From: Marinobacterium stanieri
Lineage (GTDB): Bacteria; Pseudomonadota; Gammaproteobacteria; Pseudomonadales; Balneatricaceae
Reading direction: 5' to 3'
Length of the DNA: 64,000 bases
Assembly (NCBI RefSeq): GCF_900155945.1
Contig: NZ_FTMN01000001.1
Span: forward strand, 372,001-436,000
This document shows positions 1 to 64,000 of this stretch, piece by piece (position 1 is the stretch's first letter; each line of letters starts with the position of its first letter). The translations under genes were made by a program, and so were the position numbers. Below the pieces are notes generated by a model. It had not been told where the DNA came from. It saw only the letters and a program-made list of their open reading frames with translations, and did not search any database.

Positions 1-432
1 GCCTCTGAATGAGAGCAGATACAATAAAAGGGTCAGTACTGCATAGATAAACTCCATCGCCACCACAATGATCAGCAAGTATTTGATGAGTTGCCTTAGA
101 TCACAGGCCTGAAGCCAGGACGCAAAGATCAGAATGGCCAGCAGGTAAAAGGGTATGAAAAAGAGATCGGCCACATAATGATCGCTTGTAGAGTGCAAGC
201 GACTGGACAACAGGGCCAGCATCAAAAGCATCAACAACACCAGCAGTTCGCGCCGGTACTGACGGAAAAAGGTGTTATTCCAGAACAGGGATAAGGTTAA
301 CACCACCAGAAGAGCCATCTGGACAAAACGCCGCATGGCATAGATGTCGGGCCAGCCCGGAAAGGAAACCAGCAGCAGCGCCGGCACCAGCGACACGAAG
401 ATAATGCACTTGCAGAACAGGGAAACGGACAC
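1..432 (-). CDS. Polytopic membrane protein, N-terminal part (cut by window edge)
   Basis: An open leftward frame of 144 codons runs from a GTG at 432 off the window edge. An AGGAGG lies four bases before the GTG; no ATG fits upstream. The translation is almost entirely hydrophobic, with about five membrane segments separated by short basic loops (for example FFRQYRRE). This pattern resembles the start of O-antigen ligase/polymerase (Wzy/WaaL) proteins, but the conserved periplasmic loop would lie beyond the edge, so the family is only a guess. A competing frame on the same strand (275-490) has no membrane-like pattern and looks like a shadow. Confidence 0.5.
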   Translation of the reverse strand, partial: MSVSLFCKCIIFVSLVPALLLVSFPGWPDIYAMRRFVQMALLVVLTLSLFWNNTFFRQYRRELLVLLMLLMLALLSSRLHSTSDHYVADLFFIPFYLLAILIFASWLQACDLRQLIKYLLIIVVAMEFIYAVLTLLLYLLSFRG

Positions 433-714
433 ACCACCTCCTGTCAGGCTCCAGCTGCACTTGACTGAAACAGCCTCTTGGCCATGACATGAGTGTAGTA
501 CAGCGCTATTAGCGCGTTTGTCCCGACCGGAGGGGACACTCCTGCAGCTGAACCACCGACCCTTTTGTAAAACGCGCTTAAACACAAACGCCACACCGCT
601 TTAAGCCGCTAAAAAACCCTCGTCTATTCACCTGCTCTACCATGCAAAACCACGACCTTTAGCGTACAATGAACGGGTCTTTCTAATCGGATCAACCAAA
701 GGCCGAATCCACCC

Positions 715-1683
715 ATGCAGCTGCTCAGCAACTACCTGAAACACCACGACACCGACCTCGAACTCGTTGAATTGATCGACACCCTGATGATCGCCTGCAA
801 AGAGATTGCTCTGCAGCTGCGTGAAGGCGCGCTGGCCGGCGTACTCGGTACCACCGAGGACACCAACGTTCAGGGCGAAACCCAGAAAAAACTGGATGTA
901 ATTGCCAACGATGTTCTGAAGAAGGTCCTGCTGGACAACCCGCTGGTACGTGGTCTGGCCTCTGAAGAAGAAGATGATCCGGTATTCGGTAATCCGGAAG
1001 GCCGCTACCTGGTCACTTTCGATCCGCTGGACGGTTCCTCCAACATCGACATCAATGTCTCCGTTGGCACCATCTTCTCTATTTTGGAAGTACCTGAAGG
1101 CGCTACCGAAGACAACGTCGACATGTTCCTGCAGGCCGGTCGCAAGCAGGTGGCATCCGGCTATGTGCTGTACGGCCCCTCTGCCGTTCTGACGCTGACT
1201 ACCGGCCAGGGCGTTAACATGTTTACCCTGGCGCACACCGGTGACTTCCTGCTGACCCGTGAAAACGTGCAGATCCCGACCCAGACCAAGGAGTTCGCCA
1301 TCAACATGTCGAACCACCGTTTCTGGGAACCGCAGATGCGCAACTACATCGACGACCTGCTTAAAGGCGCCGAAGGCCCGCGCGGTAAGAACTACAACAT
1401 GCGCTGGATCGCCTCCATGGTGGCAGAAGTGCACCGCGTTCTGACCCGTGGCGGCCTGTTCACCTACCCCTGGGACTCCCGTGACCCGTCCAAGCCGGGC
1501 AAGCTGCGCCTGATGTATGAAGGCAACCCAATGAGCCTGCTGATCGAACAGGCCGGTGGCCTCTCTACTACCTGCTACAGCGATATCCTCGATGTAGAGC
1601 CTGAGCATATTCACCAGCGTGTAGCTGTTGCTCTGGGTTCCAAAGAGGAAGTAGACGCGCTGCACGGGTACCACTGCAAGTAA
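715..1683 (+). CDS. fbp: Fructose-1,6-bisphosphatase, class I
   Basis: Cytosolic enzyme that hydrolyses fructose 1,6-bisphosphate to fructose 6-phosphate in gluconeogenesis. At 322 residues it is close to the usual class I length. The metal-binding signature [10 protein letters not shown] starts at residue 103, an acidic stretch EEEDDP precedes it, and the C-terminal [16 protein letters not shown] segment is typical of the sugar-phosphate site. No strong Shine-Dalgarno is visible before the ATG. The next gene, ppa, begins 112 bases downstream in the same direction with its own Shine-Dalgarno, so co-transcription is possible but not shown. Family assignment is secure. Confidence 0.96.
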
Positions 1684-1795
1684 CTTTTTACCGATAGATT
1701 TCACCGGTAAGTCGTATTCCAGCGGGCTGCAGTCCTGTTTATACTGCGGTCCGCTATCCGTTCTGTCCTTGTAACCGATAACAGGAAAACAGCTC

Positions 1796-2329
1796 ATGAG
1801 CTTTGAGAAAGTCCCTGCCGGCAAAGATCTGCCGAATGACATCTATGTGATCATCGAAATCCCGGCGGAGAGCTCCCCGGTCAAGTACGAAATCGACAAA
1901 GACGCTGATGCGATCTTCGTTGACCGCTTCATGGCTGCGCCGATGTTCTACCCGGCCAACTACGGCTACATCAACGACACCCTGGCAGATGATGGCGATC
2001 CTCTGGACGTGCTGGTTCTGACTCCGCACCCGGTCATGACCGGTTCCGTTATCCGCTGCCGTCCGGTCGGTATCCTGAATATGACCGACGAAGCCGGTGG
2101 CGATGCCAAACTGGTTGCCGTTCCGCACGAGAAACTGAGCCAGGCGTACAACGACATCCAGGACGTTGACGACATTCCTCAGCTGACCAAAGACCAGATC
2201 TCCCACTTCTTCGAAAACTACAAGAAGCTGGAGAAAGGCAAGTGGGTTAAAGTTGAAGGCTGGGCTGACGCCGCAGCTGCACGCGCCGAGATCGAAAAAT
2301 CGGCTGCTGCCTACGAAGCTGCCAAGTAA
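1796..2329 (+). CDS. ppa: Inorganic pyrophosphatase, family I
   Basis: Soluble Mg-dependent enzyme that hydrolyses pyrophosphate to two phosphates and so drives biosynthetic reactions. The 177 residues match the family I prokaryotic length. Essentially all active-site residues known from the E. coli enzyme can be placed with an offset of one: E21, K30, E32, R44, Y56, D66, D68 and D71 (in DGDPLD), D98, D103, K105 and K144. An ACAGGA-type Shine-Dalgarno precedes the ATG. A rho-independent terminator follows directly, so this ends a transcription unit. Confidence 0.97.
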
Positions 2330-2342
2330 GGCTGTCTTCTCG

Positions 2343-2375
2343 AGGAGATGTGCATAAGTACATCTCCTTATTTTC
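2343..2375 (+). terminator. Rho-independent terminator after ppa
   Basis: Perfect 9-bp stem (2343-2351 with 2360-2368, AGGAGATGT/ACATCTCCT), 8-base loop, followed by TATTTTCCTT. It lies 14 bases after the ppa stop. Confidence 0.8.
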
Positions 2376-2454
2376 CTTCCCCGCCCCTCCTTTTTCACCC
2401 TCCCCGTTCTGATACACTGGCCGCTGTCTTATAAGAATATCGACAGAGAAGCCA

Positions 2455-3300
2455 ATGAAGTTTTCAGGTACCGAACGTTACGTCGCCACTGACGATCTGC
2501 AAATGGCTGTTAACGCCGCTATCACCCTGCAACGCCCACTGCTGGTAAAGGGCGAGCCTGGCACCGGCAAGACCATGCTGGCCGAAGAGCTGGCCGACGC
2601 ACTGGGCAAGCCACTGTTGCGCTGGCACGTAAAGTCCACCACCAAGGCACAACAGGGCCTGTACGAATACGATGCCGTATCCCGCCTGCGTGACTCCCAG
2701 CTCGGTGATGACCGTGTCCACGACATTGCCAACTACATCCGCAAGGGTATGCTTTGGCAGGCATTTGAAGCCGACGAACAGGTCGTTCTGTTGATCGACG
2801 AAATCGACAAGGCCGATATCGAATTCCCCAACGACCTGCTGACCGAGCTCGATAAAATGGAGTTCGATGTCTATGAAACCGGTGAGCGTGTTGCCGCCAA
2901 ACAGCGCCCTATCGTCATCATCACCAGTAACAACGAAAAAGAGCTGCCGGACGCCTTCCTGCGCCGCTGCTTCTTTCATTACATCGCCTTCCCGGACAAG
3001 GACACACTGCAATCCATTGTGGATGTTCACTTCCCCGAGATCGAACAGAAGCTGGTACGCGAGGCACTGGAAATCTTCTTCCGCCTGCGCGATGTGCCGG
3101 GCCTGAAGAAAAAGCCGTCCACCTCCGAGCTGATCGACTGGCTCAAACTGCTGCTGGCCGACCGTATTCCCTCAGATGTTCTGGCTGAGCAAGACCCGTC
3201 CAGTGCCATGCCGCCCCTGTACGGCGCCCTGCTGAAAAACGAGCAGGACGTACACATGCTGCAACGCCTGGCCTTTATGACCCGTCGCGGAGCCCGCTGA
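2455..3300 (+). CDS. MoxR-family AAA+ ATPase
   Basis: A 281-residue AAA+ ATPase of the MoxR type, thought to act as a chaperone that remodels or activates partner proteins together with a VWA-domain protein. Walker A GEPGTGKT is at residues 33-40, Walker B LLIDE at 112-116, sensor-1-like IITSNNEKELPDAFLRRC follows. The next gene encodes the VWA partner and overlaps this stop by one base (TGATG), indicating translational coupling. Related pairs are widespread in Pseudomonas and relatives as uncharacterised MoxR/CoxE-like modules. The substrate cannot be named from sequence. Confidence 0.9.
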   Translation: MKFSGTERYVATDDLQMAVNAAITLQRPLLVKGEPGTGKTMLAEELADALGKPLLRWHVKSTTKAQQGLYEYDAVSRLRDSQLGDDRVHDIANYIRKGMLWQAFEADEQVVLLIDEIDKADIEFPNDLLTELDKMEFDVYETGERVAAKQRPIVIITSNNEKELPDAFLRRCFFHYIAFPDKDTLQSIVDVHFPEIEQKLVREALEIFFRLRDVPGLKKKPSTSELIDWLKLLLADRIPSDVLAEQDPSSAMPPLYGALLKNEQDVHMLQRLAFMTRRGAR

Positions 3301-4475
3301 TGCTGATCGACCTGTTCACCCAGCTGCGCCAGGGACAGGTTCCGGTGTCCGTGCGTGAGCTGCTCGACCTGATCAACGCGCTTGATCAGCGTGTCGCCAG
3401 TCTGGACGTCAATGACTTTTACCTGCTGGCCCGCGCCTGCATGGTGAAGGATGAAAAGTACTACGACCGCTTTGACCGTGCCTTTGGCCAGTATTTCGCT
3501 GGCCTCCAGGCCCAGGGCGATATCACCGATGCCCTCATTCCTTCACACTGGCTGGAAAGCGATTTCCTCAAGCAGCTGAGCGATGAGGAGAAAGCCCAGA
3601 TTGAAGCTCTCGGCGGACTGGACAAGTTGCTGGACACACTCAAGGAACGCCTGGAAGAGCAGCAGGAACGCCATGCCGGCGGCAACAAGTGGGTCGGCAC
3701 CGGTGGCACCTCGCCATTCGGTCACAGCGGCTACAACCCGGAAGGGATTCGTATTGGCGGCGAGAGCAAGCACAAGCGCGCGGTCAAAGTCTGGGAGAAA
3801 CGCGAGTTCCGTAATCTGGACGACAGCGTTGAGCTGGGCACTCGCAACATCAAGGTCGCCCTGCGCAAGCTGCGCAAGTTCGCCCGCACCGGGGCCGCCG
3901 ACCAGCTCGATCTGGACGACACCATCCGTTCCACCGCCCGCAATGCCGGCCTGCTGGATCTGAAAATGGTGCCGGAGCGGCATAACGCCGCCAAGGTACT
4001 ACTGTTCCTGGATGTGGGCGGCTCCATGGACCCCTTTATACGTACCTGTGAAGAGCTGTTCTCCGCTGCCCGCACCGAGTTCAAGCACCTGGAGTATTTC
4101 TACTTCCACAACTGCGTATATGAGAAGGTCTGGCGTGATAACCGCCGTCGTTTCGACGAGGCGATCCCCACACTGGATGTCCTGCACACCTATGGCCGGG
4201 ATTATCGGGTGATTTTCGTAGGGGATGCAGCCATGTCCCCCTATGAACTGGCGGATCGCTACGGCAGTGTCGAGCACATGAACGAGGAACCGGGACAACT
4301 CTGGCTGCAGCGGATTCTGGATACCTGGGACAAGGTGATCTGGCTTAACCCTTCATCCGAGCGCTACTGGAACTACACCCAGAGCACTCAGATGATTCGC
4401 CAACAGCTGGATGACCATATGTACCCGCTTACCCTGCAGGGTATCGAAGCCGGTATTCGTCACCTGTCGCGGTGA
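3300..4475 (+). CDS. VWA domain protein, CoxE-like, MoxR partner
   Basis: 391-residue partner of the preceding MoxR ATPase. The N-terminal half is helical and charged; a glycine-rich link (GGNKWVGTGGTSPFGHSGYNPEGIRIGG) leads to a region of basic residues, and the C-terminal half is a VWA-like domain. The metal-ion site reads DVGGS at residues 238-242, where canonical MIDAS motifs are DxSxS, so one serine is replaced by glycine. The sequence around it (CEELFSAARTEFKHLEYFYFHNC) is characteristic of this family. It starts on the TGATG overlap with the ATPase gene. Its stop lies only seven bases from the convergent stop of tadD, with no terminator visible between them. Confidence 0.85.
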   Translation: MLIDLFTQLRQGQVPVSVRELLDLINALDQRVASLDVNDFYLLARACMVKDEKYYDRFDRAFGQYFAGLQAQGDITDALIPSHWLESDFLKQLSDEEKAQIEALGGLDKLLDTLKERLEEQQERHAGGNKWVGTGGTSPFGHSGYNPEGIRIGGESKHKRAVKVWEKREFRNLDDSVELGTRNIKVALRKLRKFARTGAADQLDLDDTIRSTARNAGLLDLKMVPERHNAAKVLLFLDVGGSMDPFIRTCEELFSAARTEFKHLEYFYFHNCVYEKVWRDNRRRFDEAIPTLDVLHTYGRDYRVIFVGDAAMSPYELADRYGSVEHMNEEPGQLWLQRILDTWDKVIWLNPSSERYWNYTQSTQMIRQQLDDHMYPLTLQGIEAGIRHLSR

Positions 4476-4482
4476 AAAGGGT

Positions 4483-5481
4483 TCAGCGGCCGGCCTGCTG
4501 CCGCGCCGCTTCCTCCAGACGCTGAACATAGGTCAGGTTTTCCTGTGCTTTAGGGTAAAACACCGGTGACAGCGTCAGCGCTTTCTCAAAATACTCTTTA
4601 GCCAGTGCATAACGGCCATCCAGCATGCAGATAAAACCGATATCATTATGTGCCTTGGCGGTATCCATAACCCGCTCCAGAGCATTCAAGGCCGCCATAT
4701 AGCGCTGCTGGCGGGCATAAACCAGTCCCAAATTACGCCAGGCCTGCTCATACTCGGGCTCCAGCTCAAGCGACCGCCGAAACATATGTCCTGCTTCCTG
4801 CCAGCGGGCAGAAAGGTAGTAGGAATACCCCAGGTTATTGAGCGTATCGGCGGCATCAGGCTTGATGGCCAAAGCCGTCTTGTAAAACTCTTGAGCCTCG
4901 TCCGTATTGCCATCCAGATCGGCCAATATCCCCAGACCGTTGTAAGCCCGAGCCGGAGAGCGGGCGTCATGGCGCTGCTCCATCTCATCGGTGAAGCGCA
5001 GCTGGTCCTGGGCGACCGCCTGCTTGAAACGCTCACCAGCCTGTGCATAACGATTCTGTTTCAACAACAGCACGCCCATGGAGGTAAGCGCCCCGATATG
5101 TTCGGGCTCAATACCCAGAGCACTGCGCAATGCCAGCGAAGCCAGCGCCTTGTTGTCCCGGGCCAGGTGCAGCTGGCCAATACGGTAATAGGCCACCGCA
5201 CTATCGGCCTCCAGCTCCAGTGCCTGCACATAGTGATAGAGCGCTTCATCCGCGTCGCCCCGCGCCAGTGCCTGATCGCCCCAGCTGATGCCCTGCTGGA
5301 CACTTTTGGCTTCGGGAAGGCCCGAGTAGGCCAGCGTCGGCCTTCCTTCATAGAAGGTTTCGGCAGCGCTCATCTCCTGACCGGTTTGAGACTGGGTTGC
5401 ACAGCCCCCCAACGTCATGATGGCCACCAATAACGCCCCTTTCATGAACGGGGTCCGGCGATATCTCGCAACAATATCCAT
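4483..5481 (-). CDS. tadD: TadD-like TPR lipoprotein of the Tad pilus
   Basis: Last gene of the Tad locus; TadD-type lipoproteins are needed for pilus assembly, probably helping the secretin. From the ATG at 5481, which has AGGAG seven bases upstream, the protein has 332 residues. A lipobox LGGC lies near residue 27, preceded by a hydrophobic stretch and a longer basic N-terminus than usual. The remainder is five to six tetratricopeptide repeats with phrases such as AYYRIGQLHLA, AYNGLGILADL and TLNNLGYSYYLSARW. An in-frame GTG at 5499 is possible but has no Shine-Dalgarno. It follows tadC by 23 bases. Confidence 0.85.
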   Translation of the reverse strand: MDIVARYRRTPFMKGALLVAIMTLGGCATQSQTGQEMSAAETFYEGRPTLAYSGLPEAKSVQQGISWGDQALARGDADEALYHYVQALELEADSAVAYYRIGQLHLARDNKALASLALRSALGIEPEHIGALTSMGVLLLKQNRYAQAGERFKQAVAQDQLRFTDEMEQRHDARSPARAYNGLGILADLDGNTDEAQEFYKTALAIKPDAADTLNNLGYSYYLSARWQEAGHMFRRSLELEPEYEQAWRNLGLVYARQQRYMAALNALERVMDTAKAHNDIGFICMLDGRYALAKEYFEKALTLSPVFYPKAQENLTYVQRLEEAARQQAGR

Positions 5482-5504
5482 GTGGTATCTCCTGTTCACG
5501 ACCT

Positions 5505-6470
5505 TTAGCGCCCAAAAACTTCCAGCACCTTCAAAATGGCCGGCCCCACCGCCACTACAAAGAAGCCGGGCCAGATGCAGAAGGTGAGCGGAAAAATCAT
5601 TTTGGTACCAATTTTGGCGGCCTGTTCTTCTGCAGCCTGCATCCGCTTGTCCCGAAATTCTTCCGAATAGACACGCAAGGTATCGGCGATACTGCTGCCA
5701 AAGCGCACACTCTGATCCAGAAGCGCAACCAGACCACGAATGTCTTCCACACCGGTCCGGTTTGCCATGCCCCTCAGGGCCTCTATGCGATTGACCCCGG
5801 CCCTGATCTCGACATTCACCAGATGCAGCTCTTCCGACAGCTCCGGATGACTGACCTCCAGCTCCTGCCCTACCCGTTGCAATGCTGCTGTCAGGCCCAG
5901 CCCGGACTCAACACAGACAACCAGCAGGTCCAGAGCATCCGGAAAGCCATTGCGAATGGCACGAATTCGGCGTTTTGCCAGATAATCCAACACGGCATTG
6001 GGAAGAATAAAGCCAATGTATGCGGCCCCCAGGCAGATCAGCAGCACCTTGTCTGCCGTGAGCTTGGAGTTAAATTCGGTCGCAAACCAGGCCATGAAAA
6101 GCAGGCTGATACCCAGCAATACCTTCAGTGCATACAGCGAACTCATGGCATTGGGTGCCCTGAAGCCGGCATGAACCAGCCGCGCGTGCAGCCTGTTCTG
6201 GTCCCAGCCTTTGCCCGGCAACAGGTGCCGAGTGAGGGGATCAAGCGAAGACAGCACCTTGCTGCGCCCATCTCCGGGCGCGTTGCCGACTTCATTCTGG
6301 CCGGTCAAGGCACGCACACGCGTGCGAAACGGATTCGCCAGGCCGGTGATCAGCACTGTCAGACTGAGTCCGAATGCCAGCGCCGCTGCAGCGACCAAGC
6401 CGATGACGATGTATCGCGCATATAAAGGGTTATCCAGCTGCTGGTTGATTAACTCAATTAGGGTTTCCAT
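5505..6470 (-). CDS. tadC: TadC, inner-membrane platform protein (T2SSF family)
   Basis: 321-residue integral membrane protein of the T2SSF/GspF superfamily. With TadB it forms the inner-membrane platform on which the TadA motor acts to assemble Flp pilin. An N-terminal membrane segment (about residues 18-42), two central segments near 120-165 and a C-terminal segment near 295-318 are visible. The central cytosolic domain holds the F-domain phrase FPDALDLLVVCVESGLGLTAAL. The ATG has GAGGT upstream and lies three bases after the tadB stop, so the two are translationally linked. Confidence 0.9.
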   Translation of the reverse strand: METLIELINQQLDNPLYARYIVIGLVAAAALAFGLSLTVLITGLANPFRTRVRALTGQNEVGNAPGDGRSKVLSSLDPLTRHLLPGKGWDQNRLHARLVHAGFRAPNAMSSLYALKVLLGISLLFMAWFATEFNSKLTADKVLLICLGAAYIGFILPNAVLDYLAKRRIRAIRNGFPDALDLLVVCVESGLGLTAALQRVGQELEVSHPELSEELHLVNVEIRAGVNRIEALRGMANRTGVEDIRGLVALLDQSVRFGSSIADTLRVYSEEFRDKRMQAAEEQAAKIGTKMIFPLTFCIWPGFFVVAVGPAILKVLEVFGR

Positions 6471-6473
6471 AAC

Positions 6474-7463
6474 TTACACCTCGATTCTCAGCAGACGTCG
6501 AATCCAGTAGGCCCCCAGCAGCATCAGTGCAAAGCTGATCATAATCAGTTGATGCCCCCGCGCAGACCTGACCAGCTCCTCCATGTACCCGGGCGTCGTG
6601 ATATAGATAAGTACAAACAGGCCAAAGGGCACCAGCATCAGAATCCAGGCTGATAAACGCCCTTCGGCCGACAGCGTTTTGACTCTTCGCTGAAAGCGGA
6701 AACGCCCACGGATCACCGTGCCGATATTCTCAAGAATCTCGGCCAGGTTACCCCCGGTTTCCTTTTGCACCAGCACGGCGGTTACAAAGGCCATCAGGGT
6801 GACACTGGGCACCCGCTCCAAAAGCCCCAGCATGGCGCGACGCAGATCCGAGCCATAACTCAGGTCGGAATAGGTAATGCCGAATTCATGAGATACCGGC
6901 CCTTCCAGCCCCTCCGCAACCAGGTTCAAAGACTCACTGAAAGGATGGCCCGTCAGCAGGGCTCGCTTGATGATATCGATCGCTTCCGGCAGCTGGGCTT
7001 CAAACTCCAGCAATCGCTTGTTGCGCAGATACAGCAACCGCAAGAAAGGAACCGAGATCATGACCAGCCCCACCACCAGGGCCGCGAGGACGTGGAGTGA
7101 TAACAGCAACACCAGAACAAAGGACGCCAAACCCAGCACCAGTGATAGAAGAACCACCTTGTAGGCCAACACCTGGCTGCCAGCCTGCTCAATCAAACGC
7201 GCCAAGCCGGCCATGCCCGGCATGGATTCAAGTTGACGTTCCAGAGGGTTAAGTTTTTTCAGATATCGTGCACGCAGCAGCGTGCTGATGGCCGGCTGAT
7301 CATTATCCGCCGTGATGCCGTTGATACGCTGTTGCAGTCGTCGTTTAACCCGCCGCTGCTCTCCAAATACCGGAATGGACAGACTGGCCAACAGCAGGAA
7401 CACCGAGACAAATACCATCACCAGAATGACCATGAGTTCGGCGGATTCGAGTTGAAACTTCAT
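6474..7463 (-). CDS. tadB: TadB, inner-membrane platform protein (T2SSF family)
   Basis: 329-residue T2SSF-family membrane protein, the partner of TadC. It has an N-terminal anchor (residues 8-30), a pair of central membrane segments (about 100-145) and a C-terminal segment near 305-325. The cytosolic domain carries the phrase LPEAIDIIKRALLTGHPFSESL and the ETGGNLAEILENIGTVIRGRF motif typical of TadB/GspF proteins. A strong GGAGG precedes the ATG and the gene starts 12 bases after tadA. Confidence 0.92.
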   Translation of the reverse strand: MKFQLESAELMVILVMVFVSVFLLLASLSIPVFGEQRRVKRRLQQRINGITADNDQPAISTLLRARYLKKLNPLERQLESMPGMAGLARLIEQAGSQVLAYKVVLLSLVLGLASFVLVLLLSLHVLAALVVGLVMISVPFLRLLYLRNKRLLEFEAQLPEAIDIIKRALLTGHPFSESLNLVAEGLEGPVSHEFGITYSDLSYGSDLRRAMLGLLERVPSVTLMAFVTAVLVQKETGGNLAEILENIGTVIRGRFRFQRRVKTLSAEGRLSAWILMLVPFGLFVLIYITTPGYMEELVRSARGHQLIMISFALMLLGAYWIRRLLRIEV

Positions 7464-7475
7464 GGCACACCTCCT

Positions 7476-8852
7476 TTACAGCTCGGGCTCGAACAGTGAG
7501 ACCGGCAGATCGATACCGCGCTGGGCCAGGCGCTTGTGGAACCCCGGCACTATCCCGGTGGCCTTGAAGTCGCCCAAAACATTGCCTTTTGCATCCACGC
7601 CCCTGCGCTCAAAGGTGAAGAGCTCCGACATGGTTATGATGTCGCCTTCCATACCGTTGATTTCCTGAATGCTGACCAGCTTGCGCCGGCCATCCTCCAG
7701 ACGGGTGACCTGAAGCACCACATCGATGGCGGAGGCTATCTGAGCCCGAAGGGCACGGGTGGGAAAACTTATGCCCGTCATCGCGACCATATTCTCGATG
7801 CGCCCCAGAGCATCACGGGCACTGTTGGCATGGATTGTCGTCAGAGAACCGTCGTGACCGGTATTCATGGCTTGCAGCATGTCCAAGGTTTCCCCGCCAC
7901 GCACCTCACCCAGCACAATACGATCAGGCCGCATCCTCAAACTGTTTTTAACCAGCTCGCGCTGGGTCACTTCGCCACGCCCTTCAATATTGGGTGGACG
8001 CGTCTCCAGCCGCACCACGTGAGGCTGCTGCAATTGCAGCTCCGCCGAATCTTCGATGGTTACAATGCGCTCATCTTCAGGAATATATCCGGACAGAATA
8101 TTGAGCAGGGTTGTTTTACCCGAACCGGTACCACCGGATATCAGAATATTGAGCCGCGCCTTGACGATACCCTCCAGCAAAGGGGCTACTTTCTCGTCTA
8201 CCGACCCCAGCTCTACCAGGTTGTGCATCGATAGCAGCTCGACCATGAACCGTCGAATCGAGATCTGTGGACCATCCAACGCAAGCGGCGGAATAATAAC
8301 GTTGACCCTGGACCCGTCTTTCAATCGGGCATCCACCATCGGTGAGGATTCATCAATGTGACGTCCCACGCTGGAAACAATACGGTCAATGGTGTTCATC
8401 AGGTGCCCGCCACTACTGAAACTGACCGGACAAGGCTCCAGCTTGCCGAAACGCTCCACATAAATGGAGTCAGGGCCGTTCACCAGAATATCGGAGATGG
8501 TCTTGTCTTCGAGCAGGGGCTCCAGCGGCCCCAGTCCCATGATTTCATCCTCGATCAACTTGATGATGCGCTGGCGAGACGGTGTACTGAAGGGAACGCT
8601 CAGCTCATCCATCAACTGCCGGCACAGCTCACCAATCTGGCGCCGCGCTTCAGCCTCATCAAGACTGTCGATCAATGACAGGTCCATCCGCTTCAGCAAC
8701 TCTTGATGCAGCTGCTGCTTACACTCCATTTCCGTCGGTGACAGCGTTTCGATCATCAGTGGCGGCCGAGCCTGCTCCTCCACAACCTCTTCTCGTGGCT
8801 CCGGCGCCTCGGCAACTCTTAACTTGCTGATTCTGTTACCCAGTATCGACAT
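7476..8852 (-). CDS. tadA: TadA/CpaF secretion ATPase of the Tad pilus
   Basis: 458-residue hexameric ATPase (PilT/VirB11/CpaF family) that powers Flp pilus assembly from the cytoplasmic face. An N-terminal charged arm is followed by the CpaF N-domain ([19 protein letters not shown]) and the motor domain with Walker [10 protein letters not shown] around residues 239-247, Walker [11 protein letters not shown] and the conserved [19 protein letters not shown] His-box. The start lies three bases after tadZ, so the two are co-translated. The family assignment is unambiguous. Confidence 0.95.
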
Positions 8853-8855
8853 GAC

Positions 8856-10094
8856 CTAATCCCCCTTGACCAGATTAACCAGTTTTCCCAGCAGGCCTGA
8901 CTGCTGGGCCGGCCGGGTGCCAGCGACCTGTTCACTCAGATGGTGAATGGCGCGGCTAATGGGGGCACGTCGCGCAACCTGCAGCAGCGGCATGCCTGTA
9001 TTCAGAGACTCGCAAACATGTTTGAAATCATTGGGCAGCGTGATGATCGGCTGGTGGTGCAAGGCTTTGGCAACCTCATCCAGCGTGATCGGTGCAGATT
9101 TGTCGTACCGATTCACAACCACCAGTATGCGATGATCCGGTATGTCCAGATCGCGTCGCATCACTTCAATCAGCCGTGCGGCATCACGCAAATAGGTGAT
9201 GCCCTGCTGCAGGGTCAATACGATCTGGTCGGCATGCTCCAGAACCGTAGTCGTCACCAGGTCAATCTGCCGTGGCAGGTCCACCACCAGATGTTGATAA
9301 TCCTTGCCCAACAGCTTGAACAGGTGCAGCAACTGATCAGAGGAAACTTCCTCGTTCAATAGCAAGCGGTCCGATTCGGAACTCAGGACTTTCAGGCCAC
9401 TGACATGCGTGGCGAGGTAGCCCCCCAAAGCCACGGAATCAAGCTCGTCAACGTTCTCCAAAGCCTGCTTGATACCGCGCTGAGGGTTGAGATCCAGGTA
9501 ATGTGACAACGAGCCAAACTGAAGGTCCAGATCGACCAGTACCACCTTGCGCAGCCGCTCCACTGCCATCTGGTGTGCCAGGTTGGTCGCCAGCAAGCTG
9601 GCACCAGATCCACCCTTGGCATTCATGACCACGGTCAGGTGAGCATTCAGAGCCCCCTGCTGATCCATGGCCTCGCGGTAGAGCTGGTCAACGACCCGCA
9701 GCAGGTCGCCATCCTCCAGCGGTTCGGGGAAAAAGTCGCGTGCCCCTGCCTGCATGGAGAGGCGCATCGCCTGAGCATCTTCATCGGCACTGATAATCAG
9801 TGTCGGAACGCGAGTGATGGCGGGCCTTGCACACAGGGCTTCCAGCTCCGCCTGCCAGGTTTCACCAACCCGGAAAATCAACAGATCCGGTAGTTTCTCC
9901 AGCCCATACAGAGGGTCCGAGTGGCCATTACTGATCAGGCGGCAATTAATATCGACACTGGACGGCATTGGCCTGAGTGCATTTTTCAATGCGCTCAGCG
10001 CTTCCGGCGAGCGGCTGGCGACCAGAATCGAATATGCCGTCTGGGCCGCATCCGTGGATGTTTTGACTTCATACAGATAGTTCTGACTCATCAT
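8856..10094 (-). CDS. tadZ: TadZ/CpaE, pilus-localising ParA-like ATPase
   Basis: TadZ proteins localise the Tad machine, usually to a cell pole. The N-terminal 130 residues resemble a response-regulator receiver, followed by a ParA/MinD-like domain beginning VVMNAKGGSGASLLATNLA near residue 155. The deviant Walker A lacks the second conserved lysine (GGSGAS where ParA has GGxGKT), as often seen in CpaE/TadZ, so ATP hydrolysis may be weak or absent. I place the start at the ATG at 10094, which has AGGAG seven bases upstream (412 residues); a GTG at 10115 overlaps the previous gene and has no Shine-Dalgarno. Confidence 0.88.
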   Translation of the reverse strand: MMSQNYLYEVKTSTDAAQTAYSILVASRSPEALSALKNALRPMPSSVDINCRLISNGHSDPLYGLEKLPDLLIFRVGETWQAELEALCARPAITRVPTLIISADEDAQAMRLSMQAGARDFFPEPLEDGDLLRVVDQLYREAMDQQGALNAHLTVVMNAKGGSGASLLATNLAHQMAVERLRKVVLVDLDLQFGSLSHYLDLNPQRGIKQALENVDELDSVALGGYLATHVSGLKVLSSESDRLLLNEEVSSDQLLHLFKLLGKDYQHLVVDLPRQIDLVTTTVLEHADQIVLTLQQGITYLRDAARLIEVMRRDLDIPDHRILVVVNRYDKSAPITLDEVAKALHHQPIITLPNDFKHVCESLNTGMPLLQVARRAPISRAIHHLSEQVAGTRPAQQSGLLGKLVNLVKGD

Positions 10095-10104
10095 GGCCGA
10101 TCTC

Positions 10105-10581
10105 CTAGCTTCCACAGGCGGGCGCGCCTGCCGCCACGGGATGCACTCCCAGGCTCTCGGCCGGAAGAGTGGTCTCGAACGTCAGTGCATCCAGGGTAAT
10201 ATCGAAAAATGGAATCAGCATCTGGTGCTGATACCCTGTAACTGCTGTACGGATGTAGTAGGTATTCTCGGTGGCGGTTGCCAGCGTGGTGCCATCTTCC
10301 TGCAGATAGGTCAGGGCAATGTTCGCCGCGCTGAAGTTTGGCAACATGTCACCACCGAAGGCGCCTTGCTCACGCACAAAGGATTGCCCGGAAGCCGTCA
10401 CAGGGCAGACAACAGCCAAACGCGCAGCCCGGCGTGTCGCCTCATCCAGGACATTCCAGGTAAACATCAGGCGGCCAAACTCGATTAGCCCGAACAGGAT
10501 GATGAACAGGACAGAGCCAACCAGCGCAAACTCCACGGTGGTAAGACCGGCCTGTCGTTTCAGAGGGCAGGAAAGGCTCAT
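10105..10581 (-). CDS. TadE/TadF-like pseudopilin
   Basis: 158-residue minor pilin-like protein. After a short basic start (MSLSCPLKRQAGLTTVEFALVG) comes a single hydrophobic segment and then FGRLMFTWNVLDEATRRAARLA, the classic TadE signature. The site between G and LTTVE fits processing by the Tad prepilin peptidase, with E at +5. The chosen ATG at 10581 has GGGAGG eight bases upstream and follows the previous gene by one base. It is one of two TadE/F-type pseudopilins here. Confidence 0.85.
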   Translation of the reverse strand: MSLSCPLKRQAGLTTVEFALVGSVLFIILFGLIEFGRLMFTWNVLDEATRRAARLAVVCPVTASGQSFVREQGAFGGDMLPNFSAANIALTYLQEDGTTLATATENTYYIRTAVTGYQHQMLIPFFDITLDALTFETTLPAESLGVHPVAAGAPACGS

Positions 10582-10582
10582 C

Positions 10583-11086
10583 TCAGCTACCTCCCAACAC
10601 TGGCATACTGATGGAGCTATCCAGTGTGAAGTTGAGACTGATGTCATCTCCGGCGCCAAACGTTGGCAGGCTATTAAACATCATCGGCGCAAAGTCATAG
10701 CTCAGATGCACCTGGATCACATTGGACAGAGTATCCTCACAGAAGCCGACATCAGAGGTTGTTAGCCCACTCAATACCGGTGTAGCACCGCCCTCCTCTG
10801 CCCCGTACACAATCAGATTACTGGCACGATTCAGCAGGTCGTCCGGCAGGCTGCCACCCAGAGTGGGGCAGTCATTCAGGCTCGACTGCTGACCATAGTT
10901 CAGGTGTGTCGCCAACAGGCGGGCGCCATTTCGTTGCGCCTTGGTCAGGGTGTTGTACTGGTAGAGCGCACGCCCGATTTCAGCCGTTGCCAACATCAGT
11001 ATCAGCAACACCGGCAACACCAGGGTGACTTCGACAACCGCAAGCCCCTTCTGATGCTGTGGATATGAGTGGCGTTGAATGTTCAT
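10583..11086 (-). CDS. TadE/TadF-like pseudopilin
   Basis: 167-residue minor pilin-like protein. The N-terminus has a G-LAVVEVTLVLPVLLILMLATAEIGRALYQ arrangement: a possible prepilin site followed by a hydrophobic segment with E at +5, then the TadE-type helix YNTLTKAQRNGARLLA. The rest is periplasmic, with cysteine pairs that may form disulphides. The ATG overlaps the stop of the tadG-like gene by one base (TGATG), implying coupled synthesis. Whether it is TadE or TadF cannot be decided by eye. Confidence 0.82.
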   Translation of the reverse strand: MNIQRHSYPQHQKGLAVVEVTLVLPVLLILMLATAEIGRALYQYNTLTKAQRNGARLLATHLNYGQQSSLNDCPTLGGSLPDDLLNRASNLIVYGAEEGGATPVLSGLTTSDVGFCEDTLSNVIQVHLSYDFAPMMFNSLPTFGAGDDISLNFTLDSSISMPVLGGS

Positions 11087-12477
11087 CAGGAGTCTCCGCT
11101 GTCCGGGTCACGGAAGAGGACTATTTTGAACGGGGCACTTGGTATGGCCGGCGTAGAGGTGAACGTCCCAATCGCATCACAGCCTTCAGATTCGGTGTAG
11201 AACTGGCCAAAGACCTCAGCATCATTCCCTTCACCGATATCCTGCATCAGAAAAAAGCAGCCAACGGTATACACGTAGACATCATCACTGGTGCCCGAAG
11301 TCGTTCCGGTACAGTCACCAATAGGCAGAACGAGCTCGCGGCGTCGGCAGGCATCACCGCTGCAACCGGGATAGTCGCTGGCATAGGCAGCCAGGTAGTC
11401 TTCATAGTCGAACAGGCCAGCCACACTGGTAGAGCCGTCTTCGCGCTTGATGACGGGCCGGTTGTTTGCGTCGATACCATCCAGCACCAGCCGGTTGCTG
11501 CTTTGCGGAGAGGGTCCAGCTGGCGTGGCGCCGCTGAAATAGGTGTAGGACACCAGATCAGCGGGCGCTTCGGTCGGGTCCACCGGCCCCTGGTACAAGC
11601 CCAGTCGAGAGTTAAGCCCCTGGCCGGTTGGGCCTGACTTGTTGCCAGGCTCCGTATCCGCGGCACTGTTATCGCCAACACTGGCACACTGGTTGGCCGT
11701 TCCGGCCAGTGCATCACGCAGGTCACTGCCGCCTGTGCCGCTAAGGCGCAGCAGACGGAAGTTGCCCGGACCGACATCCGTGCCACTGCCACCGGCCAAC
11801 TTGATTACGCTGATATCGTCGATACTGTCGATATTGTTGTCATCATCATCCGGGTATCCGAAGTAGCCACCATCGCCAGCCTGGCAATCATCGGCCGTAT
11901 CCGGCGTTTGCCCCTCGGAATCGCAGCCACAGGCCAATATCGGCAAGACATCGCAGGTTGATGCATTCAGGCCAATCGGGCCTGCAACAGCACTGGCCCG
12001 CACCGGCTTGTCAACCAGCCCGACTACTTGCAGCAACCATACGGTTAGCGGTAGCTCTTCTGCTCTGACACGCACATATGGCAGCGCGGAACTCCCTGGA
12101 GTAAAGGGGTTAAGCGTGGTGGAAAACTCCACCACCAGCGGATTGCCGCTTTCGGCATAGGCCGTGCCTAGTTCATCATTATCACTGAGGGCAAGGTTAG
12201 CCTGGAATGTTGTCAGCGCAGACGCCTGGGCGGCCGTGTGAACCGTGGATACCGGGCTGCCTTCAGGGTAATCCGCGACGGTTCTGGCAGCACTGAGAGC
12301 GGCCGCATCTACCGCATTCTGCAAGCGTGTTTTACTCAACAGCAGGTGTCCACCATCCAGTGCCAGCCCAGCCATCGCCAGCAACGCCAACATCCCTATG
12401 GCCACCAACACCAGAACCGCGCCCTGCTCACGACGCCTGCAGCCGGTCATCTGTTCGCATAGCTTTTGGCGGTTCAT
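11086..12477 (-). CDS. tadG: TadG-like pilus protein, Cys-rich C-terminus
   Basis: 463-residue protein with the TadG N-terminal signature: RREQGAVLVLVAIGMLALL membrane segment followed by LDGGHLLLSKTRLQNAVDAAALSAAR. The large periplasmic part contains many cysteines, including a CGC pair, and a strongly acidic stretch YPDDDDNNIDSIDD that could bind calcium. No VWA domain is evident, unlike many longer TadG proteins. AGGAGG stands 5 bases before the ATG. It lies between the lipoprotein gene and the two pseudopilins, as in other Tad loci. Confidence 0.8.
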   Translation of the reverse strand: MNRQKLCEQMTGCRRREQGAVLVLVAIGMLALLAMAGLALDGGHLLLSKTRLQNAVDAAALSAARTVADYPEGSPVSTVHTAAQASALTTFQANLALSDNDELGTAYAESGNPLVVEFSTTLNPFTPGSSALPYVRVRAEELPLTVWLLQVVGLVDKPVRASAVAGPIGLNASTCDVLPILACGCDSEGQTPDTADDCQAGDGGYFGYPDDDDNNIDSIDDISVIKLAGGSGTDVGPGNFRLLRLSGTGGSDLRDALAGTANQCASVGDNSAADTEPGNKSGPTGQGLNSRLGLYQGPVDPTEAPADLVSYTYFSGATPAGPSPQSSNRLVLDGIDANNRPVIKREDGSTSVAGLFDYEDYLAAYASDYPGCSGDACRRRELVLPIGDCTGTTSGTSDDVYVYTVGCFFLMQDIGEGNDAEVFGQFYTESEGCDAIGTFTSTPAIPSAPFKIVLFRDPDSGDS

Positions 12478-12536
12478 CTTCGCCTCCTGTCAGCGATCGA
12501 CATTCTGTCGACTTGCTGACTACCTGGTAAGGTCTT

Positions 12537-12803
12537 TCAATTACCGATATTGATCTCAATATCCCCTTGTACACCCTTGGCGCTTTGCGCCTCGCTGCGA
12601 TATCCCGTCATGACCTGCTGCGCTTTTTCACCATCAAGTCGCATCTGTCTGGGTGTATCCGCCGCGTAAGCATCATAGGTTTGCGCCTGTCGCATCTCCT
12701 CAACTGCCAGCCCTACAGGTTCCATCGGCGGGTTTTGGCTACACCCCGGCATGAACAGCAGAGCTGCCACCAGGGTTGATAACGTCCAATTCACTGTGTT
12801 CAT
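12537..12803 (-). CDS. Small putative lipoprotein in Tad locus
   Basis: 88-residue protein with a signal peptide ending in FMPGC, an imperfect lipobox (M-P-G-C), followed by a polar alpha-helical region rich in Gln and Glu and ending in EINIGN. It sits between rcpA and tadG, the position where other Tad loci have rcpB/cpaD, a secretin-associated outer-membrane protein, but no sequence similarity to CpaD can be claimed at this size. AGAGG precedes the ATG. Likely a secretin accessory or pilotin; this is position-based inference. Confidence 0.65.
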   Translation of the reverse strand: MNTVNWTLSTLVAALLFMPGCSQNPPMEPVGLAVEEMRQAQTYDAYAADTPRQMRLDGEKAQQVMTGYRSEAQSAKGVQGDIEINIGN

Positions 12804-12829
12804 GGCTCTTACCTCTACCTGGCAAATAC

Positions 12830-14446
12830 TTATTGGATGCTGTGACCGAAAACAGACTCAGTCCCATCAGCAACCGGGAAGACCTTAACGCCGTTATCGC
12901 TTCTGCCTGCCAGGCGTTGTCCCATATCAGCGCCTTGAGCCTGCGCACTGCCATCGATTGGCAGTGTTGATGTGCTCGCGTCTGGCTGAGGGCTGTACAC
13001 CTGCCCCCGGGTTCGACCCAGCAGGTAAAATTCGGCATCGGTAGGCTCTATAAAACCATCCCCGGGCAGACGTATGCCTTCATTTTTAAAGGGCTGTGCC
13101 AGGGTTGGCGTTACCAGAATGACCAGCTCGGATTCGCCTTTCTCAAACTGGGAACTGCGGAAGAGATTGCCCAGCATCGGTACATCCCCCAGCCCCGGGA
13201 ACTTGTTTACCGCTTCGCGTGTGCTTTCATTGATCAGGCCGGCGATACCAATGGTCTGGCCATCGCCCAGCTCCACGGTCGCACGTGCGCTGCGCTTGGT
13301 CAGCGCCGGTACAAAGAAGGTGTTACCGTCAGTACCCACAGTGCTGTTGATTGAATTCAGCCCGGTCAGCTCGGTTACCGCGACGTTCAAGCTCAGGTTG
13401 ATGGTGCCGGAGTCGAGTACGACCGGCAGAAATTTCAGGCCAACCCCGAACTCCTTGAACTCAATCGTGATGCCATCTTCGTTGGGAACCGGGATCGGGA
13501 ACTCGCCGCCCGAGAGGAATTCAGCTTCCTGGCCGGTTAGCGTGGTCAAGGTCGGTTCGGCCAGTACCTTGGCACTGCCGTTATCCTTGGCGGCATCGAA
13601 TGCCAATTGAAATAACAGGTTGTCATCCAGGTATTGGGCAAAGATGCCTTTGCCGGCAAAGCTCAGCGGCGAATTGGTGATTTCGGTCACCAGGTCACTG
13701 CCGTCGATGGAGTAATTGATCCCTCCCGGCTGACTGCTGCCGCCCACTGTCCAAAAGTTATCGCTGCTGTCCAGAGCATGGAATTTGACACCCAAACGCT
13801 TCATCACGGTACGCGACATTTCAGCGACGGTGACCTTAAGCATCACCTGCTGAGAGCCTCCCACCTTGAGCAGGTTAACGACCTCACCTACCTGGGTTGC
13901 ACCCTCTTCGGATGGCTTTTGCAAGAAGCTGTCCGCCAGGCGTACCGCCATATCCATGGTGCCGACATTGGACACTTCACCACTGAGTAAGATGGAGCCC
14001 TGAGATGAGTTCACCTTAATGCGCTCATTGGGCGCCATCTGGTAAAGCTTGGCCTTGAGGCTGTTTACATCCGGGGTAACTTCGACATCGATGGACGCCG
14101 TCAATTTATTGCTTTTATCCCAGAGCAACACGTTGGTGGTGCCGATCCCCTTGCCAAGCACATAGATCTGCTGTGACCGCATGACCAGGATATCCGCCAC
14201 CTCATCATTACCGATGGACACCTTGTGGACCGGCCCACTGAGTTGCACCACTTTCGATTTGTACAGGGGCACCTGAAAGGTTTGCACCTGGGTCATGTCC
14301 GCCCCCAACTCGACGGCGGATGCGGCACCCGCTGTTTGACTCAAGAAACCCAGCAGCAGTACCAGCATGAATGCGGACAACAAGAGGGTTATTCGATCCT
14401 GTGCGGATTTGCCCGCCACATGTTCGGGCTCTGTTCGTTTAGTCAT
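12830..14446 (-). CDS. rcpA: RcpA/CpaC outer-membrane secretin of the Tad pilus
   Basis: 538-residue secretin that forms the outer-membrane channel for the Flp pilus. A signal peptide is preceded by an unusually long polar N-terminus (about 20 residues). It is followed by the pilus N-domain (VPLYKSKVVQLSGPVHKVSIG), a BON-like domain (residues about 115-180) and the secretin core with SGGEFPIPVP and ELVILVTPTLAQP. A C-terminal extension of about 90 residues is low in complexity. The ATG at 14446 has AGGAG eight bases upstream; an in-frame GTG at 14452 is less likely. Confidence 0.93.
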   Translation of the reverse strand: MTKRTEPEHVAGKSAQDRITLLLSAFMLVLLLGFLSQTAGAASAVELGADMTQVQTFQVPLYKSKVVQLSGPVHKVSIGNDEVADILVMRSQQIYVLGKGIGTTNVLLWDKSNKLTASIDVEVTPDVNSLKAKLYQMAPNERIKVNSSQGSILLSGEVSNVGTMDMAVRLADSFLQKPSEEGATQVGEVVNLLKVGGSQQVMLKVTVAEMSRTVMKRLGVKFHALDSSDNFWTVGGSSQPGGINYSIDGSDLVTEITNSPLSFAGKGIFAQYLDDNLLFQLAFDAAKDNGSAKVLAEPTLTTLTGQEAEFLSGGEFPIPVPNEDGITIEFKEFGVGLKFLPVVLDSGTINLSLNVAVTELTGLNSINSTVGTDGNTFFVPALTKRSARATVELGDGQTIGIAGLINESTREAVNKFPGLGDVPMLGNLFRSSQFEKGESELVILVTPTLAQPFKNEGIRLPGDGFIEPTDAEFYLLGRTRGQVYSPQPDASTSTLPIDGSAQAQGADMGQRLAGRSDNGVKVFPVADGTESVFGHSIQ

Positions 14447-14527
14447 GATCACATCTCCTCAATCGTCAGATCCGATTCAAGGCAGCTGCCACCGCCCGTA
14501 AACGGGCAGATGGCAGACGTTCCAGGA

Positions 14528-15352
14528 CTACATCGGAACCCGTTTGCGCTCCCAATCCACCCCTTTGATCACGATGACAGATGGTGGCGCGCTGTAGGTG
14601 CGGGTACGCTTAACCGGCGCCGGCTTTGCGACCGGCTCGGGTGCAGGAGCTGACTGGGCCTGCACTGCAGGGGGTTCGGCTTTGGCCACTACATCTTCAC
14701 TCAGCGGGTTACGCAGCGTCAGCTGAATACGTCCTTCCTCCCGCGCCTTGGCCAAAACTTCAGATTCATAAGGCGTCAGTTCCAGTGTTACCGCGCGAAC
14801 AACAACAGGATCGTTTTTGTCCGTACGTGCCTTCTGGTCAACAGCGAGTACTTTTATGTCTTTCAGTACTGTCCTCGCCTTAATGTTGTCTTTGCCCTCC
14901 TCTTTGGTGGCAATGATATCGACATGATTGCCCGGCAGCAGGAATCCGGCGACCCCCACTACATCATTAACGCGCACCGTAAACGCACGCTTGTCCGGGT
15001 CGATCATGGCCGCCAGCGTAGCCCCTTCCTGGTGCTCGCTCAGCCGCTCAGTGCGTAAGGCATCGCCACTCAAAATATCCTGTAGCGGAATCATGCCCTC
15101 AACGTCTGCCGGATCGGTGATCGCGTTTTCCGGAACCAGATCCTCCGGCATCAATTTGATTTTTAAATGGCGCCGCTCGATGGGCTGTCCATAGGGAATA
15201 TTCATCGCGGCATAGACGACCGGCTGGCCCTCCGCCGCCTCGGCCGTGCTGACCGGCAACTGCTGGCTAAGCCAGGAATTGGTATAAAAAGCTGCCCCCG
15301 CTGCAAAGAGCAGCGACAGAATCAACAGAAAAAAGGTTCTGCCCTTAAACAT
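14528..15352 (-). CDS. rcpC: RcpC/CpaB, Tad pilus periplasmic assembly protein
   Basis: 274-residue protein with an N-terminal membrane anchor and a SAF domain (YAAMNIPYGQPIERRHLKIK, then the GNHVDII region), typical of CpaB/RcpC, which is thought to tie the secretin to the inner-membrane complex. The C-terminus is proline- and alanine-rich and basic. The ATG at 15352 has AGGAGG seven bases upstream; an ATG at 15358 is too close to it. The gene overlaps the end of the upstream AAA+ gene by eight bases. Confidence 0.9.
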   Translation of the reverse strand: MFKGRTFFLLILSLLFAAGAAFYTNSWLSQQLPVSTAEAAEGQPVVYAAMNIPYGQPIERRHLKIKLMPEDLVPENAITDPADVEGMIPLQDILSGDALRTERLSEHQEGATLAAMIDPDKRAFTVRVNDVVGVAGFLLPGNHVDIIATKEEGKDNIKARTVLKDIKVLAVDQKARTDKNDPVVVRAVTLELTPYESEVLAKAREEGRIQLTLRNPLSEDVVAKAEPPAVQAQSAPAPEPVAKPAPVKRTRTYSAPPSVIVIKGVDWERKRVPM

Positions 15353-16742
15353 GGTCATTCCTCCTGGTCAGTTGGGTCGCAGACATTTCCACTTCCGCAT
15401 CCAGGCTCACAAAGTAGCTGTCCCAGGCCCATCGCAAAGACACTTCATCAATTGAAGCGGCATTCTCCCCGAGATAACGCCTGCGATCCTGAGCCATCCC
15501 CAACAGATCTCGCGGATGGCAGGGGCGCAGACCAACCTGGTGTTGTTCATGCAATTTTACGAGGGCAAAATCGACCAGCTCGGGATCAAAGTCGATACCC
15601 TTTTCCGTACAGACCTGTTGCCAGATGCGTCGGTATTCATCCTGTTCCAGGTAGCCAAAATAGATCTTGTAACCAATTCGCCGAAGGAAGGCTTCGTCCG
15701 CCAATTCAAGCGGGTTAATGTTGGACGAGAACACGAGGATCTGATCAAAGGGGGTCTGGAAATGACGCCCGGCGCCCAGAGTCAGGTAATCACGCTTCTC
15801 TTCCATGGGAACGATCCAGCGGTTAAACACCTCCATTGGCGTTGCACGCTGCCGCCCCATATCATCGATAATGAAAATGCCATTGTTGGCCTTCAGCTGA
15901 AGCGGCGCCTGATACTCTTTGGTCACCGGGTTGAAATGCACTTCGAGCATCTCCATGCCCAGCTCCCCGCCGGTGATAACCTGAGGCCGCGCACAGTTAA
16001 TGAAGCGCGGGTCATACCCCTGATCAAGCATCAAACTGGGGCCGCCCTCTGAATCGCTTACGGGTTCATGCAGCAAAGGATCAAACAGCGACACCACTTG
16101 CTCATTCACTGAAATGGCGTAAGGAATAAGACAACTATCGGTGAACAGGCCGGTGAGTTTCTGCGTGATATAGGTCTTACCTGTACCGGCAGGCCCGTAA
16201 ATAAAGATGGCCCGCCCTGAGTTCATTGCTGGCCCAAGTTGCTGCCGGATGCTGTCTCTTAGCACGGTAAACCGAAAGAGTTCATTCAACGCATCAGCAT
16301 TAACATGCGTGGCATGGACAGTTTGTGCAGCAGCGACCTTACGGTATTGCTGAATGGGTACAGGCGCCGGCCCCAAATAGCCACTGCGCGCATAAGCATC
16401 GATGGCCACCTCACGTCCACGCTGGGTCAGGCCATAGCTGAGCTCGCGGTTGTCAAAGCCCTGCCCATGAACGTCAATCAGCACTTCCTTACGCAAAAAT
16501 TCAATCAACCCTTCAAGCACCGGTCCGGCCAAACTCAAGCGCTGCATCAACTGCTTGGCACTCAGCAAACCTGCATCGTAAAGATGCTTGATCAGCAACT
16601 CGGTCAGAAAATGACGGCTAAGGCCGGTATCCTCGATATTGAGTGGCCGTGGAGCCAACAGACGCAGCCTGGAATCCGGATTAGCGTCAGACGAAGTAAC
16701 AGCTGGAGCCGCAGCTCTGGCTGCATCCAATGCGTGGTTCAT
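15345..16742 (-). CDS. AAA+ ATPase embedded in the Tad locus
   Basis: 465 residues. The first 130 residues look like winged-helix modules (HLYDAGLLSAKQLMQRLSLAG, then a basic turn and LTQRGREVAIDAYARSGYLG). The rest is an AAA+ domain with Walker A IYGPAGTGKT near residues 180-188, Walker B FIIDDMG near 287-293 and an R-finger-like LRRIGYKI segment. It overlaps both neighbours: four bases with tadV (ATGA) and eight with rcpC, so it is part of the pilus operon. It is not one of the canonical Tad motors (TadA, TadZ). I infer an accessory remodelling role, possibly with regulation; the function is unknown. Confidence 0.8.
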   Translation of the reverse strand: MNHALDAARAAAPAVTSSDANPDSRLRLLAPRPLNIEDTGLSRHFLTELLIKHLYDAGLLSAKQLMQRLSLAGPVLEGLIEFLRKEVLIDVHGQGFDNRELSYGLTQRGREVAIDAYARSGYLGPAPVPIQQYRKVAAAQTVHATHVNADALNELFRFTVLRDSIRQQLGPAMNSGRAIFIYGPAGTGKTYITQKLTGLFTDSCLIPYAISVNEQVVSLFDPLLHEPVSDSEGGPSLMLDQGYDPRFINCARPQVITGGELGMEMLEVHFNPVTKEYQAPLQLKANNGIFIIDDMGRQRATPMEVFNRWIVPMEEKRDYLTLGAGRHFQTPFDQILVFSSNINPLELADEAFLRRIGYKIYFGYLEQDEYRRIWQQVCTEKGIDFDPELVDFALVKLHEQHQVGLRPCHPRDLLGMAQDRRRYLGENAASIDEVSLRWAWDSYFVSLDAEVEMSATQLTRRNDHV

Positions 16743-17323
16743 GAGACTACTCCCAGCATTTGCAACTGATACCCGATCTGGGCGCTCAGGTGATTGAACT
16801 CCAACTGCCCGGATAGCCCCAAGTGCACCAGGGTTCCAACAGCAATCGAGAGAGAAAACGGGAAGCGGCGTGATGCTACTGAACCGGCTTCTGCCGGGAT
16901 AAACGTGCGCGTTGAAATGATGACCAGATAGCGACGGTACAAGCTTAAAACCTCACCGCTGCGGATAATCATTAGCAACGCAATGCAGCCCCCGGCGATC
17001 AAGGCAAGACAGGCTGAGATGAAAACGCTCATGGGGCCAATGAAACTGCCGATGGCCGCCATCAACTTCACATCACCGGCTCCCATACCGCCCGAGAGGA
17101 AGAAAGGAAGGAAGACAAGTAATCCCGCCAAAGCTCCTTTGAGGGCAGCCCCCACCTGAACACTCGGTAAAGAAACTAAATAGGCAGCAATCAGACCGAT
17201 TGATAGCCCACCAAAGGTCAGCCAATTCGGGATTTTGTGGCGGCGTAAATCCGTATACACCGCCAAAGCCAGAATAAGCAATAACAAGAGAGTTAAGCCT
17301 TCCTGAATAGCCGGAGTTAACAT
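16739..17323 (-). CDS. tadV: TadV/CpaA prepilin peptidase (A24 family)
   Basis: 194-residue polytopic aspartic protease that cleaves the leader of Flp and the Tad pseudopilins. The two catalytic aspartates are visible: D25 in YTDLRRHKIPN and D84 in GMGAGDVKL. It has about five to six membrane segments. It lacks the N-terminal methylase domain of PilD, as expected for the Tad class. Shine-Dalgarno GGGAGA precedes the ATG. It lies 50 bases after flp and overlaps the AAA+ gene by four bases. Confidence 0.9.
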   Translation of the reverse strand: MLTPAIQEGLTLLLLLILALAVYTDLRRHKIPNWLTFGGLSIGLIAAYLVSLPSVQVGAALKGALAGLLVFLPFFLSGGMGAGDVKLMAAIGSFIGPMSVFISACLALIAGGCIALLMIIRSGEVLSLYRRYLVIISTRTFIPAEAGSVASRRFPFSLSIAVGTLVHLGLSGQLEFNHLSAQIGYQLQMLGVVS

Positions 17324-17373
17324 TGCCTATTCTCCCCTATTGCTTCAGCCACTTCGGTCACCACTAATGCGTG

Positions 17374-17550
17374 CTAAGAAGAGATGGCAGTTGTCAGGCC
17401 ATCAATAACAGTCTCTACAGCCTCACCAAGGTCCGTAAAAGCAACAACGACTGTGGCCGCCACCAAACTGCCGGCAACCGCATATTCCACGGTTGTCAGT
17501 CCTTCCTCGTCTTGGATGAAATCCAGGATTTTCTGAGTGATAAGGTTCAT
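17374..17550 (-). CDS. flp: Flp-type major pilin
   Basis: 58-residue prepilin from the ATG at 17550, which follows GAGGGCGG. The leader MNLITQKILDFIQDEEG ends at G17 and the mature pilin starts LTTVEYAVAGS with E at +5 and the adjacent Tyr that marks Flp pilins, followed by one hydrophobic helix. A longer start 16 codons upstream would add residues not seen in Flp leaders and has no Shine-Dalgarno. First gene of the Tad locus; its leader contains nested inverted repeats (see 17555-17647). Confidence 0.92.
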   Translation of the reverse strand: MNLITQKILDFIQDEEGLTTVEYAVAGSLVAATVVVAFTDLGEAVETVIDGLTTAISS

Positions 17551-17554
17551 TGTT

Positions 17555-17647
17555 CCGCCCTCTTGTTTTGTGCCAGTCAAGGCCAGAAGCCGGTACAACC
17601 TGAAAAATCATGTGTGTACCGGATACGTGAATGACTATAGAGGGCGG
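17555..17647 (-). promoter_or_regulatory. Folded flp leader that can mask the Shine-Dalgarno
   Basis: Outer arms 17555-17563 and 17639-17647 (9 bp, CCGCCCTCT/AGAGGGCGG) enclose an inner dyad 17590-17597/17615-17622 (CCGGTACA/TGTACCGG). In leftward RNA the outer arm nearest flp is the Shine-Dalgarno itself. Requires transcription to start upstream of 17647, which I cannot show. Confidence 0.45.
17590..17622. repeat. CCGGTACA-N17-TGTACCGG dyad upstream of flp
   Basis: Perfect 8-base inverted arms separated by 17 bases, 40-72 bases upstream of the flp start. It could be a two-turn operator for the divergent AraC-type regulator or an RNA hairpin inside the leader. Confidence 0.5.
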
Positions 17648-17889
17648 GATTCAGCAGTGCTGGAACTATTTTGCGGCAACAGTAGAAGTATTTTGCTCAC
17701 CTGTTTCAGCATTGAAACACATGAGTCAGGCACGAAGGTGGTGAAGCCAATTCTGATAGTGATATGCAATTTTTACAGGCACAGCCCTGCTTGCATATCG
17801 CAGTTGTTCACTATACTGAACATTATCAGCAGCCTAATGGTTGCCGAATGCCCCCACATTTCGCTGTTTATAAGAACAACGTGGGAGGC

Positions 17890-17904
17890 GAGACATCATG
17901 TCTC
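17890..17904 (+). repeat. Palindrome over the regulator start codon
   Basis: GAGACATCATGTCTC reads the same on both strands around a central C and includes the ATG at 17898. It may be an autoregulatory operator or a hairpin that covers the start. Confidence 0.4.
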
Positions 17905-18782
17905 AGGCTGGCACACCCAAACTGCTTTGGCTGGATTTACGCGGATCTGAACGCTCATCAACATTGCTTGGCCTATTCTGCGAACGTTTCCAGATTGATT
18001 TTCTCGACCCTTACAACCCCGAGGTTTCACTGTTGGAACAGCCTGTCATGGCGATCTGTTTCGATTTTGATTACCCCGATATGCATGGTCTTACGCTGAT
18101 GCGTGAACTCTATCAGCGCTACCAACTACCCGAGATCATGATGACCGAACAGCACTCAGAAGCCCTCATGGTGTGGGCACTGAGAGCACGCGTTTGGGAG
18201 ATTCTGCTTAAACCCATGCAACGCTCAACGGCTGAGTTCCAGCTGGATAGCCTGCAGGCAACTCTGATCTCCGCGCAGGCTCACAGGGAAGAACTGCACC
18301 ACGTCAGCACCATGCTGAGATTGCCGGAAGAGTCACGTTTCCGTGCAGCCAACGCTGAGCAGAATGCTGTTCACCCGGCATTGTCATACATGCAGTTGCA
18401 TCTTGGGGAGAAGATGAGTGAGGAACTGCTGGCAAAATTCTGCAATTTGCGCCCACTGCAGTTTAGCCGCCTGTTCAAGAAAGCCTATGGCGTGACCTTT
18501 CAGGAGCTGCTCCAGCAGCTGCGCATGCAGGAGGCCTCTCATCTACTGACTAACCCCGACCGACAGATACTCGATGTCGCACTGAGTGTGGGATACAGAG
18601 ACCACTCCTACTTTTGCAGGGTGTTCAAAAAGTATATGGGCGTGACACCCAAAACCTATCAGGAGCAGCAGGTCAATAGAAGTGAGAAAGAGCAGCAGGC
18701 CGCAATAGCACACCGGCTGACAGCCGTCGCCAATTTGGCAGGCCCTCTCGAGCTTGGCGTTCGAGAGGGCCGGTCAGGATAA
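17898..18782 (+). CDS. Response regulator with AraC-type DNA-binding domain
   Basis: 294 residues. Residues 8-120 look like a receiver: D56 in FDFDYPDMHG lines up with the phospho-acceptor of D-x-M-M-P-D-M-D-G, T83 follows in MMT and K105-P106 in LKP. The usual N-terminal acidic pair is reduced to D13. Residues about 150-265 are a two-HTH AraC domain (LAKFCNLRPLQFSRLFKKAY and ILDVALSVGYRDHSYFCRVF). GGGAGG is nine bases before the ATG. It diverges from the flp pilus locus and is probably its regulator. No histidine kinase is adjacent. Confidence 0.85.
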   Translation: MSQAGTPKLLWLDLRGSERSSTLLGLFCERFQIDFLDPYNPEVSLLEQPVMAICFDFDYPDMHGLTLMRELYQRYQLPEIMMTEQHSEALMVWALRARVWEILLKPMQRSTAEFQLDSLQATLISAQAHREELHHVSTMLRLPEESRFRAANAEQNAVHPALSYMQLHLGEKMSEELLAKFCNLRPLQFSRLFKKAYGVTFQELLQQLRMQEASHLLTNPDRQILDVALSVGYRDHSYFCRVFKKYMGVTPKTYQEQQVNRSEKEQQAAIAHRLTAVANLAGPLELGVREGRSG

Positions 18783-18796
18783 AACGGTTTTTATCC
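18741..18796 (+). other. Two hairpins at the end of the AraC-type gene
   Basis: An 11-bp perfect stem (18741-18751 with 18761-18771) lies inside the last codons of the regulator, and an 8-bp AT-rich stem (18777-18784 with 18789-18796) spans its stop. Neither has a clear U-tract; together they may end transcription between the convergent regulator and uraA. Confidence 0.4.
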
Positions 18797-18808
18797 ATTT
18801 ACATAAAA

Positions 18809-20107
18809 TCAGCGCGTGTGCTCAACCAGGTCGTCGACCACATCCTGTTCTTCGTGCAGATCATCTTTATCAGACGGCTTGGCGCTTGGCAGCACCAGAT
18901 TCAGAACGATCGCCACAGCACCACAGAGGCTCACACCCTGCAGGCTCAAGTCGCCCGCACCGATGGCCATTCCACCAATGCCGAATACCAGCGTGGTGGC
19001 TACGATTACCAGGTTGCGCTGCTCGGCCAGATCAACATTGGCCTTGATCAGAGTATTCAGCCCCACTGCCGCGATAGAACCAAACAACAGGATCAGAATC
19101 CCGCCCATCACCGGCACCGGAATGGTCTGCAGCGCCACACCGAACTTGGCGACAAAGGCCAGCGTTATCGCCACAACTGCAGCCCACACCATTACCACCG
19201 GGTTGAACTGCCTGGTCAGCATGACCGCACCGGTTACCTCTGAGTAGGTCGTATTGGGTGGCCCACCAAAGATCGCCGCAGCCGACGTTGCCAAGCCATC
19301 ACCAAACAGCGTGCGGTGTAGCCCCGGCTTACGCACATAGTCCTTACCAGTCACATTGGAGATCGCCAGCATATCGCCGACGTGCTCAATGGCCGGTGCC
19401 AGCGCTACCGGCACCATAAACAGAATTGCCTGCCAGTTCAGCTCCGGCATCACAAACGCGGGTACCGCCAGCCAGCTGGCTTCCTGGATCACGGTGTAAT
19501 CCACCATGCCGGACAGGTGCGCCATGATATAGCCCACCACGACGCCTGAAAGGATTGGCAACAGGCGGAAAATACCATGGGCAAACACCGCCACAATCAG
19601 AGTCGTGACCAGTGCCGACATGGATACCAGCATCGCCTGATCATAGGGAAACAGCTCGATGGAGCCATCACCGGTTTTGCCCATCGCCATATTGACCGCG
19701 ATAGGTGCCAACCCCAAACCGATGATCATGATCACAGGCCCCGTCACCACCGGCGGCATAATCCGATGCAGGAAACCAACCCCTTTCAGCTTCACAGCCA
19801 GTGCCAGCAGCATGTAGACAAAGCCAGCAGCCATCAGCCCGCCCATGGTGGCAGCCACGCCCCAGTTCTGTACCGAATAGGTTATAGGCGCGATAAACAC
19901 GAATGAGGAGGCCAGGAAAATCGGCACACTCAAGCCTGTCACCAGATGGAACAGCAGGGTACCCAAACCGGCGGTGAAAAGGGCTACTGACGGGTCCAGC
20001 CCGGTCAGCAATGGCATCAGCACCAGCGCGCCAAAGGCTACGAAGAGCATTTGGGAACCGGCCAAAACGGTGCGCCAATGGAAAGCGCCTGTGTGCGAGG
20101 TTTGCAT
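18809..20107 (-). CDS. uraA: Uracil permease (NCS2 family)
   Basis: 432-residue uracil:proton symporter of the inner membrane with about 12-14 membrane segments. Family features include GLDPSVALFTAGLGTLLFH near the N-terminus, APAIEHVGDMLAISNVTG in the middle (the NCS2 Glu-containing helix, E in PAIEH) and GGPPNTTYSEVTGAVMLTRQ. The C-terminal tail is acidic. It follows upp by 12 bases, forming a uracil salvage operon in which imported uracil is trapped as UMP. Confidence 0.93.
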   Translation of the reverse strand: MQTSHTGAFHWRTVLAGSQMLFVAFGALVLMPLLTGLDPSVALFTAGLGTLLFHLVTGLSVPIFLASSFVFIAPITYSVQNWGVAATMGGLMAAGFVYMLLALAVKLKGVGFLHRIMPPVVTGPVIMIIGLGLAPIAVNMAMGKTGDGSIELFPYDQAMLVSMSALVTTLIVAVFAHGIFRLLPILSGVVVGYIMAHLSGMVDYTVIQEASWLAVPAFVMPELNWQAILFMVPVALAPAIEHVGDMLAISNVTGKDYVRKPGLHRTLFGDGLATSAAAIFGGPPNTTYSEVTGAVMLTRQFNPVVMVWAAVVAITLAFVAKFGVALQTIPVPVMGGILILLFGSIAAVGLNTLIKANVDLAEQRNLVIVATTLVFGIGGMAIGAGDLSLQGVSLCGAVAIVLNLVLPSAKPSDKDDLHEEQDVVDDLVEHTR

Positions 20108-20119
20108 GGCTAGCGCCTC

Positions 20120-20746
20120 TTATTTGGTTCCGAAAATCTTGTCCCCGGCATCGCCCAGGCCCGGCATGATGTAGCCATGTTCGTTCAGACAGTCATCGAT
20201 CGACGCAGTAAAAATATCCACATCAGGATGCGCCGCCTGAACCTTCTCGACGCCCTCAGGGGCAGCCACCAATACCAGCGCACGAATGCTGGTACAACCT
20301 GCTTCCTTGAGCAGGTCGATGGTCGCAATCATGGAACCACCGGTGGCCAGCATGGGGTCCACCACTAGCGCCATGCGCGCATCGATATCACTGGCCAGCT
20401 TTTCGAAATAGGTAACCGGCTCTAGGGTTTCTTCATCGCGGTACAGGCCCACTACAGAGATCTTGGCGCTGGGCACCAGCTCCAGCACACCGTCCAGCAT
20501 CCCCAAACCGGCGCGCAGGATAGGTACAACCGTGATCTTCTTGCCCTTGATGCGTTCGGCCTGGATATCGCCGCACCAACCTTCTATGGTGTACTCTTCA
20601 AGCTCCAGATCCTTGGTCGCTTCGTATGTCAGCAAACAGCCGACTTCGGCTGCCAGTTGACGAAAACTGCGGGTACTCTTGTTACTGGAACGCATCAGGC
20701 CCAGCTTATGCTGAACCAGTGGATGCTTGATTTCTTGAACGCTCAT
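20120..20746 (-). CDS. upp: Uracil phosphoribosyltransferase
   Basis: 208-residue cytosolic enzyme converting uracil and PRPP to UMP. The PRPP loop DPMLATGGS spans residues 130-138, [14 protein letters not shown] lies at 73-86 and the C-terminal [16 protein letters not shown] is the conserved uracil-binding end. First gene of the upp-uraA unit and divergent from hpt, with a 212-base region between their starts. No pyrimidine-responsive attenuator was recognised in that region. Confidence 0.96.
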
Positions 20747-20958
20747 CGCGGGGCAACCTCATGGTACTTGGCTATCTGTGACTTTCGTCAGGCTTGACAA
20801 AATTGCTGCAAGACTAGCGAAAGTGTGACGATCTGTCATCAATGTGTTACCAGGATATTGCCCCAGAGACAAAACCTGAGTACTCTTGCTCACTTTTTTT
20901 ACAGTTGGCCGCCCCGCCCTCCGGCGGCCACAAAAAAGCGTTTTGCGGAGCCGGAGCC

Positions 20959-21519
20959 ATGAGCACCATCGATTCTGACGAGATCAAACGAGTCTATATA
21001 GAAGCAGACCTGCTACACAGCCAGGCAGAAGTGGATGCCGCCATCACAACAATGGCAGCAGAGATCACCGAAGAACTGTCCGAGCGTGATCCGGTTATTT
21101 TCGCCATCATGAATGGCGGCCTGGTAATTGCCGGCCAGCTGCTGACGCGCCTGAATTTCCCGCTGACCGCCAGCTACCTGCACGCCACCCGTTACCGCAA
21201 CAGCACTTCCGGTCACCAGCTGGAGTGGAAGGTACCGCCGATGGTTGAGTTCAAGGACCGCCCGGTACTGGTCGTAGATGACATTCTGGACGAAGGCCAC
21301 ACACTGGCAGAGGTTATGGACTACCTGAAGGCAGAAGGCGCCGCCTCAGTTCAGTGTGCCGTATTGGTAGACAAAAAGCATGATCGCAAGGCACGCCCTG
21401 ACCTGAAAGCAGACTTTGTAGGCATCGAAATCATCGATCGTTACATCTTCGGCTACGGCATGGACTACAAGGGTTACTGGCGAAACGCCCCTGGCATCTT
21501 TGCCGTCAAAGGAATGTAA
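20959..21519 (+). CDS. hpt: Hypoxanthine-guanine phosphoribosyltransferase
   Basis: 186-residue purine salvage enzyme that makes IMP or GMP from the base and PRPP. The PRPP-binding motif VLVVDDILDEGHTL spans residues 103-116, and FAIMNGGLVIAGQLL near residue 48 fits the pyrophosphate loop. The ATG at 20959 is preceded by GGAG; an in-frame start at 20842 would add 39 residues unrelated to the family and was not used. The bacterial hypoxanthine-guanine group, rather than adenine PRT, is indicated by the overall pattern. Confidence 0.9.
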   Translation: MSTIDSDEIKRVYIEADLLHSQAEVDAAITTMAAEITEELSERDPVIFAIMNGGLVIAGQLLTRLNFPLTASYLHATRYRNSTSGHQLEWKVPPMVEFKDRPVLVVDDILDEGHTLAEVMDYLKAEGAASVQCAVLVDKKHDRKARPDLKADFVGIEIIDRYIFGYGMDYKGYWRNAPGIFAVKGM

Positions 21520-21587
21520 CAAAATCTGTTGTCATTACACTCGGTGTGGTTACAATGCTGAGTGATCAAACAACAAACAGGGTTTGC

Positions 21588-21743
21588 ATGACGGAACTGG
21601 TCATTCTCGCGCTTTCAGCCTCCGCCCTAGGGTTTTGGCTGCTGAGCCTGAGACGCAAATCGCTCGCCGCACGGGACAGTGCCGCTCACCGCGATTGTGT
21701 ATTCATGAGTGATGGTCGGGTAATAGCCCCGGACAACAAGTGA
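21588..21743 (+). CDS. Short single-pass membrane protein, unknown
   Basis: 51 residues: MTELVILALSASALGFWLLSLRRKS, one membrane segment followed by basic residues, then a polar tail ending in DGRVIAPDNK. The Shine-Dalgarno is weak. It is followed 33 bases later by a clear terminator, which supports a real transcript end here, possibly shared with hpt. No family recognised. Confidence 0.45.
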   Translation: MTELVILALSASALGFWLLSLRRKSLAARDSAAHRDCVFMSDGRVIAPDNK

Positions 21744-21776
21744 GCTTGTTGACGGCCGTTACCGACGGCGAATAAA

Positions 21777-21804
21777 AACGGAGCCTTAGCGCTCCGTTTT
21801 TTGT
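21777..21804 (+). terminator. Rho-independent terminator
   Basis: 8-bp stem AACGGAGC/GCTCCGTT (21777-21784 with 21791-21798), loop of six, followed by TTTTTG. Ends the hpt/short membrane protein unit. Confidence 0.8.
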
Positions 21805-21816
21805 GCCTGCATGTTT

Positions 21817-21841
21817 TTCGCGCACAGAGTGCGCTCCCACA
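21817..21841 (-). repeat. REP-like palindrome
   Basis: On the minus strand TGTGGGAGCGCACTCTGTGCGCGAA-type: a GGGAG head plus a GCGCAC/GTGCGC stem. One of eight copies in this window. Confidence 0.7.
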
Positions 21842-22088
21842 CACGCCCCCCGCACAACCATTTATACCGCCCCCCCCCCTGGAAGCCCCACCTGACCTAC
21901 CGCGGGTAACTCCACGCGCCGTTTGGCCCAGGCTATATGCCCAGCACCACTCTCAAAGCACTGCATGGGAGTGACTTACCTTATTCCGGGAGATTATCGA
22001 TAGGTTTTGGAAGCTCTGACAAGCACCCTTGGGCGCCCCTCACGCCTCACTAAGCGGAGACGAACCATGGCTTTGAAAAAGAGTAGCC

Positions 22089-22113
22089 TGTGGGAGCGCA
22101 TTCTGTGCGCGAA
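22089..22113 (+). repeat. REP-like palindrome
   Basis: Same element as at 26435 and 30136, with the inner stem GCGCATTCTGTGCGC and the GGGAG head and GCGAA end kept. Confidence 0.7.
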
Positions 22114-22245
22114 ACTGTTCAGCCACACAACCATGAACAAGCTCTACCCTGAGAAGTTTCCAAAGCGTTGGCACAAAAAAGGAGAAGAACTGAGGCAAAA
22201 AGCGAGACGAAATCTGCCGGCGCTCGAGCCTGAGCCCGATGACAT

Positions 22246-22424
22246 AAAAGCCGGTGCGCCCAGAAAGGGCAATGGATTGGAATTACGTGATAAGAGAGGT
22301 TGGAGCGCGAAACGAGACTGATCTGGACGGCATCCCGTCGGCCGACGATCCGGTCGCGACCCCGAGATATAAAAGCGGGTCGCCCAGAGAGGGCTGTGTC
22401 TTGGAATTACGTGATAAGAAAGAT
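22246..22424 (-). repeat. tRNA-derived decayed repeat units
   Basis: A spacer of about 60 bases (ATAAAAGC...CGCCCAGA.AGGGC...TTGGAATTACGTGATAAGA) occurs twice (22246-22300 and 22368-22424). Between the copies (22300-22365) is a broken tRNA-Gly 3' end: TGGAGCG.GAAACGAGACT, then 35 foreign bases that include GGCATCCCGT of tRNA-Glu, then CGCGACCCCGA. The block recurs inverted at 26257-26380. Confidence 0.65.
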
Positions 22425-22500
<76 letters not shown>

Positions 22501-22503
22501 TGA

Positions 22504-22579
22504 TGGCATCCCGTAGGGGGTTCGAACCCCTGTTACCGCCGTGAAAGGGCGGTGTCCTAGACCACTAGACGAACGGGAC
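22504..22579 (-). tRNA. tRNA-Glu (TTC)
   Basis: 76 bases including CCA. Anticodon loop CTTTCAC (TTC) on a CCGCC/GGCGG stem, acceptor GTCCCGT/ACGGGAT, close to the E. coli tRNA-Glu sequence. Three bases separate it from the following tRNA-Gly. Confidence 0.95.
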
Positions 22580-22601
22580 ACACGAAGTGTCACAGGCACT
22601 T

Positions 22602-22677
<76 letters not shown>

Positions 22678-22679
22678 AA

Positions 22680-22755
22680 TGGCATCCCGTAGGGGGTTCG
22701 AACCCCTGTTACCGCCGTGAAAGGGCGGTGTCCTAGACCACTAGACGAACGGGAC
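22680..22755 (-). tRNA. tRNA-Glu (TTC), second copy
   Basis: Identical to the copy at 22504-22579; two bases from the following tRNA-Gly. Confidence 0.95.
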
Positions 22756-22782
22756 GCAGCCTGTTGCAAAAGTACTTAAGAT

Positions 22783-22858
<76 letters not shown>

Positions 22859-22859
22859 A

Positions 22860-22935
22860 TGGCATCCCGTAGGGGGTTCGAACCCCTGTTACCGCCGTGA
22901 AAGGGCGGTGTCCTAGACCACTAGACGAACGGGAC
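22860..22935 (-). tRNA. tRNA-Glu (TTC), third copy
   Basis: First gene of the leftward tRNA array, identical to the other Glu copies. The promoter should lie in 22936-23014, where TTCGCGTT and CATATAGTA-type sequences occur but no convincing pair was fixed. Confidence 0.95.
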
Positions 22936-23014
22936 ACGTTCTTAAGCGCTTTCGCGTTCCTCATTGAGGAGGCGCATATAGTACGTACCAACCCCTTGAA
23001 GCGCAACCCTTTCT

Positions 23015-25099
23015 TTAAACTTTTTTCATTTTTTTCGTAATCTGGCCCTGCAACCAGCTTTGAGCGGGTTCCGGCTTATGCAGCAGGAAGCCTTGCAGCA
23101 AGTCGCAACCGTGTGCGGCCAGAAAGTCCGCCTGAGCCACATCCTCTACCCCTTCAGCTACAACCCGCAGCTTGAGCTGGCGCGCAATGGACAGGATAGA
23201 GCGCACAATGGTGCGGTTGTCCTCATCCCCTGGCAGGTTCTCGACGAAACGCCGGTCAATCTTCAGTTCGCTCAAGTGCAGTTTTTTCAGATATGCCAAG
23301 TTCGAGTAGCCAGTGCCAAAGTCATCCAAGGAGAACTTGATACCAAAGAAGGACAGGCGATCAATACTTTCCTGCACCTCATCTGACGTATCCAGAAACA
23401 GGCTTTCGGTGATCTCGATCATCAATCGTCCCGGGTCAACCTGTGACTCCCCTATCAGCTCGATGACGCCATCAACAAATGCCGCGTCATGAAACAGCGC
23501 AGAACTGAAGTTAACCGACAGCGGAATAGACAGGTTGGCAGCCTCGAGCTGCTTCAAGGCCTGCAGTGACTGATTCAACACCAGCAGCGTCAATGGCTTG
23601 ATCAGGCCGGAAGCCTCGGCCACCGGAATGAACTCTCCCGGAGAGACCGGCTTGCCCTCAGGACCGTTCAACCAGCGCACCAATACTTCAGCACTGCATA
23701 CCGTACCGTCACCACAGAACTGAGACTGCACGGCGATCGACAGCTCATCCCTCAGAATCGCGTGCCGCAGCGCCTCTTCCAGTTCAAGCTGACGGCGAGC
23801 ATTAATGCCGAGCTCAGCCTGATAAAACTCGACCTGCCCTGTTCCCGCTTCACGCGCCCGACACAATGCCAAATCGGCATGCCGTCTCAGCGCTTCAAAG
23901 CTATCGCCCTGCTCTTTCAGTTGCGCTACACCGGCACAAGCCGTCAACGCAAGGCTGCCACTTGAGCTGCGAACAGAATCCGCCAGCTCGGTACACAAGA
24001 CATGCAGGCGCGCCCTTGTTTGGGCTTCACTTTGGTCCCCCATAAACAGCAGCAAACCAAACTCATCCCAACCTACATGCGCCAGCAGCTCCATGGGTTG
24101 ATTCAAGAGCCTGCTCAGGCGCTTGCCAATTTGATTGAGCAGACGATCACCAAAGTCATGGCCATAGGCTTCATTGATGCGCCCGAACTGATCCAGGCCA
24201 AACAAGACAAGTCCGTAGGATGAAGCCACCTCGGATTCCAAACATTCAGCCACCTGCTCTTCCAGCAGCCGACGGTTCGGCAAACCGCTCAGTGGATCAT
24301 GGTAGGCAAGGTGCTGAAGTCGCTGCTGGGCTTCTTTTTCTGCCGTTACGTCCTGCTCAACCGAAAGGTAGTGACTGACAACACCTTGCTTGTTGCGGAC
24401 GGGCGAAACCACTGCACGCTTGACCATGCGCTGACCATCCTTACGGCGGTTCACAAACTCACCGCGCCAGGATTCTCCGCGCTCCAGTGTTGACCAAAAC
24501 GCCCTTTTTTCGGCGTCAGGACGGGGAGCCCAGGCACGAAAGCCAGGACGCAGGCCCAGGACTTCTTCCGAACTGTAACCGGAGTTGGCCTCAAAGCCCC
24601 CGTTCACGTAGGTGATCTCACCAGCAACGTTGGTAATGATGACGCTGGATGGGCTTTGATCAATCGCATGCCTGAACAGCATCAGATCAGACTCGATTTT
24701 CTTGCGCTCGGTAATATCCCGCTGAGTACTGACAAAGTGGGTATGCTGCCCCTGTGCATCACGCAAAGGGCGTATACAGACCTCTACCCAGTACGGCTCC
24801 CCCGCTCGTGTATAGTTGATGAGTTCTTCACGAACTTCCCTCTGCTGGTGCAAAGCCTCTGAAATCCGCTTCCGAGCCTTTGGATCGGTCTTCGGTCCCT
24901 GAAAGGTTCTTGGGCTTTTACCTAGCAGATACTCTCTGGAGTAACCCGTACGATTAACAACCGCCTGATTGACATAGACAATGGAAGGCCCAGCATCCAA
25001 ATCGGTATCAGTCACAATTACCAGATCAGACAGGTGGTCGAGGCTGGCCTGCATGAAAAGCAAGTGCTCTGCATCGGCTTCAGAGGGTGTGAGGGGCAC
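23015..25099 (-). CDS. PAS-PAS-GGDEF(degenerate)-EAL phosphodiesterase
   Basis: 694-residue likely cyclic-di-GMP phosphodiesterase. Two PAS domains (about residues 12-115 and 140-245, with TGYSREYLLGKSPRTFQGP and NSGYSSEEVLGLRPG) are followed by a GGDEF domain whose signature reads VGWDEF near residue 342, so cyclase activity is unlikely. The EAL domain (about 430-690) keeps EVL in place of EAL, NFS, IEITES, LDDFGTGYSN, the K and D of LKIDRRFV and VAEGVED, so it looks catalytic. No membrane segment. The start is a GTG with only a weak Shine-Dalgarno, so a start up to 15 codons downstream is possible. Confidence 0.88.
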   Translation of the reverse strand: MPLTPSEADAEHLLFMQASLDHLSDLVIVTDTDLDAGPSIVYVNQAVVNRTGYSREYLLGKSPRTFQGPKTDPKARKRISEALHQQREVREELINYTRAGEPYWVEVCIRPLRDAQGQHTHFVSTQRDITERKKIESDLMLFRHAIDQSPSSVIITNVAGEITYVNGGFEANSGYSSEEVLGLRPGFRAWAPRPDAEKRAFWSTLERGESWRGEFVNRRKDGQRMVKRAVVSPVRNKQGVVSHYLSVEQDVTAEKEAQQRLQHLAYHDPLSGLPNRRLLEEQVAECLESEVASSYGLVLFGLDQFGRINEAYGHDFGDRLLNQIGKRLSRLLNQPMELLAHVGWDEFGLLLFMGDQSEAQTRARLHVLCTELADSVRSSSGSLALTACAGVAQLKEQGDSFEALRRHADLALCRAREAGTGQVEFYQAELGINARRQLELEEALRHAILRDELSIAVQSQFCGDGTVCSAEVLVRWLNGPEGKPVSPGEFIPVAEASGLIKPLTLLVLNQSLQALKQLEAANLSIPLSVNFSSALFHDAAFVDGVIELIGESQVDPGRLMIEITESLFLDTSDEVQESIDRLSFFGIKFSLDDFGTGYSNLAYLKKLHLSELKIDRRFVENLPGDEDNRTIVRSILSIARQLKLRVVAEGVEDVAQADFLAAHGCDLLQGFLLHKPEPAQSWLQGQITKKMKKV

Positions 25100-25200
25100 G
25101 GAGTCTCTCGCGTTCAGTTATACGTTAGCGCTATAGCCGGGGGGCCACGCAAATAGAATCGCGGATTGTAGGGTTTTAGTGCTGAATAAGAAACTATCCC

Positions 25201-25974
25201 TTAGCGGTAATCTGTAAAGGGCTTGGGTTTGAATTTGTCTTCCTTGGCCAACTCCTCTGCCCTGCGTTTTTTTTCTTCTGCTTCCTTGATCAAGCGCTCC
25301 TGCTCCACGACGGCCTGAAGTTCATCAATATGAGTACCCAGTTCGTAAAGCTGCCGGTCCAGTTGCTGGGTATTATTCAGGCTTTGCAGCTTTGCCAAAA
25401 TGGTACGAAAGCGTGGTAAGGCAGGCCCCGCTCCTCGTGCCTGCTCAGTTTCCTGAGCATCCATGATTTCGACATCTATACGCGTACGCGTATAAGCCTC
25501 CTTGACCTGATAGATGACAGACTCCGCCTCGGAAACACGTACAGTGCCCTGCTTTTTCAGCTCGCTCAGGAACTGAAAAAGCTCTCGCAGCAATGAAGCC
25601 GTCCGCTCTGCATGGTTACGATCCGTATGCAGCGTCATGCTACCCGGCGGATGCTCAACCACCGGCAGCGCCTGCGCCCGGATGCCCTCAAGCTCCTGCA
25701 GTTTTTTCTGGTTTTCTTCACTGCGCTCAAGCTCCAGCGTCAACTTCCAGCGCTGTACCAGGTAATTAACCAGCAAGTCGCGAATTTCACGGGTAATGTA
25801 ATGTTCCGGCAACGTCCTTAGAAGGTGGTCAGCACGTCGTATCTGATCCTTGAGCAGCAGCAGTCGCATACGCCGCTCACGGCGCTGCGTCTCAATGTTC
25901 TGAATGGTAAATGCGATCATTGCCATCACTACAACGACTGCAATGATCAAAAGGCCGGTCTCGGTCGGAGTCAT
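25201..25974 (-). CDS. Membrane-anchored coiled-coil protein, unknown
   Basis: 257 residues. One N-terminal membrane segment (residues 8-24, LLIIAVVVVMAMIAFTI) is followed by long charged helices with heptad-like patterns, such as LVNYLVQRWKLTLELERSEENQKKLQELEG and a C-terminal EKKRRAEELAKEDKFK. It probably spans the inner membrane once with a cytosolic coiled coil. No enzyme motif is present and no family is recognised with confidence. It lies alone between the EAL gene and the rightward tRNA pair. Confidence 0.75.
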   Translation of the reverse strand: MTPTETGLLIIAVVVVMAMIAFTIQNIETQRRERRMRLLLLKDQIRRADHLLRTLPEHYITREIRDLLVNYLVQRWKLTLELERSEENQKKLQELEGIRAQALPVVEHPPGSMTLHTDRNHAERTASLLRELFQFLSELKKQGTVRVSEAESVIYQVKEAYTRTRIDVEIMDAQETEQARGAGPALPRFRTILAKLQSLNNTQQLDRQLYELGTHIDELQAVVEQERLIKEAEEKKRRAEELAKEDKFKPKPFTDYR

Positions 25975-26102
25975 ACCCTTTCACTTATTGTTGTGCCGAA
26001 GCTGTTGATTCTATAACAAAAAATTGAATAAAAATGCTTGACCAACCCGTAACACGACATTAATATTCACGCCGTTGTTACGCATCAAGGCGTACAGCTG
26101 AT

Positions 26103-26178
26103 GTCCCGTTCGTCTAGTGGTCTAGGACACCGCCCTTTCACGGCGGTAACAGGGGTTCGAACCCCCTACGGGATGCCA
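26103..26178 (+). tRNA. tRNA-Glu (TTC), fourth copy, rightward
   Basis: Same 76-base sequence as the leftward copies but on the plus strand, two bases before tRNA-Gly. Confidence 0.95.
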
Positions 26179-26180
26179 TT

Positions 26181-26256
<76 letters not shown>

Positions 26257-26380
26257 ATCTCTTTCATCACGTAATTACAATCTATAGCCCTTTCTGGGCG
26301 ACCCGTTTTTGTATCTCGGGGTCGCGACCGGAACGCCGGCCGACGGGATGCCGTCCAGATCAGTCTCTTTCCCGCTCCAA
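26257..26380 (+). repeat. tRNA-derived decayed repeat, inverted copy
   Basis: Read on the minus strand this matches 22300-22424 almost base for base: a broken tRNA-Gly 3' end, the 35-base insert with GGCATCCCGT, CGCGACCCCGAGATA, the CGCCCAGAAAGGGC spacer and AATTACGTGAT. Together with the tRNA pair it forms a roughly 280-base inverted repeat with 22300-22579. Confidence 0.7.
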
Positions 26381-26645
26381 CCTTTCCATATCGTTTTCTT
26401 AAGTAAAGCACCCTGGATACATATATGTGTATTTTGTGGGAGCGCACTCCGTGCGCGAACAGCCACTTCATTCAACACCCGGAACTTATCTCTTCAGCCA
26501 CACTCATATCCTTCCCGGCTATTCGGCAGTCTTTGTACGACCGACAAGCTACATTTTTCAGGACCTGCATGCATGCTTCCGTTAACTGAGCGATACTCAG
26601 TAGGGGACAACAGGGTCCACACAGCGCGTATATTAAGGAAGGAAC
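26381..26645. other. Upstream region of the LysR gene
   Basis: Holds a REP-like element (26435-26459) and AT-poor sequence. A perfect AAGGAAGGAA ribosome site stands before 26646. No clear promoter or LysR box (T-N11-A) could be fixed. Confidence 0.4.
26435..26459 (+). repeat. REP-like palindrome
   Basis: TGTGGGAGCGCACTCC then GTGCGCGAA, identical to the copy at 30136-30160. Confidence 0.75.
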
Positions 26646-27545
26646 ATGCAAGTAACTCTGGAGCAGTGGCAAGCCTTGCTTGCTGTCGTGGATGCCGGTG
26701 GCTACGCCAAGGCTGCCGAGCAGCTGGGCAAAAGCCAGTCAGCAGTAAGCTATGCCATTCAGCGCCTTGAGTCAGGGCTCAGTATTCGCGTGTTCAAACT
26801 GGAAGGCAGACGCGCAACCCTGACCGATTCGGGTGAAGCACTCTATCGCCACGCAAGACGACTCGTCGAACAGGCCCAGCAAACCGAGGAGCTGGCACGT
26901 CAGTTTGGCCAGGGCTACGACCCTCAAATCAGCCTGGCCATGGATACCATCTTCCCTCGCGAATGGATGCTCGACATACTGGCGGCCTACACCGAGGAGC
27001 ACCCACACACCCGCATCGAACTATTGGAAACGGTGCTCAGTGGCAGCGATGAAGCTGTACTTAAACGCCAGGTTGACCTTTCCATTAGCGGACGCGTCCC
27101 ACCCGGTTTTCTGGGTGAAGCATTAATGAGCATACGCTTCATTGCCTGCGCTCACCCCGACCACCCGCTGCACCATCTTGGCCGAGAACTGACGCTTGAC
27201 GACCTCAAAAGTCACCGCCAGCTTGTGGTCCGTGACTCGGGCAGCCGCAGCGTGGATTCCGGCTGGCTGGGCGCAGAACAGCGCTGGACCCTCAGTGACC
27301 TTGACCTGTCATTGATGACAGCACAGCGCGGCATCGGATACGCCTGGTACCCTGAAACCCGCGCACGCGCCCTGCTGGATAGCGGACAACTCAAACCCCT
27401 GCCTTTGAGCAGCGGCGGCGAGCGCTGGGTCGAGCTTTATCTTATTTTGACTGAAGGGGAGCTGGCTCGCCCCGGCGTCAAGCAATTGGCCCAAATGATC
27501 AAAGACCATGCGAATAGCCAGCAGGAATTCAAGCCAGTAGAATGA
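26646..27545 (+). CDS. LysR-family transcriptional regulator
   Basis: 299 residues. The winged HTH occupies residues 1-60 (WQALLAVVDAGGYAKAAEQLGKSQSAVSYAIQRLE). The co-inducer domain follows from about residue 90 to 290. The Shine-Dalgarno is strong (AAGGAAGGAAC before the ATG). Its neighbours, an oxidoreductase-like small protein, galU and pyrC, do not point to a target. The effector is unknown. Confidence 0.9.
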   Translation: MQVTLEQWQALLAVVDAGGYAKAAEQLGKSQSAVSYAIQRLESGLSIRVFKLEGRRATLTDSGEALYRHARRLVEQAQQTEELARQFGQGYDPQISLAMDTIFPREWMLDILAAYTEEHPHTRIELLETVLSGSDEAVLKRQVDLSISGRVPPGFLGEALMSIRFIACAHPDHPLHHLGRELTLDDLKSHRQLVVRDSGSRSVDSGWLGAEQRWTLSDLDLSLMTAQRGIGYAWYPETRARALLDSGQLKPLPLSSGGERWVELYLILTEGELARPGVKQLAQMIKDHANSQQEFKPVE

Positions 27546-27574
27546 ATACTCACACTTAAAAACGTTAAACGATC

Positions 27575-27751
27575 ATGGAAAAACCCACCCCACCCGCCGA
27601 TGGCGAATGTTGTGAGTGCGGCTGTGAACCCTGCGTCTGGGACAGCTACTACGAAGAGATGCACGCCTGGAATGCCGAGCAGAAGCGCCTGAAGGAAGGC
27701 GAAGCCGAGCAGGCAAAGGAGCAAACCGAGCCGACGTCTAGCAACGGCTGA
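27575..27751 (+). CDS. Small oxidoreductase-like domain protein
   Basis: 58 residues: MEKPTPPADGECCECGCEPC then VWDSYYEEMHAWNAEQKRL and an acidic tail. The CC-x-C-x-C-EPCVWD-x-Y-x-E pattern is the signature of the short oxidoreductase-like domain found at N-termini of some eukaryotic proteins and as small bacterial proteins. Five cysteines in the first 20 residues suggest metal binding. The gene begins 29 bases after the LysR stop, has no strong Shine-Dalgarno and precedes galU by 75 bases. The biochemical role is not known. Confidence 0.75.
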   Translation: MEKPTPPADGECCECGCEPCVWDSYYEEMHAWNAEQKRLKEGEAEQAKEQTEPTSSNG

Positions 27752-27826
27752 CAGCCTGAAGCACATCGGGCAGGCCCACCACATATCCGATATACTGCGC
27801 GCAAATCAGACCTGAAGGACCCTGTA

Positions 27827-28714
27827 ATGCTCAACAAAGTCGTGATTCCTGTTGCCGGCCTTGGCACCCGAGTTCTGCCTGCCAGCAAAGCCATCCCCAA
27901 GGAAATGCTGCCGGTTGTTGATAAACCGGTTATTCAGCATGTCGTTGAGGAAGCCGTCGCTGCCGGCATGACCCAAATCATCTTGGTCACTCGCAGCGGC
28001 AAGGCTGCGGTGGAAGACCACTTTGACCGCAACGCAGAGCTCGAGCAGGTCCTGGAAAGTAAAAACAAGGATGCCCTGCTGGCATCAGTCCGTGACATCC
28101 TGCCCGCGGGTGTGCAGCTCATTTCTGTGCGACAGGACGAAGCCAAGGGGCTGGGCCACGCCGTGCTTTGTGCAGCCACACTGACAGGCAGCGAAGACTT
28201 CGCTGTAATGCTGCCGGATATGCTGATTGACACCAACAGCGATACGCCTGACTTCCAGCAGATGGTCAGCGCTTACGCTGACAGCGGTGTTGGCCAGATC
28301 ATGGTTGAAGCTGTCCCGCCCGAGCATGTAGAGCGCTATGGCATTGTTGACTGTGGTGGCCAGCAACCCGCCAAAGGCAGCAGCAGCCCCATGCATGACG
28401 TAGTCGAAAAGCCGCCACGTGAACAGGCCCCATCCAACCTGGCAATTGTTGGCCGCTATGTTCTGCCGGCACGCGTTATGGAACTGCTGAAAACCACTGC
28501 CCCCGGCGCGGGTAACGAAATTCAGCTGACCGATGCCATCAAAACATTGATGCAGGAAGGAGGCGACCTGAATGCCTTCACCATGTCTGGCAACCTTTAC
28601 GACTGCGGTAATAAAGCCGGACTGCTGCAAGCCAATGTAGCCTTTGGCCTTAAGCACCCTGAAACAGCTGAAGAGCTGCGCAGCTTCCTGCGCACCCAGA
28701 AGCTGGATAGCTGA
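27827..28714 (+). CDS. galU: UTP-glucose-1-phosphate uridylyltransferase
   Basis: 295-residue enzyme making UDP-glucose for polysaccharide, LPS and trehalose pathways. The nucleotide-binding GLGTR lies at residues 11-15 and K25 in AIPKEMLPV, with VVDKPVIQHVVEEA next and VEKPP in the middle, matching bacterial GalU. AAGGA precedes the ATG. It lies 53 bases before pyrC in the same direction. Both may be co-transcribed with the upstream small gene. Confidence 0.95.
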   Translation: MLNKVVIPVAGLGTRVLPASKAIPKEMLPVVDKPVIQHVVEEAVAAGMTQIILVTRSGKAAVEDHFDRNAELEQVLESKNKDALLASVRDILPAGVQLISVRQDEAKGLGHAVLCAATLTGSEDFAVMLPDMLIDTNSDTPDFQQMVSAYADSGVGQIMVEAVPPEHVERYGIVDCGGQQPAKGSSSPMHDVVEKPPREQAPSNLAIVGRYVLPARVMELLKTTAPGAGNEIQLTDAIKTLMQEGGDLNAFTMSGNLYDCGNKAGLLQANVAFGLKHPETAEELRSFLRTQKLDS

Positions 28715-28767
28715 ATACGGCAGACAGATACCCCGACAGGCCCCGTTAGAGAGAACAGGAAATCATC

Positions 28768-29805
28768 ATGACCGATCGCCTCACCCTTACCCGCCCAGAC
28801 GACTGGCACCTTCACCTGCGCGATGGCGAAGTGCTTGAGCACGTTGTACCCGCTACCGCTCGCCAGATGCACCGCGCCATCGTCATGCCGAACCTGCGCC
28901 CACCGGTGACCGATGCCGAGCAGGCGCTGGCCTATCGTGAGCGAATTCTGGCGGCAGCACCTGAGGGCAACGGTTTTGATCCATTGATGACGCTTTACCT
29001 GACCGACAACACCACCCCTGAAACCATTGCTGCTGCCAAGGCAACCGGTAAGGTTGCTGCCGTCAAACTCTACCCTGCTGGCGCCACCACCAACTCTGAC
29101 TCCGGGGTTACCGACCTGGGCAAGCTGGATGCGGTGTGTGAAGCACTTGAGGAAGCCGGTATGCCTCTGCTGGTTCATGGCGAGGTTACCCATAACCATG
29201 TGGATATCTTTGACCGTGAGAAGAAATTCCTCGACGAGATACTGACGCCGCTGGCCGGCCGTCACGCCAACATGAAACTGGTGGTTGAACACATTACAAC
29301 CCGCGATGCCGCCGAGTTTGTAAATGCTCATGGCGATAACGTGGGCGCCACCATCACCGTGCAGCACCTGGCCTACAACCGTAACCACATGCTGGTAGGC
29401 GGCATTCGCCCACACCTGTTCTGCCTGCCCATTCTGAAGCGCAATGTGCATCAGCAGGCCCTTCAGGATGCCGTTGTCAGCGGCAGCAGCAAATTCTTCC
29501 TGGGCACTGATTCAGCGCCACACGCCAAGGGCGCCAAAGAGAGTGCCTGTGGCTGCGCCGGCTGTTACAGCGCGTACGCAGCGATTGAGCTCTATGCAGA
29601 AATCTTTGAAGACCTGGGTGTGCTGGACAAGCTGGAAGGCTTTGCCAGCCATCACGGTGCTGACTTCTACGGTCTCCCGCGCAACAGCGATACCATTACA
29701 TTGGTTAAAGAAGATTGGCAGGTGCCTGACGAAATGCCGTTTGGCTCGGATATTATCGTGCCGCTGCGTGCCGGCGAGACTCTGCGCTGGAAACTGGAAG
29801 GTTGA
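28768..29805 (+). CDS. pyrC: Dihydroorotase, class II
   Basis: 345-residue zinc enzyme that closes carbamoyl-aspartate to dihydroorotate in pyrimidine synthesis. The metal ligands are visible: H14 and H16 in WHLHLRDG, K100 (the carboxylated lysine) in VKLYPAG, His residues in LVHGEV and VVEHITT, and D248 in GTDSAPH. The length and motifs match the E. coli type. An REP array follows the stop. Confidence 0.96.
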
Positions 29806-29856
29806 TATGTGAGGGTTCGCTCGGGCAGCGAGTAACAGGCTCTGATGGGATCTGGT

Positions 29857-30093
29857 ATTCGCTCGCGGAGCGAGCTCCCACATGGATTTTCACAAGAATG
29901 GGTTCCGGCCGGGTTCCGGTGGAAGCTGACATTCGCTTGTGGAGCGAGCTCTTACATGGACTCTCCTAGAGTGAGCTCTAGATTCTAGTTGGGCTGACAT
30001 TCGCTCGCAGAGCGAGCTCCCACAGGACTTTCACTTAAGTGAGCTCCGAATTCTAATGGGAGCTGACATTTGCTTTTGAGACAAGCTCCCACA
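29857..30093 (-). repeat. Array of four REP-like palindromes after pyrC
   Basis: Leftward copies at 29857-29882, 29931-29956, 29999-30024 and 30068-30093, 67-74 bases apart. The unit on the minus strand is TGTGGGAGCTCGCTCC then GCGAGCGAAT. A fifth, shortened copy may lie at 29816-29832. The fourth is diverged but keeps a paired stem. Confidence 0.75.
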
Positions 30094-30135
30094 ACCTGTT
30101 ATTGAGCTTATTCGCAGGCTCAGGCTATTAGCTAT

Positions 30136-30161
30136 TGTGGGAGCGCACTCCGTGCGCGAAT
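30136..30161 (+). repeat. REP-like palindrome
   Basis: TGTGGGAGCGCACTCC then GTGCGCGAAT, opposite in direction to the array at 29857-30093 and with a different stem sequence. Confidence 0.75.
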
Positions 30162-30189
30162 CCCTAATTAACTACCAGTGCAAAGATAA

Positions 30190-30211
30190 AAAGGCGCACA
30201 ACGGCGCCTTT
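30190..30211 (-). terminator. Terminator for dps
   Basis: 8-bp stem AAAGGCGC/GCGCCTTT; read leftward it is followed by TTTATCTTT. It stands 39 bases past the dps stop. Confidence 0.7.
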
Positions 30212-30249
30212 AGTGTTCCACATCATCCCTGACCATTACTCGCTGTGGA

Positions 30250-30720
30250 TCAGCCCATCCAGGCGCTGAACATCCAAACGGTTTTCTCTTGCTGCGTGAT
30301 GTAATCACTCATCAACGTCGTTGTACCTTCATCATCTGCCTCACCGGCCAGCTCCATGATTTCACGCTGCAGGCCGATCAAAACCCGGTAGCCTTCCAGC
30401 AAGCCCTGTACACAGTCACGCCCTGCCGTAACGTTCTGGGCTTCCTTGATTTGGCTGGTTTCCAGATAAGTACTGAAAGCGTGAGTCGGCTGTTGACCCA
30501 GTGTCAGAATACGCTCGGCAATTTCATCCACTTTCAGCAGCAGGTCGTTGTACTGCTCCTCAAACTTGACGTGAAGCTCAAAGAATTCCGGGCCTTTCAC
30601 ATTCCAGTGAAAGCCCCTCACGTTCATGTAGAAGATCTGGTAACTTGCCAGCAGCTCATTCAGTCGCTCGGCCAGCTGAGTGGATTTCTCGGAGTCCAGT
30701 CCAATTCGATTCGTGTGCAT
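30250..30720 (-). CDS. dps: Dps-family ferritin-like DNA-binding protein
   Basis: 156-residue ferritin-like protein that stores iron and protects DNA from oxidative damage as a dodecamer. The Dps ferroxidase signature is present: FHWNVKGPEFFELHVKFEEQYND, then LLKVDEIAERI. The basic N-terminal tail of E. coli Dps is short here, so DNA binding is uncertain. I chose the second of two ATGs (30720), which has AGGAGG at a good distance; the first is at 30723. It diverges from ahpC across 228 bases that hold a candidate OxyR site. Confidence 0.9.
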   Translation of the reverse strand: MHTNRIGLDSEKSTQLAERLNELLASYQIFYMNVRGFHWNVKGPEFFELHVKFEEQYNDLLLKVDEIAERILTLGQQPTHAFSTYLETSQIKEAQNVTAGRDCVQGLLEGYRVLIGLQREIMELAGEADDEGTTTLMSDYITQQEKTVWMFSAWMG

Positions 30721-30783
30721 CATTAGCCTCCTCGCTGCCTTGAATGTGTTCTCAAGCCTAGTACATCCTACGCATGACTATCA

Positions 30784-30823
30784 AAAGTCGTTCTCTATTG
30801 CAGCGATTAACCCTTTCTATAAT
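30784..30823 (+). promoter_or_regulatory. Candidate OxyR site and ahpC promoter
   Basis: CTAT at 30795-30798 and 30817-30820 are 22 bases apart, the spacing of OxyR half-sites (ATAG-N7-CTAT repeated), with AAAG at 30784 and ATTA at 30806 in the other two positions. A perfect TATAAT (30818-30823) overlaps the end and no good -35 is present, as for activated promoters. Confidence 0.45.
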
Positions 30824-30948
30824 GCGCCCCGCACTTCTATAAATAAAAACTATCGAGCTTTTAGCTTTAATTTATTTCAAACATTCACACTTTAGTATTA
30901 GCATGTAAGGGTTCAACATGACCCACTCACAAATGGAGATAGACTGTA

Positions 30949-31512
30949 ATGGGTATCGTTAATACCGAGATCAAACCGTTTCAGGCAACAGCGTTCAAAC
31001 AGGGTGAATTCGTAGACATCACCGAAGCCGACGTTAAAGGCAAGTGGGCTGTATTTTTCTTCTACCCGGCTGACTTCACTTTCGTTTGCCCGACCGAACT
31101 GGGCGACGTTGCGGACAAGTACGAAGAGCTGCAGAAGCTGGGTGTTGAAGTGTTCTCCGTGTCTACTGACACTCACTTCACTCACAAAGCTTGGCACGAT
31201 GCTTCCGAAACCATCGGCAAAATCAACTACTACATGGTTGGTGACCAGACTGGCAACATCACCAACAACTTCGGCGTAATGCGCGAAGGTATGGGTCTGG
31301 CTGACCGTGCTACTTTCCTGATCGATCCGGAAGGCATCATCCAGGCTGTTGAAATCACTGCTGAAGGTATCGGCCGTGACGCTGACGACTTGCTGCGCAA
31401 GGTTAAAGCGGCTCAGTACGTAGCTTCTCACCCGGGTGAAGTTTGCCCGGCGAAGTGGAAAGAAGGCGAAGCAACTCTGGCTCCGTCTCTGGACCTGGTC
31501 GGCAAAATCTAA
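30949..31512 (+). CDS. ahpC: Alkyl hydroperoxide reductase subunit C
   Basis: 187-residue typical two-Cys peroxiredoxin that reduces H2O2, organic peroxides and peroxynitrite. The peroxidatic cysteine is C47 in FTFVCPTE and the resolving one C166 in GEVCPAKW, with C-terminal length as in E. coli. AhpF, which re-reduces it, follows 105 bases downstream. Codon choice is strongly biased, consistent with high expression. Confidence 0.97.
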
Positions 31513-31528
31513 GCCTGACTACCGGTCT

Positions 31529-31553
31529 CCCACCGACCGCCTTGGTCGGTGGG
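31529..31553 (+). other. Hairpin between ahpC and ahpF
   Basis: Perfect 10-bp stem CCCACCGACC/GGTCGGTGGG with a 5-base loop, not followed by a U-tract. It probably stabilises the ahpC mRNA end or attenuates read-through, giving more AhpC than AhpF. Confidence 0.6.
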
Positions 31554-31617
31554 CTCTCCCCTCCCCTTGCTCCACCGAAAAACCTGAATCCCAATTTCCT
31601 ATCACAGGACACGAACC

Positions 31618-33156
31618 ATGTTGGATGCCAACCTGAAACAGCAATTGGACGCCTACCTGCAGAACATCGTGACGCCGATCGAACTGCTCGTGTCCAGTGA
31701 TGACAGCCCCAAGGCAAAAGAGATCGAAGAGCTGGCAGGCGAAATCGCCTCGCTCAACGACAAGATCAGCAACACCACCGGCGATAACCGCCGCACGCCA
31801 AGCCTGGCCATTGCCAAGGCCGGCGAAGCGCCCCGCGTCCATTTCGCTGGTGTGCCCATGGGCCATGAGTTCACCTCGCTGGTACTGGCACTGCTGCAGG
31901 CCGGTGGCCACCCGTCCAAGGCTGATGCCGAGCTACAGGAGCAGATCCGTAATCTGCCGGGCAAATACGACTTCGAAACCTACATCTCGCTGTCCTGCCA
32001 GAACTGCCCGGACGTGGTGCAGGCGCTGAACCTGATGGCGACGCTCAACCCGAACATCACCCATACAATGATCGACGGCGCCCTGTTCCAGCAGGAAGTG
32101 GACGAACGCCAGATCATGGCAGTGCCTTCCGTGTACATGAATGGCGAGCATTTCGGCCAGGGCCGCATGACACTGGAAGAGATCGTCAACAAGCTGGATA
32201 CCGGTGCCGCCGAGAAGAAAGCCGCTGCGCTGAACGAGAAAGAGCCTTACGAAGTACTGGTTGTAGGCGGTGGCCCGGCCGGAGCATCCGCTGCGATCTA
32301 CGCTGCACGTAAAGGTATACGTACCGGCGTGGTCGCTGAGCGTTTCGGTGGTCAGGTAATGGATACGGTCGGCATCGAGAACTTCATCTCCGTGCCCTAC
32401 ACCGAAGGCCCCAAACTGGTGGCCAGCCTGGAGCAGCACGTCAAGGAGTACGAAGTTGACGTGATCACCGAGCAGGCCGCGACCAAGCTGAAAAAAGGCG
32501 AGCTGATCGAAGTAGAGCTGGCCAGTGGCGCAACCCTGAAAAGCCGCAGTGTGATTCTGGCCACCGGTGCGCGCTGGCGTGAAATGAACGTACCGGGTGA
32601 ACAGGAATATCGTGGCAAGGGTGTAGCCTACTGCCCGCACTGTGATGGCCCGCTGTTCAAGGGCAAGAGCGTCGCCGTGATCGGTGGCGGTAACTCCGGT
32701 ATAGAAGCCGCCATCGACCTGGCGGGTATCGTCAAGGACGTGACCGTACTGGAATTCGCTGACACCCTGCGCGCCGATGATGTACTTGTGAAAAAAGCAG
32801 AATCTCTGCCCAACATCACCATCATCAAGCAGGCGATGACCACCGAGGTATTGGGTGACGACAACAAGGTTGTCGGCCTGAAATACAAGGACCGCAACAC
32901 CGATGAAACCCACGTACTGGACGTAGCCGGTATCTTCGTTCAGATCGGCTTGATTCCGAACAGCGAATGGTTGAAAGACAGCCTGGAACTGAGTGAGCGC
33001 GGAGAAATTGTCATTGATAGCCACGGCGCTACCTCCATGCCGGGCGTATTTGCAGCGGGCGATGTTACCACTACGCCGTACAAGCAGATCGTCATTTCCA
33101 TGGGCTCGGGCGCAACCGCCGCACTGGGTGCCTTTGACTTCATGATCCGCAACTAG
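31618..33156 (+). CDS. ahpF: Alkyl hydroperoxide reductase subunit F
   Basis: 512-residue NADH-dependent flavoprotein disulphide reductase that recycles AhpC. An N-terminal tandem thioredoxin-like region contains the C127-Q-N-C130 pair. Next come the FAD-binding [17 protein letters not shown] motif, the second redox pair C339-P-H-C342 in the TrxR-like domain, and NAD-binding [14 protein letters not shown]. The lengths and pair positions match E. coli AhpF. Shared terminator at 33171-33202. Confidence 0.97.
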
Positions 33157-33170
33157 ACTCTGGCGCCATC

Positions 33171-33202
33171 AAAAAAGCCGCTTCTCATGAAGCGGCTTTT
33201 TT
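33171..33202. terminator. Bidirectional terminator inside the end of the PH-domain gene
   Basis: 13-bp stem AAAAAAGCCGCTT/AAGCGGCTTTTTT with a 6-base loop. It serves ahpF rightward and can serve the leftward gene, whose last codons and stop lie in its arm and loop. Confidence 0.85.
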
Positions 33203-33754
33203 GGTTACCGAGGTCTGCATGCGCCTGGCCAGCACAAGCTTGTCGATTTGATCTCGCACTGCTTCAGGATCACGCACAAAACGCCATTCAAGGCCGTTAT
33301 TGCCACGCCCTCTTAACGTCAGGCTGCCCCAACCCAGAAGCCGTCCTGCGAGGCTCCGCTCAAGGGTGACACCGTCCACACTCAGCAGGTACAGATCTTC
33401 GCGGTGTTTGCCCAAAAGGCCATGGTTAAGGGTAAGGCGCAGGTTGGTCACCTCATACCGGGTGCTGAACTCCCTCACCAACCGGTGCAATGCATCCAGT
33501 GCAAACAGCAGTGCAACCAGACCCAAAGCGATGGCTATCCAGCTAGCCGGAATACCCGCACCTTCCCACAGAAATCGAGTTGCCAGCTTCCGGTATTCTT
33601 CCACCAGCCACCAGCTATCCCAGAAAGGCGGGTTTGCCAGCGCACGTGCGGACAAATAGATAAATACAAGCGTCACAACCAGGTCCAGCGCGCCACGCGT
33701 CAGGGCCAGGCAGGAACGTTTAACCGATAATAGCGTTTTCTCGTTGGGCAGCAT
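33185..33754 (-). CDS. Bacterial PH-domain membrane protein
   Basis: 189 residues with two membrane segments (about residues 18-42 and 67-90) followed by a bacterial PH-like (DUF304/YdbS-type) domain: FSTRYEVTNLRLTLNHGLLGKHREDLYLLSVDGVTLERS and LLGWGSLTLRGRG. Function unknown in this family. AAGGA precedes the ATG at 33754 with a 7-base spacer; the GTG three bases upstream is less likely. The gene end coincides with a terminator. Confidence 0.75.
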   Translation of the reverse strand: MLPNEKTLLSVKRSCLALTRGALDLVVTLVFIYLSARALANPPFWDSWWLVEEYRKLATRFLWEGAGIPASWIAIALGLVALLFALDALHRLVREFSTRYEVTNLRLTLNHGLLGKHREDLYLLSVDGVTLERSLAGRLLGWGSLTLRGRGNNGLEWRFVRDPEAVRDQIDKLVLARRMQTSVTKKAAS

Positions 33755-33853
33755 CACGGATCCTTGTCAGCCTTGAAATCTTCCGGCGCAATTCTAGCCC
33801 GAATCAGCTTAATAAAACCCTACCCTGACAAATTTTCGACTCCCGTCCACAGT

Positions 33854-33877
33854 CAGAGCTTCATGCGAGAAGCTCTG
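33854..33877. other. Hairpin without U-tract upstream of the PH gene
   Basis: 9-bp perfect stem CAGAGCTTC/GAAGCTCTG, loop of six, in the 159-base gap between the ZIP gene end and the PH gene start. Could end the ZIP transcript. Confidence 0.4.
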
Positions 33878-33913
33878 GGTGCATATGAAAGTACAGAACT
33901 AATAGGGAAAGGC

Positions 33914-34843
33914 TTACCCCAGTGCGGCATCCAGTACCAGCATGGCGGCAAAACCTCCCATTAGACCGAGCGTGGCCGGCGTCTGATGCCCGTTACGATG
34001 GGTTTCAGGAATCACTTCATGCGAGACAACAAAGATCATGGCTCCGGCAGCAAGACCCAGCCCGACCGGATATGCCAAAGGCATGCCGCCGGAAATCCCT
34101 ATTCCGACAAAAGCCCCCAGCAGCTCCATCAGTCCGGTGCCAGAGGCCACCACCGCTGCCATAATCGGGCTCAACATGGCCGCACGCAATGCCAGCGCCA
34201 CCGCCAACCCCTCGGGTACATTCTGAAACAGAATCGCGGCCGTCAGCGGTACGCCCACACTCATATCGTTGTCGGCAAAGCTGACCCCGATCGCCATGCC
34301 CTCCGGCAGGTTATGCAGTGCAATAGCCAGGAAGAACAACCAGACACGGCCGATACGCTCACAGCCGGGGCCGCAGGGACCTTCGTTGTCATGCTCGTGG
34401 GGCGTGAATCGATCCAGCCCCAACATCAGCAGCACACCCAACCCCATGCCGGTAATCACGACCGCAACCGGCAGCATAGGCATTGAAATCAGTGCTTCAG
34501 CGGCTTCGATACCGGGCAGAATCAGGGAAAAGGTACTGGCAGCCAGCATCATACCGGCAGCAAACCCGAGCATGGTGTCCTGGGTACGCGCCTTGATGTT
34601 CCCCAGCATCAAGGCAAGAAAGGCGCCCACTGCTGTCGAGACGAAACCGCCAACACCACCGAGCATGGCATTTTGCAGACGCTCTCCACCCCCGTTCTGT
34701 ACAGCGACAATACTGTTCTGTAACAACAGCAGCAAAACAACAATCAGTGCGACCGACATGCCGATGGCAGCAAACCGGTGCCGGATAAGTTCACGTTTGA
34801 GTGCCGCACGAAAGCTGTCATTCAGCGCCTGAGCCTGCTCCAT
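33914..34843 (-). CDS. ZIP-family metal transporter (GufA-like)
   Basis: 309-residue integral membrane transporter for zinc or other divalent metals, taking them into the cytosol. ZIP signature motifs HNLPEGMAIG and FQNVPEGLAVA hold the metal-site residues, followed by VSHEVIPETHRNG. An acidic and Cys/His-rich loop (HEHDNEGPCGPGCE) precedes the motif helices. About eight membrane segments are predicted by eye. The ATG at 34843 has GGAG eight bases upstream; an in-frame TTG at 34861 is rejected. Confidence 0.88.
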   Translation of the reverse strand: MEQAQALNDSFRAALKRELIRHRFAAIGMSVALIVVLLLLLQNSIVAVQNGGGERLQNAMLGGVGGFVSTAVGAFLALMLGNIKARTQDTMLGFAAGMMLAASTFSLILPGIEAAEALISMPMLPVAVVITGMGLGVLLMLGLDRFTPHEHDNEGPCGPGCERIGRVWLFFLAIALHNLPEGMAIGVSFADNDMSVGVPLTAAILFQNVPEGLAVALALRAAMLSPIMAAVVASGTGLMELLGAFVGIGISGGMPLAYPVGLGLAAGAMIFVVSHEVIPETHRNGHQTPATLGLMGGFAAMLVLDAALG

Positions 34844-34953
34844 GAGAGGATCTCCAATCAATCATCGAATGACTAGAGACTAAGCTCCTTCAGAACCCAG
34901 GTCCAATGAACCCGACCTATTCAGGTTATAGGTCCGCTCAATACAGCGACCCA

Positions 34954-35952
34954 TCAAGCACTGAACAACTGAGCTTTACGCTCACGCTTGACGCAGTACA
35001 TCCGCTTATCCGCAATATCCAGTAGCTGCTCCGGCTCAACGCCGTCACCAGGAATAACCGCCGTACCGATACTGGCGCTCAGTTGGTACGACTCGCCCTC
35101 GAAAAGAAATGGAGACTGATTGACGGCATCAATGCGTGCAGCCGCTGACTCAACACTTTCCGGACTTTCCAGCGTCGCCAGGACAACGCCAAACTCATCC
35201 CCGCCGAGACGTGCAGCGGTATCAATATCACGGGTTGCCTTGCCAAGGCGGTGGGCAAACTCGAGGATTACGGCATCCCCCACCCGGTGGCCATAATTGT
35301 CATTGATCTGCTTGAGCCCATCCATATCAATCATCAACACCCCTGCCACCTTTTTATCCCGGTCGATCAATGCCACAGCATTACGTAACCGGTCCATAAA
35401 CAGCGCACGGTTTGCCAGCCCGGTCATATCATCATGGGTTGCCTTGATGAACAGGTCATCACCACTGTATTTCACAGAAAAATACATGGCAGCAGCAATC
35501 ACATCTGACAACATGCGCAGCAAAACCACATCGCGCTTCTGGAATTTATCCGGTTGGGCAGAAAGGGCTTTGAGCGCACCAATAGCAATGCCTCGGTGCT
35601 TGAGAGGGATAATGATCATCGACCTCAACCCCACTCGGTGGCAGGCATCAAGATCTACACGGGTATCGGTTTCGACATCCTTACACAGCAGGCTTTTGCC
35701 ACGGCGTACACACAGACCGGTGAGGCTCTGGTCGATTTTCAGCCTTAACCCCAACTGAGGTCGAGCAATACCGGCAGCCGCACGGTAGACCATGTCCTCA
35801 CGCTCCGCCAATTCAATAGCGGCACCATCAGCATCAATCAGTGATAGCGTCTGTTCGACGATGAACTGCATGGCCCCACCCAAATCCAGCCCCAGCTTGG
35901 CAAGCTCACTTTGGATACGGATTACCTGCAGCAGCTGTCTGCGCGTAGGCAT
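34954..35952 (-). CDS. GAF-GGDEF diguanylate cyclase
   Basis: 332-residue probable diguanylate cyclase. A GAF domain occupies residues about 20-160 (IDADGAAIELAEREDMVYRAAAG ... GLRSMIIIPLKHRG) and the cyclase domain 175-330. The GGDEF is intact near residue 248 and a product-inhibition I-site RDID (RxxD) lies five residues before it in the sequence RDIDTAARLGGDEF. No membrane segment. Stands alone between the ZIP gene and the ABC transporter. Confidence 0.93.
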   Translation of the reverse strand: MPTRRQLLQVIRIQSELAKLGLDLGGAMQFIVEQTLSLIDADGAAIELAEREDMVYRAAAGIARPQLGLRLKIDQSLTGLCVRRGKSLLCKDVETDTRVDLDACHRVGLRSMIIIPLKHRGIAIGALKALSAQPDKFQKRDVVLLRMLSDVIAAAMYFSVKYSGDDLFIKATHDDMTGLANRALFMDRLRNAVALIDRDKKVAGVLMIDMDGLKQINDNYGHRVGDAVILEFAHRLGKATRDIDTAARLGGDEFGVVLATLESPESVESAAARIDAVNQSPFLFEGESYQLSASIGTAVIPGDGVEPEQLLDIADKRMYCVKRERKAQLFSA

Positions 35953-36086
35953 GATCCAGTCCTGAGTTGACTACCGGGGGCCAATAAAGGCGAAGGCAAA
36001 GCAATAGACTTCCCCCTCAATCATAATAGTCGCCGAAAGTGAACGATGCCATTTCAGGAAACGAACAGAGAGAGAACGGCCAGGCT

Positions 36087-36119
36087 ACCCCGCAAAAAAT
36101 GGGCAGCCTGACGCGGGGT
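36087..36119 (-). terminator. Possible terminator of the ABC transporter operon
   Basis: 7-bp arms ACCCCGC/GCGGGGT with a 19-base loop, at the end of the last permease gene, followed by CTCTCTCTGTTCG; weak. Confidence 0.35.
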
Positions 36120-36853
36120 CAATCCACCATACGTGGGTCTACAGCCGCCAATTCAGCGGGCATTTTGTAGTGCTGGTGGCGATTGAGTCGTTTTTCCAAC
36201 AGACGGAAGGAGCCGATCATCACGGCGGCAATCAGCAGATAGAGCACGCCGGCCGCGGCAAAGATTTCCAGCGGTGTATAGGTACGCGCAATAATCGTAC
36301 GGGCAGCGCCGGTAATATCCAGCAAGGTAATCGTGGACGCCAGGGAACTGCTTTTGAGCATCAGAATCAGCTCATTGCCGTAAGCAGGCAGCACGATACC
36401 GAAGGCACGGGGCAGCACAATCCGGCGAATCTTGAGTACACGGCTCATACCAAAGGCATCGGCCGCTTCCAGCTCACCCTTGGGGATTGCCTGGATGGCG
36501 CCGCGAATCAGCTCGGCGGAGTAGGCTGCAGTATTCAGAGTGAAGGCAATAATTGCGCACCAGTAGGGCTCGCGCAGAATCGGCCAGAGTACCGATTCAC
36601 GAATCACTTCGAACTGCGACGCTCCGTAGTAGATCAGGAAGATCTGCACCAGCAGCGGTGTGCCACGGAAAAAGAAGATGTAGCCAAAGGGCAAGGCACG
36701 TAGCCAGGGGTTGTGCGATGCACGCATCAGCGCCAGCGGTACTGCCAGCAACAGCCCCAACAGGCCGGAGAAAAACACCAGCTCCAGCGTCAACCAGACA
36801 CCGTCGATCAGGCGCGGGAAGTACTCAATGATGACATTCCAGTCCCAGTTCAT
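36119..36853 (-). CDS. Basic amino-acid ABC transporter permease (HisM-like)
   Basis: 244-residue permease of the polar amino-acid uptake family. About five membrane segments and the EAA loop EAADAFGMSRVLKIRRIVLPRAFGIVLPAYGNE, which contacts the ATPase. It overlaps the other permease by four bases (ATGA), so the two form a heterodimer made together. Similarity pattern fits the lysine/arginine/ornithine or histidine class; the exact substrate cannot be fixed. Confidence 0.9.
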   Translation of the reverse strand: MNWDWNVIIEYFPRLIDGVWLTLELVFFSGLLGLLLAVPLALMRASHNPWLRALPFGYIFFFRGTPLLVQIFLIYYGASQFEVIRESVLWPILREPYWCAIIAFTLNTAAYSAELIRGAIQAIPKGELEAADAFGMSRVLKIRRIVLPRAFGIVLPAYGNELILMLKSSSLASTITLLDITGAARTIIARTYTPLEIFAAAGVLYLLIAAVMIGSFRLLEKRLNRHQHYKMPAELAAVDPRMVD

Positions 36854-37542
36854 GCAGCAGCCCTCCGTGAGGCCGGATCAGCGCGACGCTCAAGCCAGGT
36901 AGTCATCAGTGTGGAAATGACGGTCAGTCCCAGGTAGATCACAGCTGCCGCCATGTAGAAGGTAAACGGCTGCTTGGTCGAGCCGGTTGCGACATAGGCC
37001 TGACGCATAAGGTCGTTCAAACCGACCACCGAGACCAGCGCAGTGTCTTTCAACAATACCTGAAACAGGTTTCCCAGCCCCGGCAGCGCCAAGCGCCATA
37101 CCTGTGGCAGGATAATTCGGAAGAAGGTTTTCAGCGGTGTCATGCCCAACGCTTGTGCGGACTCCCACTGCCCTTTGGGTATGGCCTGAATGGCAGCTCG
37201 AAACACCTCGGTGGAATAGGCACCAAAAGCGATCGACAGGGCCGCAACACCCGCAGCAAAGGCGCTGATTTCAATGTATTCGGTATAGCCAAACTGCTCG
37301 GCAATGGCCATCAGGACCATGGAGCCACCGAAATAGATCGTCAGGACCAGCAACAGCTCGGGGATACCACGAATAAAGGTGGTATAGGCGGTTGCCAGCG
37401 CGCGAGCCGGCCAGAAACGGGACAGTTTAGCTGATGCACCAAGCAGGCCGAATATCAGGCCGAATACCAGGCTGGTCAACGCCAGTTTGACCGTCACCCA
37501 GGCGCCGGACAGCAGCAGGTCACCAAAACCAAGTAAATCCAT
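36850..37542 (-). CDS. Basic amino-acid ABC transporter permease (HisQ-like)
   Basis: 230-residue permease, partner of the HisM-like protein. EAA-type loop ESAQALGMTPLKTFFRIILPQVWRLALPGLGNL, several membrane segments and the phrase FIRGIPELLLVLTIYFGG. Starts 51 bases after the binding-protein gene and overlaps the next permease gene. Confidence 0.9.
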   Translation of the reverse strand: MDLLGFGDLLLSGAWVTVKLALTSLVFGLIFGLLGASAKLSRFWPARALATAYTTFIRGIPELLLVLTIYFGGSMVLMAIAEQFGYTEYIEISAFAAGVAALSIAFGAYSTEVFRAAIQAIPKGQWESAQALGMTPLKTFFRIILPQVWRLALPGLGNLFQVLLKDTALVSVVGLNDLMRQAYVATGSTKQPFTFYMAAAVIYLGLTVISTLMTTWLERRADPASRRAAA

Positions 37543-37593
37543 TGAACAGAGTATCCGCTAGCGGAGCCGACCGGGGCCGGCTCCAGTGTGGTA

Positions 37594-38352
37594 TCAGTAG
37601 ATGGAGAACGGGAAGTAACGGGCGTTGATCTTCTCGTAGGTACCATTTTCAACGATCGCCTTGATGGCCGCATTGAATTTCTCTTTCAGCGGGTCACCCT
37701 TGCGGATCGCGATGGCAATTTCGTCATCGATATCGATGTCTTCGCCCTTGAAGTCAAACCCCTTGCCATCCTCGGAACGCATCCAGTCGTAGGCCGGGAA
37801 CTTGTCAGACAGCAGCGCGTCCAGACGGCCGTTGGCCAGGTCCAGATAGGCGTTGTCCTGAGTGTCGTACAGTTTGATATCAACCACGTCAGCCAGGTTA
37901 TCTTCCAGATACTGGCCGGCAATGGTGGCACGCTGAGCACCAACGGTCAGACCTTTCAGGCCAGCTTCGCTGGTATCCAGTTCCTTGCCTTCAGCGGCAA
38001 CGAAAGCCAGTACATTGGAGTAGTAGCGATCGGTAAACTCGACCACGCGCTGACGCTCTTCCGTCACGGACATGGAGGCGATGATGGCGTCATATTTGCG
38101 CCCCATCAAACCGGGAATGATACCGTCCCAGTCCTGCGCCACGATTTCGCAGTCAGCCTTCATTTCAGCACAGAGTGCCTTGGCAATTTCAACATCAAAA
38201 CCGGCCAGTTCACCCTGCTCGTTAATCAGGTTGAACGGCGCGTAGGCACCCTCGGTGGCGATACGAATTTTATCGCCAGCCAGTGCCGCTGTGCTTGTCA
38301 CGGTAGTAACGGCTGCCAGAGCCACTGCAGAGATCAGTTTGTTTATTTTCAT
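37594..38352 (-). CDS. Periplasmic basic amino-acid binding protein
   Basis: 252-residue solute-binding protein. A signal peptide MKINKLISAVALAAVTTVTS leads to cleavage near ALAG, then the SBP family 3 opening DKIRIATEGAYAPFNLIN. ASMSVTEERQRVVEFTDRYY is the family signature. Two cysteines (CAEMKADC) may form a disulphide as in the Lys/Arg/Orn and His binding proteins. The ligand is inferred only at the level of basic amino acids. Confidence 0.92.
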   Translation of the reverse strand: MKINKLISAVALAAVTTVTSTAALAGDKIRIATEGAYAPFNLINEQGELAGFDVEIAKALCAEMKADCEIVAQDWDGIIPGLMGRKYDAIIASMSVTEERQRVVEFTDRYYSNVLAFVAAEGKELDTSEAGLKGLTVGAQRATIAGQYLEDNLADVVDIKLYDTQDNAYLDLANGRLDALLSDKFPAYDWMRSEDGKGFDFKGEDIDIDDEIAIAIRKGDPLKEKFNAAIKAIVENGTYEKINARYFPFSIY

Positions 38353-38413
38353 AGAGTATTCACCGATTCAGTTGTATTGAGATTGACCCTTTTTTCCAGC
38401 AAGATTCAGACCA

Positions 38414-39187
38414 TCATGAATGACTTGCCATGAAGTCCCTTACGCGTTGTGAGCGCGGGCGGTCAAACACTTCCTCCGGGGTACCGGATTCTTCAATCTG
38501 TCCCTGATGCAGGAATACCACCTGACTGGATACCTCACGGGCAAAACGCATTTCGTGGGTCACAATCAACATGGTTCGGCCTTCCTCGGCCAACGAACGC
38601 ATCACCGCCAACACCTCATTAACCAGCTCAGGGTCGAGGGCGGAAGTAGGCTCGTCGAACAACAGGACTTGCGGATCCATCGCCAGTGCGCGAGCAATGG
38701 CAACACGCTGCTGCTGACCACCGGACAGGTTGGCCGGGTAGGCATCCGCCTTGCTCAGCAGCCCGACCCGCTCCAGCAGCTCTTTGGCCCGGCTGACCGC
38801 CTGCTCGCGGGGCTGCTTCAGCACCTGGGTCGGTGCTTCGATGATATTTTCCAGAATGGACTTGTGCGGCCAGAGGTTAAAGCCCTGGAATACGAAACCG
38901 ACCTGGGCGCGCATCCGCTCCAGCTGGCGACGGTTACTGGCCTGAAGGTCGCCGTCCTTGCCCGCTGTCAGTGCCAACTCTTCACCGGCAATGCGAATCT
39001 GCCCCTGACTGGGGCGTTCCAGCAGGTTGATACAACGCAAAAGCGTACTCTTGCCGGAGCCACTGGAACCCAGTATCGAGATCACCTCGCCATCACTGGC
39101 GCTGAGAGAGACGCCTTTCAGTACTTCCAGCGAGCCGTAGGACTTGTGAATGTCGATCAGTTCTAGTGCGGTCTTCTTTTCGCTCAT
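38414..39187 (-). CDS. Basic amino-acid ABC transporter ATP-binding protein
   Basis: 257-residue ATPase of the HisP class. Walker [10 protein letters not shown], signature [15 protein letters not shown], Walker [15 protein letters not shown], and H-loop [10 protein letters not shown]. First gene of the four-gene unit, which has an atypical order (ATPase, binding protein, two permeases). The ATG at 39187 is chosen over the TTG two codons upstream. Confidence 0.93.
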
Positions 39188-39304
39188 GGACAACCCGGTA
39201 GGCCATAGGACCTTTGGTCAAATTAAACGGCGGATAGTACTACTTTTGCTGTAAAGCGTCACCTTCTGGCCTCATATTCCAGAAATGTGCTAATTACGGT
39301 TTTC

Positions 39305-39787
39305 TTATGACCTGGCCAGGGCTTCCAGCTCAGCCCCTGTCAAACGGTATACCGTCCAGCCATCCATCGGCTTGGCACCCAGTGACTGATAGAAGCCGAT
39401 GGCAGGTTCATTCCAGTCCAGAACCGACCATTCAAAACGTCCGCAGCCTTTGGACACAGCAATACCCGCCAGGTGCTTGAGCAGCGCCTTGCCCGCTCCG
39501 ACCTTGCGATATGCCGGCGACACATACAGATCCTCAAGATACATGCCGTTTCGACCCAGCCAGGTCGAGTAATTGTAAAAGTACACGGCAAAGCCCACCG
39601 GCTCACCTGCTACCTCACAAATGACCGCTTCAACAGTAGACTCAGGTCCAAAGATGCTGGCTTGAATATCAGCTTCCGTCGCGACTACCGCTTCCGGCTC
39701 CTTCTCATAGTTGGCCAACTCCTGAACGAACCTGAGCATAAGACTGGCATCGTCTGCAGTCGCATTTCTGATTTCAACCGGGTGCAT
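39305..39787 (-). CDS. GNAT-family N-acetyltransferase
   Basis: 160 residues, a single GNAT fold. The acetyl-CoA loop reads YRKVGAGKALLKHLAGIA, motif A-like LEDLYVSPAYR precedes it, and the C-terminal WNEPAIGFYQSLGAKPMDGW is typical of the diamine or spermidine acetyltransferase-like subgroup. The acceptor is unknown. AGGAGA precedes the ATG. Monocistronic. Confidence 0.85.
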   Translation of the reverse strand: MHPVEIRNATADDASLMLRFVQELANYEKEPEAVVATEADIQASIFGPESTVEAVICEVAGEPVGFAVYFYNYSTWLGRNGMYLEDLYVSPAYRKVGAGKALLKHLAGIAVSKGCGRFEWSVLDWNEPAIGFYQSLGAKPMDGWTVYRLTGAELEALARS

Positions 39788-39835
39788 TCCTTTCTCCTTC
39801 TATGCTTAGGCCGATAAAGCTGATTGTGCGGGCAC

Positions 39836-39863
39836 AAAAAAGCCGGCCCTGTTTTGGCCGGCT
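39836..39863 (-). terminator. Terminator of the HD-GYP gene
   Basis: 8-bp stem AGCCGGCC/GGCCGGCT with a 7-base loop; leftward it ends in TTTTTT. Confidence 0.85.
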
Positions 39864-39928
39864 ATTGTACGTTGCCATGAACTGCATGCCAGTACCCTGC
39901 GCTTCTGGCCCGATCTGGTACCGACGAC

Positions 39929-42787
39929 TCACCCCTCCCCTTTGGCCAGCAGCCAAAGCTGGCGACGGTCAACGGTATCGATCTGCTCCTCAGGCAGGTA
40001 GCGACGGGCATATTCCAGATACACTTCAGATTCAAGGAACAACTTGAATACGGCCCGATCCAGATGCCCGTCCCGCGCCATGAAAGCCAGAATCCGCAGC
40101 GATTCGGAAAGAGTCTTGGCTTTCTTGTAAGGTCGGTCTGCGGCAGTGAGTGCTTCAAACACGTCAGCCAACGCCATGATACGCTCGGGAATACTGAGCT
40201 CACCGGCGTGAAGCCGACGCGGATAGCCCTGGCCATCAACACGCTCGTGGTGGTTACCTGCAATTTCCGGCATGCGACGCAGTTGCCGCGGCAGCGGCAG
40301 GCTTGTCAGCATGCGAATCGTTTGCACAATGTGATTATTGATACTGAAACGCTCTTCCGGGGTCAGTGTGCCGTAGCGCTGGGTCAGGTTATAGATTTCG
40401 CCCAGATTTTGCTGATGCTGCGGCAACTTCATATCAAAGCCCCAGACATTGTCAGGGTTGTCAGCTTCAACTGGCGGGCGGCGACCATTCCATGACACCA
40501 GATGTTCAGGGCGATCCGACAGTAAAGGCTCGGTAACCGGCAGCTCGCCTTCAGAGGGCATGCGTTCCAGCTCGATTTCGGCAAGCCCCAGGCGTTTATC
40601 GAAGTTGCGCTCCCAGGTGCGTTGCGCGATACGATGGACGTCGGCCAAATCTTCATCTGTCACTGATTCAGCCCCCAGGTTGAGCCGTGCCACCCGCTCG
40701 AAGTCAGCCTGCAGACTTGCCTGCTCCTGCAGTAACCGCTCGTGTAAACCGGCTTCGTTCTCCTGCGCCAGCAGCCCCTTCAAATAGCGAATTTCGGCAT
40801 CACGCCAAAGCACTTCAAAGCGAGTCCGCACCTCATGAATACGGTTATACAACGCGTCCAGTTTGACACTTTTATCCAGCACGTATTCGGGCGTGGTTAT
40901 CTTGCCGCAGTCATGCAGCCAGGCCGCCAGATGAAACTCATACCGCTGCTCTTCGCTCATCTGGAAGCGTTCAAACTCACCGTCACTGCTTTTGCATGCC
41001 TCATCTACCATCATCTGTGCCAGTTCGGGCACACGTTCACAATGACCGCTGGTATGGGGCGATTTGGCATCAATCGCATCGGCCAGCAAATGCACGATGG
41101 CATCCAGCAACCGTTTTTGGGCTTCAATCAGCTGGCGGGTTTCAATCGCCGTTGCCGCCGATCCTGACAGTTCATCGACAAAATTGGCCAAGGCCTGCTG
41201 TGCCTTGGGATCAGTATCGGTAATACGCAGCACCATAAAGCCAGCCGGCTCAATCTCACGACCCTTCAAGGGCGTGACCAGCCAGTGCCCCTGACCATCC
41301 GGCAAGGCTTTTTCCAGCTGCGCGCCAAGCATCTTGCTGTTGTTGCTGTCGCCCTTGACTGTGCGTGGCAGGCGTGTGGACTCTTCCCGACCACTGGCCA
41401 GTGTCAGCGTTGAGGTCTCGGGGTCAAGCAGATAGATCGAACTCTCTTCAGCCTCGATACTGGCCTTGAGGTGTTCAGCCACACCCGGCAGCATGCGCTC
41501 TAGCTGCTGCTCACGCGCAAGTGTATGGCTGATGGCCTGGAAGTGACGAATCGCATTCGCCATCCCTCCCAGTACTTCATTGAGCTGGTTAACTTCACGC
41601 ACACCAGAAGGCTTAATACCCGAGCGGCTGAAATCGAAACGCGCCAGCTCACGCACCCAACTCGACAGTCGATCAAGTGGGCGGGTCAGACGATAGGCCA
41701 TGGCTGCACCGATAAACAGCGCCAGCAGAGTGATTGAGAGTGCCCAGTATACATAGGCCTGACGCCGGTCCCTGATCCCGGCAAGGAGTTCACTGGCAGG
41801 CACTGCCATCAGTAGCTCAAGTGAAGCGCCCTGCATGGCTAACAAAGGTTGTCGCAAACCGAACCACTGCTCTTCGCCCTCGTTAAATTGCACCATGCGG
41901 CCATCCAGTTTGGAGACGGCTCTCATCTTTTCGAGTGCGGGTACGCCCAGCTCCCCCAGATTGGCCAGACGCACATCCTTGCCCTGCTGAATCAGCATGG
42001 CATTCAGATCCGGCCAGGCCACCACCGTGCCCGTGGGGTCAACAACTACCAGCCGGTGCGCACCTTTGGGCTTAAGCGCAGCCAACTCGCGCGAAATTTC
42101 TTCCACCGACGCATCAATGCCAACGACCCCACCACTGGCTGATTGCCGAGACAGGGTTACCCCCACTTCACGGGTGGTAAAAAACAGATAAGGAGATGTC
42201 AGTACGGGCTCTGACTTCCCCTGGGCTTCCTCGTACCAGGGCCTGAGGGTTGGATCAAAGCTATAGTCGGGGACCTCTCGCCTTTCCACCAGCGCCATTT
42301 TGCTGTCAAAAAACAGCCAGTAGCGCTCAACACGATCGGTATCGATGTGGTCGACACTTTGCACCATCCACATTGCCTGTTCAGGTGCGTTCAATAATTG
42401 GCGCACGCGATCAGACTTAAGCTGACGCAGGAGCACAAAATCCTTGTCAGGATAGCCCGCATAGATGGCACTGGTAACAGGGTTGGATTGGAGAACCTGT
42501 ACCAGTAATGGCAGGCGTTCGAGCCGCTGTTCAAGCGAGCGGGCTTCAAGGAGGGTATCGTGCACCAGCAGCTGGATACTGTTTTGCACTGGTGCCAACA
42601 GGCTCAGATTGGCACTATCCAGACGCCCGGCAAGGTGTTCAGAAGAGGATTCGGCCGCTTCCAGCAACAGGTCCCGCTGGTCGATATACGCCCGCGTGAT
42701 GAGAATGGCACTTAGCAGCAGTGTGATGCCCACGATCACCGTGACCATCACCCATTGCAACGGGAAACCGCGTCTGGAAAGCGCCAT
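39929..42787 (-). CDS. Cache-HAMP-GAF-HD-GYP phosphodiesterase
   Basis: 952-residue membrane sensor and probable cyclic-di-GMP phosphodiesterase. Membrane segments at about 15-35 and 335-358 flank a periplasmic dCache sensor; a HAMP linker, a GAF-like domain (about 430-560) and the HD-GYP domain follow. H577-x(n) region HTSGHCERVPELAQ, the HDCGK pair near residue 624 and HHERVDGQGYPRRL near 844 hold the metal ligands and the GYP signature. A 100-residue charged insert (about 650-760) is unusual. Ligand unknown. Confidence 0.9.
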   Translation of the reverse strand: MALSRRGFPLQWVMVTVIVGITLLLSAILITRAYIDQRDLLLEAAESSSEHLAGRLDSANLSLLAPVQNSIQLLVHDTLLEARSLEQRLERLPLLVQVLQSNPVTSAIYAGYPDKDFVLLRQLKSDRVRQLLNAPEQAMWMVQSVDHIDTDRVERYWLFFDSKMALVERREVPDYSFDPTLRPWYEEAQGKSEPVLTSPYLFFTTREVGVTLSRQSASGGVVGIDASVEEISRELAALKPKGAHRLVVVDPTGTVVAWPDLNAMLIQQGKDVRLANLGELGVPALEKMRAVSKLDGRMVQFNEGEEQWFGLRQPLLAMQGASLELLMAVPASELLAGIRDRRQAYVYWALSITLLALFIGAAMAYRLTRPLDRLSSWVRELARFDFSRSGIKPSGVREVNQLNEVLGGMANAIRHFQAISHTLAREQQLERMLPGVAEHLKASIEAEESSIYLLDPETSTLTLASGREESTRLPRTVKGDSNNSKMLGAQLEKALPDGQGHWLVTPLKGREIEPAGFMVLRITDTDPKAQQALANFVDELSGSAATAIETRQLIEAQKRLLDAIVHLLADAIDAKSPHTSGHCERVPELAQMMVDEACKSSDGEFERFQMSEEQRYEFHLAAWLHDCGKITTPEYVLDKSVKLDALYNRIHEVRTRFEVLWRDAEIRYLKGLLAQENEAGLHERLLQEQASLQADFERVARLNLGAESVTDEDLADVHRIAQRTWERNFDKRLGLAEIELERMPSEGELPVTEPLLSDRPEHLVSWNGRRPPVEADNPDNVWGFDMKLPQHQQNLGEIYNLTQRYGTLTPEERFSINNHIVQTIRMLTSLPLPRQLRRMPEIAGNHHERVDGQGYPRRLHAGELSIPERIMALADVFEALTAADRPYKKAKTLSESLRILAFMARDGHLDRAVFKLFLESEVYLEYARRYLPEEQIDTVDRRQLWLLAKGEG

Positions 42788-42851
42788 TTCAAATCCTCTC
42801 TGAGTGGCAACAAAAATCCTTGATGTTGGAGTATAGATCAGCCGATAAGCA

Positions 42852-43880
42852 TTAGTTTCCGATCATGATAGCGACCCATCGCGTCGATGGGCTTTGTTCC
42901 AGCGCAATTTTAACGATCATGGTGAGCGGAATAGACAGGAACATGCCCGCCGGCCCAAACATCCAGCCCCACACCATCAAGGAGAGGAATACCACCAGAG
43001 GCGACAACCCCAGCCCTGTGCCCATATAGCGTGGTTCCAGTACATTCCCCATGAGTAAGTTGACGGCAATATAGCCGGCCGCCACCAGCGCGGCATCGGG
43101 CAAACCCAGTTGAACAATGGACAGCAGTACCGCCGGCACCGCGGCAATGATCGAACCCACATTGGGAATGAAGTTCATCAGCGCAGCCACCAGCCCCCAC
43201 AGAGGCGCAAAGTCCACGCCCAGGAACCATAACCAGGTGGTAATCAGAAAACCGGTCGCAATACTGATCGTGGTTTTGATCACCAGATATTTGTTCACCT
43301 TACGCACGAAATCATCCGCTTGCTCCAGTGAATGCTCAGCACTGGGCAACGCCTTGTGCAGCTTATCCCCCAGCAGGGTTGCTTCCATGAGCAGGAAGAT
43401 CACGACAAATACGATCAACATCAGATCCGTCAGCAACCCACCCAGGTTGGTCAGAGCATTGCCTGCCAGACGCATCAAGGAGCCCGGATTGAAGTGATTG
43501 AGAAACTGCTCGCGGGTAACAGGCAGTCCAAGACGCTCAAAGAAAGGCAGGAGTTTAACCGCCTCTTCCTGAAGCCGGGCCTGGTAGGTGGGTAGCCTGA
43601 GAGTAAAGGTGTCTATCGCCGAGCCGACAAACAGCACCAGTACCCAGCTGAAAATCATCAGCGTAAACACCAGCAGCAGGATTGCCAACCAGGGCGGCAC
43701 CTTGTGAGAGGTCATCCAGGCCAGCGGCGGGGCACAGATAATGGCGATGAAAATGGCCAGCAGCATGGGCACGACAATCGCTTCAGCCACCTTCAAGGCG
43801 CCCAAAACAATCATCAATGCCGCCAGCCCCAGCAGCCATTTAAACCCTGAGGAAAAACTCGCTCCGTTGAAATCCGACAT
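42852..43880 (-). CDS. AI-2E family transporter (PerM/TqsA type)
   Basis: 342-residue polytopic membrane protein of the AI-2E exporter/PerM family, about eight membrane segments. The family phrase LLTDLMLIVFVVIFLLME and GLVAALMNFIPNVGSIIAAVPAVLLS are present. Members export AI-2 or act as sodium or lipid-linked transporters; the substrate here is unknown. AGGAG precedes the ATG. Confidence 0.88.
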   Translation of the reverse strand: MSDFNGASFSSGFKWLLGLAALMIVLGALKVAEAIVVPMLLAIFIAIICAPPLAWMTSHKVPPWLAILLLVFTLMIFSWVLVLFVGSAIDTFTLRLPTYQARLQEEAVKLLPFFERLGLPVTREQFLNHFNPGSLMRLAGNALTNLGGLLTDLMLIVFVVIFLLMEATLLGDKLHKALPSAEHSLEQADDFVRKVNKYLVIKTTISIATGFLITTWLWFLGVDFAPLWGLVAALMNFIPNVGSIIAAVPAVLLSIVQLGLPDAALVAAGYIAVNLLMGNVLEPRYMGTGLGLSPLVVFLSLMVWGWMFGPAGMFLSIPLTMIVKIALEQSPSTRWVAIMIGN

Positions 43881-43911
43881 AGGTGACGGCTCCTGTGATC
43901 GCAGACCCGGT

Positions 43912-44310
43912 TCAGGCCTCTTCCTTGAAATGAACTTCCAGCGTTGCTTTTTGCTCAGCGGTCAGGCTCTGGGCGCAACCATTGGCAAAATCATAGCGCA
44001 CCATGTAGGCCTTGCCCCGGGCACCCAGCTTTCCGTCCTGCCAAGCCTCCTGCAGCACCGTGAAAGAACTGTTACCAATTTTGCAGATGAACGTGCGAAT
44101 CTCGACATCACGGCCATAAAACAGCTCGCCAACAAAGTCGATTTCGATACGCGCCATGATCAACTCCCACTTTTTAGTGTCGAGATCCGGCGTAAAAATT
44201 CGAAACAGGTCATTGCGCGCGCCCTCAAACCACTGTGGCAGACGGGTATTATTGATATGGCCCAGCCCGTCAGTGTCGTAAAAAGCGGGTGTCAGGGTTT
44301 GCGAGAACAT
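43912..44310 (-). CDS. Hotdog-fold acyl-CoA thioesterase (4HBT)
   Basis: 132 residues of the YbgC/FadM-like 4-hydroxybenzoyl-CoA thioesterase group. The active-site aspartate lies in FYDTDGLGHINN (D12/D14), followed by the WFEGARNDLF helix and the IEIDFVGELFYGRDVEIRT strand. Probably hydrolyses acyl-CoA esters in the cytosol. AAGGAA precedes the ATG. Stands alone. Confidence 0.85.
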   Translation of the reverse strand: MFSQTLTPAFYDTDGLGHINNTRLPQWFEGARNDLFRIFTPDLDTKKWELIMARIEIDFVGELFYGRDVEIRTFICKIGNSSFTVLQEAWQDGKLGARGKAYMVRYDFANGCAQSLTAEQKATLEVHFKEEA

Positions 44311-44401
44311 CGTGGTAACTTCCTTTCACTCATATTTGCGCCCAGTATATCAGTGCAGACAGGATTCCCGTCCAGCTTCCACCCGCTCGGGTGCCCGCTT
44401 C

Positions 44402-45097
44402 CTACAACGCTGGCACCTTGAAACGCGTATCCTGGTATTGCATGACAACGGCGCGTGGAATGATGGAAATAACCCTCAACCCCGGGCGAACAAAGTCCTG
44501 CTCCCGCATGACTCTCCCCTCATACTTCACCAGACGTGAAGCGGGATCTTCTGCGTAAATATGTACCGAGAATCTCAGCCCCTGCAGCTCCCGTTGCTGC
44601 GAAGCCGGTAGTTGACGCAGATATGGCAGTCCCTCAAACGGGTCTGTGCTTATCAACCGGGCTTCCCCCACTGGCTCTTCCACCGGGGCTGACTCGGTCG
44701 TGACAGCTGGCGTTTGCTGAGGCGTCAGGTTCCGGTTTTGCCCCCTGGTCGCACCAGCAGAATCAGCCGCAGGCGCTCCGAGCTCAATCCTTACCCCCTT
44801 GAACGCCGACACCCTGTCTGTGGCAGAAACATCCTGTGGGGGGGCCGCCGCTGCCACAGGCGGGTCAGTATCAGTTCGATCATCTGCTTTGGTTATTGCC
44901 TGCTTCGCATTTTGCCCCTGCCATAACCAGACACCCAATAACAGCAGGATCAGCACCAGCAGTACGCGACCGAACGCCTTTCCTGACACGGCTTGTGCCG
45001 GTTCGGCTGGCACAGCATCAGGTGAGCCACCTCTGTCAGCCTGGCGTTCCGACCGCTGCCGGGTTGAAGCTTTTAGTGCATCGTGAATATAGGACAT
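44402..45097 (-). CDS. gspB: GspB-like component of GspAB
   Basis: 231 residues. Short cytosolic start MSYIHDALKASTRQR, a membrane segment near residues 45-62, a Pro/Ala/Thr-rich periplasmic link and a C-terminal GspB domain (LPYLRQLPASQQRELQGLRFSVHIYA ... RVISIIPRAVVMQYQDTRF). GspAB complexes help the GspD secretin assemble across peptidoglycan in some T2SS. The ATG at 45097 has GAGG nine bases upstream; the preceding gspA stop lies 17 bases upstream. The T2SS genes are 12 kb away, on the same strand. Confidence 0.85.
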   Translation of the reverse strand: MSYIHDALKASTRQRSERQADRGGSPDAVPAEPAQAVSGKAFGRVLLVLILLLLGVWLWQGQNAKQAITKADDRTDTDPPVAAAAPPQDVSATDRVSAFKGVRIELGAPAADSAGATRGQNRNLTPQQTPAVTTESAPVEEPVGEARLISTDPFEGLPYLRQLPASQQRELQGLRFSVHIYAEDPASRLVKYEGRVMREQDFVRPGLRVISIIPRAVVMQYQDTRFKVPAL

Positions 45098-45113
45098 CTC
45101 AGAGGACCTCACT

Positions 45114-46889
45114 TCAGCCACTCAAACGCGGCAACTCGGGCTGCAGCAGGCTATTTAGTCGAATCAACGTGAGGGGCCCGGCAATGCCATCCACTGCCAA
45201 CCCCTGTTGCTGCTGAAAATGTTTGACCTGTAAATAAAGCTGGGCATCGTAGTTCAGCTTTCTATCAGCCTTCTCTCCCCGCTGTTGCGCCAGCTGACGG
45301 TTCAACCAGTCGACACCCGCCCCTTGGCTTCCTGGCCATAAGGGCCCCGGGTATTCGGGAGGCTGACGCCAAAGCAACGTGAACTGCCCGCCCCACAGCT
45401 CCTTCAAGCGTGATACGGGTATCTTGTGGACCTGAGCATTGACAATAACCTCAGCCCACCCTGCTTCCAGCTGGACCAGAAGTGCTTCGTAGTCCTGTTC
45501 CTCTGCCTTCAACGTAATCACTGCAGGACGGTCCAACTGCATGAGCTGTAGCATGGTGCCTTGCATCGACAAACATCCCAGCCCGTGCCGGGCGGCATAG
45601 TCGCACACGACAGGGTCCTGACGCGGGTCGTACTCCAGCTGCCAAATTGAGAACAACTCCATGTAGGCCAGCACCTGGGCGAGGTTCACATCCTCTGGAG
45701 CCGGCCATTCAGCATGACTAACTGGCTGCCCATTGGTGAGCCCAACATTCGCATTGGACACCTGTGTTGCCTCAAAGCCATTGCCCACATCCATGCCCAC
45801 ATCGAAGTCACTGGACACCGCAACATTTTCCAGGCCGGTATCACCTTTTTCCCAGGGGAAAAGCTGCTGACGCAGTACGACAAGGTCTGCCTCGCCAAGC
45901 ACTGGTGCCTGCTGCTCTTTTACAAACGCCTGCCAACTCAGGTACTCGGGCACTTTCAGCTGCCCACTGAATAGTATGGATAACCCAAGCCCGGTACCCC
46001 AGCCAAGCAGTCCCAACAAAATGACCAGTGACACCCAAAACAGCATGGAGCGCCGAGGGTGCAAACAGGCTCCGCTTTCGTCCCCTAACACCTCCCTGGC
46101 CGCTTTTTGCAGGGTTTTAACCGTGACCTCATTTCCGGTTTGAACATAGGTTCCCAGCAAGGCACGGTCACATATTTGATTGATAACTCTGGGCAGACCT
46201 GAGGAGAGGCGATAGAGGCAGTCGATGGTGGCAGCGGGGAAAACAGGACGACTGAGACCGGCCACATGCAAGCGATGTTCGATGTAACGTTTCAGATCCG
46301 GCTCTGACAAGGGCCCGAGATGGTATCGGGCGCTGACACGCTGGGACAGTTGGCGCAGATCATCACGGGCCAACCGCGTCAGCAGTTCCGGCTGGCCCAG
46401 CAGTACTACACGCAGTAACTTGGCTTCACTGGTTTCCAGGTTAGTGAGCAGGCGAACCTGCTCCAGAGCCTCAAACGAAAGCTGCTGTCCCTCATCGATG
46501 ATGAGCAGGGTGTTGCGCCCCTGTGCATGCTGCTGCAAGAGAAAGTCATAGATCAAGCTGCACAATTGTTTCATGGAGGGTGCAGAGCCCGCCTCTGTCT
46601 CTATGCGTAACTCTTCACAAATGGCTTCCAACAGTTCTCGCGGCTCCAGTTGCGGATTCAGAATCAGAGCAAAGTCGGTTGTGTCAGGCAGGTGTTCAAT
46701 TAAATGCCGGGAAAGAGTGGTCTTGCCGGTACCGACCTCGCCGGTCAGAAGGATAAAACTGCCATCAGCAGTAATACCGTAAAGCAGGTGTGCCAGTGCC
46801 TCTTCGTGCTGCTCACTCATATAGAGATAGCGCGGGTTGGGCGCAATGGAGAATGGGGGCTCCTGTAAGCCAAAATAATCACAATACAT
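45114..46889 (-). CDS. gspA: GspA/ExeA-like ATPase with peptidoglycan-binding domain
   Basis: 591 residues. AAA+ domain with Walker A GEVGTGKT at residues 50-57, Walker B LLIIDEGQQL near 125-131 and R-finger region, a membrane segment near 282-305, and a periplasmic part ending in a peptidoglycan-binding domain (LYLQVKHFQQQQGLAVDGIAGPLTLIRLNSLL). This is the architecture of ExeA, which works with ExeB/GspB to open a path through the wall for the secretin. The family resemblance is strong, including MYCDYFGLQEPPFSIAPNP at the start. It opens a two-gene unit divergent from the sigma-54 activator gene. Confidence 0.92.
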   Translation of the reverse strand: MYCDYFGLQEPPFSIAPNPRYLYMSEQHEEALAHLLYGITADGSFILLTGEVGTGKTTLSRHLIEHLPDTTDFALILNPQLEPRELLEAICEELRIETEAGSAPSMKQLCSLIYDFLLQQHAQGRNTLLIIDEGQQLSFEALEQVRLLTNLETSEAKLLRVVLLGQPELLTRLARDDLRQLSQRVSARYHLGPLSEPDLKRYIEHRLHVAGLSRPVFPAATIDCLYRLSSGLPRVINQICDRALLGTYVQTGNEVTVKTLQKAAREVLGDESGACLHPRRSMLFWVSLVILLGLLGWGTGLGLSILFSGQLKVPEYLSWQAFVKEQQAPVLGEADLVVLRQQLFPWEKGDTGLENVAVSSDFDVGMDVGNGFEATQVSNANVGLTNGQPVSHAEWPAPEDVNLAQVLAYMELFSIWQLEYDPRQDPVVCDYAARHGLGCLSMQGTMLQLMQLDRPAVITLKAEEQDYEALLVQLEAGWAEVIVNAQVHKIPVSRLKELWGGQFTLLWRQPPEYPGPLWPGSQGAGVDWLNRQLAQQRGEKADRKLNYDAQLYLQVKHFQQQQGLAVDGIAGPLTLIRLNSLLQPELPRLSG

Positions 46890-46997
46890 GACACATCACC
46901 TTTCTTGTGCCAATTTCAGTTAACTATAGCTTCCGCCTGTCATAATTGTGGGCCACTAAGGCTTAAAAGGATTCATTGGAGATGAAAAACAAGCATC

Positions 46998-47013
46998 ATG
47001 AATGATAATTCAT
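46998..47013. repeat. ATGAAT-GATA-ATTCAT dyad in the gspA/activator gap
   Basis: Perfect 6-base arms around GATA between gspA and the sigma-54 activator gene, 110 bases upstream of each start. Possible operator. Confidence 0.3.
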
Positions 47014-47108
47014 TGAGTAATATTTCAGTGCTTATTCAATAAACAGACTACACTTTTAATATACAGTGCCCCCGCCCTTCCCGGTTGTTCAGCCGCGAGG
47101 TTAATAAA

Positions 47109-48512
47109 ATGAACACCTTAGGAGCCTTGGGAGCTAAACCTTCCGATACTGGCCGCTCAGCAATTTATGTTGATTTATGCAGCGCCAGCAATATGACATT
47201 TGATATTGAACACTTCCAGGGATGGTCCTTTCACTCAGTCAACAGTCTGGAAGCAGCGGAGGAGCAGCTGAAAGCCTCACCCTACATGGTCGGCGTTACC
47301 TGTTTTGACTGGTCAGAGCTCAGCAATAAAAATGCCCTGGTTCAGTTCTTTCAACAACACCATGAAATTGCCTGGATTGCGTTGATCAAGCCAGAGCAAC
47401 TTACCGACGTAGATCTGCGCCGACTGCTGTTTGAGAACTTCTACGACTATTGCTCACTGCCGCTGGACGGCAATAAGGAGCACCTCTCTGTCATCATGGG
47501 ACACGCCTATGGGTTGTACCACTTGCAGCACCTTGAGCAGGTTTCCCAGGAAGCCGACAACCAGTTTCAGATGGTCGGCTCCAGCTCTCAGATGCTCAGT
47601 ATTTTCAATCTCATACGCAAGACAGCGCAAACGGACGCCGCTGTTCTGATCATGGGTGAGAGTGGAACGGGCAAGGAACTGATAGCCCGGGCCATCCATC
47701 AGCGCTCAAGCCGCAAGCAAGCCCCTTTCATCGCCGTAAACTGCGGCGCTCTGCCGGAGAGCCTGATTCAGTCGGAACTGTTCGGCTTCGAAAAAGGTGC
47801 CTTCACGGGTGCAAACCAACGCCGCCTTGGACGCATTGAAGCGGCTCAGGGAGGCTCGCTGTTTCTGGATGAAATCGGTGATTTGGCCAATAACCTTCAG
47901 GCACACCTGCTGCGCTTTCTGCAGGAAGGTACAATCGAGCGGCTTGGCTCCAACACCCCTCTGGAAATTGATGCCCGTGTGATTGCCGCAACCAATACAG
48001 ATCTGGACGCAGCAGTGAGGGACGGGAGCTTTCGAGAAGACCTGTTCTACCGACTCAGTGTGCTGCAGATTCGCGTCCCCCCTTTAAGGGAAAGAGGCGA
48101 GGACAAGGAGTTACTGGCCCGGTTCTTTTTCCACAAGTTTGCCAGTGATCACGGCGGCCACCTCAAAGGCTTTACTCAAGAGGCTATAGAGGCAATTAAC
48201 CGATACACCTGGCCCGGCAATGTGCGCGAGATGATTAACCGTATCCGCCGCAGCATGATCATGAGCGACAACCACCTGATCACCCCACAGGACCTTAACC
48301 TTGAAGCCTTCGCCAGCCACACCTCTGCCAGCGACTGTATGAAAACCCTCGACGAAGCACGTGCCGAGGCGGAAAAAGTGGTGATCGCCCATACCCTGGC
48401 GCAATGTCAGAACAACGTGTCCAAAGCGGCAAAGGCACTGGATGTTTCCCGCGTAACCCTCTATCGCATGATCGAAAAGCACCATTTGCACACCAAAACC
48501 GCCCATCATTGA
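47109..48512 (+). CDS. Sigma-54-dependent activator, VpsR-like N-terminus
   Basis: 467-residue enhancer-binding protein. Residues 15-135 form a receiver-like domain that lacks the usual phospho-Asp signature (CFDWSELSNKN at the acceptor region). The AAA+ domain has Walker A GESGTGKE at 183-190, GAFTGA at 230-235 (needed for sigma-54 contact) and switch/arginine-finger motifs. The C-terminal HTH reads NVSKAAKALDVSRVTLYRMIEK. The ATG at 47109 has GAGG eight bases upstream; an earlier in-frame TTG is rejected. It diverges from gspAB, and a sigma-54 promoter lies upstream of the repeat protein gene at 56888. Confidence 0.9.
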   Translation: MNTLGALGAKPSDTGRSAIYVDLCSASNMTFDIEHFQGWSFHSVNSLEAAEEQLKASPYMVGVTCFDWSELSNKNALVQFFQQHHEIAWIALIKPEQLTDVDLRRLLFENFYDYCSLPLDGNKEHLSVIMGHAYGLYHLQHLEQVSQEADNQFQMVGSSSQMLSIFNLIRKTAQTDAAVLIMGESGTGKELIARAIHQRSSRKQAPFIAVNCGALPESLIQSELFGFEKGAFTGANQRRLGRIEAAQGGSLFLDEIGDLANNLQAHLLRFLQEGTIERLGSNTPLEIDARVIAATNTDLDAAVRDGSFREDLFYRLSVLQIRVPPLRERGEDKELLARFFFHKFASDHGGHLKGFTQEAIEAINRYTWPGNVREMINRIRRSMIMSDNHLITPQDLNLEAFASHTSASDCMKTLDEARAEAEKVVIAHTLAQCQNNVSKAAKALDVSRVTLYRMIEKHHLHTKTAHH

Positions 48513-48670
48513 GCAGCCGGCCACCTCTGGCCGCTGTTCATGGCGCGTTACATCCGCAGGCCATTACCTCCCCTCCAACAGGCTAGCAGTGTCACAAGCA
48601 ATTGAACGTAAAGATATACGGATAAGTTGGCCTGAATCCTGCTGAATTCTCCGGGAGAGAGGGCTTTCCT

Positions 48671-48931
48671 ATGAGACATCTACGCAAGGCATTTTCAACA
48701 CACCGCTTGATTCGGTCCCAACCGGAGACCAACTCTGCCGATACGCCCCCTTCCGCCAGCTCAGCAACTGACCAGGACATCTATGAAGTGCCGACCGCCA
48801 CGTCTTTGGGTGATACACACTGGCAGCGAAAACGGCCCTGGCATGCTGGTGGGACTAGTCCTGAAAGCAGTTTGGAAAGGCTTATTGCCTTATGGGACGA
48901 AACCGAAGAAACATATAGCAAAAAAGTCTAA
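48671..48931 (+). CDS. Hypothetical small protein
   Basis: 86 residues, polar, without membrane segment or known motif, preceded by GGGAGAGAGGG 13 bases upstream. The composition is not strongly coding-like and it stands in a region of low information, so it may not be expressed. Positioned between the activator and the AT-rich leader of the protease. Confidence 0.3.
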   Translation: MRHLRKAFSTHRLIRSQPETNSADTPPSASSATDQDIYEVPTATSLGDTHWQRKRPWHAGGTSPESSLERLIALWDETEETYSKKV

Positions 48932-48962
48932 AAATCCCACCCCGCCGCCAATTCCTAAAATG

Positions 48963-48980
48963 TGTAAACCATGGTTTACA
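48963..48980. repeat. 18-base perfect palindrome
   Basis: TGTAAACCATGGTTTACA, in a markedly AT-rich stretch (48932-49345) that otherwise contains no gene. Operator candidate. Confidence 0.5.
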
Positions 48981-49235
48981 ACATGTTTATACATTGTCTC
49001 TAAAAGACTAACACTTTGTATTTTATTATCGAAAAACCTCCTGAAACTTTCATTTAATTAACACCTCAAATATAGAAGCTGTTAAATAAATGAAACACTC
49101 GATAATTACCTATCAAATATTTAACACAGCTTCAAAAAAGTGTCACCTATACATTTTCCACCCGCCTGATATTATCGCCACCAATTAATTTTGATCATAT
49201 TTTAAACACATCTAGCTCATATCGAGTATTTGAAA

Positions 49236-49264
49236 CTGAACACTTGTTCATAGTTCGTGTTCAG
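49236..49264. promoter_or_regulatory. Dyad upstream of the protease leader
   Basis: CTGAACAC/GTGTTCAG, 8-base arms, 13-base spacer, with further GTTC copies inside; it lies 85 bases before the riboswitch, where an activator or repressor could act. A weak -10-like TACAAA is at 49311-49316, without a -35. Confidence 0.45.
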
Positions 49265-49348
49265 ACCTGTTGCACAACTTGATCAGACGAAGAGTCTGTT
49301 AAGCCGCCACTACAAATACTTCGCTTGAGCATTACAGATTTGAGATCC

Positions 49349-49433
49349 TCTCCCGAAAAGGCACGACTGGAACAGTCACGCAAAGCCATGGGAGAGTCAT
49401 CCTGGATGACTCTGGCCCGGCTACCGAAGGAGA
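49349..49433 (+). promoter_or_regulatory. GEMM-I cyclic-di-GMP riboswitch
   Basis: P1 pairs TCTCC (49349-49353) with GGAGA (49429-49433). Next AAAAGGC and the P1b hairpin GACTG-GAA-CAGTC, the invariant ACGCAAAGCC (49378-49387), a P2 stem AGAGTCAT/ATGACTCT (49393-49400 with 49406-49413) closed by GGG/CCC, and the 3' GGCTACCGAA. These are the defining elements of the GEMM-I class (RF01051). The P1b loop has only three bases, where most family members have GNRA. The aptamer ends 72 bases before the protease ATG. Confidence 0.82.
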
Positions 49434-49504
49434 ATACTCACTGAGCCGAGACAGTGCCTGCTCGCATGAGGATCTTGCTGAACTTGATGATTCAGGAGAC
49501 GAGC

Positions 49505-52384
49505 ATGCTGCAGCAAAGACCTTCCGCGAAACCCTGCCTACTGGCACTGAGCATTCTGGCCACAACCCTGGCCCCCACGGTTCATGCGGCACCAGCTGCG
49601 TCCGCTCATGCCCAGACCAACCTGCCGCAGCAAGCCCGCGCTCAATCACAGAACCTGGTAGCCCTGCAAAAACGCTGGAGCAATTCAGGCCAGGGTAATG
49701 CGCAACTGTTAGGCAAACTGGTTCAGGAAGCTGACACTCGCCGTGAGACACTGCGTAGCTTGATGCAGCAGCACCCTGAAATCGTTCTGCAGTTAGCTAT
49801 TCCTGCGCAAAAGCAGATGGCTATGCCAAAGCAGGTCATTGAAAAACTTGAGCAGCGCCTCAGCCTGCAGGGCCAGCTGGAGGTTTTTTATGAGGACAAG
49901 GAAGACGGTGGCCATCAACTCAAGCACTACCTGAAAACGCCCTTCGGCGAGCGTTTTGAACTCCATTTTGCCGGTAAACCCGGTCAGCTCAAACACGGCC
50001 AGGAAGTAGAGCTGGACGGGGTTCTCGTTGCCGGTGACGCCGAGAGTGCAACGGATGGTGATGTGGCACTGGAACCTGGTATGTTGATGCTGGCTGCTGA
50101 TGGTGGCAGTACTGGCGGCAGCAACGGTGGCACCGCCGCCGACAGCGCGACCTTCGGCGCTCAATCCACACTGGTGATCAACGTCAATTTCAGCGACGAC
50201 CGATCCGAGCCCTGGACACCGGAGCAGGCACGCAGCACCGTTTTCGACCAGGCCAGCGACTTTATCTACGAGAACTCCTTCGGCCAAACCTGGCTCACCG
50301 GCGATGTTACTCCCTGGCTCAACCTGCCGATCAATGGCGCCAGCTGCGATACTACCAGCATCGTCAATGCCGCGATGGACGCTGCCGCCAGCGCCGGGTA
50401 TGACACCAGCCAGTACAACCGTTTGATCTTCGCCATGCCCAGCACTTCAACCTGCGGCTTTTCGGGCGTGGGCTCCGTCGGTGGCACCAACTCTACCATG
50501 ATCATCAATGGCTCCATGTACTGGTTCACTGTTGCCCACGAAATGGGGCACAACCTGGGCCTGTATCACTCCCATGCGTTGGAGTGTGGCACTGACGTGC
50601 TGGGCAGTAACTGCTCCAGTGACGAATACGGTGATGGTGTGGATATCATGGGCCGAGTAAGCGGTCACTTCACTACATTCCAGAAAGAACGCCTGGGTTG
50701 GCTCGATAGCCGACATATCCAGACCGTAACCAGCAGCGGCCTGCATGAACTGGAACCCTACGCAGGCCTGCCGGGCAATGCGCCCAAGGCACTGAAAATT
50801 GCCAAAGGCACCGATGCCGCTTCCGGTGAGTCGGAGTGGTTCTATGTTGAATACCGTCAAGCTCACGGTTACGACTCTATTTTTGCCAGCAATGCCAATG
50901 TGCAAAATGGCGTTGTCGTTCACACCGGTATCAGCAACAAAGGCAACAGCAGCTACATGCTGGATATGACGCCCGGCAGCAAGTCTTCCAGCTATACCGA
51001 CACGCGTGACCCGGCGTTGGAAGTTGGCCAACAGTTCACCGACCCCGATTCAGGCGTCACTCTGGCTACTGAATGGGTGGATGGCACCCTGGCTCAGGTC
51101 AACGTTCAGCTGGATGGCAGCCCAATCAGTTGCAACCCGGTGCAGCCAATTCTGGACATCACCCCGGGAACTACCGTCTGGACTCAATCAGGTGCTACCC
51201 ATAGCTATACCCTGACGCTGACCAACCGTGACAGTTCAGCCTGCGCCAGCAGTCAGTATTCACTTGCAACCCAGGCCCCCAGTGGCTGGAGCAGCCAGCT
51301 TGGTAACACCTCTTTAAACCTGGCGCCGGGTGAAACACAAAGCCTGAGCTGGAGCCTTACCACGGCTGAGAGTGCAACCGATGGCTATTACACCCTGACA
51401 GCCAGCGCCACCTCTGGCAGCGTACAGGCACAGGACCAGGCAACTGTTGTCATCGACAACCCCGTTGCTAACACGGCACCGGTTGCACTGGGTGATTCTG
51501 CCAGCACAGCATTTGAACCCCCCGTCACCATTGATGTCTTGGCCAACGACAGTGATGTCGATGGCGACAGCCTGAGTGTCACCTCAGTGAACGCACTGAA
51601 CGGCACGGCGCAAATCAATGGCGATAACAGCATTACCTTTACGCCAGCCCAGGGGTTCAGTGGCCTGACCAGCTTCAGCTATAGCATCAGTGATGGTCAG
51701 GGCGGCAGCGACAGTGCCAATTTGAGCATTCAGGTTGAGGCTGCACCTGAGCCCGAGCCGGTATCGAATGAAGCTCCGGTAGCGGTCAATGACAGTGCCA
51801 GCACCGAATTTGAAACAGCTGTTACCTTTTCTGTTCTTGGTAATGACTATGACCCTGAAGGCGGCAACCTGAGTATCACGGCAGCCGATGCAGCAACCGG
51901 CAATGTCCGCATCAATGCCGATGGAACCCTGACCTTTACCCCGGCAACCGGCTTCAGTGGCCAGACCAGCCTGAGCTACACCGTGCAAGACCCTGAGGGT
52001 GCCAGCGCAACCGCTACTGTCATCATTACCGTTGCAGAGCCGACCAGTGTCAACGAAGCGCCAGTGGCTATCGCCGACAGCGTTACCCTGAGTAGCAAAC
52101 AGAGTGTACAGATTGCGGTGCTTGCCAACGATTACGACCCAGAGGGCAGTACGATTGAAGTCAGCGCATTTACCCAAGGCAATAAAGGCAGTGTCCGTCT
52201 GAACTCGGATGGCACCCTGGCCTACACCCCAGCCAAGTCGTTCAAACGTGATGACAGCTTCAGCTACACCATCAGTGACGGTGACAAGGCTGCAACAACA
52301 ACCGTCAGCATCGTCTTGAGCAGTGACTCCAGCAGCGACGGCAGTACTGGTGGCCCGGGCAATGGCAAAGGTAAAAACAAGTAA
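49505..52384 (+). CDS. Secreted HExxH metalloprotease (M11-like) with cadherin-like repeats
   Basis: 959 residues from the ATG at 49505, which has AGGAG six bases upstream. Signal peptide MLQQRPSAKPCLLALSILATTLAPTVHA, a propeptide-like helical region, then a zinc metalloprotease domain with H345-E-M-G-H-N-L-G-L-Y-H355 and a Met-turn DIMGR near residue 382: a metzincin close to the gametolysin (M11) family. After it come an NEW3-type domain (about 545-655) and three cadherin-like domains, each opening NxAPVA and containing VLANDxDxxG or VLGNDYDPEG calcium-binding phrases, and a GGPGNGKGKNK tail. Preceded by a cyclic-di-GMP riboswitch. Substrate unknown; the repeat protein next door is a candidate. 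Confidence 0.88.
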   Translation: MLQQRPSAKPCLLALSILATTLAPTVHAAPAASAHAQTNLPQQARAQSQNLVALQKRWSNSGQGNAQLLGKLVQEADTRRETLRSLMQQHPEIVLQLAIPAQKQMAMPKQVIEKLEQRLSLQGQLEVFYEDKEDGGHQLKHYLKTPFGERFELHFAGKPGQLKHGQEVELDGVLVAGDAESATDGDVALEPGMLMLAADGGSTGGSNGGTAADSATFGAQSTLVINVNFSDDRSEPWTPEQARSTVFDQASDFIYENSFGQTWLTGDVTPWLNLPINGASCDTTSIVNAAMDAAASAGYDTSQYNRLIFAMPSTSTCGFSGVGSVGGTNSTMIINGSMYWFTVAHEMGHNLGLYHSHALECGTDVLGSNCSSDEYGDGVDIMGRVSGHFTTFQKERLGWLDSRHIQTVTSSGLHELEPYAGLPGNAPKALKIAKGTDAASGESEWFYVEYRQAHGYDSIFASNANVQNGVVVHTGISNKGNSSYMLDMTPGSKSSSYTDTRDPALEVGQQFTDPDSGVTLATEWVDGTLAQVNVQLDGSPISCNPVQPILDITPGTTVWTQSGATHSYTLTLTNRDSSACASSQYSLATQAPSGWSSQLGNTSLNLAPGETQSLSWSLTTAESATDGYYTLTASATSGSVQAQDQATVVIDNPVANTAPVALGDSASTAFEPPVTIDVLANDSDVDGDSLSVTSVNALNGTAQINGDNSITFTPAQGFSGLTSFSYSISDGQGGSDSANLSIQVEAAPEPEPVSNEAPVAVNDSASTEFETAVTFSVLGNDYDPEGGNLSITAADAATGNVRINADGTLTFTPATGFSGQTSLSYTVQDPEGASATATVIITVAEPTSVNEAPVAIADSVTLSSKQSVQIAVLANDYDPEGSTIEVSAFTQGNKGSVRLNSDGTLAYTPAKSFKRDDSFSYTISDGDKAATTTVSIVLSSDSSSDGSTGGPGNGKGKNK

Positions 52385-52395
52385 GCATTGATATA

Positions 52396-52434
52396 CAAAA
52401 AGCCGCGGCGGGTTTCCCCCACCGCGGCTTTTTT
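52396..52434. terminator. Bidirectional terminator between protease and repeat protein
   Basis: AAAAAGCCGCGG/CCGCGGCTTTTTT stem of 12 bp or more with an internal GGG.CCC extension, between convergent genes. Confidence 0.85.
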
Positions 52435-52466
52435 ATGCTCCGATCAGGTTCGGAGATCAGGCTCTG

Positions 52467-55400
52467 TTACGGACAGAGCAGGTTATTGTTGTAACTATCC
52501 AGAATGCCGGCCAGCGTATTGGCTTCTTGTGCCACTGTAGCATTAGGCCCTTTGGCTTTCTTCAGATAGTCACCGGTACCATCAAAGCCGATGCTTACCA
52601 GCAGCGCTTCAGCGGCCAGTTTGGCATCCATCAGTGCCGGGCAAGTACCCGCACCTGCTTCAATGTTAAGCTGAACAGCCATCAGCTGAGCCGCCATACC
52701 GTAGGCTGCATCACCAGCTTTCTTACGACCGTCACCGACTTCAGCAGGGTTGGCAACATCCCGTTTATCCAGGATATCCACGCCCACGGCACAGTCTTCG
52801 ATCAGCATTTCCGGATGCAGTGCTACCGGCAGGAATTCATCCAGAACATCATAGTATTCCGGATCGGTCAGCCAGCGGTCATACTGGTTGCCCTTGCCGT
52901 CACAGCTGGTCCAGTTTTTCCAGAAACCGATGGTGCGGGCATTACCCCCTGGAGGCGGTGTGTTGTCCACATTGAAGCTTTCGGTTTCAGCCACACTCAG
53001 TGTGAAGTTGGCACATTCACCGATGTAGTCTTCGCCTACGCTCAGTGAGTACCAGATCAACGGGCCATCATTACTGCTGCCGGTTACCAGCCAGCCAGGC
53101 TGAACATCCAGCTCACAGAAGGCGTAGTCGCCCGGAAGCAGCTTCGCCATGCCCTCGACATCGACACAGAGATCCGAGTTCACATCTACTTCACAGCTGA
53201 AGCTGGCATAGCCGGTCACCGGATCGGTGGTGGCGCTTGCAACAACGGTGCTGCCACTGCGGATCTGGAAGTCAAAGGCCGGGTAGACACCATTCGGCGC
53301 AACTCCAGAGACCGTTTTCAGTACATCGGCCATACCGCGTTTGGTATTTTCGAAGGTACAGGTTACGGTTTCACCCGGTTGCAGGCTGATGCTGCCCGGA
53401 TCGCTGCCATCACTACAGTAGGCATCGGTCAGGTCCCAACCATCCGGTACGCTTTCAGACACTGAGTAGCCACCCGGTACCAGCGGAGCTGACATGTGCG
53501 GGTCGGTTTCATCGGCCAGTGAGAACGGATCAGCGTAGTCCGGCAGGAAGTCGAACAGCTGCGGATCCAGTGCCGGATCGGTCACCTTATCAACAATGAT
53601 GTAACCACGTTTGGTGTTCTCAAACGTACAGGTTACGGTTTCACCGGCTTGCAGGCTGATGCTGCTCGGGTCGCTGCCATCACTGCAGTAGGCATCGGTC
53701 AGATCCCAGCCTTCCGGTACGCTTTCAGACACTGAGTAGCCACCCGGTACCAGCGGAGCTGACATGTGCGGGTCGGTTTCATCGGCCAGTGAGAACGGAT
53801 CAGCGTAGTCCGGCAGGAAGTCGAACAGCTGCGGATCCAGTGCCGGATCAGTCACCTTGTCAACAATGATGTAACCACGCTTGGTGTTCTCAAACGTACA
53901 GGTTACGGTTTCACCGGCTTGCAGGCTGATGCTACCCGGGTCACTGCCATCACTACAGTAGGCATCGGTCTGATCCCAGCCTTCCGGTACATTCTCAGAC
54001 ACTGAATAGACACCGGCAGTCAGAGGTCCTGACATGTGCGGGTCGGTTTCATCGGCCAGTGAGAACGGATCAGCGTAGTCCGGCAGGAAGTCGAACAGCT
54101 GCGGATCCTGTGCCGGGTCGGTCACCTTATCGACGATGATAAAGCTGTGGCGGGTGTTCTCGAAGTAACACTCGACTGTTTCAGCGTTATCGATGCTGAC
54201 ACTGATGGAAGCGGTGTCAAAGTCGACCGTGGTTTCACCGAAGATTGCGGTATCGTCTTCACAGCGCAAGCCTGTCAGATCCCAGCCCGGAGGCACGATC
54301 TCGTTCAGGTTGTAGATACCTTCTTCAAGGCTCAGGAAGGTTGCCTGAGGTCCGGTGGTATCAACACCTTCAGACAGTGTCGCAATGCTGAACGGCGGCA
54401 GGCTGTCATCACCACTGACATAGTCAAAGCTGCCTATGTCACCAATGGTGGTTTTGTAGATGATCAGATTACCCGGCGCTGCCAGTTTGGTGTTGGTGAA
54501 CGTACATTCAACCGTTTCACCCGCTGCCAGCTCGATATTGGCGGTAAAGCCACCTGTGGTGCTGTCGCCACTGGGGTCATTACAGCTGATATCGGTCAGG
54601 CTGAACAGGCTCAGCACCGGATCCACCTCGCTGACATCATAGCTGCCTGGGGACAGATCAAGGAAGGTATGGGATACGCTGTCACCCGACAGGGCTGCTG
54701 GCCCAAAGCTCCAGGATTCAGCATCCAGCAAGGCATCCAGACTGCCGACGCTGCTGTCGAAGTCAAAGTTACCGGCCAGATTCAGCGCGTTGTTGCCTTC
54801 CACCACCTTAGTGATGATAAGAGCAGCCAGGCGAGTGTTCTCGAAGGTACAGAAGAACTCGTAGTCTGCACTTTCCGGCAGGTTGACCGTAAAGGTACAG
54901 AAGCCGCCTTCGAGGTTATTGGTTTCGCCATCACTGACGCCTGTCAGTTCCCAGCCATCACGTGGCTGTTCGGTAATGGTGTATACACCTTCGAACAGAT
55001 CCACCGGGAAGACGGCATCACCCGCTTCATTGGAGACTGCCAGTACACCACCGTCCAGTCCAGGACCGGTCAGCAGGAACTCGAAGCCTGCCGGACTTTC
55101 GCTTTCAGGTACAGTGACCTTGACTGCCTTGGCGCTGGCGGGTTCTGCTTCGTTGACGAAGTAGACATCACCACCACAAATCGGCAACAGGATACTGGCC
55201 TGCTGTTCGTCGTCCAGCACGAAACCATCACTGCCGCTCACTTCCACGACACGGTAGGTTTCATTCGGATCGAGGTTACCCAGGGTTACCTGGTTATTGA
55301 GCTCACCCGGGCCGAAGCCGATTTCCACATTATCAGCGACCAGCTCGTCTTCACCTTCCATTACCTTGTAGACATCGAAGTAGAAGCTGGCGCTTTCACC

Positions 55401-56888
55401 TTCGTCCAGCTCAAGGTCAATGGCTTTATGAATGGTCAGCTCAACCAACGGATAGTCGGCGAATGAAACGCTGGCATTTTTCTCGGCGGTATAGCCATTG
55501 GACGCCAGCAGGGTTGCGGTATCCGGCAGCTCGCCATTGCTGTCACGCGGCTCATCCAGGTAGATGGTTTTGACGAACTCGACATAGCCATTGCCACTTT
55601 GCTGCGAGGACTCCCAGGTCACCGGACCTGCGGTCATGCTGCCAAGTGTGTAGCCATCCGTGAAGCCGCCACTGCCATCAACAGAGTCAACCGAGAACAT
55701 GTAGCCAAGACCGGTGATAGGCCCTTCCACATCGGTAATAACAGCGGTGGCATCCACCTCGTTACCACTGGGCTGAACATCTGCAGACGCAATCGCCTGA
55801 GTTTGACCCGGAACCTCGATTTCACCGATCTTATAAGTGGCGGTGGCCACGTCATTCAGACCGAATACAGACTCATCTACATCCGGGATGGTATGGGTCA
55901 GGATCTTGACGGTTTCCCCTGCCGGTACCAGCACATCAATCGCTGATGCGGTATCCAGCAGCACTTCACCACCGCCCAGATTACCGTAGATCATGTCTTC
56001 AATGCTGACATGTACATCCAGGTGAGCCGGGTTGGTCGCGTAGATATTGGTCACAATGGTGACCATGCCAGCTTCACCTGGCAAACGCTCCCACTCGATA
56101 CGAATGGTAGTTTCTTCCGTCATCGGATCATCGCGTTCACAGCTGTTCTGGAAAGACAGTGAGGAAGGTGTCGCTTCTTTGGTCAGGTTCCAGATATACA
56201 CGGTATCCTGCTGTGCGTTCATGTCCTTATCCAATTCCTGCGGCAGGATATCGGCAACGGGCAACTGAATACGTTTCTGACCGATGTTGGAGTTTTCGAA
56301 GTCTTCATTCCACAGGTTGGACTGCAGTGAGGAACCACTGAACTCGCTGGCCCCCAGAGACAGGCGCTGTGCATAGTCATATACACAGGTTTCGTCTGCC
56401 GCCATGGTGGCTTCGATACGACGATAAATGGTTTCATGCGCACCACCGGCACCATCACCGGGTGGCGTGATACTTACGGGGCCGGATACAACCGCGTTAC
56501 AGCTACCATCCGAAAGAGATGCATTCAATGTCAGTGCAGTGATGTCATCCCACCCGGTGGTACTGGTGCTGTTTGGGGTGTAGTCCCCGGCGACGATGAA
56601 GTCGAACGTTTGTGCCCCGTTACCGTTGTGAAGTGTCACTCGGTGCGGCACATAGTCCAACTCGTTCCATTGTTTACCCAGGTTACCGGTTACATAGCCC
56701 TCATCGGTACAGGTAAAGGTTGTTTGATCATAGGTTGCGCCGGTTTCCAGACGACAGCCTTCCAAGGTAAAACCGATCTGCACCGGAAAAGCCGCTTGAG
56801 CACCCCAGGACATCAGCAGTGTCATTACTGCCAAGGGCAACCATAGCCACCTGCGCCAGGCATCGGTTTCAATTAGCTGGGACCACAT
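52467..56888 (-). CDS. Large secreted CnaB/prealbumin-like repeat protein
   Basis: 1473 residues. Signal peptide of 32 residues ending AQA. After an N-terminal region of about 460 residues come at least seven prealbumin-like (SpaA/CnaB) domains, most opening with a hydrophobic-x-K strand (LTIHKA, LIITKV, LIIYKT, IIVDKV), holding a Glu in YSVSE, YTITEQ or YNLNE and ending in CTFENTK. A C-terminal part with GFWKNW and Cys residues follows. Three 90-residue repeats (about 915-1185) are nearly identical. Perfect Shine-Dalgarno AAGGAGGT six bases before the ATG. The Lys-Asn pairs suggest internal isopeptide bonds; a surface adhesin or fibre is the best guess. No LPXTG or PEP-CTERM anchor was seen. 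Confidence 0.85.
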   Translation of the reverse strand: MWSQLIETDAWRRWLWLPLAVMTLLMSWGAQAAFPVQIGFTLEGCRLETGATYDQTTFTCTDEGYVTGNLGKQWNELDYVPHRVTLHNGNGAQTFDFIVAGDYTPNSTSTTGWDDITALTLNASLSDGSCNAVVSGPVSITPPGDGAGGAHETIYRRIEATMAADETCVYDYAQRLSLGASEFSGSSLQSNLWNEDFENSNIGQKRIQLPVADILPQELDKDMNAQQDTVYIWNLTKEATPSSLSFQNSCERDDPMTEETTIRIEWERLPGEAGMVTIVTNIYATNPAHLDVHVSIEDMIYGNLGGGEVLLDTASAIDVLVPAGETVKILTHTIPDVDESVFGLNDVATATYKIGEIEVPGQTQAIASADVQPSGNEVDATAVITDVEGPITGLGYMFSVDSVDGSGGFTDGYTLGSMTAGPVTWESSQQSGNGYVEFVKTIYLDEPRDSNGELPDTATLLASNGYTAEKNASVSFADYPLVELTIHKAIDLELDEGESASFYFDVYKVMEGEDELVADNVEIGFGPGELNNQVTLGNLDPNETYRVVEVSGSDGFVLDDEQQASILLPICGGDVYFVNEAEPASAKAVKVTVPESESPAGFEFLLTGPGLDGGVLAVSNEAGDAVFPVDLFEGVYTITEQPRDGWELTGVSDGETNNLEGGFCTFTVNLPESADYEFFCTFENTRLAALIITKVVEGNNALNLAGNFDFDSSVGSLDALLDAESWSFGPAALSGDSVSHTFLDLSPGSYDVSEVDPVLSLFSLTDISCNDPSGDSTTGGFTANIELAAGETVECTFTNTKLAAPGNLIIYKTTIGDIGSFDYVSGDDSLPPFSIATLSEGVDTTGPQATFLSLEEGIYNLNEIVPPGWDLTGLRCEDDTAIFGETTVDFDTASISVSIDNAETVECYFENTRHSFIIVDKVTDPAQDPQLFDFLPDYADPFSLADETDPHMSGPLTAGVYSVSENVPEGWDQTDAYCSDGSDPGSISLQAGETVTCTFENTKRGYIIVDKVTDPALDPQLFDFLPDYADPFSLADETDPHMSAPLVPGGYSVSESVPEGWDLTDAYCSDGSDPSSISLQAGETVTCTFENTKRGYIIVDKVTDPALDPQLFDFLPDYADPFSLADETDPHMSAPLVPGGYSVSESVPDGWDLTDAYCSDGSDPGSISLQPGETVTCTFENTKRGMADVLKTVSGVAPNGVYPAFDFQIRSGSTVVASATTDPVTGYASFSCEVDVNSDLCVDVEGMAKLLPGDYAFCELDVQPGWLVTGSSNDGPLIWYSLSVGEDYIGECANFTLSVAETESFNVDNTPPPGGNARTIGFWKNWTSCDGKGNQYDRWLTDPEYYDVLDEFLPVALHPEMLIEDCAVGVDILDKRDVANPAEVGDGRKKAGDAAYGMAAQLMAVQLNIEAGAGTCPALMDAKLAAEALLVSIGFDGTGDYLKKAKGPNATVAQEANTLAGILDSYNNNLLCP
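53332..54141 (-). repeat. Three tandem 270-bp coding repeats
   Basis: Copies of 270 bp (90 codons) at about 53332-53601, 53602-53871 and 53872-54141; the first two differ at only a few positions and the third is slightly more diverged. In frame with the repeat protein. Confidence 0.9.
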
Positions 56889-57176
56889 GTCCCACCTCCT
56901 TCGGCTTGAGGCTTACGTTTTTAACCCCTTGCCGATTTGTTCCATCTCCTCGGTGTGTTCGGTGGCTGGCCAAGACTCCGGCGTACCGCTTTATGTGTGT
57001 AACCTTCAGCCCCCAACTGCTGTCCTGCTGATTGGCAGGAACTGCCAGCACACATCGACTTGATGGAGATAAGAGATTTGAGGCCAGGCCTCCCCCCTTA
57101 CTGACCGGGCTGCGAGGTTCATTCCCTGCACAGCACGATCTGTTCTATCGCCAAAGCCGCTTGGTGTGCTGGTTAA
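56889..57176 (-). other. Long untranslated leader of the repeat protein gene
   Basis: About 288 bases between the sigma-54-like promoter and the ATG, rich in short GC hairpins such as GGCAGTTCCTGCC (57037-57049). No GEMM aptamer: the invariant GCAAAGCC is absent. It may hold a different regulatory RNA. Confidence 0.4.
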
Positions 57177-57192
57177 TACAAGGAACGTGCCA
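57177..57192 (-). promoter_or_regulatory. Sigma-54-type promoter of the repeat protein
   Basis: Leftward TGGCACGTTCCTTGTA: TGGCAC, five bases, TTGTA. The -24 GG and -12 GT are spaced ten bases apart as required; the last C of the consensus TTGC is T. It lies in an AT-rich stretch with GAATATTTC nearby. Confidence 0.6.
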
Positions 57193-57361
57193 GACAATTA
57201 ACCAATTGATATATAAAGAATATTTCTTTTAAAGGCAGGAAGTAGTGATGTGGAATATACGGTCTTTTTGACAGATAAACTTCCACAAAATGGCTAACTC
57301 ATTGAAAAAATTAAGCTTTTACCAATGTTCCTCAGCTGTAAGCGTGAAGTTACAAGGTTCC

Positions 57362-57393
57362 AGAAATAAAACAGGCCCGGGGTTACCGGGCCT
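57362..57393 (-). terminator. Terminator of the T2SS operon
   Basis: 8-bp AGGCCCGG/CCGGGCCT stem, leftward followed by TGTTTTATTT, 17 bases after the gspD stop. It separates the operon from the repeat protein gene. Confidence 0.8.
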
Positions 57394-57409
57394 TAGCTGA
57401 AAAACAAGG

Positions 57410-59584
57410 CTATTCGGACTGATCAAGCGCCCTCGGGGCCAAATCCAGTCCACGCAGTTTGTTCTGGTACTCCCGGGTGACCTGACGTGCATCTGCAGTA
57501 TCCGTCACCGCCGTTGGTGTAATCATCACCACCAGTTCCGTGCGGCTTACACTCTTGCCTCGACTGCCAAACGCCCAGCCGACCAATGGAACATGGCGCA
57601 GATAGGGCGCGCCTTCACCACCATTGGTCTTGTTTTCCTTGATTAACCCGCCCAGCACCAGGGTTTCGCCGCTTTGCACGGCGACACTGGTATTAATTCT
57701 GCGTTGAATGATGGTGGGCGAATCAATATTGGAGCTGGTGGTTTCACCCGCGACATCATTCACCTCCTGAGTGATATCCAGTACCACCATGCCTCCGGAG
57801 TTTACGCGTGGGGTCACTTCCAGCAACACCCCGGTATCCCGATACTGAATGGTGCTGGTGGTATTGAGATCATCACTGGCCGTATTGGTGGTCGCAGACG
57901 TGCGAATGGGCACCTGATCACCGACACGAATTTCGGCCGTATGATTATCCAACACCATTAGCGAAGGTGAGGAGATAACATTCAGGCGAGAGTCCGAGGC
58001 CAGTATATCCAGCAGGGCACGGGTTTCGCCGGATTTGAACACCTCGAAACTGGCACTGCCCAACAACTCCGAAGCACTCGGAAAGGAACCACTGCCAATG
58101 GTGCCCACCCCTTGGCTGCTGCCATGGCTCGTTTTAAAGAACCAGTTCAGCCCATAGCGCAACTCATCTTCCAGCGTAACCTCCACAATCGTGGCTTCAA
58201 CCAGCACTTGTAACGGCAACACATCCAGCTTTTCGATTGCTCGGAACACCTTGTCATAATCGGTCGGCGACGCCATGATCAACAAGGCATTATTTTCGGC
58301 ATCAGCAATAATCTCCACTTCGCCTACATCCAGACTGGCCGGTGAAGCGCCCGACGATGTTGGCCTGACGTCCGGGGCTTCCTGCTCATCTCCTGAGTCA
58401 GAGGCTGGAGCGGGACTCAGCGGCTGCGATTGCAGGCTGCGGCGCTGTCCTTCGAACAGCTCGCTCAACATTTCACCGAGCCTTTCCGCACGTCCGTTTT
58501 GCACGTAATAGACATACATGCCCAAGCCCTGGGCCCCTTCCGTTCTATCCAGCCGACGAATCCAGGCGGCAGCATCCGACAAGTACTTTTTCTGTGGCGT
58601 AATAACCAGCAAGGCGTTCAAACGCTCAATGGGCAAGAAATTCACCACACCAGCCAAGGGGCCTTCTGCAGCATCGCCGAAAATCACATCCATCTCTGTC
58701 ATCAGCTGCTCAGGATCGACCGATTGCAACCGAAACAGCCCCACTGACATCCCTTTCAACTGGTCAACGTCAAATACCCGAATCGTCTCTTTCAGGTTAA
58801 TCAGCTCCGCCTGGGTACCGGCCAGGGTGAGCATGTTGCGGCGAACATCCGCTTCCAGAATCCCCTGTTGAGGTTTCATCGGCTCCAGGATTTTGAGCAT
58901 CTCCTGCGCACCGATGTACTGCAGGGGCACAACCAGCATCTGATAGCCTCTATCAGCACTCAGGTTGGCTTTCAGGCTCACCGTACCGCCGTTGATACTG
59001 TCAATTGGCACCACTTCGTAAAAGTCCTGCTGATCCACCAGAGCAGCACCGTTGATTTGCAGCAGATGTTCCAGCGTCGGTATCAGCGCATCCCGGCTGA
59101 TCGGACGCACCGTCTGCATATTGGCTACCCCGCGAACACGGTCATCCAGGATGTAGTTGACCCTCAGGATATCCCCCAGAATGGTTTTGACGATTTCGCC
59201 GATTTCGGCATCCTGGAAATTAAAGGTGATATCGCCGCTGACAGGCGCGACCTCGGGGCCTTCACTCAGGTCCACAAAACTGCCTGTACCAGTGTAATAC
59301 TCCGCAGGAGGAGGTTGCTCAGGTGCCGTGGGGGACGCTTCACTGCTGAAACGGCCTTTATCCACGGTACTCGTTTGAACACCGCGCTGCTCCCGGATAC
59401 GGCTGGCTACCGGGCGATCAGCCGCCGGGTCGCGCACTTCATACCAGGGGCTATCAAGGGCATTGGGGTTACGTGTTTCATCCAGTGCGCAGGCACTTAG
59501 CCCCAGTATAAGAACCATCAAGAAAACCGGTTTAACACTATAGAAAGCGCGCCAGGGCTCTCTACCCATGAATCGACTACTCAT
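57410..59584 (-). CDS. gspD: GspD outer-membrane secretin of the T2SS
   Basis: 724-residue secretin channel for exoproteins. The ATG at 59584 has GGGAGG six bases upstream. A long N-terminus precedes a lipobox LSAC (C32), so this is a lipidated secretin that may target itself to the outer membrane. N0 domain, three N1-N3-type domains (phrases DRVRGVANMQTVRPIS, LKMLEPM-like regions, FLPIERLNALLVITPQ) and the secretin core (SPSLMVLDNHTAEIRVGDQVPIRTS, VPLVGWAFGSRG) are visible. It overlaps the gspC-like stop by eight bases. Last gene of the operon. Confidence 0.93.
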   Translation of the reverse strand: MSSRFMGREPWRAFYSVKPVFLMVLILGLSACALDETRNPNALDSPWYEVRDPAADRPVASRIREQRGVQTSTVDKGRFSSEASPTAPEQPPPAEYYTGTGSFVDLSEGPEVAPVSGDITFNFQDAEIGEIVKTILGDILRVNYILDDRVRGVANMQTVRPISRDALIPTLEHLLQINGAALVDQQDFYEVVPIDSINGGTVSLKANLSADRGYQMLVVPLQYIGAQEMLKILEPMKPQQGILEADVRRNMLTLAGTQAELINLKETIRVFDVDQLKGMSVGLFRLQSVDPEQLMTEMDVIFGDAAEGPLAGVVNFLPIERLNALLVITPQKKYLSDAAAWIRRLDRTEGAQGLGMYVYYVQNGRAERLGEMLSELFEGQRRSLQSQPLSPAPASDSGDEQEAPDVRPTSSGASPASLDVGEVEIIADAENNALLIMASPTDYDKVFRAIEKLDVLPLQVLVEATIVEVTLEDELRYGLNWFFKTSHGSSQGVGTIGSGSFPSASELLGSASFEVFKSGETRALLDILASDSRLNVISSPSLMVLDNHTAEIRVGDQVPIRTSATTNTASDDLNTTSTIQYRDTGVLLEVTPRVNSGGMVVLDITQEVNDVAGETTSSNIDSPTIIQRRINTSVAVQSGETLVLGGLIKENKTNGGEGAPYLRHVPLVGWAFGSRGKSVSRTELVVMITPTAVTDTADARQVTREYQNKLRGLDLAPRALDQSE

Positions 59585-60128
59585 TTGGCACCTCCCTGGG
59601 ATCAGCTGAGTCCTGTGCAGCGGTTGCACTGTCGGTATCTGTCCCGGAGTCTGTTGATTGGGGCGAGTCGCTGATCAAGGGGGCTGTATTTCGCGGCTCA
59701 AGCAGTTGAAGACGCACTTCATTGTCACCTGCAACCAGCACCACGCTGGTGTCATCTATTTCGCTCAGTACCCAGGCGTCATCCAGCGGCATCCCGGTTT
59801 GCAATTGCCGATGCAGTACACCGTTACGTTGGCGAAGCAGAGCGGTCATCTGTTCGCCCGTCAGGATCACGGCGGTCAGCTTCCATTGCTCCCGTAGCTC
59901 TCGTGCAGAGCTAACGGGCTGGTCAGCACTGGTGTCCTGCGACGGTGAGCGTGTTTCTGAAAACAGAGGCCGCTCAAGTATGCGGTCAAAGTCGGTTTTC
60001 GGGGGCAGCAGTGGCAGGCTCAGGGACAGGCCTGTGCCAGCCCCTTCAAGGCCATGTTCGCCGGCCCACACCAGGCCTGGCCTGCCTGAGCAGCACAATA
60101 CGATTAACACCAGGGTCAAGACTTTCAC
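59577..60128 (-). CDS. GspC-like protein, HR domain only
   Basis: 183 residues. A GTG start has AGGAGG seven bases upstream. The N-terminus (MKVLTLVLIVLCCSGRPGLVWA) reads as a signal sequence or anchor. The conserved part TDFDRILERPLFSETRSPS, a Pro/Asp-rich link, then LTAVILTGEQMTALLRQRNGVLHRQLQTGMPLDDAWVLSEI is the GspC homology region that contacts GspD. There is no PDZ domain and no clear N-terminal cytosolic stretch, so it is a short form. It could also be named GspN-like; the position before gspD favours C. Confidence 0.75.
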   Translation of the reverse strand: MKVLTLVLIVLCCSGRPGLVWAGEHGLEGAGTGLSLSLPLLPPKTDFDRILERPLFSETRSPSQDTSADQPVSSARELREQWKLTAVILTGEQMTALLRQRNGVLHRQLQTGMPLDDAWVLSEIDDTSVVLVAGDNEVRLQLLEPRNTAPLISDSPQSTDSGTDTDSATAAQDSADPREVPNE

Positions 60129-60721
60129 GGTTGCACCTCCTGGCCGGTATAACCGGTCAGATTCATGCGCAGGTCGAGATGATCTGTACGCCCATTGCTT
60201 CGGGTGGCACGGGTATTGGCTGCCGCTCGTCGTGGATTGGCCAGGAGCGTAAGGTTATCGATAAACAACAGCGGCTGCCCCGACTCCAGCGTGTAGAGCA
60301 GATCCACCACCTCCCCCAGATCGCCGCGCAGATGTGCCTGGATGACAACCGTCTGTAACCCTTGCTCAGCGGGTTCGTTAATAATCTGAGTACTGACCAC
60401 CTGCACCCCGCTGCTGCTGGCGCGTCCATGCAATAACTGTTGCAGGCTGGCAGCCGCCAGAGCCGGAGTACTTTCTTGCAGGTACCAGGCTTCTGAGGGC
60501 ACCTGCTGTTGCAAGGTCTCCAGCCGCTCCCGTTGCCCTGGCAAAGAATCAACCAGGCGTTCATAGACATCCCGGCGTTGCTCCAGCATGTCGATTTCAT
60601 CGGCCACACTGAACCAGTGGATCCACAGCGGCAGCAACGCGACCCGGATAATCAGCAGGGTCAAAATGATCAACAAACCAATGGCGAGCCAACGGCTTCG
60701 ACCCGGTGTAAGCGCCATCAT
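60125..60721 (-). CDS. gspM: GspM-like inner-membrane protein
   Basis: 198 residues. One N-terminal membrane segment (about residues 12-32), a coiled segment DEIDMLEQRRDVYERLVDSLPGQRERLETLQQQV and a C-terminal ferredoxin-like domain with QLLHGRASSSGVQVVSTQII. Partner of GspL in the inner-membrane platform. Overlaps the gspL stop by four bases (ATGA). Confidence 0.8.
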   Translation of the reverse strand: MMALTPGRSRWLAIGLLIILTLLIIRVALLPLWIHWFSVADEIDMLEQRRDVYERLVDSLPGQRERLETLQQQVPSEAWYLQESTPALAAASLQQLLHGRASSSGVQVVSTQIINEPAEQGLQTVVIQAHLRGDLGEVVDLLYTLESGQPLLFIDNLTLLANPRRAAANTRATRSNGRTDHLDLRMNLTGYTGQEVQP

Positions 60722-61794
60722 GGTGCCTCCTCCCGCTCTATTTCTGCCTTCAGGCTGAACCGCTCCTTGCGCGAACGGGGGTTGATCGTGATCGGTGAGG
60801 TAAAACTGACATCACGCAAGAACTCTGATGATTCAAGCGAACTGATTAAGGCTGAGGCATTGGACGATTCCCCCTGCACCTGCAGCTCCCGTCCCTTCAA
60901 CTCCAACCGGTTAACCCAGGTGTTATCCGGCACCTGACGTGTCAGTTCATCGAGCAGCATCAGGACCGAGGGCTGTTGCTGTCGACGCTGAACCACAAAG
61001 CGCGCACTGCGCTCAAGCGCATCGGCCTCGCTGCGAACCTGCTCTGCCAGCTGGGCATCCTGCTGCAAGGGTGTGACCTGTTCTCGCAATCGCTGCAGGT
61101 GAAGCTGCTGCAGGTAGAAAAGGCCAGCAACGGTTGCCAGCACCAGACATAACAGCGCCAGCCTTCCTGCATAGCGGCGTTTACGTGATGAAACGACCGA
61201 GGACTCCGGCATCAAATTAAGCTGATGCCGGAGCGATATATCATTCGCCAGCCTCTCCGGCACTATCCAGGCAGGCACCAGAGCACAGGTTTCCAGAGCA
61301 TCAACCAGGCGTTGGCGCTGTTCATTGGGCATAACGAACAGCTCAACCTCAAGCGAACGGGCTGCTCGATCCCGGCCAAGCACTCGATAGCCAAAACTGG
61401 CCTGCTCCGGGGTAAAGGGGGTATGCCTGTCCAACTCGTATCCCAGTACAGTGGCCAGCCGCGGCTCGGTTGCAGCCGGCAACTGGATGACCTTGTGCAG
61501 CAACCCGGCATCCGGCAGTGTCACCAGCAAGCGCGTGTGCTGCCTGTCCTGTGACTGCCAGGTCGCTAATGTCGGGTCTTGGTTGATCTGGTCCAGGGCT
61601 ATGCTTTGCGGTTGGCCCGCCACATCCACTTCCACCGCATCACCGGTGAACCTCAAGCGCCGTTCACGCCCTTGCAGGCGTTGACGCAAGCGAGCCGGTA
61701 TCAGCAGCTCCAGCTCTCCGGCCCACCAGCGCCAGAAGCCCTTCATCGATTGAACAAGATTGATGCCCGCCACCGGGCCGGAATGAGCCTTCAT
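60718..61794 (-). CDS. gspL: GspL-like platform protein with PilM/PilN-like fusion
   Basis: 358 residues. The N-terminal two-thirds (about 1-235) resemble an actin-like PilM/GspL fold with TLPDAGLLHKVIQLPAATEPRLATVLGYELDRHTPF, and the C-terminal part has a membrane segment near 215-235 followed by a PilN-like coiled coil and ferredoxin domain (VPDNTWVNRLELKGRELQVQGESSNASALIS). It links the GspE motor to GspM. gspE and gspF are not in the window. ATGA overlap with gspK. Confidence 0.85.
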   Translation of the reverse strand: MKAHSGPVAGINLVQSMKGFWRWWAGELELLIPARLRQRLQGRERRLRFTGDAVEVDVAGQPQSIALDQINQDPTLATWQSQDRQHTRLLVTLPDAGLLHKVIQLPAATEPRLATVLGYELDRHTPFTPEQASFGYRVLGRDRAARSLEVELFVMPNEQRQRLVDALETCALVPAWIVPERLANDISLRHQLNLMPESSVVSSRKRRYAGRLALLCLVLATVAGLFYLQQLHLQRLREQVTPLQQDAQLAEQVRSEADALERSARFVVQRRQQQPSVLMLLDELTRQVPDNTWVNRLELKGRELQVQGESSNASALISSLESSEFLRDVSFTSPITINPRSRKERFSLKAEIEREEAP

Positions 61795-62720
61795 AGCCCC
61801 GCCTCCTGTTCGCTGAACACCCGTCCGGGAGGGGGCAGTGCGACTTCAGACTCCAACTCCAGCCGCGCACCACGGCGTTGTAAACGGACGGCTTTAAGAG
61901 CACGAGACCGGGTACCCAGCCGTGCTTCGGTATAGACAAGATAATGTACGCCTGTACGTCCGTTGCCCACATAGGGCGCAGCATCAAAAGGCAGCTCCGG
62001 CACCGGCAGGCCATCGGCCCAGGCTTCTCGGCGCTGTTCAATGTAGGCTTCAACTACACCGGTACTGGCGTTGGGCAACGCCATCAGAACGTCAAAGGGA
62101 GCCACTTGCGGATTAATGGTTCGGCTGCGTGTGACCAGTGTCAGGCTCGGCGACAGGCCCTGGAAGACAGGCTCTTCCATACCCAGCACCTGCCGCAGTT
62201 CTACCAGAGTCTGGAACGGTCTGTTGGCAGGCCCTTCTGCACGACCTGCCGCCAGGTAGTCATCCACCTCAGCACCATTCAAGCGCACCAGATCATCGGG
62301 GTCCCGCCAGTCCTCTATGGCCGCAACCAGTGCCGCCCGCTGGCGACTATCGGTCATCAATGACGCCAGCAACGCATCCAGCAGTTCTGTCGGGGCGCTG
62401 TTCAGATCCACCTTGCCGCTTTCATCAAACAACGCAGTTTTGATCTGAACACCGGCCAGCACCAGCTCACGCACATCACCATCGGCTAGCCAGCCACCAC
62501 CGCCCGGCAACTGAATATGCCAAAGCGCCCAGCCAAGTCCGGCATCAGCCGCCATGGCTGCACGCACACCCTCTTCAGCATTGAGTGCCTGACGACTGAA
62601 GCTGCGCCCTCCAACCGCAAGGCTGGTCGCTATCAGGCTAAGCAAAACCAGCACCCAGAGCACTATCACCAGGATGACACCGGCCTGAGAAGGGTTAAAA
62701 AGCCTGTCGACGCGTATCAT
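61791..62720 (-). CDS. gspK: GspK minor pseudopilin
   Basis: 309-residue pseudopilin that forms the tip with I and J. The prepilin site follows NPSQAG (G14) with mature VILVIVLWVLVLLSL; the +5 residue is I rather than E, as usual for GspK. SAM-like alpha domain phrases include LIDALL-type DSRQRAALVAAIEDWRDPDD and VDDYLAAG. The ATG at 62720 has AGGAG seven bases upstream; earlier in-frame starts are rejected. Overlaps the end of gspJ by 26 bases. Confidence 0.9.
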   Translation of the reverse strand: MIRVDRLFNPSQAGVILVIVLWVLVLLSLIATSLAVGGRSFSRQALNAEEGVRAAMAADAGLGWALWHIQLPGGGGWLADGDVRELVLAGVQIKTALFDESGKVDLNSAPTELLDALLASLMTDSRQRAALVAAIEDWRDPDDLVRLNGAEVDDYLAAGRAEGPANRPFQTLVELRQVLGMEEPVFQGLSPSLTLVTRSRTINPQVAPFDVLMALPNASTGVVEAYIEQRREAWADGLPVPELPFDAAPYVGNGRTGVHYLVYTEARLGTRSRALKAVRLQRRGARLELESEVALPPPGRVFSEQEAGL

Positions 62721-63381
62721 ATAGATACTCCTGCAGCCCCACCGCCAGCACAGGCCAGGCTTCGGCTGCCATTTCAGACTCATACTCTATGTGCACCTCA
62801 ACCAACCGGGGCAATACACTTTGCTCCACCCAGTCAGGCTGCTCGGCCAGCCATCGATCCTGCTGCCCCCAGTAGACCAGGCGTATACTTGCATCCGAGA
62901 GCGGCAACAACTGATATTCACTCAACACCACCGGTTCAGACAGATCAGTGACACCCGGCTCGAACAGCCCGACCCAATCGACCGCCTCGCCGCTGGCAAA
63001 AGGTCGGGCCTGTAACATCAAGGCCGCAGGCTGATCGCTGGAAGCAGGTGCCTGGTAAAGGCGATACCAATTCGCCCCCGTTCTGCTGTTTGAACGAGAG
63101 GCCGGAGCAACAAAAATCAACTGGTCTGCTTCCCCCTTGAACGCCAGCTGTACACGCCCCTCCTGATCACGTACACGGCGGTTCTGCGCCTGGCTGATCA
63201 AACGCCGCAGTACCTGCTGTAACTGGTAATGCTCGGCAACCTGTTGTTGACGCTGTTCGGCCGCCTCCCATATGCGCGAGGTGATACGCAGACCACCGAA
63301 TACCAGCAACATGACCAGCCCCATCAACACCAACGTAATGAGCAACTCCAGCAGGGTGAAGCCTCGCACTGTCCGCTTCAT
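62695..63381 (-). CDS. gspJ: GspJ minor pseudopilin
   Basis: 228 residues. Prepilin cleavage after G7, mature FTLLELLITLVLMGLVMLL with E at +5. Globular domain of the GspJ type with FVAPASRSNSRTGANWYRLY. ATGA overlap with gspI. Part of the pseudopilus tip with GspI and GspK. Confidence 0.9.
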   Translation of the reverse strand: MKRTVRGFTLLELLITLVLMGLVMLLVFGGLRITSRIWEAAEQRQQQVAEHYQLQQVLRRLISQAQNRRVRDQEGRVQLAFKGEADQLIFVAPASRSNSRTGANWYRLYQAPASSDQPAALMLQARPFASGEAVDWVGLFEPGVTDLSEPVVLSEYQLLPLSDASIRLVYWGQQDRWLAEQPDWVEQSVLPRLVEVHIEYESEMAAEAWPVLAVGLQEYLYDTRRQAF

Positions 63382-63776
63382 AATGATCGCCCCAACCGCA
63401 ACGTACTGAGCACCAGGTGCTGCTGCTCGGCCCAGTACACATGCAGATCAATTTGATAGGGAGTGACACGCAGTCGTTCAGCATCAGGTACCTGTTCTGC
63501 CGCTTGCAGAGGAGAGACATCCAGCTCCCAGCGATAACCGGGTATGGTCAGGTCGCCGCGCAGCTGTCCCGGTTCAAGTTCGGCATTTGCCAGCACTCGA
63601 TCCAGCTGGGATTGCGCCAGCATCAGCGCCAGCTGACGCTCACTGGCCCGGTGAGTGCCTTCCAGCACCTGCGCATTAATGCGCAGAATGACACCCAGAA
63701 CAGCAGCCAACATCACAAATGCGACCAGCACTTCCAGCAAGGTAAAGCCGGCGCTCAGTTGGCGAAACCTAGTCAT
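63378..63776 (-). CDS. gspI: GspI minor pseudopilin
   Basis: 132 residues. Leader MTRFRQLSAG, mature FTLLEVLVAFVMLAAVLGVIL with E15 at +5. Continues with RASERQLALMLAQSQLDRVLA, the GspI signature. Overlaps gspH by eight bases. Confidence 0.9.
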   Translation of the reverse strand: MTRFRQLSAGFTLLEVLVAFVMLAAVLGVILRINAQVLEGTHRASERQLALMLAQSQLDRVLANAELEPGQLRGDLTIPGYRWELDVSPLQAAEQVPDAERLRVTPYQIDLHVYWAEQQHLVLSTLRLGRSL

Positions 63777-64000
63777 GGATTTTCACCCTCCCGGTCAGTG
63801 CATCGACCTGAATCCGGTACTGTCTGGCAGCTTCGCCCTGTAGCAGCAGTATCCCGCCATTGCTGCTGCCATCGGCAAAGAACATCAACGTCTGGCTCTC
63901 AGCAACAGGGGTCATCAACGCCGGCAGCTGGCCCGCATTGAGCTCCACCAGAACCTGATCAGGCCACTCCAGCGACAGTTGCGGGGTCACAAAGCGACGC
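63769..64000 (-). CDS. gspH: GspH pseudopilin, C-terminal part (cut by window edge)
   Basis: 77 codons visible, ending ...VDALTGRVKIHD, a phrase typical of the GspH C-terminus. RRFVTPQLSLEWPDQVLVELNAG precedes it. The 5' part and any gspE, gspF and gspG lie beyond the window. It overlaps gspI by eight bases. Confidence 0.75.
   Translation of the reverse strand, partial: RRFVTPQLSLEWPDQVLVELNAGQLPALMTPVAESQTLMFFADGSSNGGILLLQGEAARQYRIQVDALTGRVKIHD

Follow-up and report, generated by a model that had tools for sequence, protein, structure and literature searches.

A family-wide GEMM-I leader of a predicted secreted metzincin protease and its proposed strand-exchange control of translation

Published work on C. 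difficile describes the zmpI (PPEP-1) transcript as repressed by c-di-GMP through Cdi-1-12, a class I switch (PMC4591827, PMC6200980, PMC6366702), and the ZmpI protease as releasing CD2831, which is encoded next door and induced via a class II switch (PMC4591827, PMC6200980; review PMC6366702). For V. cholerae, a report states that neither an anti-Shine-Dalgarno sequence nor an intrinsic terminator was seen in the interval between Vc1 and gbpA (PMC4744006). A study of Bc1 (mcpE) of B. thuringiensis describes a long platform, two terminators and genes unresponsive to c-di-GMP, with probing that located the ribosome site together with the AUG inside a stem-loop once c-di-GMP was added (PMC11218506).

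The locus described here lies in a 64,000-nt stretch of the Marinobacterium stanieri genome (the window; Table 1) and resembles ZmpI/CD2831 in that the gene of a secreted zinc metalloprotease is preceded by a class I c-di-GMP riboswitch and adjoins the gene of a surface or secreted protein. It differs in its Gram-negative host, in a much larger protease of other domain build and in the convergent arrangement of the two genes; control is proposed as translational, in contrast to that of the zmpI transcript; and, unlike CD2831, the partner, whose cleavage is presumed, has no Rfam match up to E 1 in the region upstream of its gene (56700-57700), where a second riboswitch was considered and rejected. 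The partner is SpaA-like in the window, and at least seven neighbours elsewhere in the family look like other kinds of protein. Because of the differing size and domain build and the missing partner riboswitch, the locus is regarded as working like ZmpI/CD2831 and is not counted as belonging to it.

An independently evolved Gram-negative counterpart—a three-strand GEMM-I switch that would turn a metzincin off at high c-di-GMP, a secreted substrate, encoded tail-to-tail, that it would release or mature, and a VpsR-like regulator—is advanced tentatively, as a possibility that is on balance doubtful. If the proposed control of the protease by this leader is right, c-di-GMP would set through an RNA when a protease, likely remodelling the cell's own surface, is produced, and the C. 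difficile logic would recur in an unrelated lineage. The leader resembles Vc1/gbpA in placing GEMM-I ahead of a protein gene in a gammaproteobacterium, but it shows a platform of three segments (a, b and c). With Bc1 it shares a class I aptamer and, as proposed here, masking of the ribosome site, although the Bc1 gene is not a protease gene; since such masking has already been proposed for Bc1, the mechanism considered here is not new in kind. A limited literature search on GEMM or c-di-GMP riboswitches with Marinobacterium, Oceanospirillales and metalloprotease did not return the family-wide system; what it gave for Marinobacterium and Oceanospirillales was off the subject, to judge by titles and the openings of abstracts, and in that search the c-di-GMP riboswitch titles appearing alongside metalloprotease concerned C. 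difficile, V. cholerae and a general review.

Table 1. Features of the protease locus (positions are those of the window)
Feature	Position	Strand	Basis or remark
GspB-like protein	44402..45121	-	NF037978, 37.6 bits (cut-off 100)
GspA-like ATPase (type II secretion assembly), syntenic	45114..46889	-	Pfam, NCBIfam, synteny
Regulator with VpsR domain and sigma-54 activator domain, upstream	47085..48512	+	PF20161, 54.7 bits
Segment a, AGATCCTC, 2 nt shared with P1 5' strand	49343..49350	+	complementary to b
Aptamer closed by P1	49349..49433	+	UCUCC 49349-49353 / GGAGA 49429-49433
P2 hairpin GACUG-GAA-CAGUC, without GNRA tetraloop	49365..49377	+	folding, motif parse
Conserved core ACGCAAAGCC	49378..49387	+	sequence
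P3 hairpin, 9 bp (49393-49401 / 49405-49413), without usual receptor motif	49393..49413	+	folding, motif parse
Conserved core GGCTACCGAA	49419..49428	+	sequence
Segment b, GAGGATCT, anti-P1 strand	49468..49475	+	8 Watson-Crick pairs with a
Hairpin CUGAA/UUCAG, overlapping Shine-Dalgarno	49478..49495	+	probability 0.94 with P1 forced, 0.03 with a:b forced
Shine-Dalgarno AGGAGA	49494..49499	+	chosen by eye; pairing of GGAG 0.91 (P1 forced) and 0.44 (a:b forced)
Metzincin protease, predicted secreted, 959 aa	49505..52384	+	HEXXHXXGXXH, NEW3, three bacterial Ig/cadherin-like domains (Pfam)
Secreted repeat protein, 1473 aa, SpaA/prealbumin-like domains, convergent; candidate protease partner	52467..56888	-	Pfam, synteny

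The GEMM-I aptamer and its pairing with the protease gene

A reading made from the sequence alone had placed a GEMM-I aptamer in the leader of a secreted protease, and P1 (TCTCC/GGAGA), AAAAGGC and the two conserved core stretches are indeed all present in the order that it gave; the hairpin that it described also exists, as a stem of 9 bp rather than 8 and as P3, not P2, of the Rfam layout. In a local scan of 271 bases against 4227 Rfam families, the c-di-GMP-I aptamer model RF01051 matched over its full length (model positions 1-87) at 49350-49428 (+), with 34.2 bits and E = 2.6e-5. The gathering score of this model is 35 bits: that reading had staked itself on a match above this cutoff, and the match falls 0.8 bit below it. 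The genome-wide E value is 1.0e-4, and only three places in the genome match RF01051 at E <= 10, namely the window aptamer and elements of 54.8 and 13.9 bits (E 9.4), while across the whole 64-kb window eight tRNAs are the sole Rfam matches above gathering score.

The model alignment has the core letters matched and the P1-P2-P3 order present, RNAfold of 49340-49440 gives the same helices as the RF01051 layout, and 199 of 200 shuffled versions fold less well than the aptamer region itself (z -2.97). The shortfall of 0.8 bit is outweighed by conservation in orthologues, which score above gathering (35.1 to 55.0 bits for the other four aptamer-bearing protease leaders of the genus) and which rule out a chance match. 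The layout and core agree with the family and the orthologues reach the score, so that the element, whose P2 carries a GAA triloop instead of a GNRA tetraloop and whose P3 has no receptor motif, is counted despite its own score as a GEMM-I member with missing tertiary motifs; it would presumably bind the ligand.

A search of 116 genomes of the bacterial family to which the window belongs with RF01051 at E <= 0.001 gave matches in 45 genomes, and none in 14 control genomes. Of the 114 aptamers extracted, counting the window's own and three that belong to other families of the order, 40 are part of the leader of a gene homologous to the window protease. Seen from the side of the protease, 42 matches are spread over 28 of the 116 genomes, and 40 of these homologues (26 genomes, 7 genera) carry a GEMM-I leader, the exceptions being G003, which retains the protease with no recognisable aptamer in its leader, and a partial protease match of 32% identity in G091. 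The gene-RNA pairing is therefore close to fixed in the family, and this, together with the near-threshold RF01051 match and the ligand base discussed below, upholds the earlier assignment. A scan of the window at gathering score thus misses, by 0.8 bit, a family-wide leader-protease pairing. The riboswitch class is known; what the sequences indicate is a family-wide riboswitch-protease system in which a putative strand-exchange platform is conserved.

In an order-level sample, 10 of 390 genomes encode the protease at E <= 1e-20, three of them from other families (G041, G290 and G390). Both protease copies of G041 have GEMM-I-like leaders (L212 1283-1415 and L219 1927-2059), which RF01051 misses at E <= 0.1; the scanned copy matches RF03167 with 34.7 bits (gathering 59, E 8e-7), and the aptamer-to-start leader of the second looks alike. 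Genome searches found no RF01051 match before the protease genes of G290 and G390; for G290, where GEMM-I in the protease leaders was considered and rejected, none of five genome matches at E <= 0.1 lies there, and one of the two leaders, scanned locally, gave no match either.

The GNRA loop and P3 receptor are frequent, not universal, in GEMM-I. Among the 112 aptamers that could be parsed (of 114), 77 have both, 22 neither, 8 the receptor only and 5 the loop only, the receptor pattern having been drawn up after viewing the sequences and the Fisher test counting relatives as independent; the two motifs are thus mostly retained or lost jointly, and the low RF01051 score of the window aptamer goes with their absence. 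The motif CGCAAA[GA] was found in all 40 protease aptamers.

Certain GEMM-I aptamers sense cGAMP, and G at Vc2 position 20 is associated with c-di-GMP preference. Base 49360, which we take to correspond to Vc2 G20, is G, as had been suggested, and the same base occupies this position in 40 of 40 protease leaders, which argues against 3',3'-cGAMP as the main ligand of the same RNA, a very improbable alternative. Two other GEMM-I aptamers, at G027:C73:52459 and G091:C475:1321, have A at this position; neither precedes a protease gene, and they are perhaps of cGAMP type.

The 54.8-bit element is a second GEMM-I in the same genome (G000:C19:113088-113164; L001, L056), with a longer P1 and no b segment. 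With genes named by eye, it follows flgA/flgM/flgN-like genes and a tRNA and lies about 0.5 kb before a retropepsin-like protease gene; relatives within the genus carry similar copies, and behind two of these a terminator-like hairpin with a T run can be made out by eye, so that elements of this type are possibly stand-alone RNAs. The tRNAs of the window form a tandem array (22428-22935, minus strand, and 26103-26253, plus strand) of two alternating tRNAs with identical scores, Gly- and Glu-like by eye, arranged in pairs, three of which share a strand while a further one is on the opposite strand.

Proposed strand exchange and the ribosome site

The sequence-only reading had missed a strand-switch platform, which is now proposed with a translational OFF sign. 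In the window, P1 is separated from the ATG by 71 nt, in which b and c of the platform lie, and segment a, upstream, is a perfect 8-pair complement of b. The a/P1-5' segment of the RNA would have two alternative partners, the P1 3' strand or b. Bound by c-di-GMP, the aptamer would keep P1 and leave b free, and in this state the Shine-Dalgarno region is predicted to be closed in a hairpin, in most relatives with b; in the window, the closed state would be made by CUGAA/UUCAG and nearby pairs rather than by b:c. Without ligand, b would invade P1 to form the a:b helix, freeing the ribosome site, so that low c-di-GMP, as on leaving a surface, would permit synthesis of a protease that probably acts on the convergently encoded secreted protein. 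Taken together, a translational OFF switch by strand exchange is the rather probable reading of this leader, with ligand binding, sign and substrate each presumed.

The pairing evidence comes from the 40 protease leaders, which amount to a set of natural variants of the proposed GEMM-I translational platform, the shared strand being invariant and the unshared P1 positions covarying. GATCCTCT, which takes in the lower half of the 5' strand of P1, is invariant in 40/40, whereas two upper P1 positions vary and yet pair in 39 and 37 of 40 (shuffle means 28.9 and 31.6), covarying with the 3' strand to a degree that 0 and 1 of 500 shuffles attain. A strand with two partners is expected to freeze and a single-partner strand is free to covary, which is the pattern seen for a and the upper P1. 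The longest Watson-Crick run of a:b is at least 8 in 35 of 40 leaders as opposed to 2.5% of dinucleotide shuffles. The a:b core itself hardly varies (G-U wobbles and one mismatch), so that covariation speaks neither for nor against a:b; the outer pair adjoining GATCC is standard in 36/40, where shuffles average 31.1 and 2 of 500 do as well, and for the three pairs beyond it (29, 27 and 23 of 40) the counts do not clearly exceed those of shuffles.

Segment b is complementary, in addition, to c in most relatives, where c runs from the Shine-Dalgarno as far as the start codon. Over 29 distinct pairs, the b:c duplex energy is -7.1 kcal/mol for a leader's own segments, -6.8 when swapped and -2.3 with c shuffled, 2.4% of permutations being as good as the observed match—a modest result from related sequences. 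Coordinated changes of b and c occur in G098 (GGGGATCT/AGATTCCC), G004 (GAGGGTCT/AGACTC) and G079 (TAGGG/CCCTA); G065 and G059 were rejected as further cases, c alone differing there while the b core is unchanged. In G041, from another family, a, b and c (GAAAGTCCTC, GAGGGCTTTC and AGTCCTC) are all unlike those of the family and still pair, by eye, with one G-U per helix. The window is a weak case among the leaders (b:c -2.4 kcal/mol) and, with its 2-nt a/P1 overlap and without GNRA loop and receptor, is not the cleanest member.

Apart from the protease leaders, segments resembling a and b, with Watson-Crick runs of 6 to 9, occur in the GEMM-I leaders at G079:C10:161215, G080:C2:744599, G082:C99:9204 and G011:C39:44387, which lie ahead of the gene of a conserved and, by eye, regulator-like protein of about 420 aa (LKILFIDPH...FVTWG...).

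The sign of the switch was read from folding, in which the figures are nearest-neighbour estimates that leave out tertiary and ligand terms. The Shine-Dalgarno of the window is open at 0.57 with a:b forced and at 0.09 with P1 forced; across the 40 leaders mean openness is 32% and 11%, respectively, and the site is more open with a:b in 34. The P1-forced state thus hides the ribosome site, and ligand reads as OFF. Six leaders go against the model (G005, G079, G080 and one leader each of G024, G074 and G076), and some are predicted to be closed in both states; the balance between the P1 and a:b states averages 0.0 kcal/mol with a range of -8.1 to +13.5, so that several leaders are predicted to switch little.

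A genetic ON switch, in which P1 and a shortened a:b helix would stack, both stabilised by the ligand, with b kept off the ribosome site and the protease raised, draws on the overlap of only 2 nt between a and P1 in the window, which would leave 6 to 7 a:b pairs free to stack beneath P1, and on the close same-genus relative M. halophilum (G005), for which the model opens the Shine-Dalgarno to 0.72 when P1 is forced and to 0.43 when a:b is. It is unlikely, however, given a window a:b probability of 0.01-0.02 once P1 is forced and the conservation of the b bases opposite the shared a/P1 bases (G in 39/40, A in 38/40, G in 40/40), which is expected if a:b and P1 are mutually exclusive. OFF is most likely the sign under this model, well ahead of ON and short of certainty. 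Two other routes to control were rejected: an intrinsic terminator platform, there being 0 terminator-like sites in 48500-49700, and a sigma-54 promoter before the protease gene, none of the 8 pattern matches in the window (14 expected) lying in the leader.

In the growing window RNA, the probability of P1 is 0.93, 0.88 and 0.87 for ends at 49434, 49440 and 49450, and drops to 0.01 at 49460, 0.29 at 49467 and 0.00 at 49472; a:b reaches 1.00 at 49476 and stays at 0.98-1.00 from there on. P1 is thus weakened before b is complete, which indicates that other pairings compete with the aptamer. This early loss of P1 would suit a decaying copy that has lost useful switching, as would the score below gathering, the absent loop and receptor, the weak b:c and the aptamer-less locus of the related G003. 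Against decay, the core bases, P1 and a:b of the window aptamer are intact, and G005 and G004, likewise without the tertiary motifs, retain a, b and a b:c duplex (-7.3 and -6.3 kcal/mol), and a decayed window aptamer is considered quite unlikely.

The protease, its convergent partner and neighbouring genes

The protease gene starts with the ATG at 49505, and its HEXXHXXGXXH motif is contained in TVAHEMGHNLGLYHSH. Pfam models of M11, M12 and astacin match it weakly, above their cut-offs, the NCBIfam M6 domain model stays below its cut-off, and a sequence search of the PDB gave weak metzincin matches (best astacin, E 0.0066). To judge by eye from its N-terminus, the protein is probably secreted. 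V. cholerae VpsR binds c-di-GMP, and a homologue of the VpsR-like regulator encoded upstream was present in 13 of 15 neighbourhood regions searched.

The convergent SpaA-like gene is separated from the protease gene by 89 bases, as counted by script. A hand tally of the 42 family loci (ORFs of at least 250 aa only, neighbour kinds by eye) could resolve the following gene at 35 of them; this gene is convergent at 34, the aptamer-less G003 included, and G074:C1:1618662 is the exception. The other seven loci comprise four at a stretch or contig edge, two not fetched and G091. The convergent neighbours are mostly long secreted-looking proteins, with five DsbA-type oxidoreductase-like and two lipoprotein-like by eye, and this mixture does not imply a single substrate type. 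Four loci outside the family (G041, G290) are also convergent, one G041 neighbour being RNA helicase-like.

Many partner proteins (e.g., L221 6069-8291, L194, L199, L202) have a cysteine-rich tail (CSICYSN...CP, CPICPACPDC) or a GFWK segment close to the C-terminus, which may serve as a signal for sorting or cleavage. Within about 24 kb of G290 (L221, L222), five GEMM-I elements are located on the partner strand near the protease loci. Large ORFs follow four of them at distances of 181, ~880, ~1,030 and ~1,220 bases, and the fifth is situated behind the second of these; two ORFs, read from end to end, look secreted, and a third was read in part. As a lead, this arrangement would put GEMM-I at the partner genes, the opposite gene to that of the window's family, as a candidate for their regulation.
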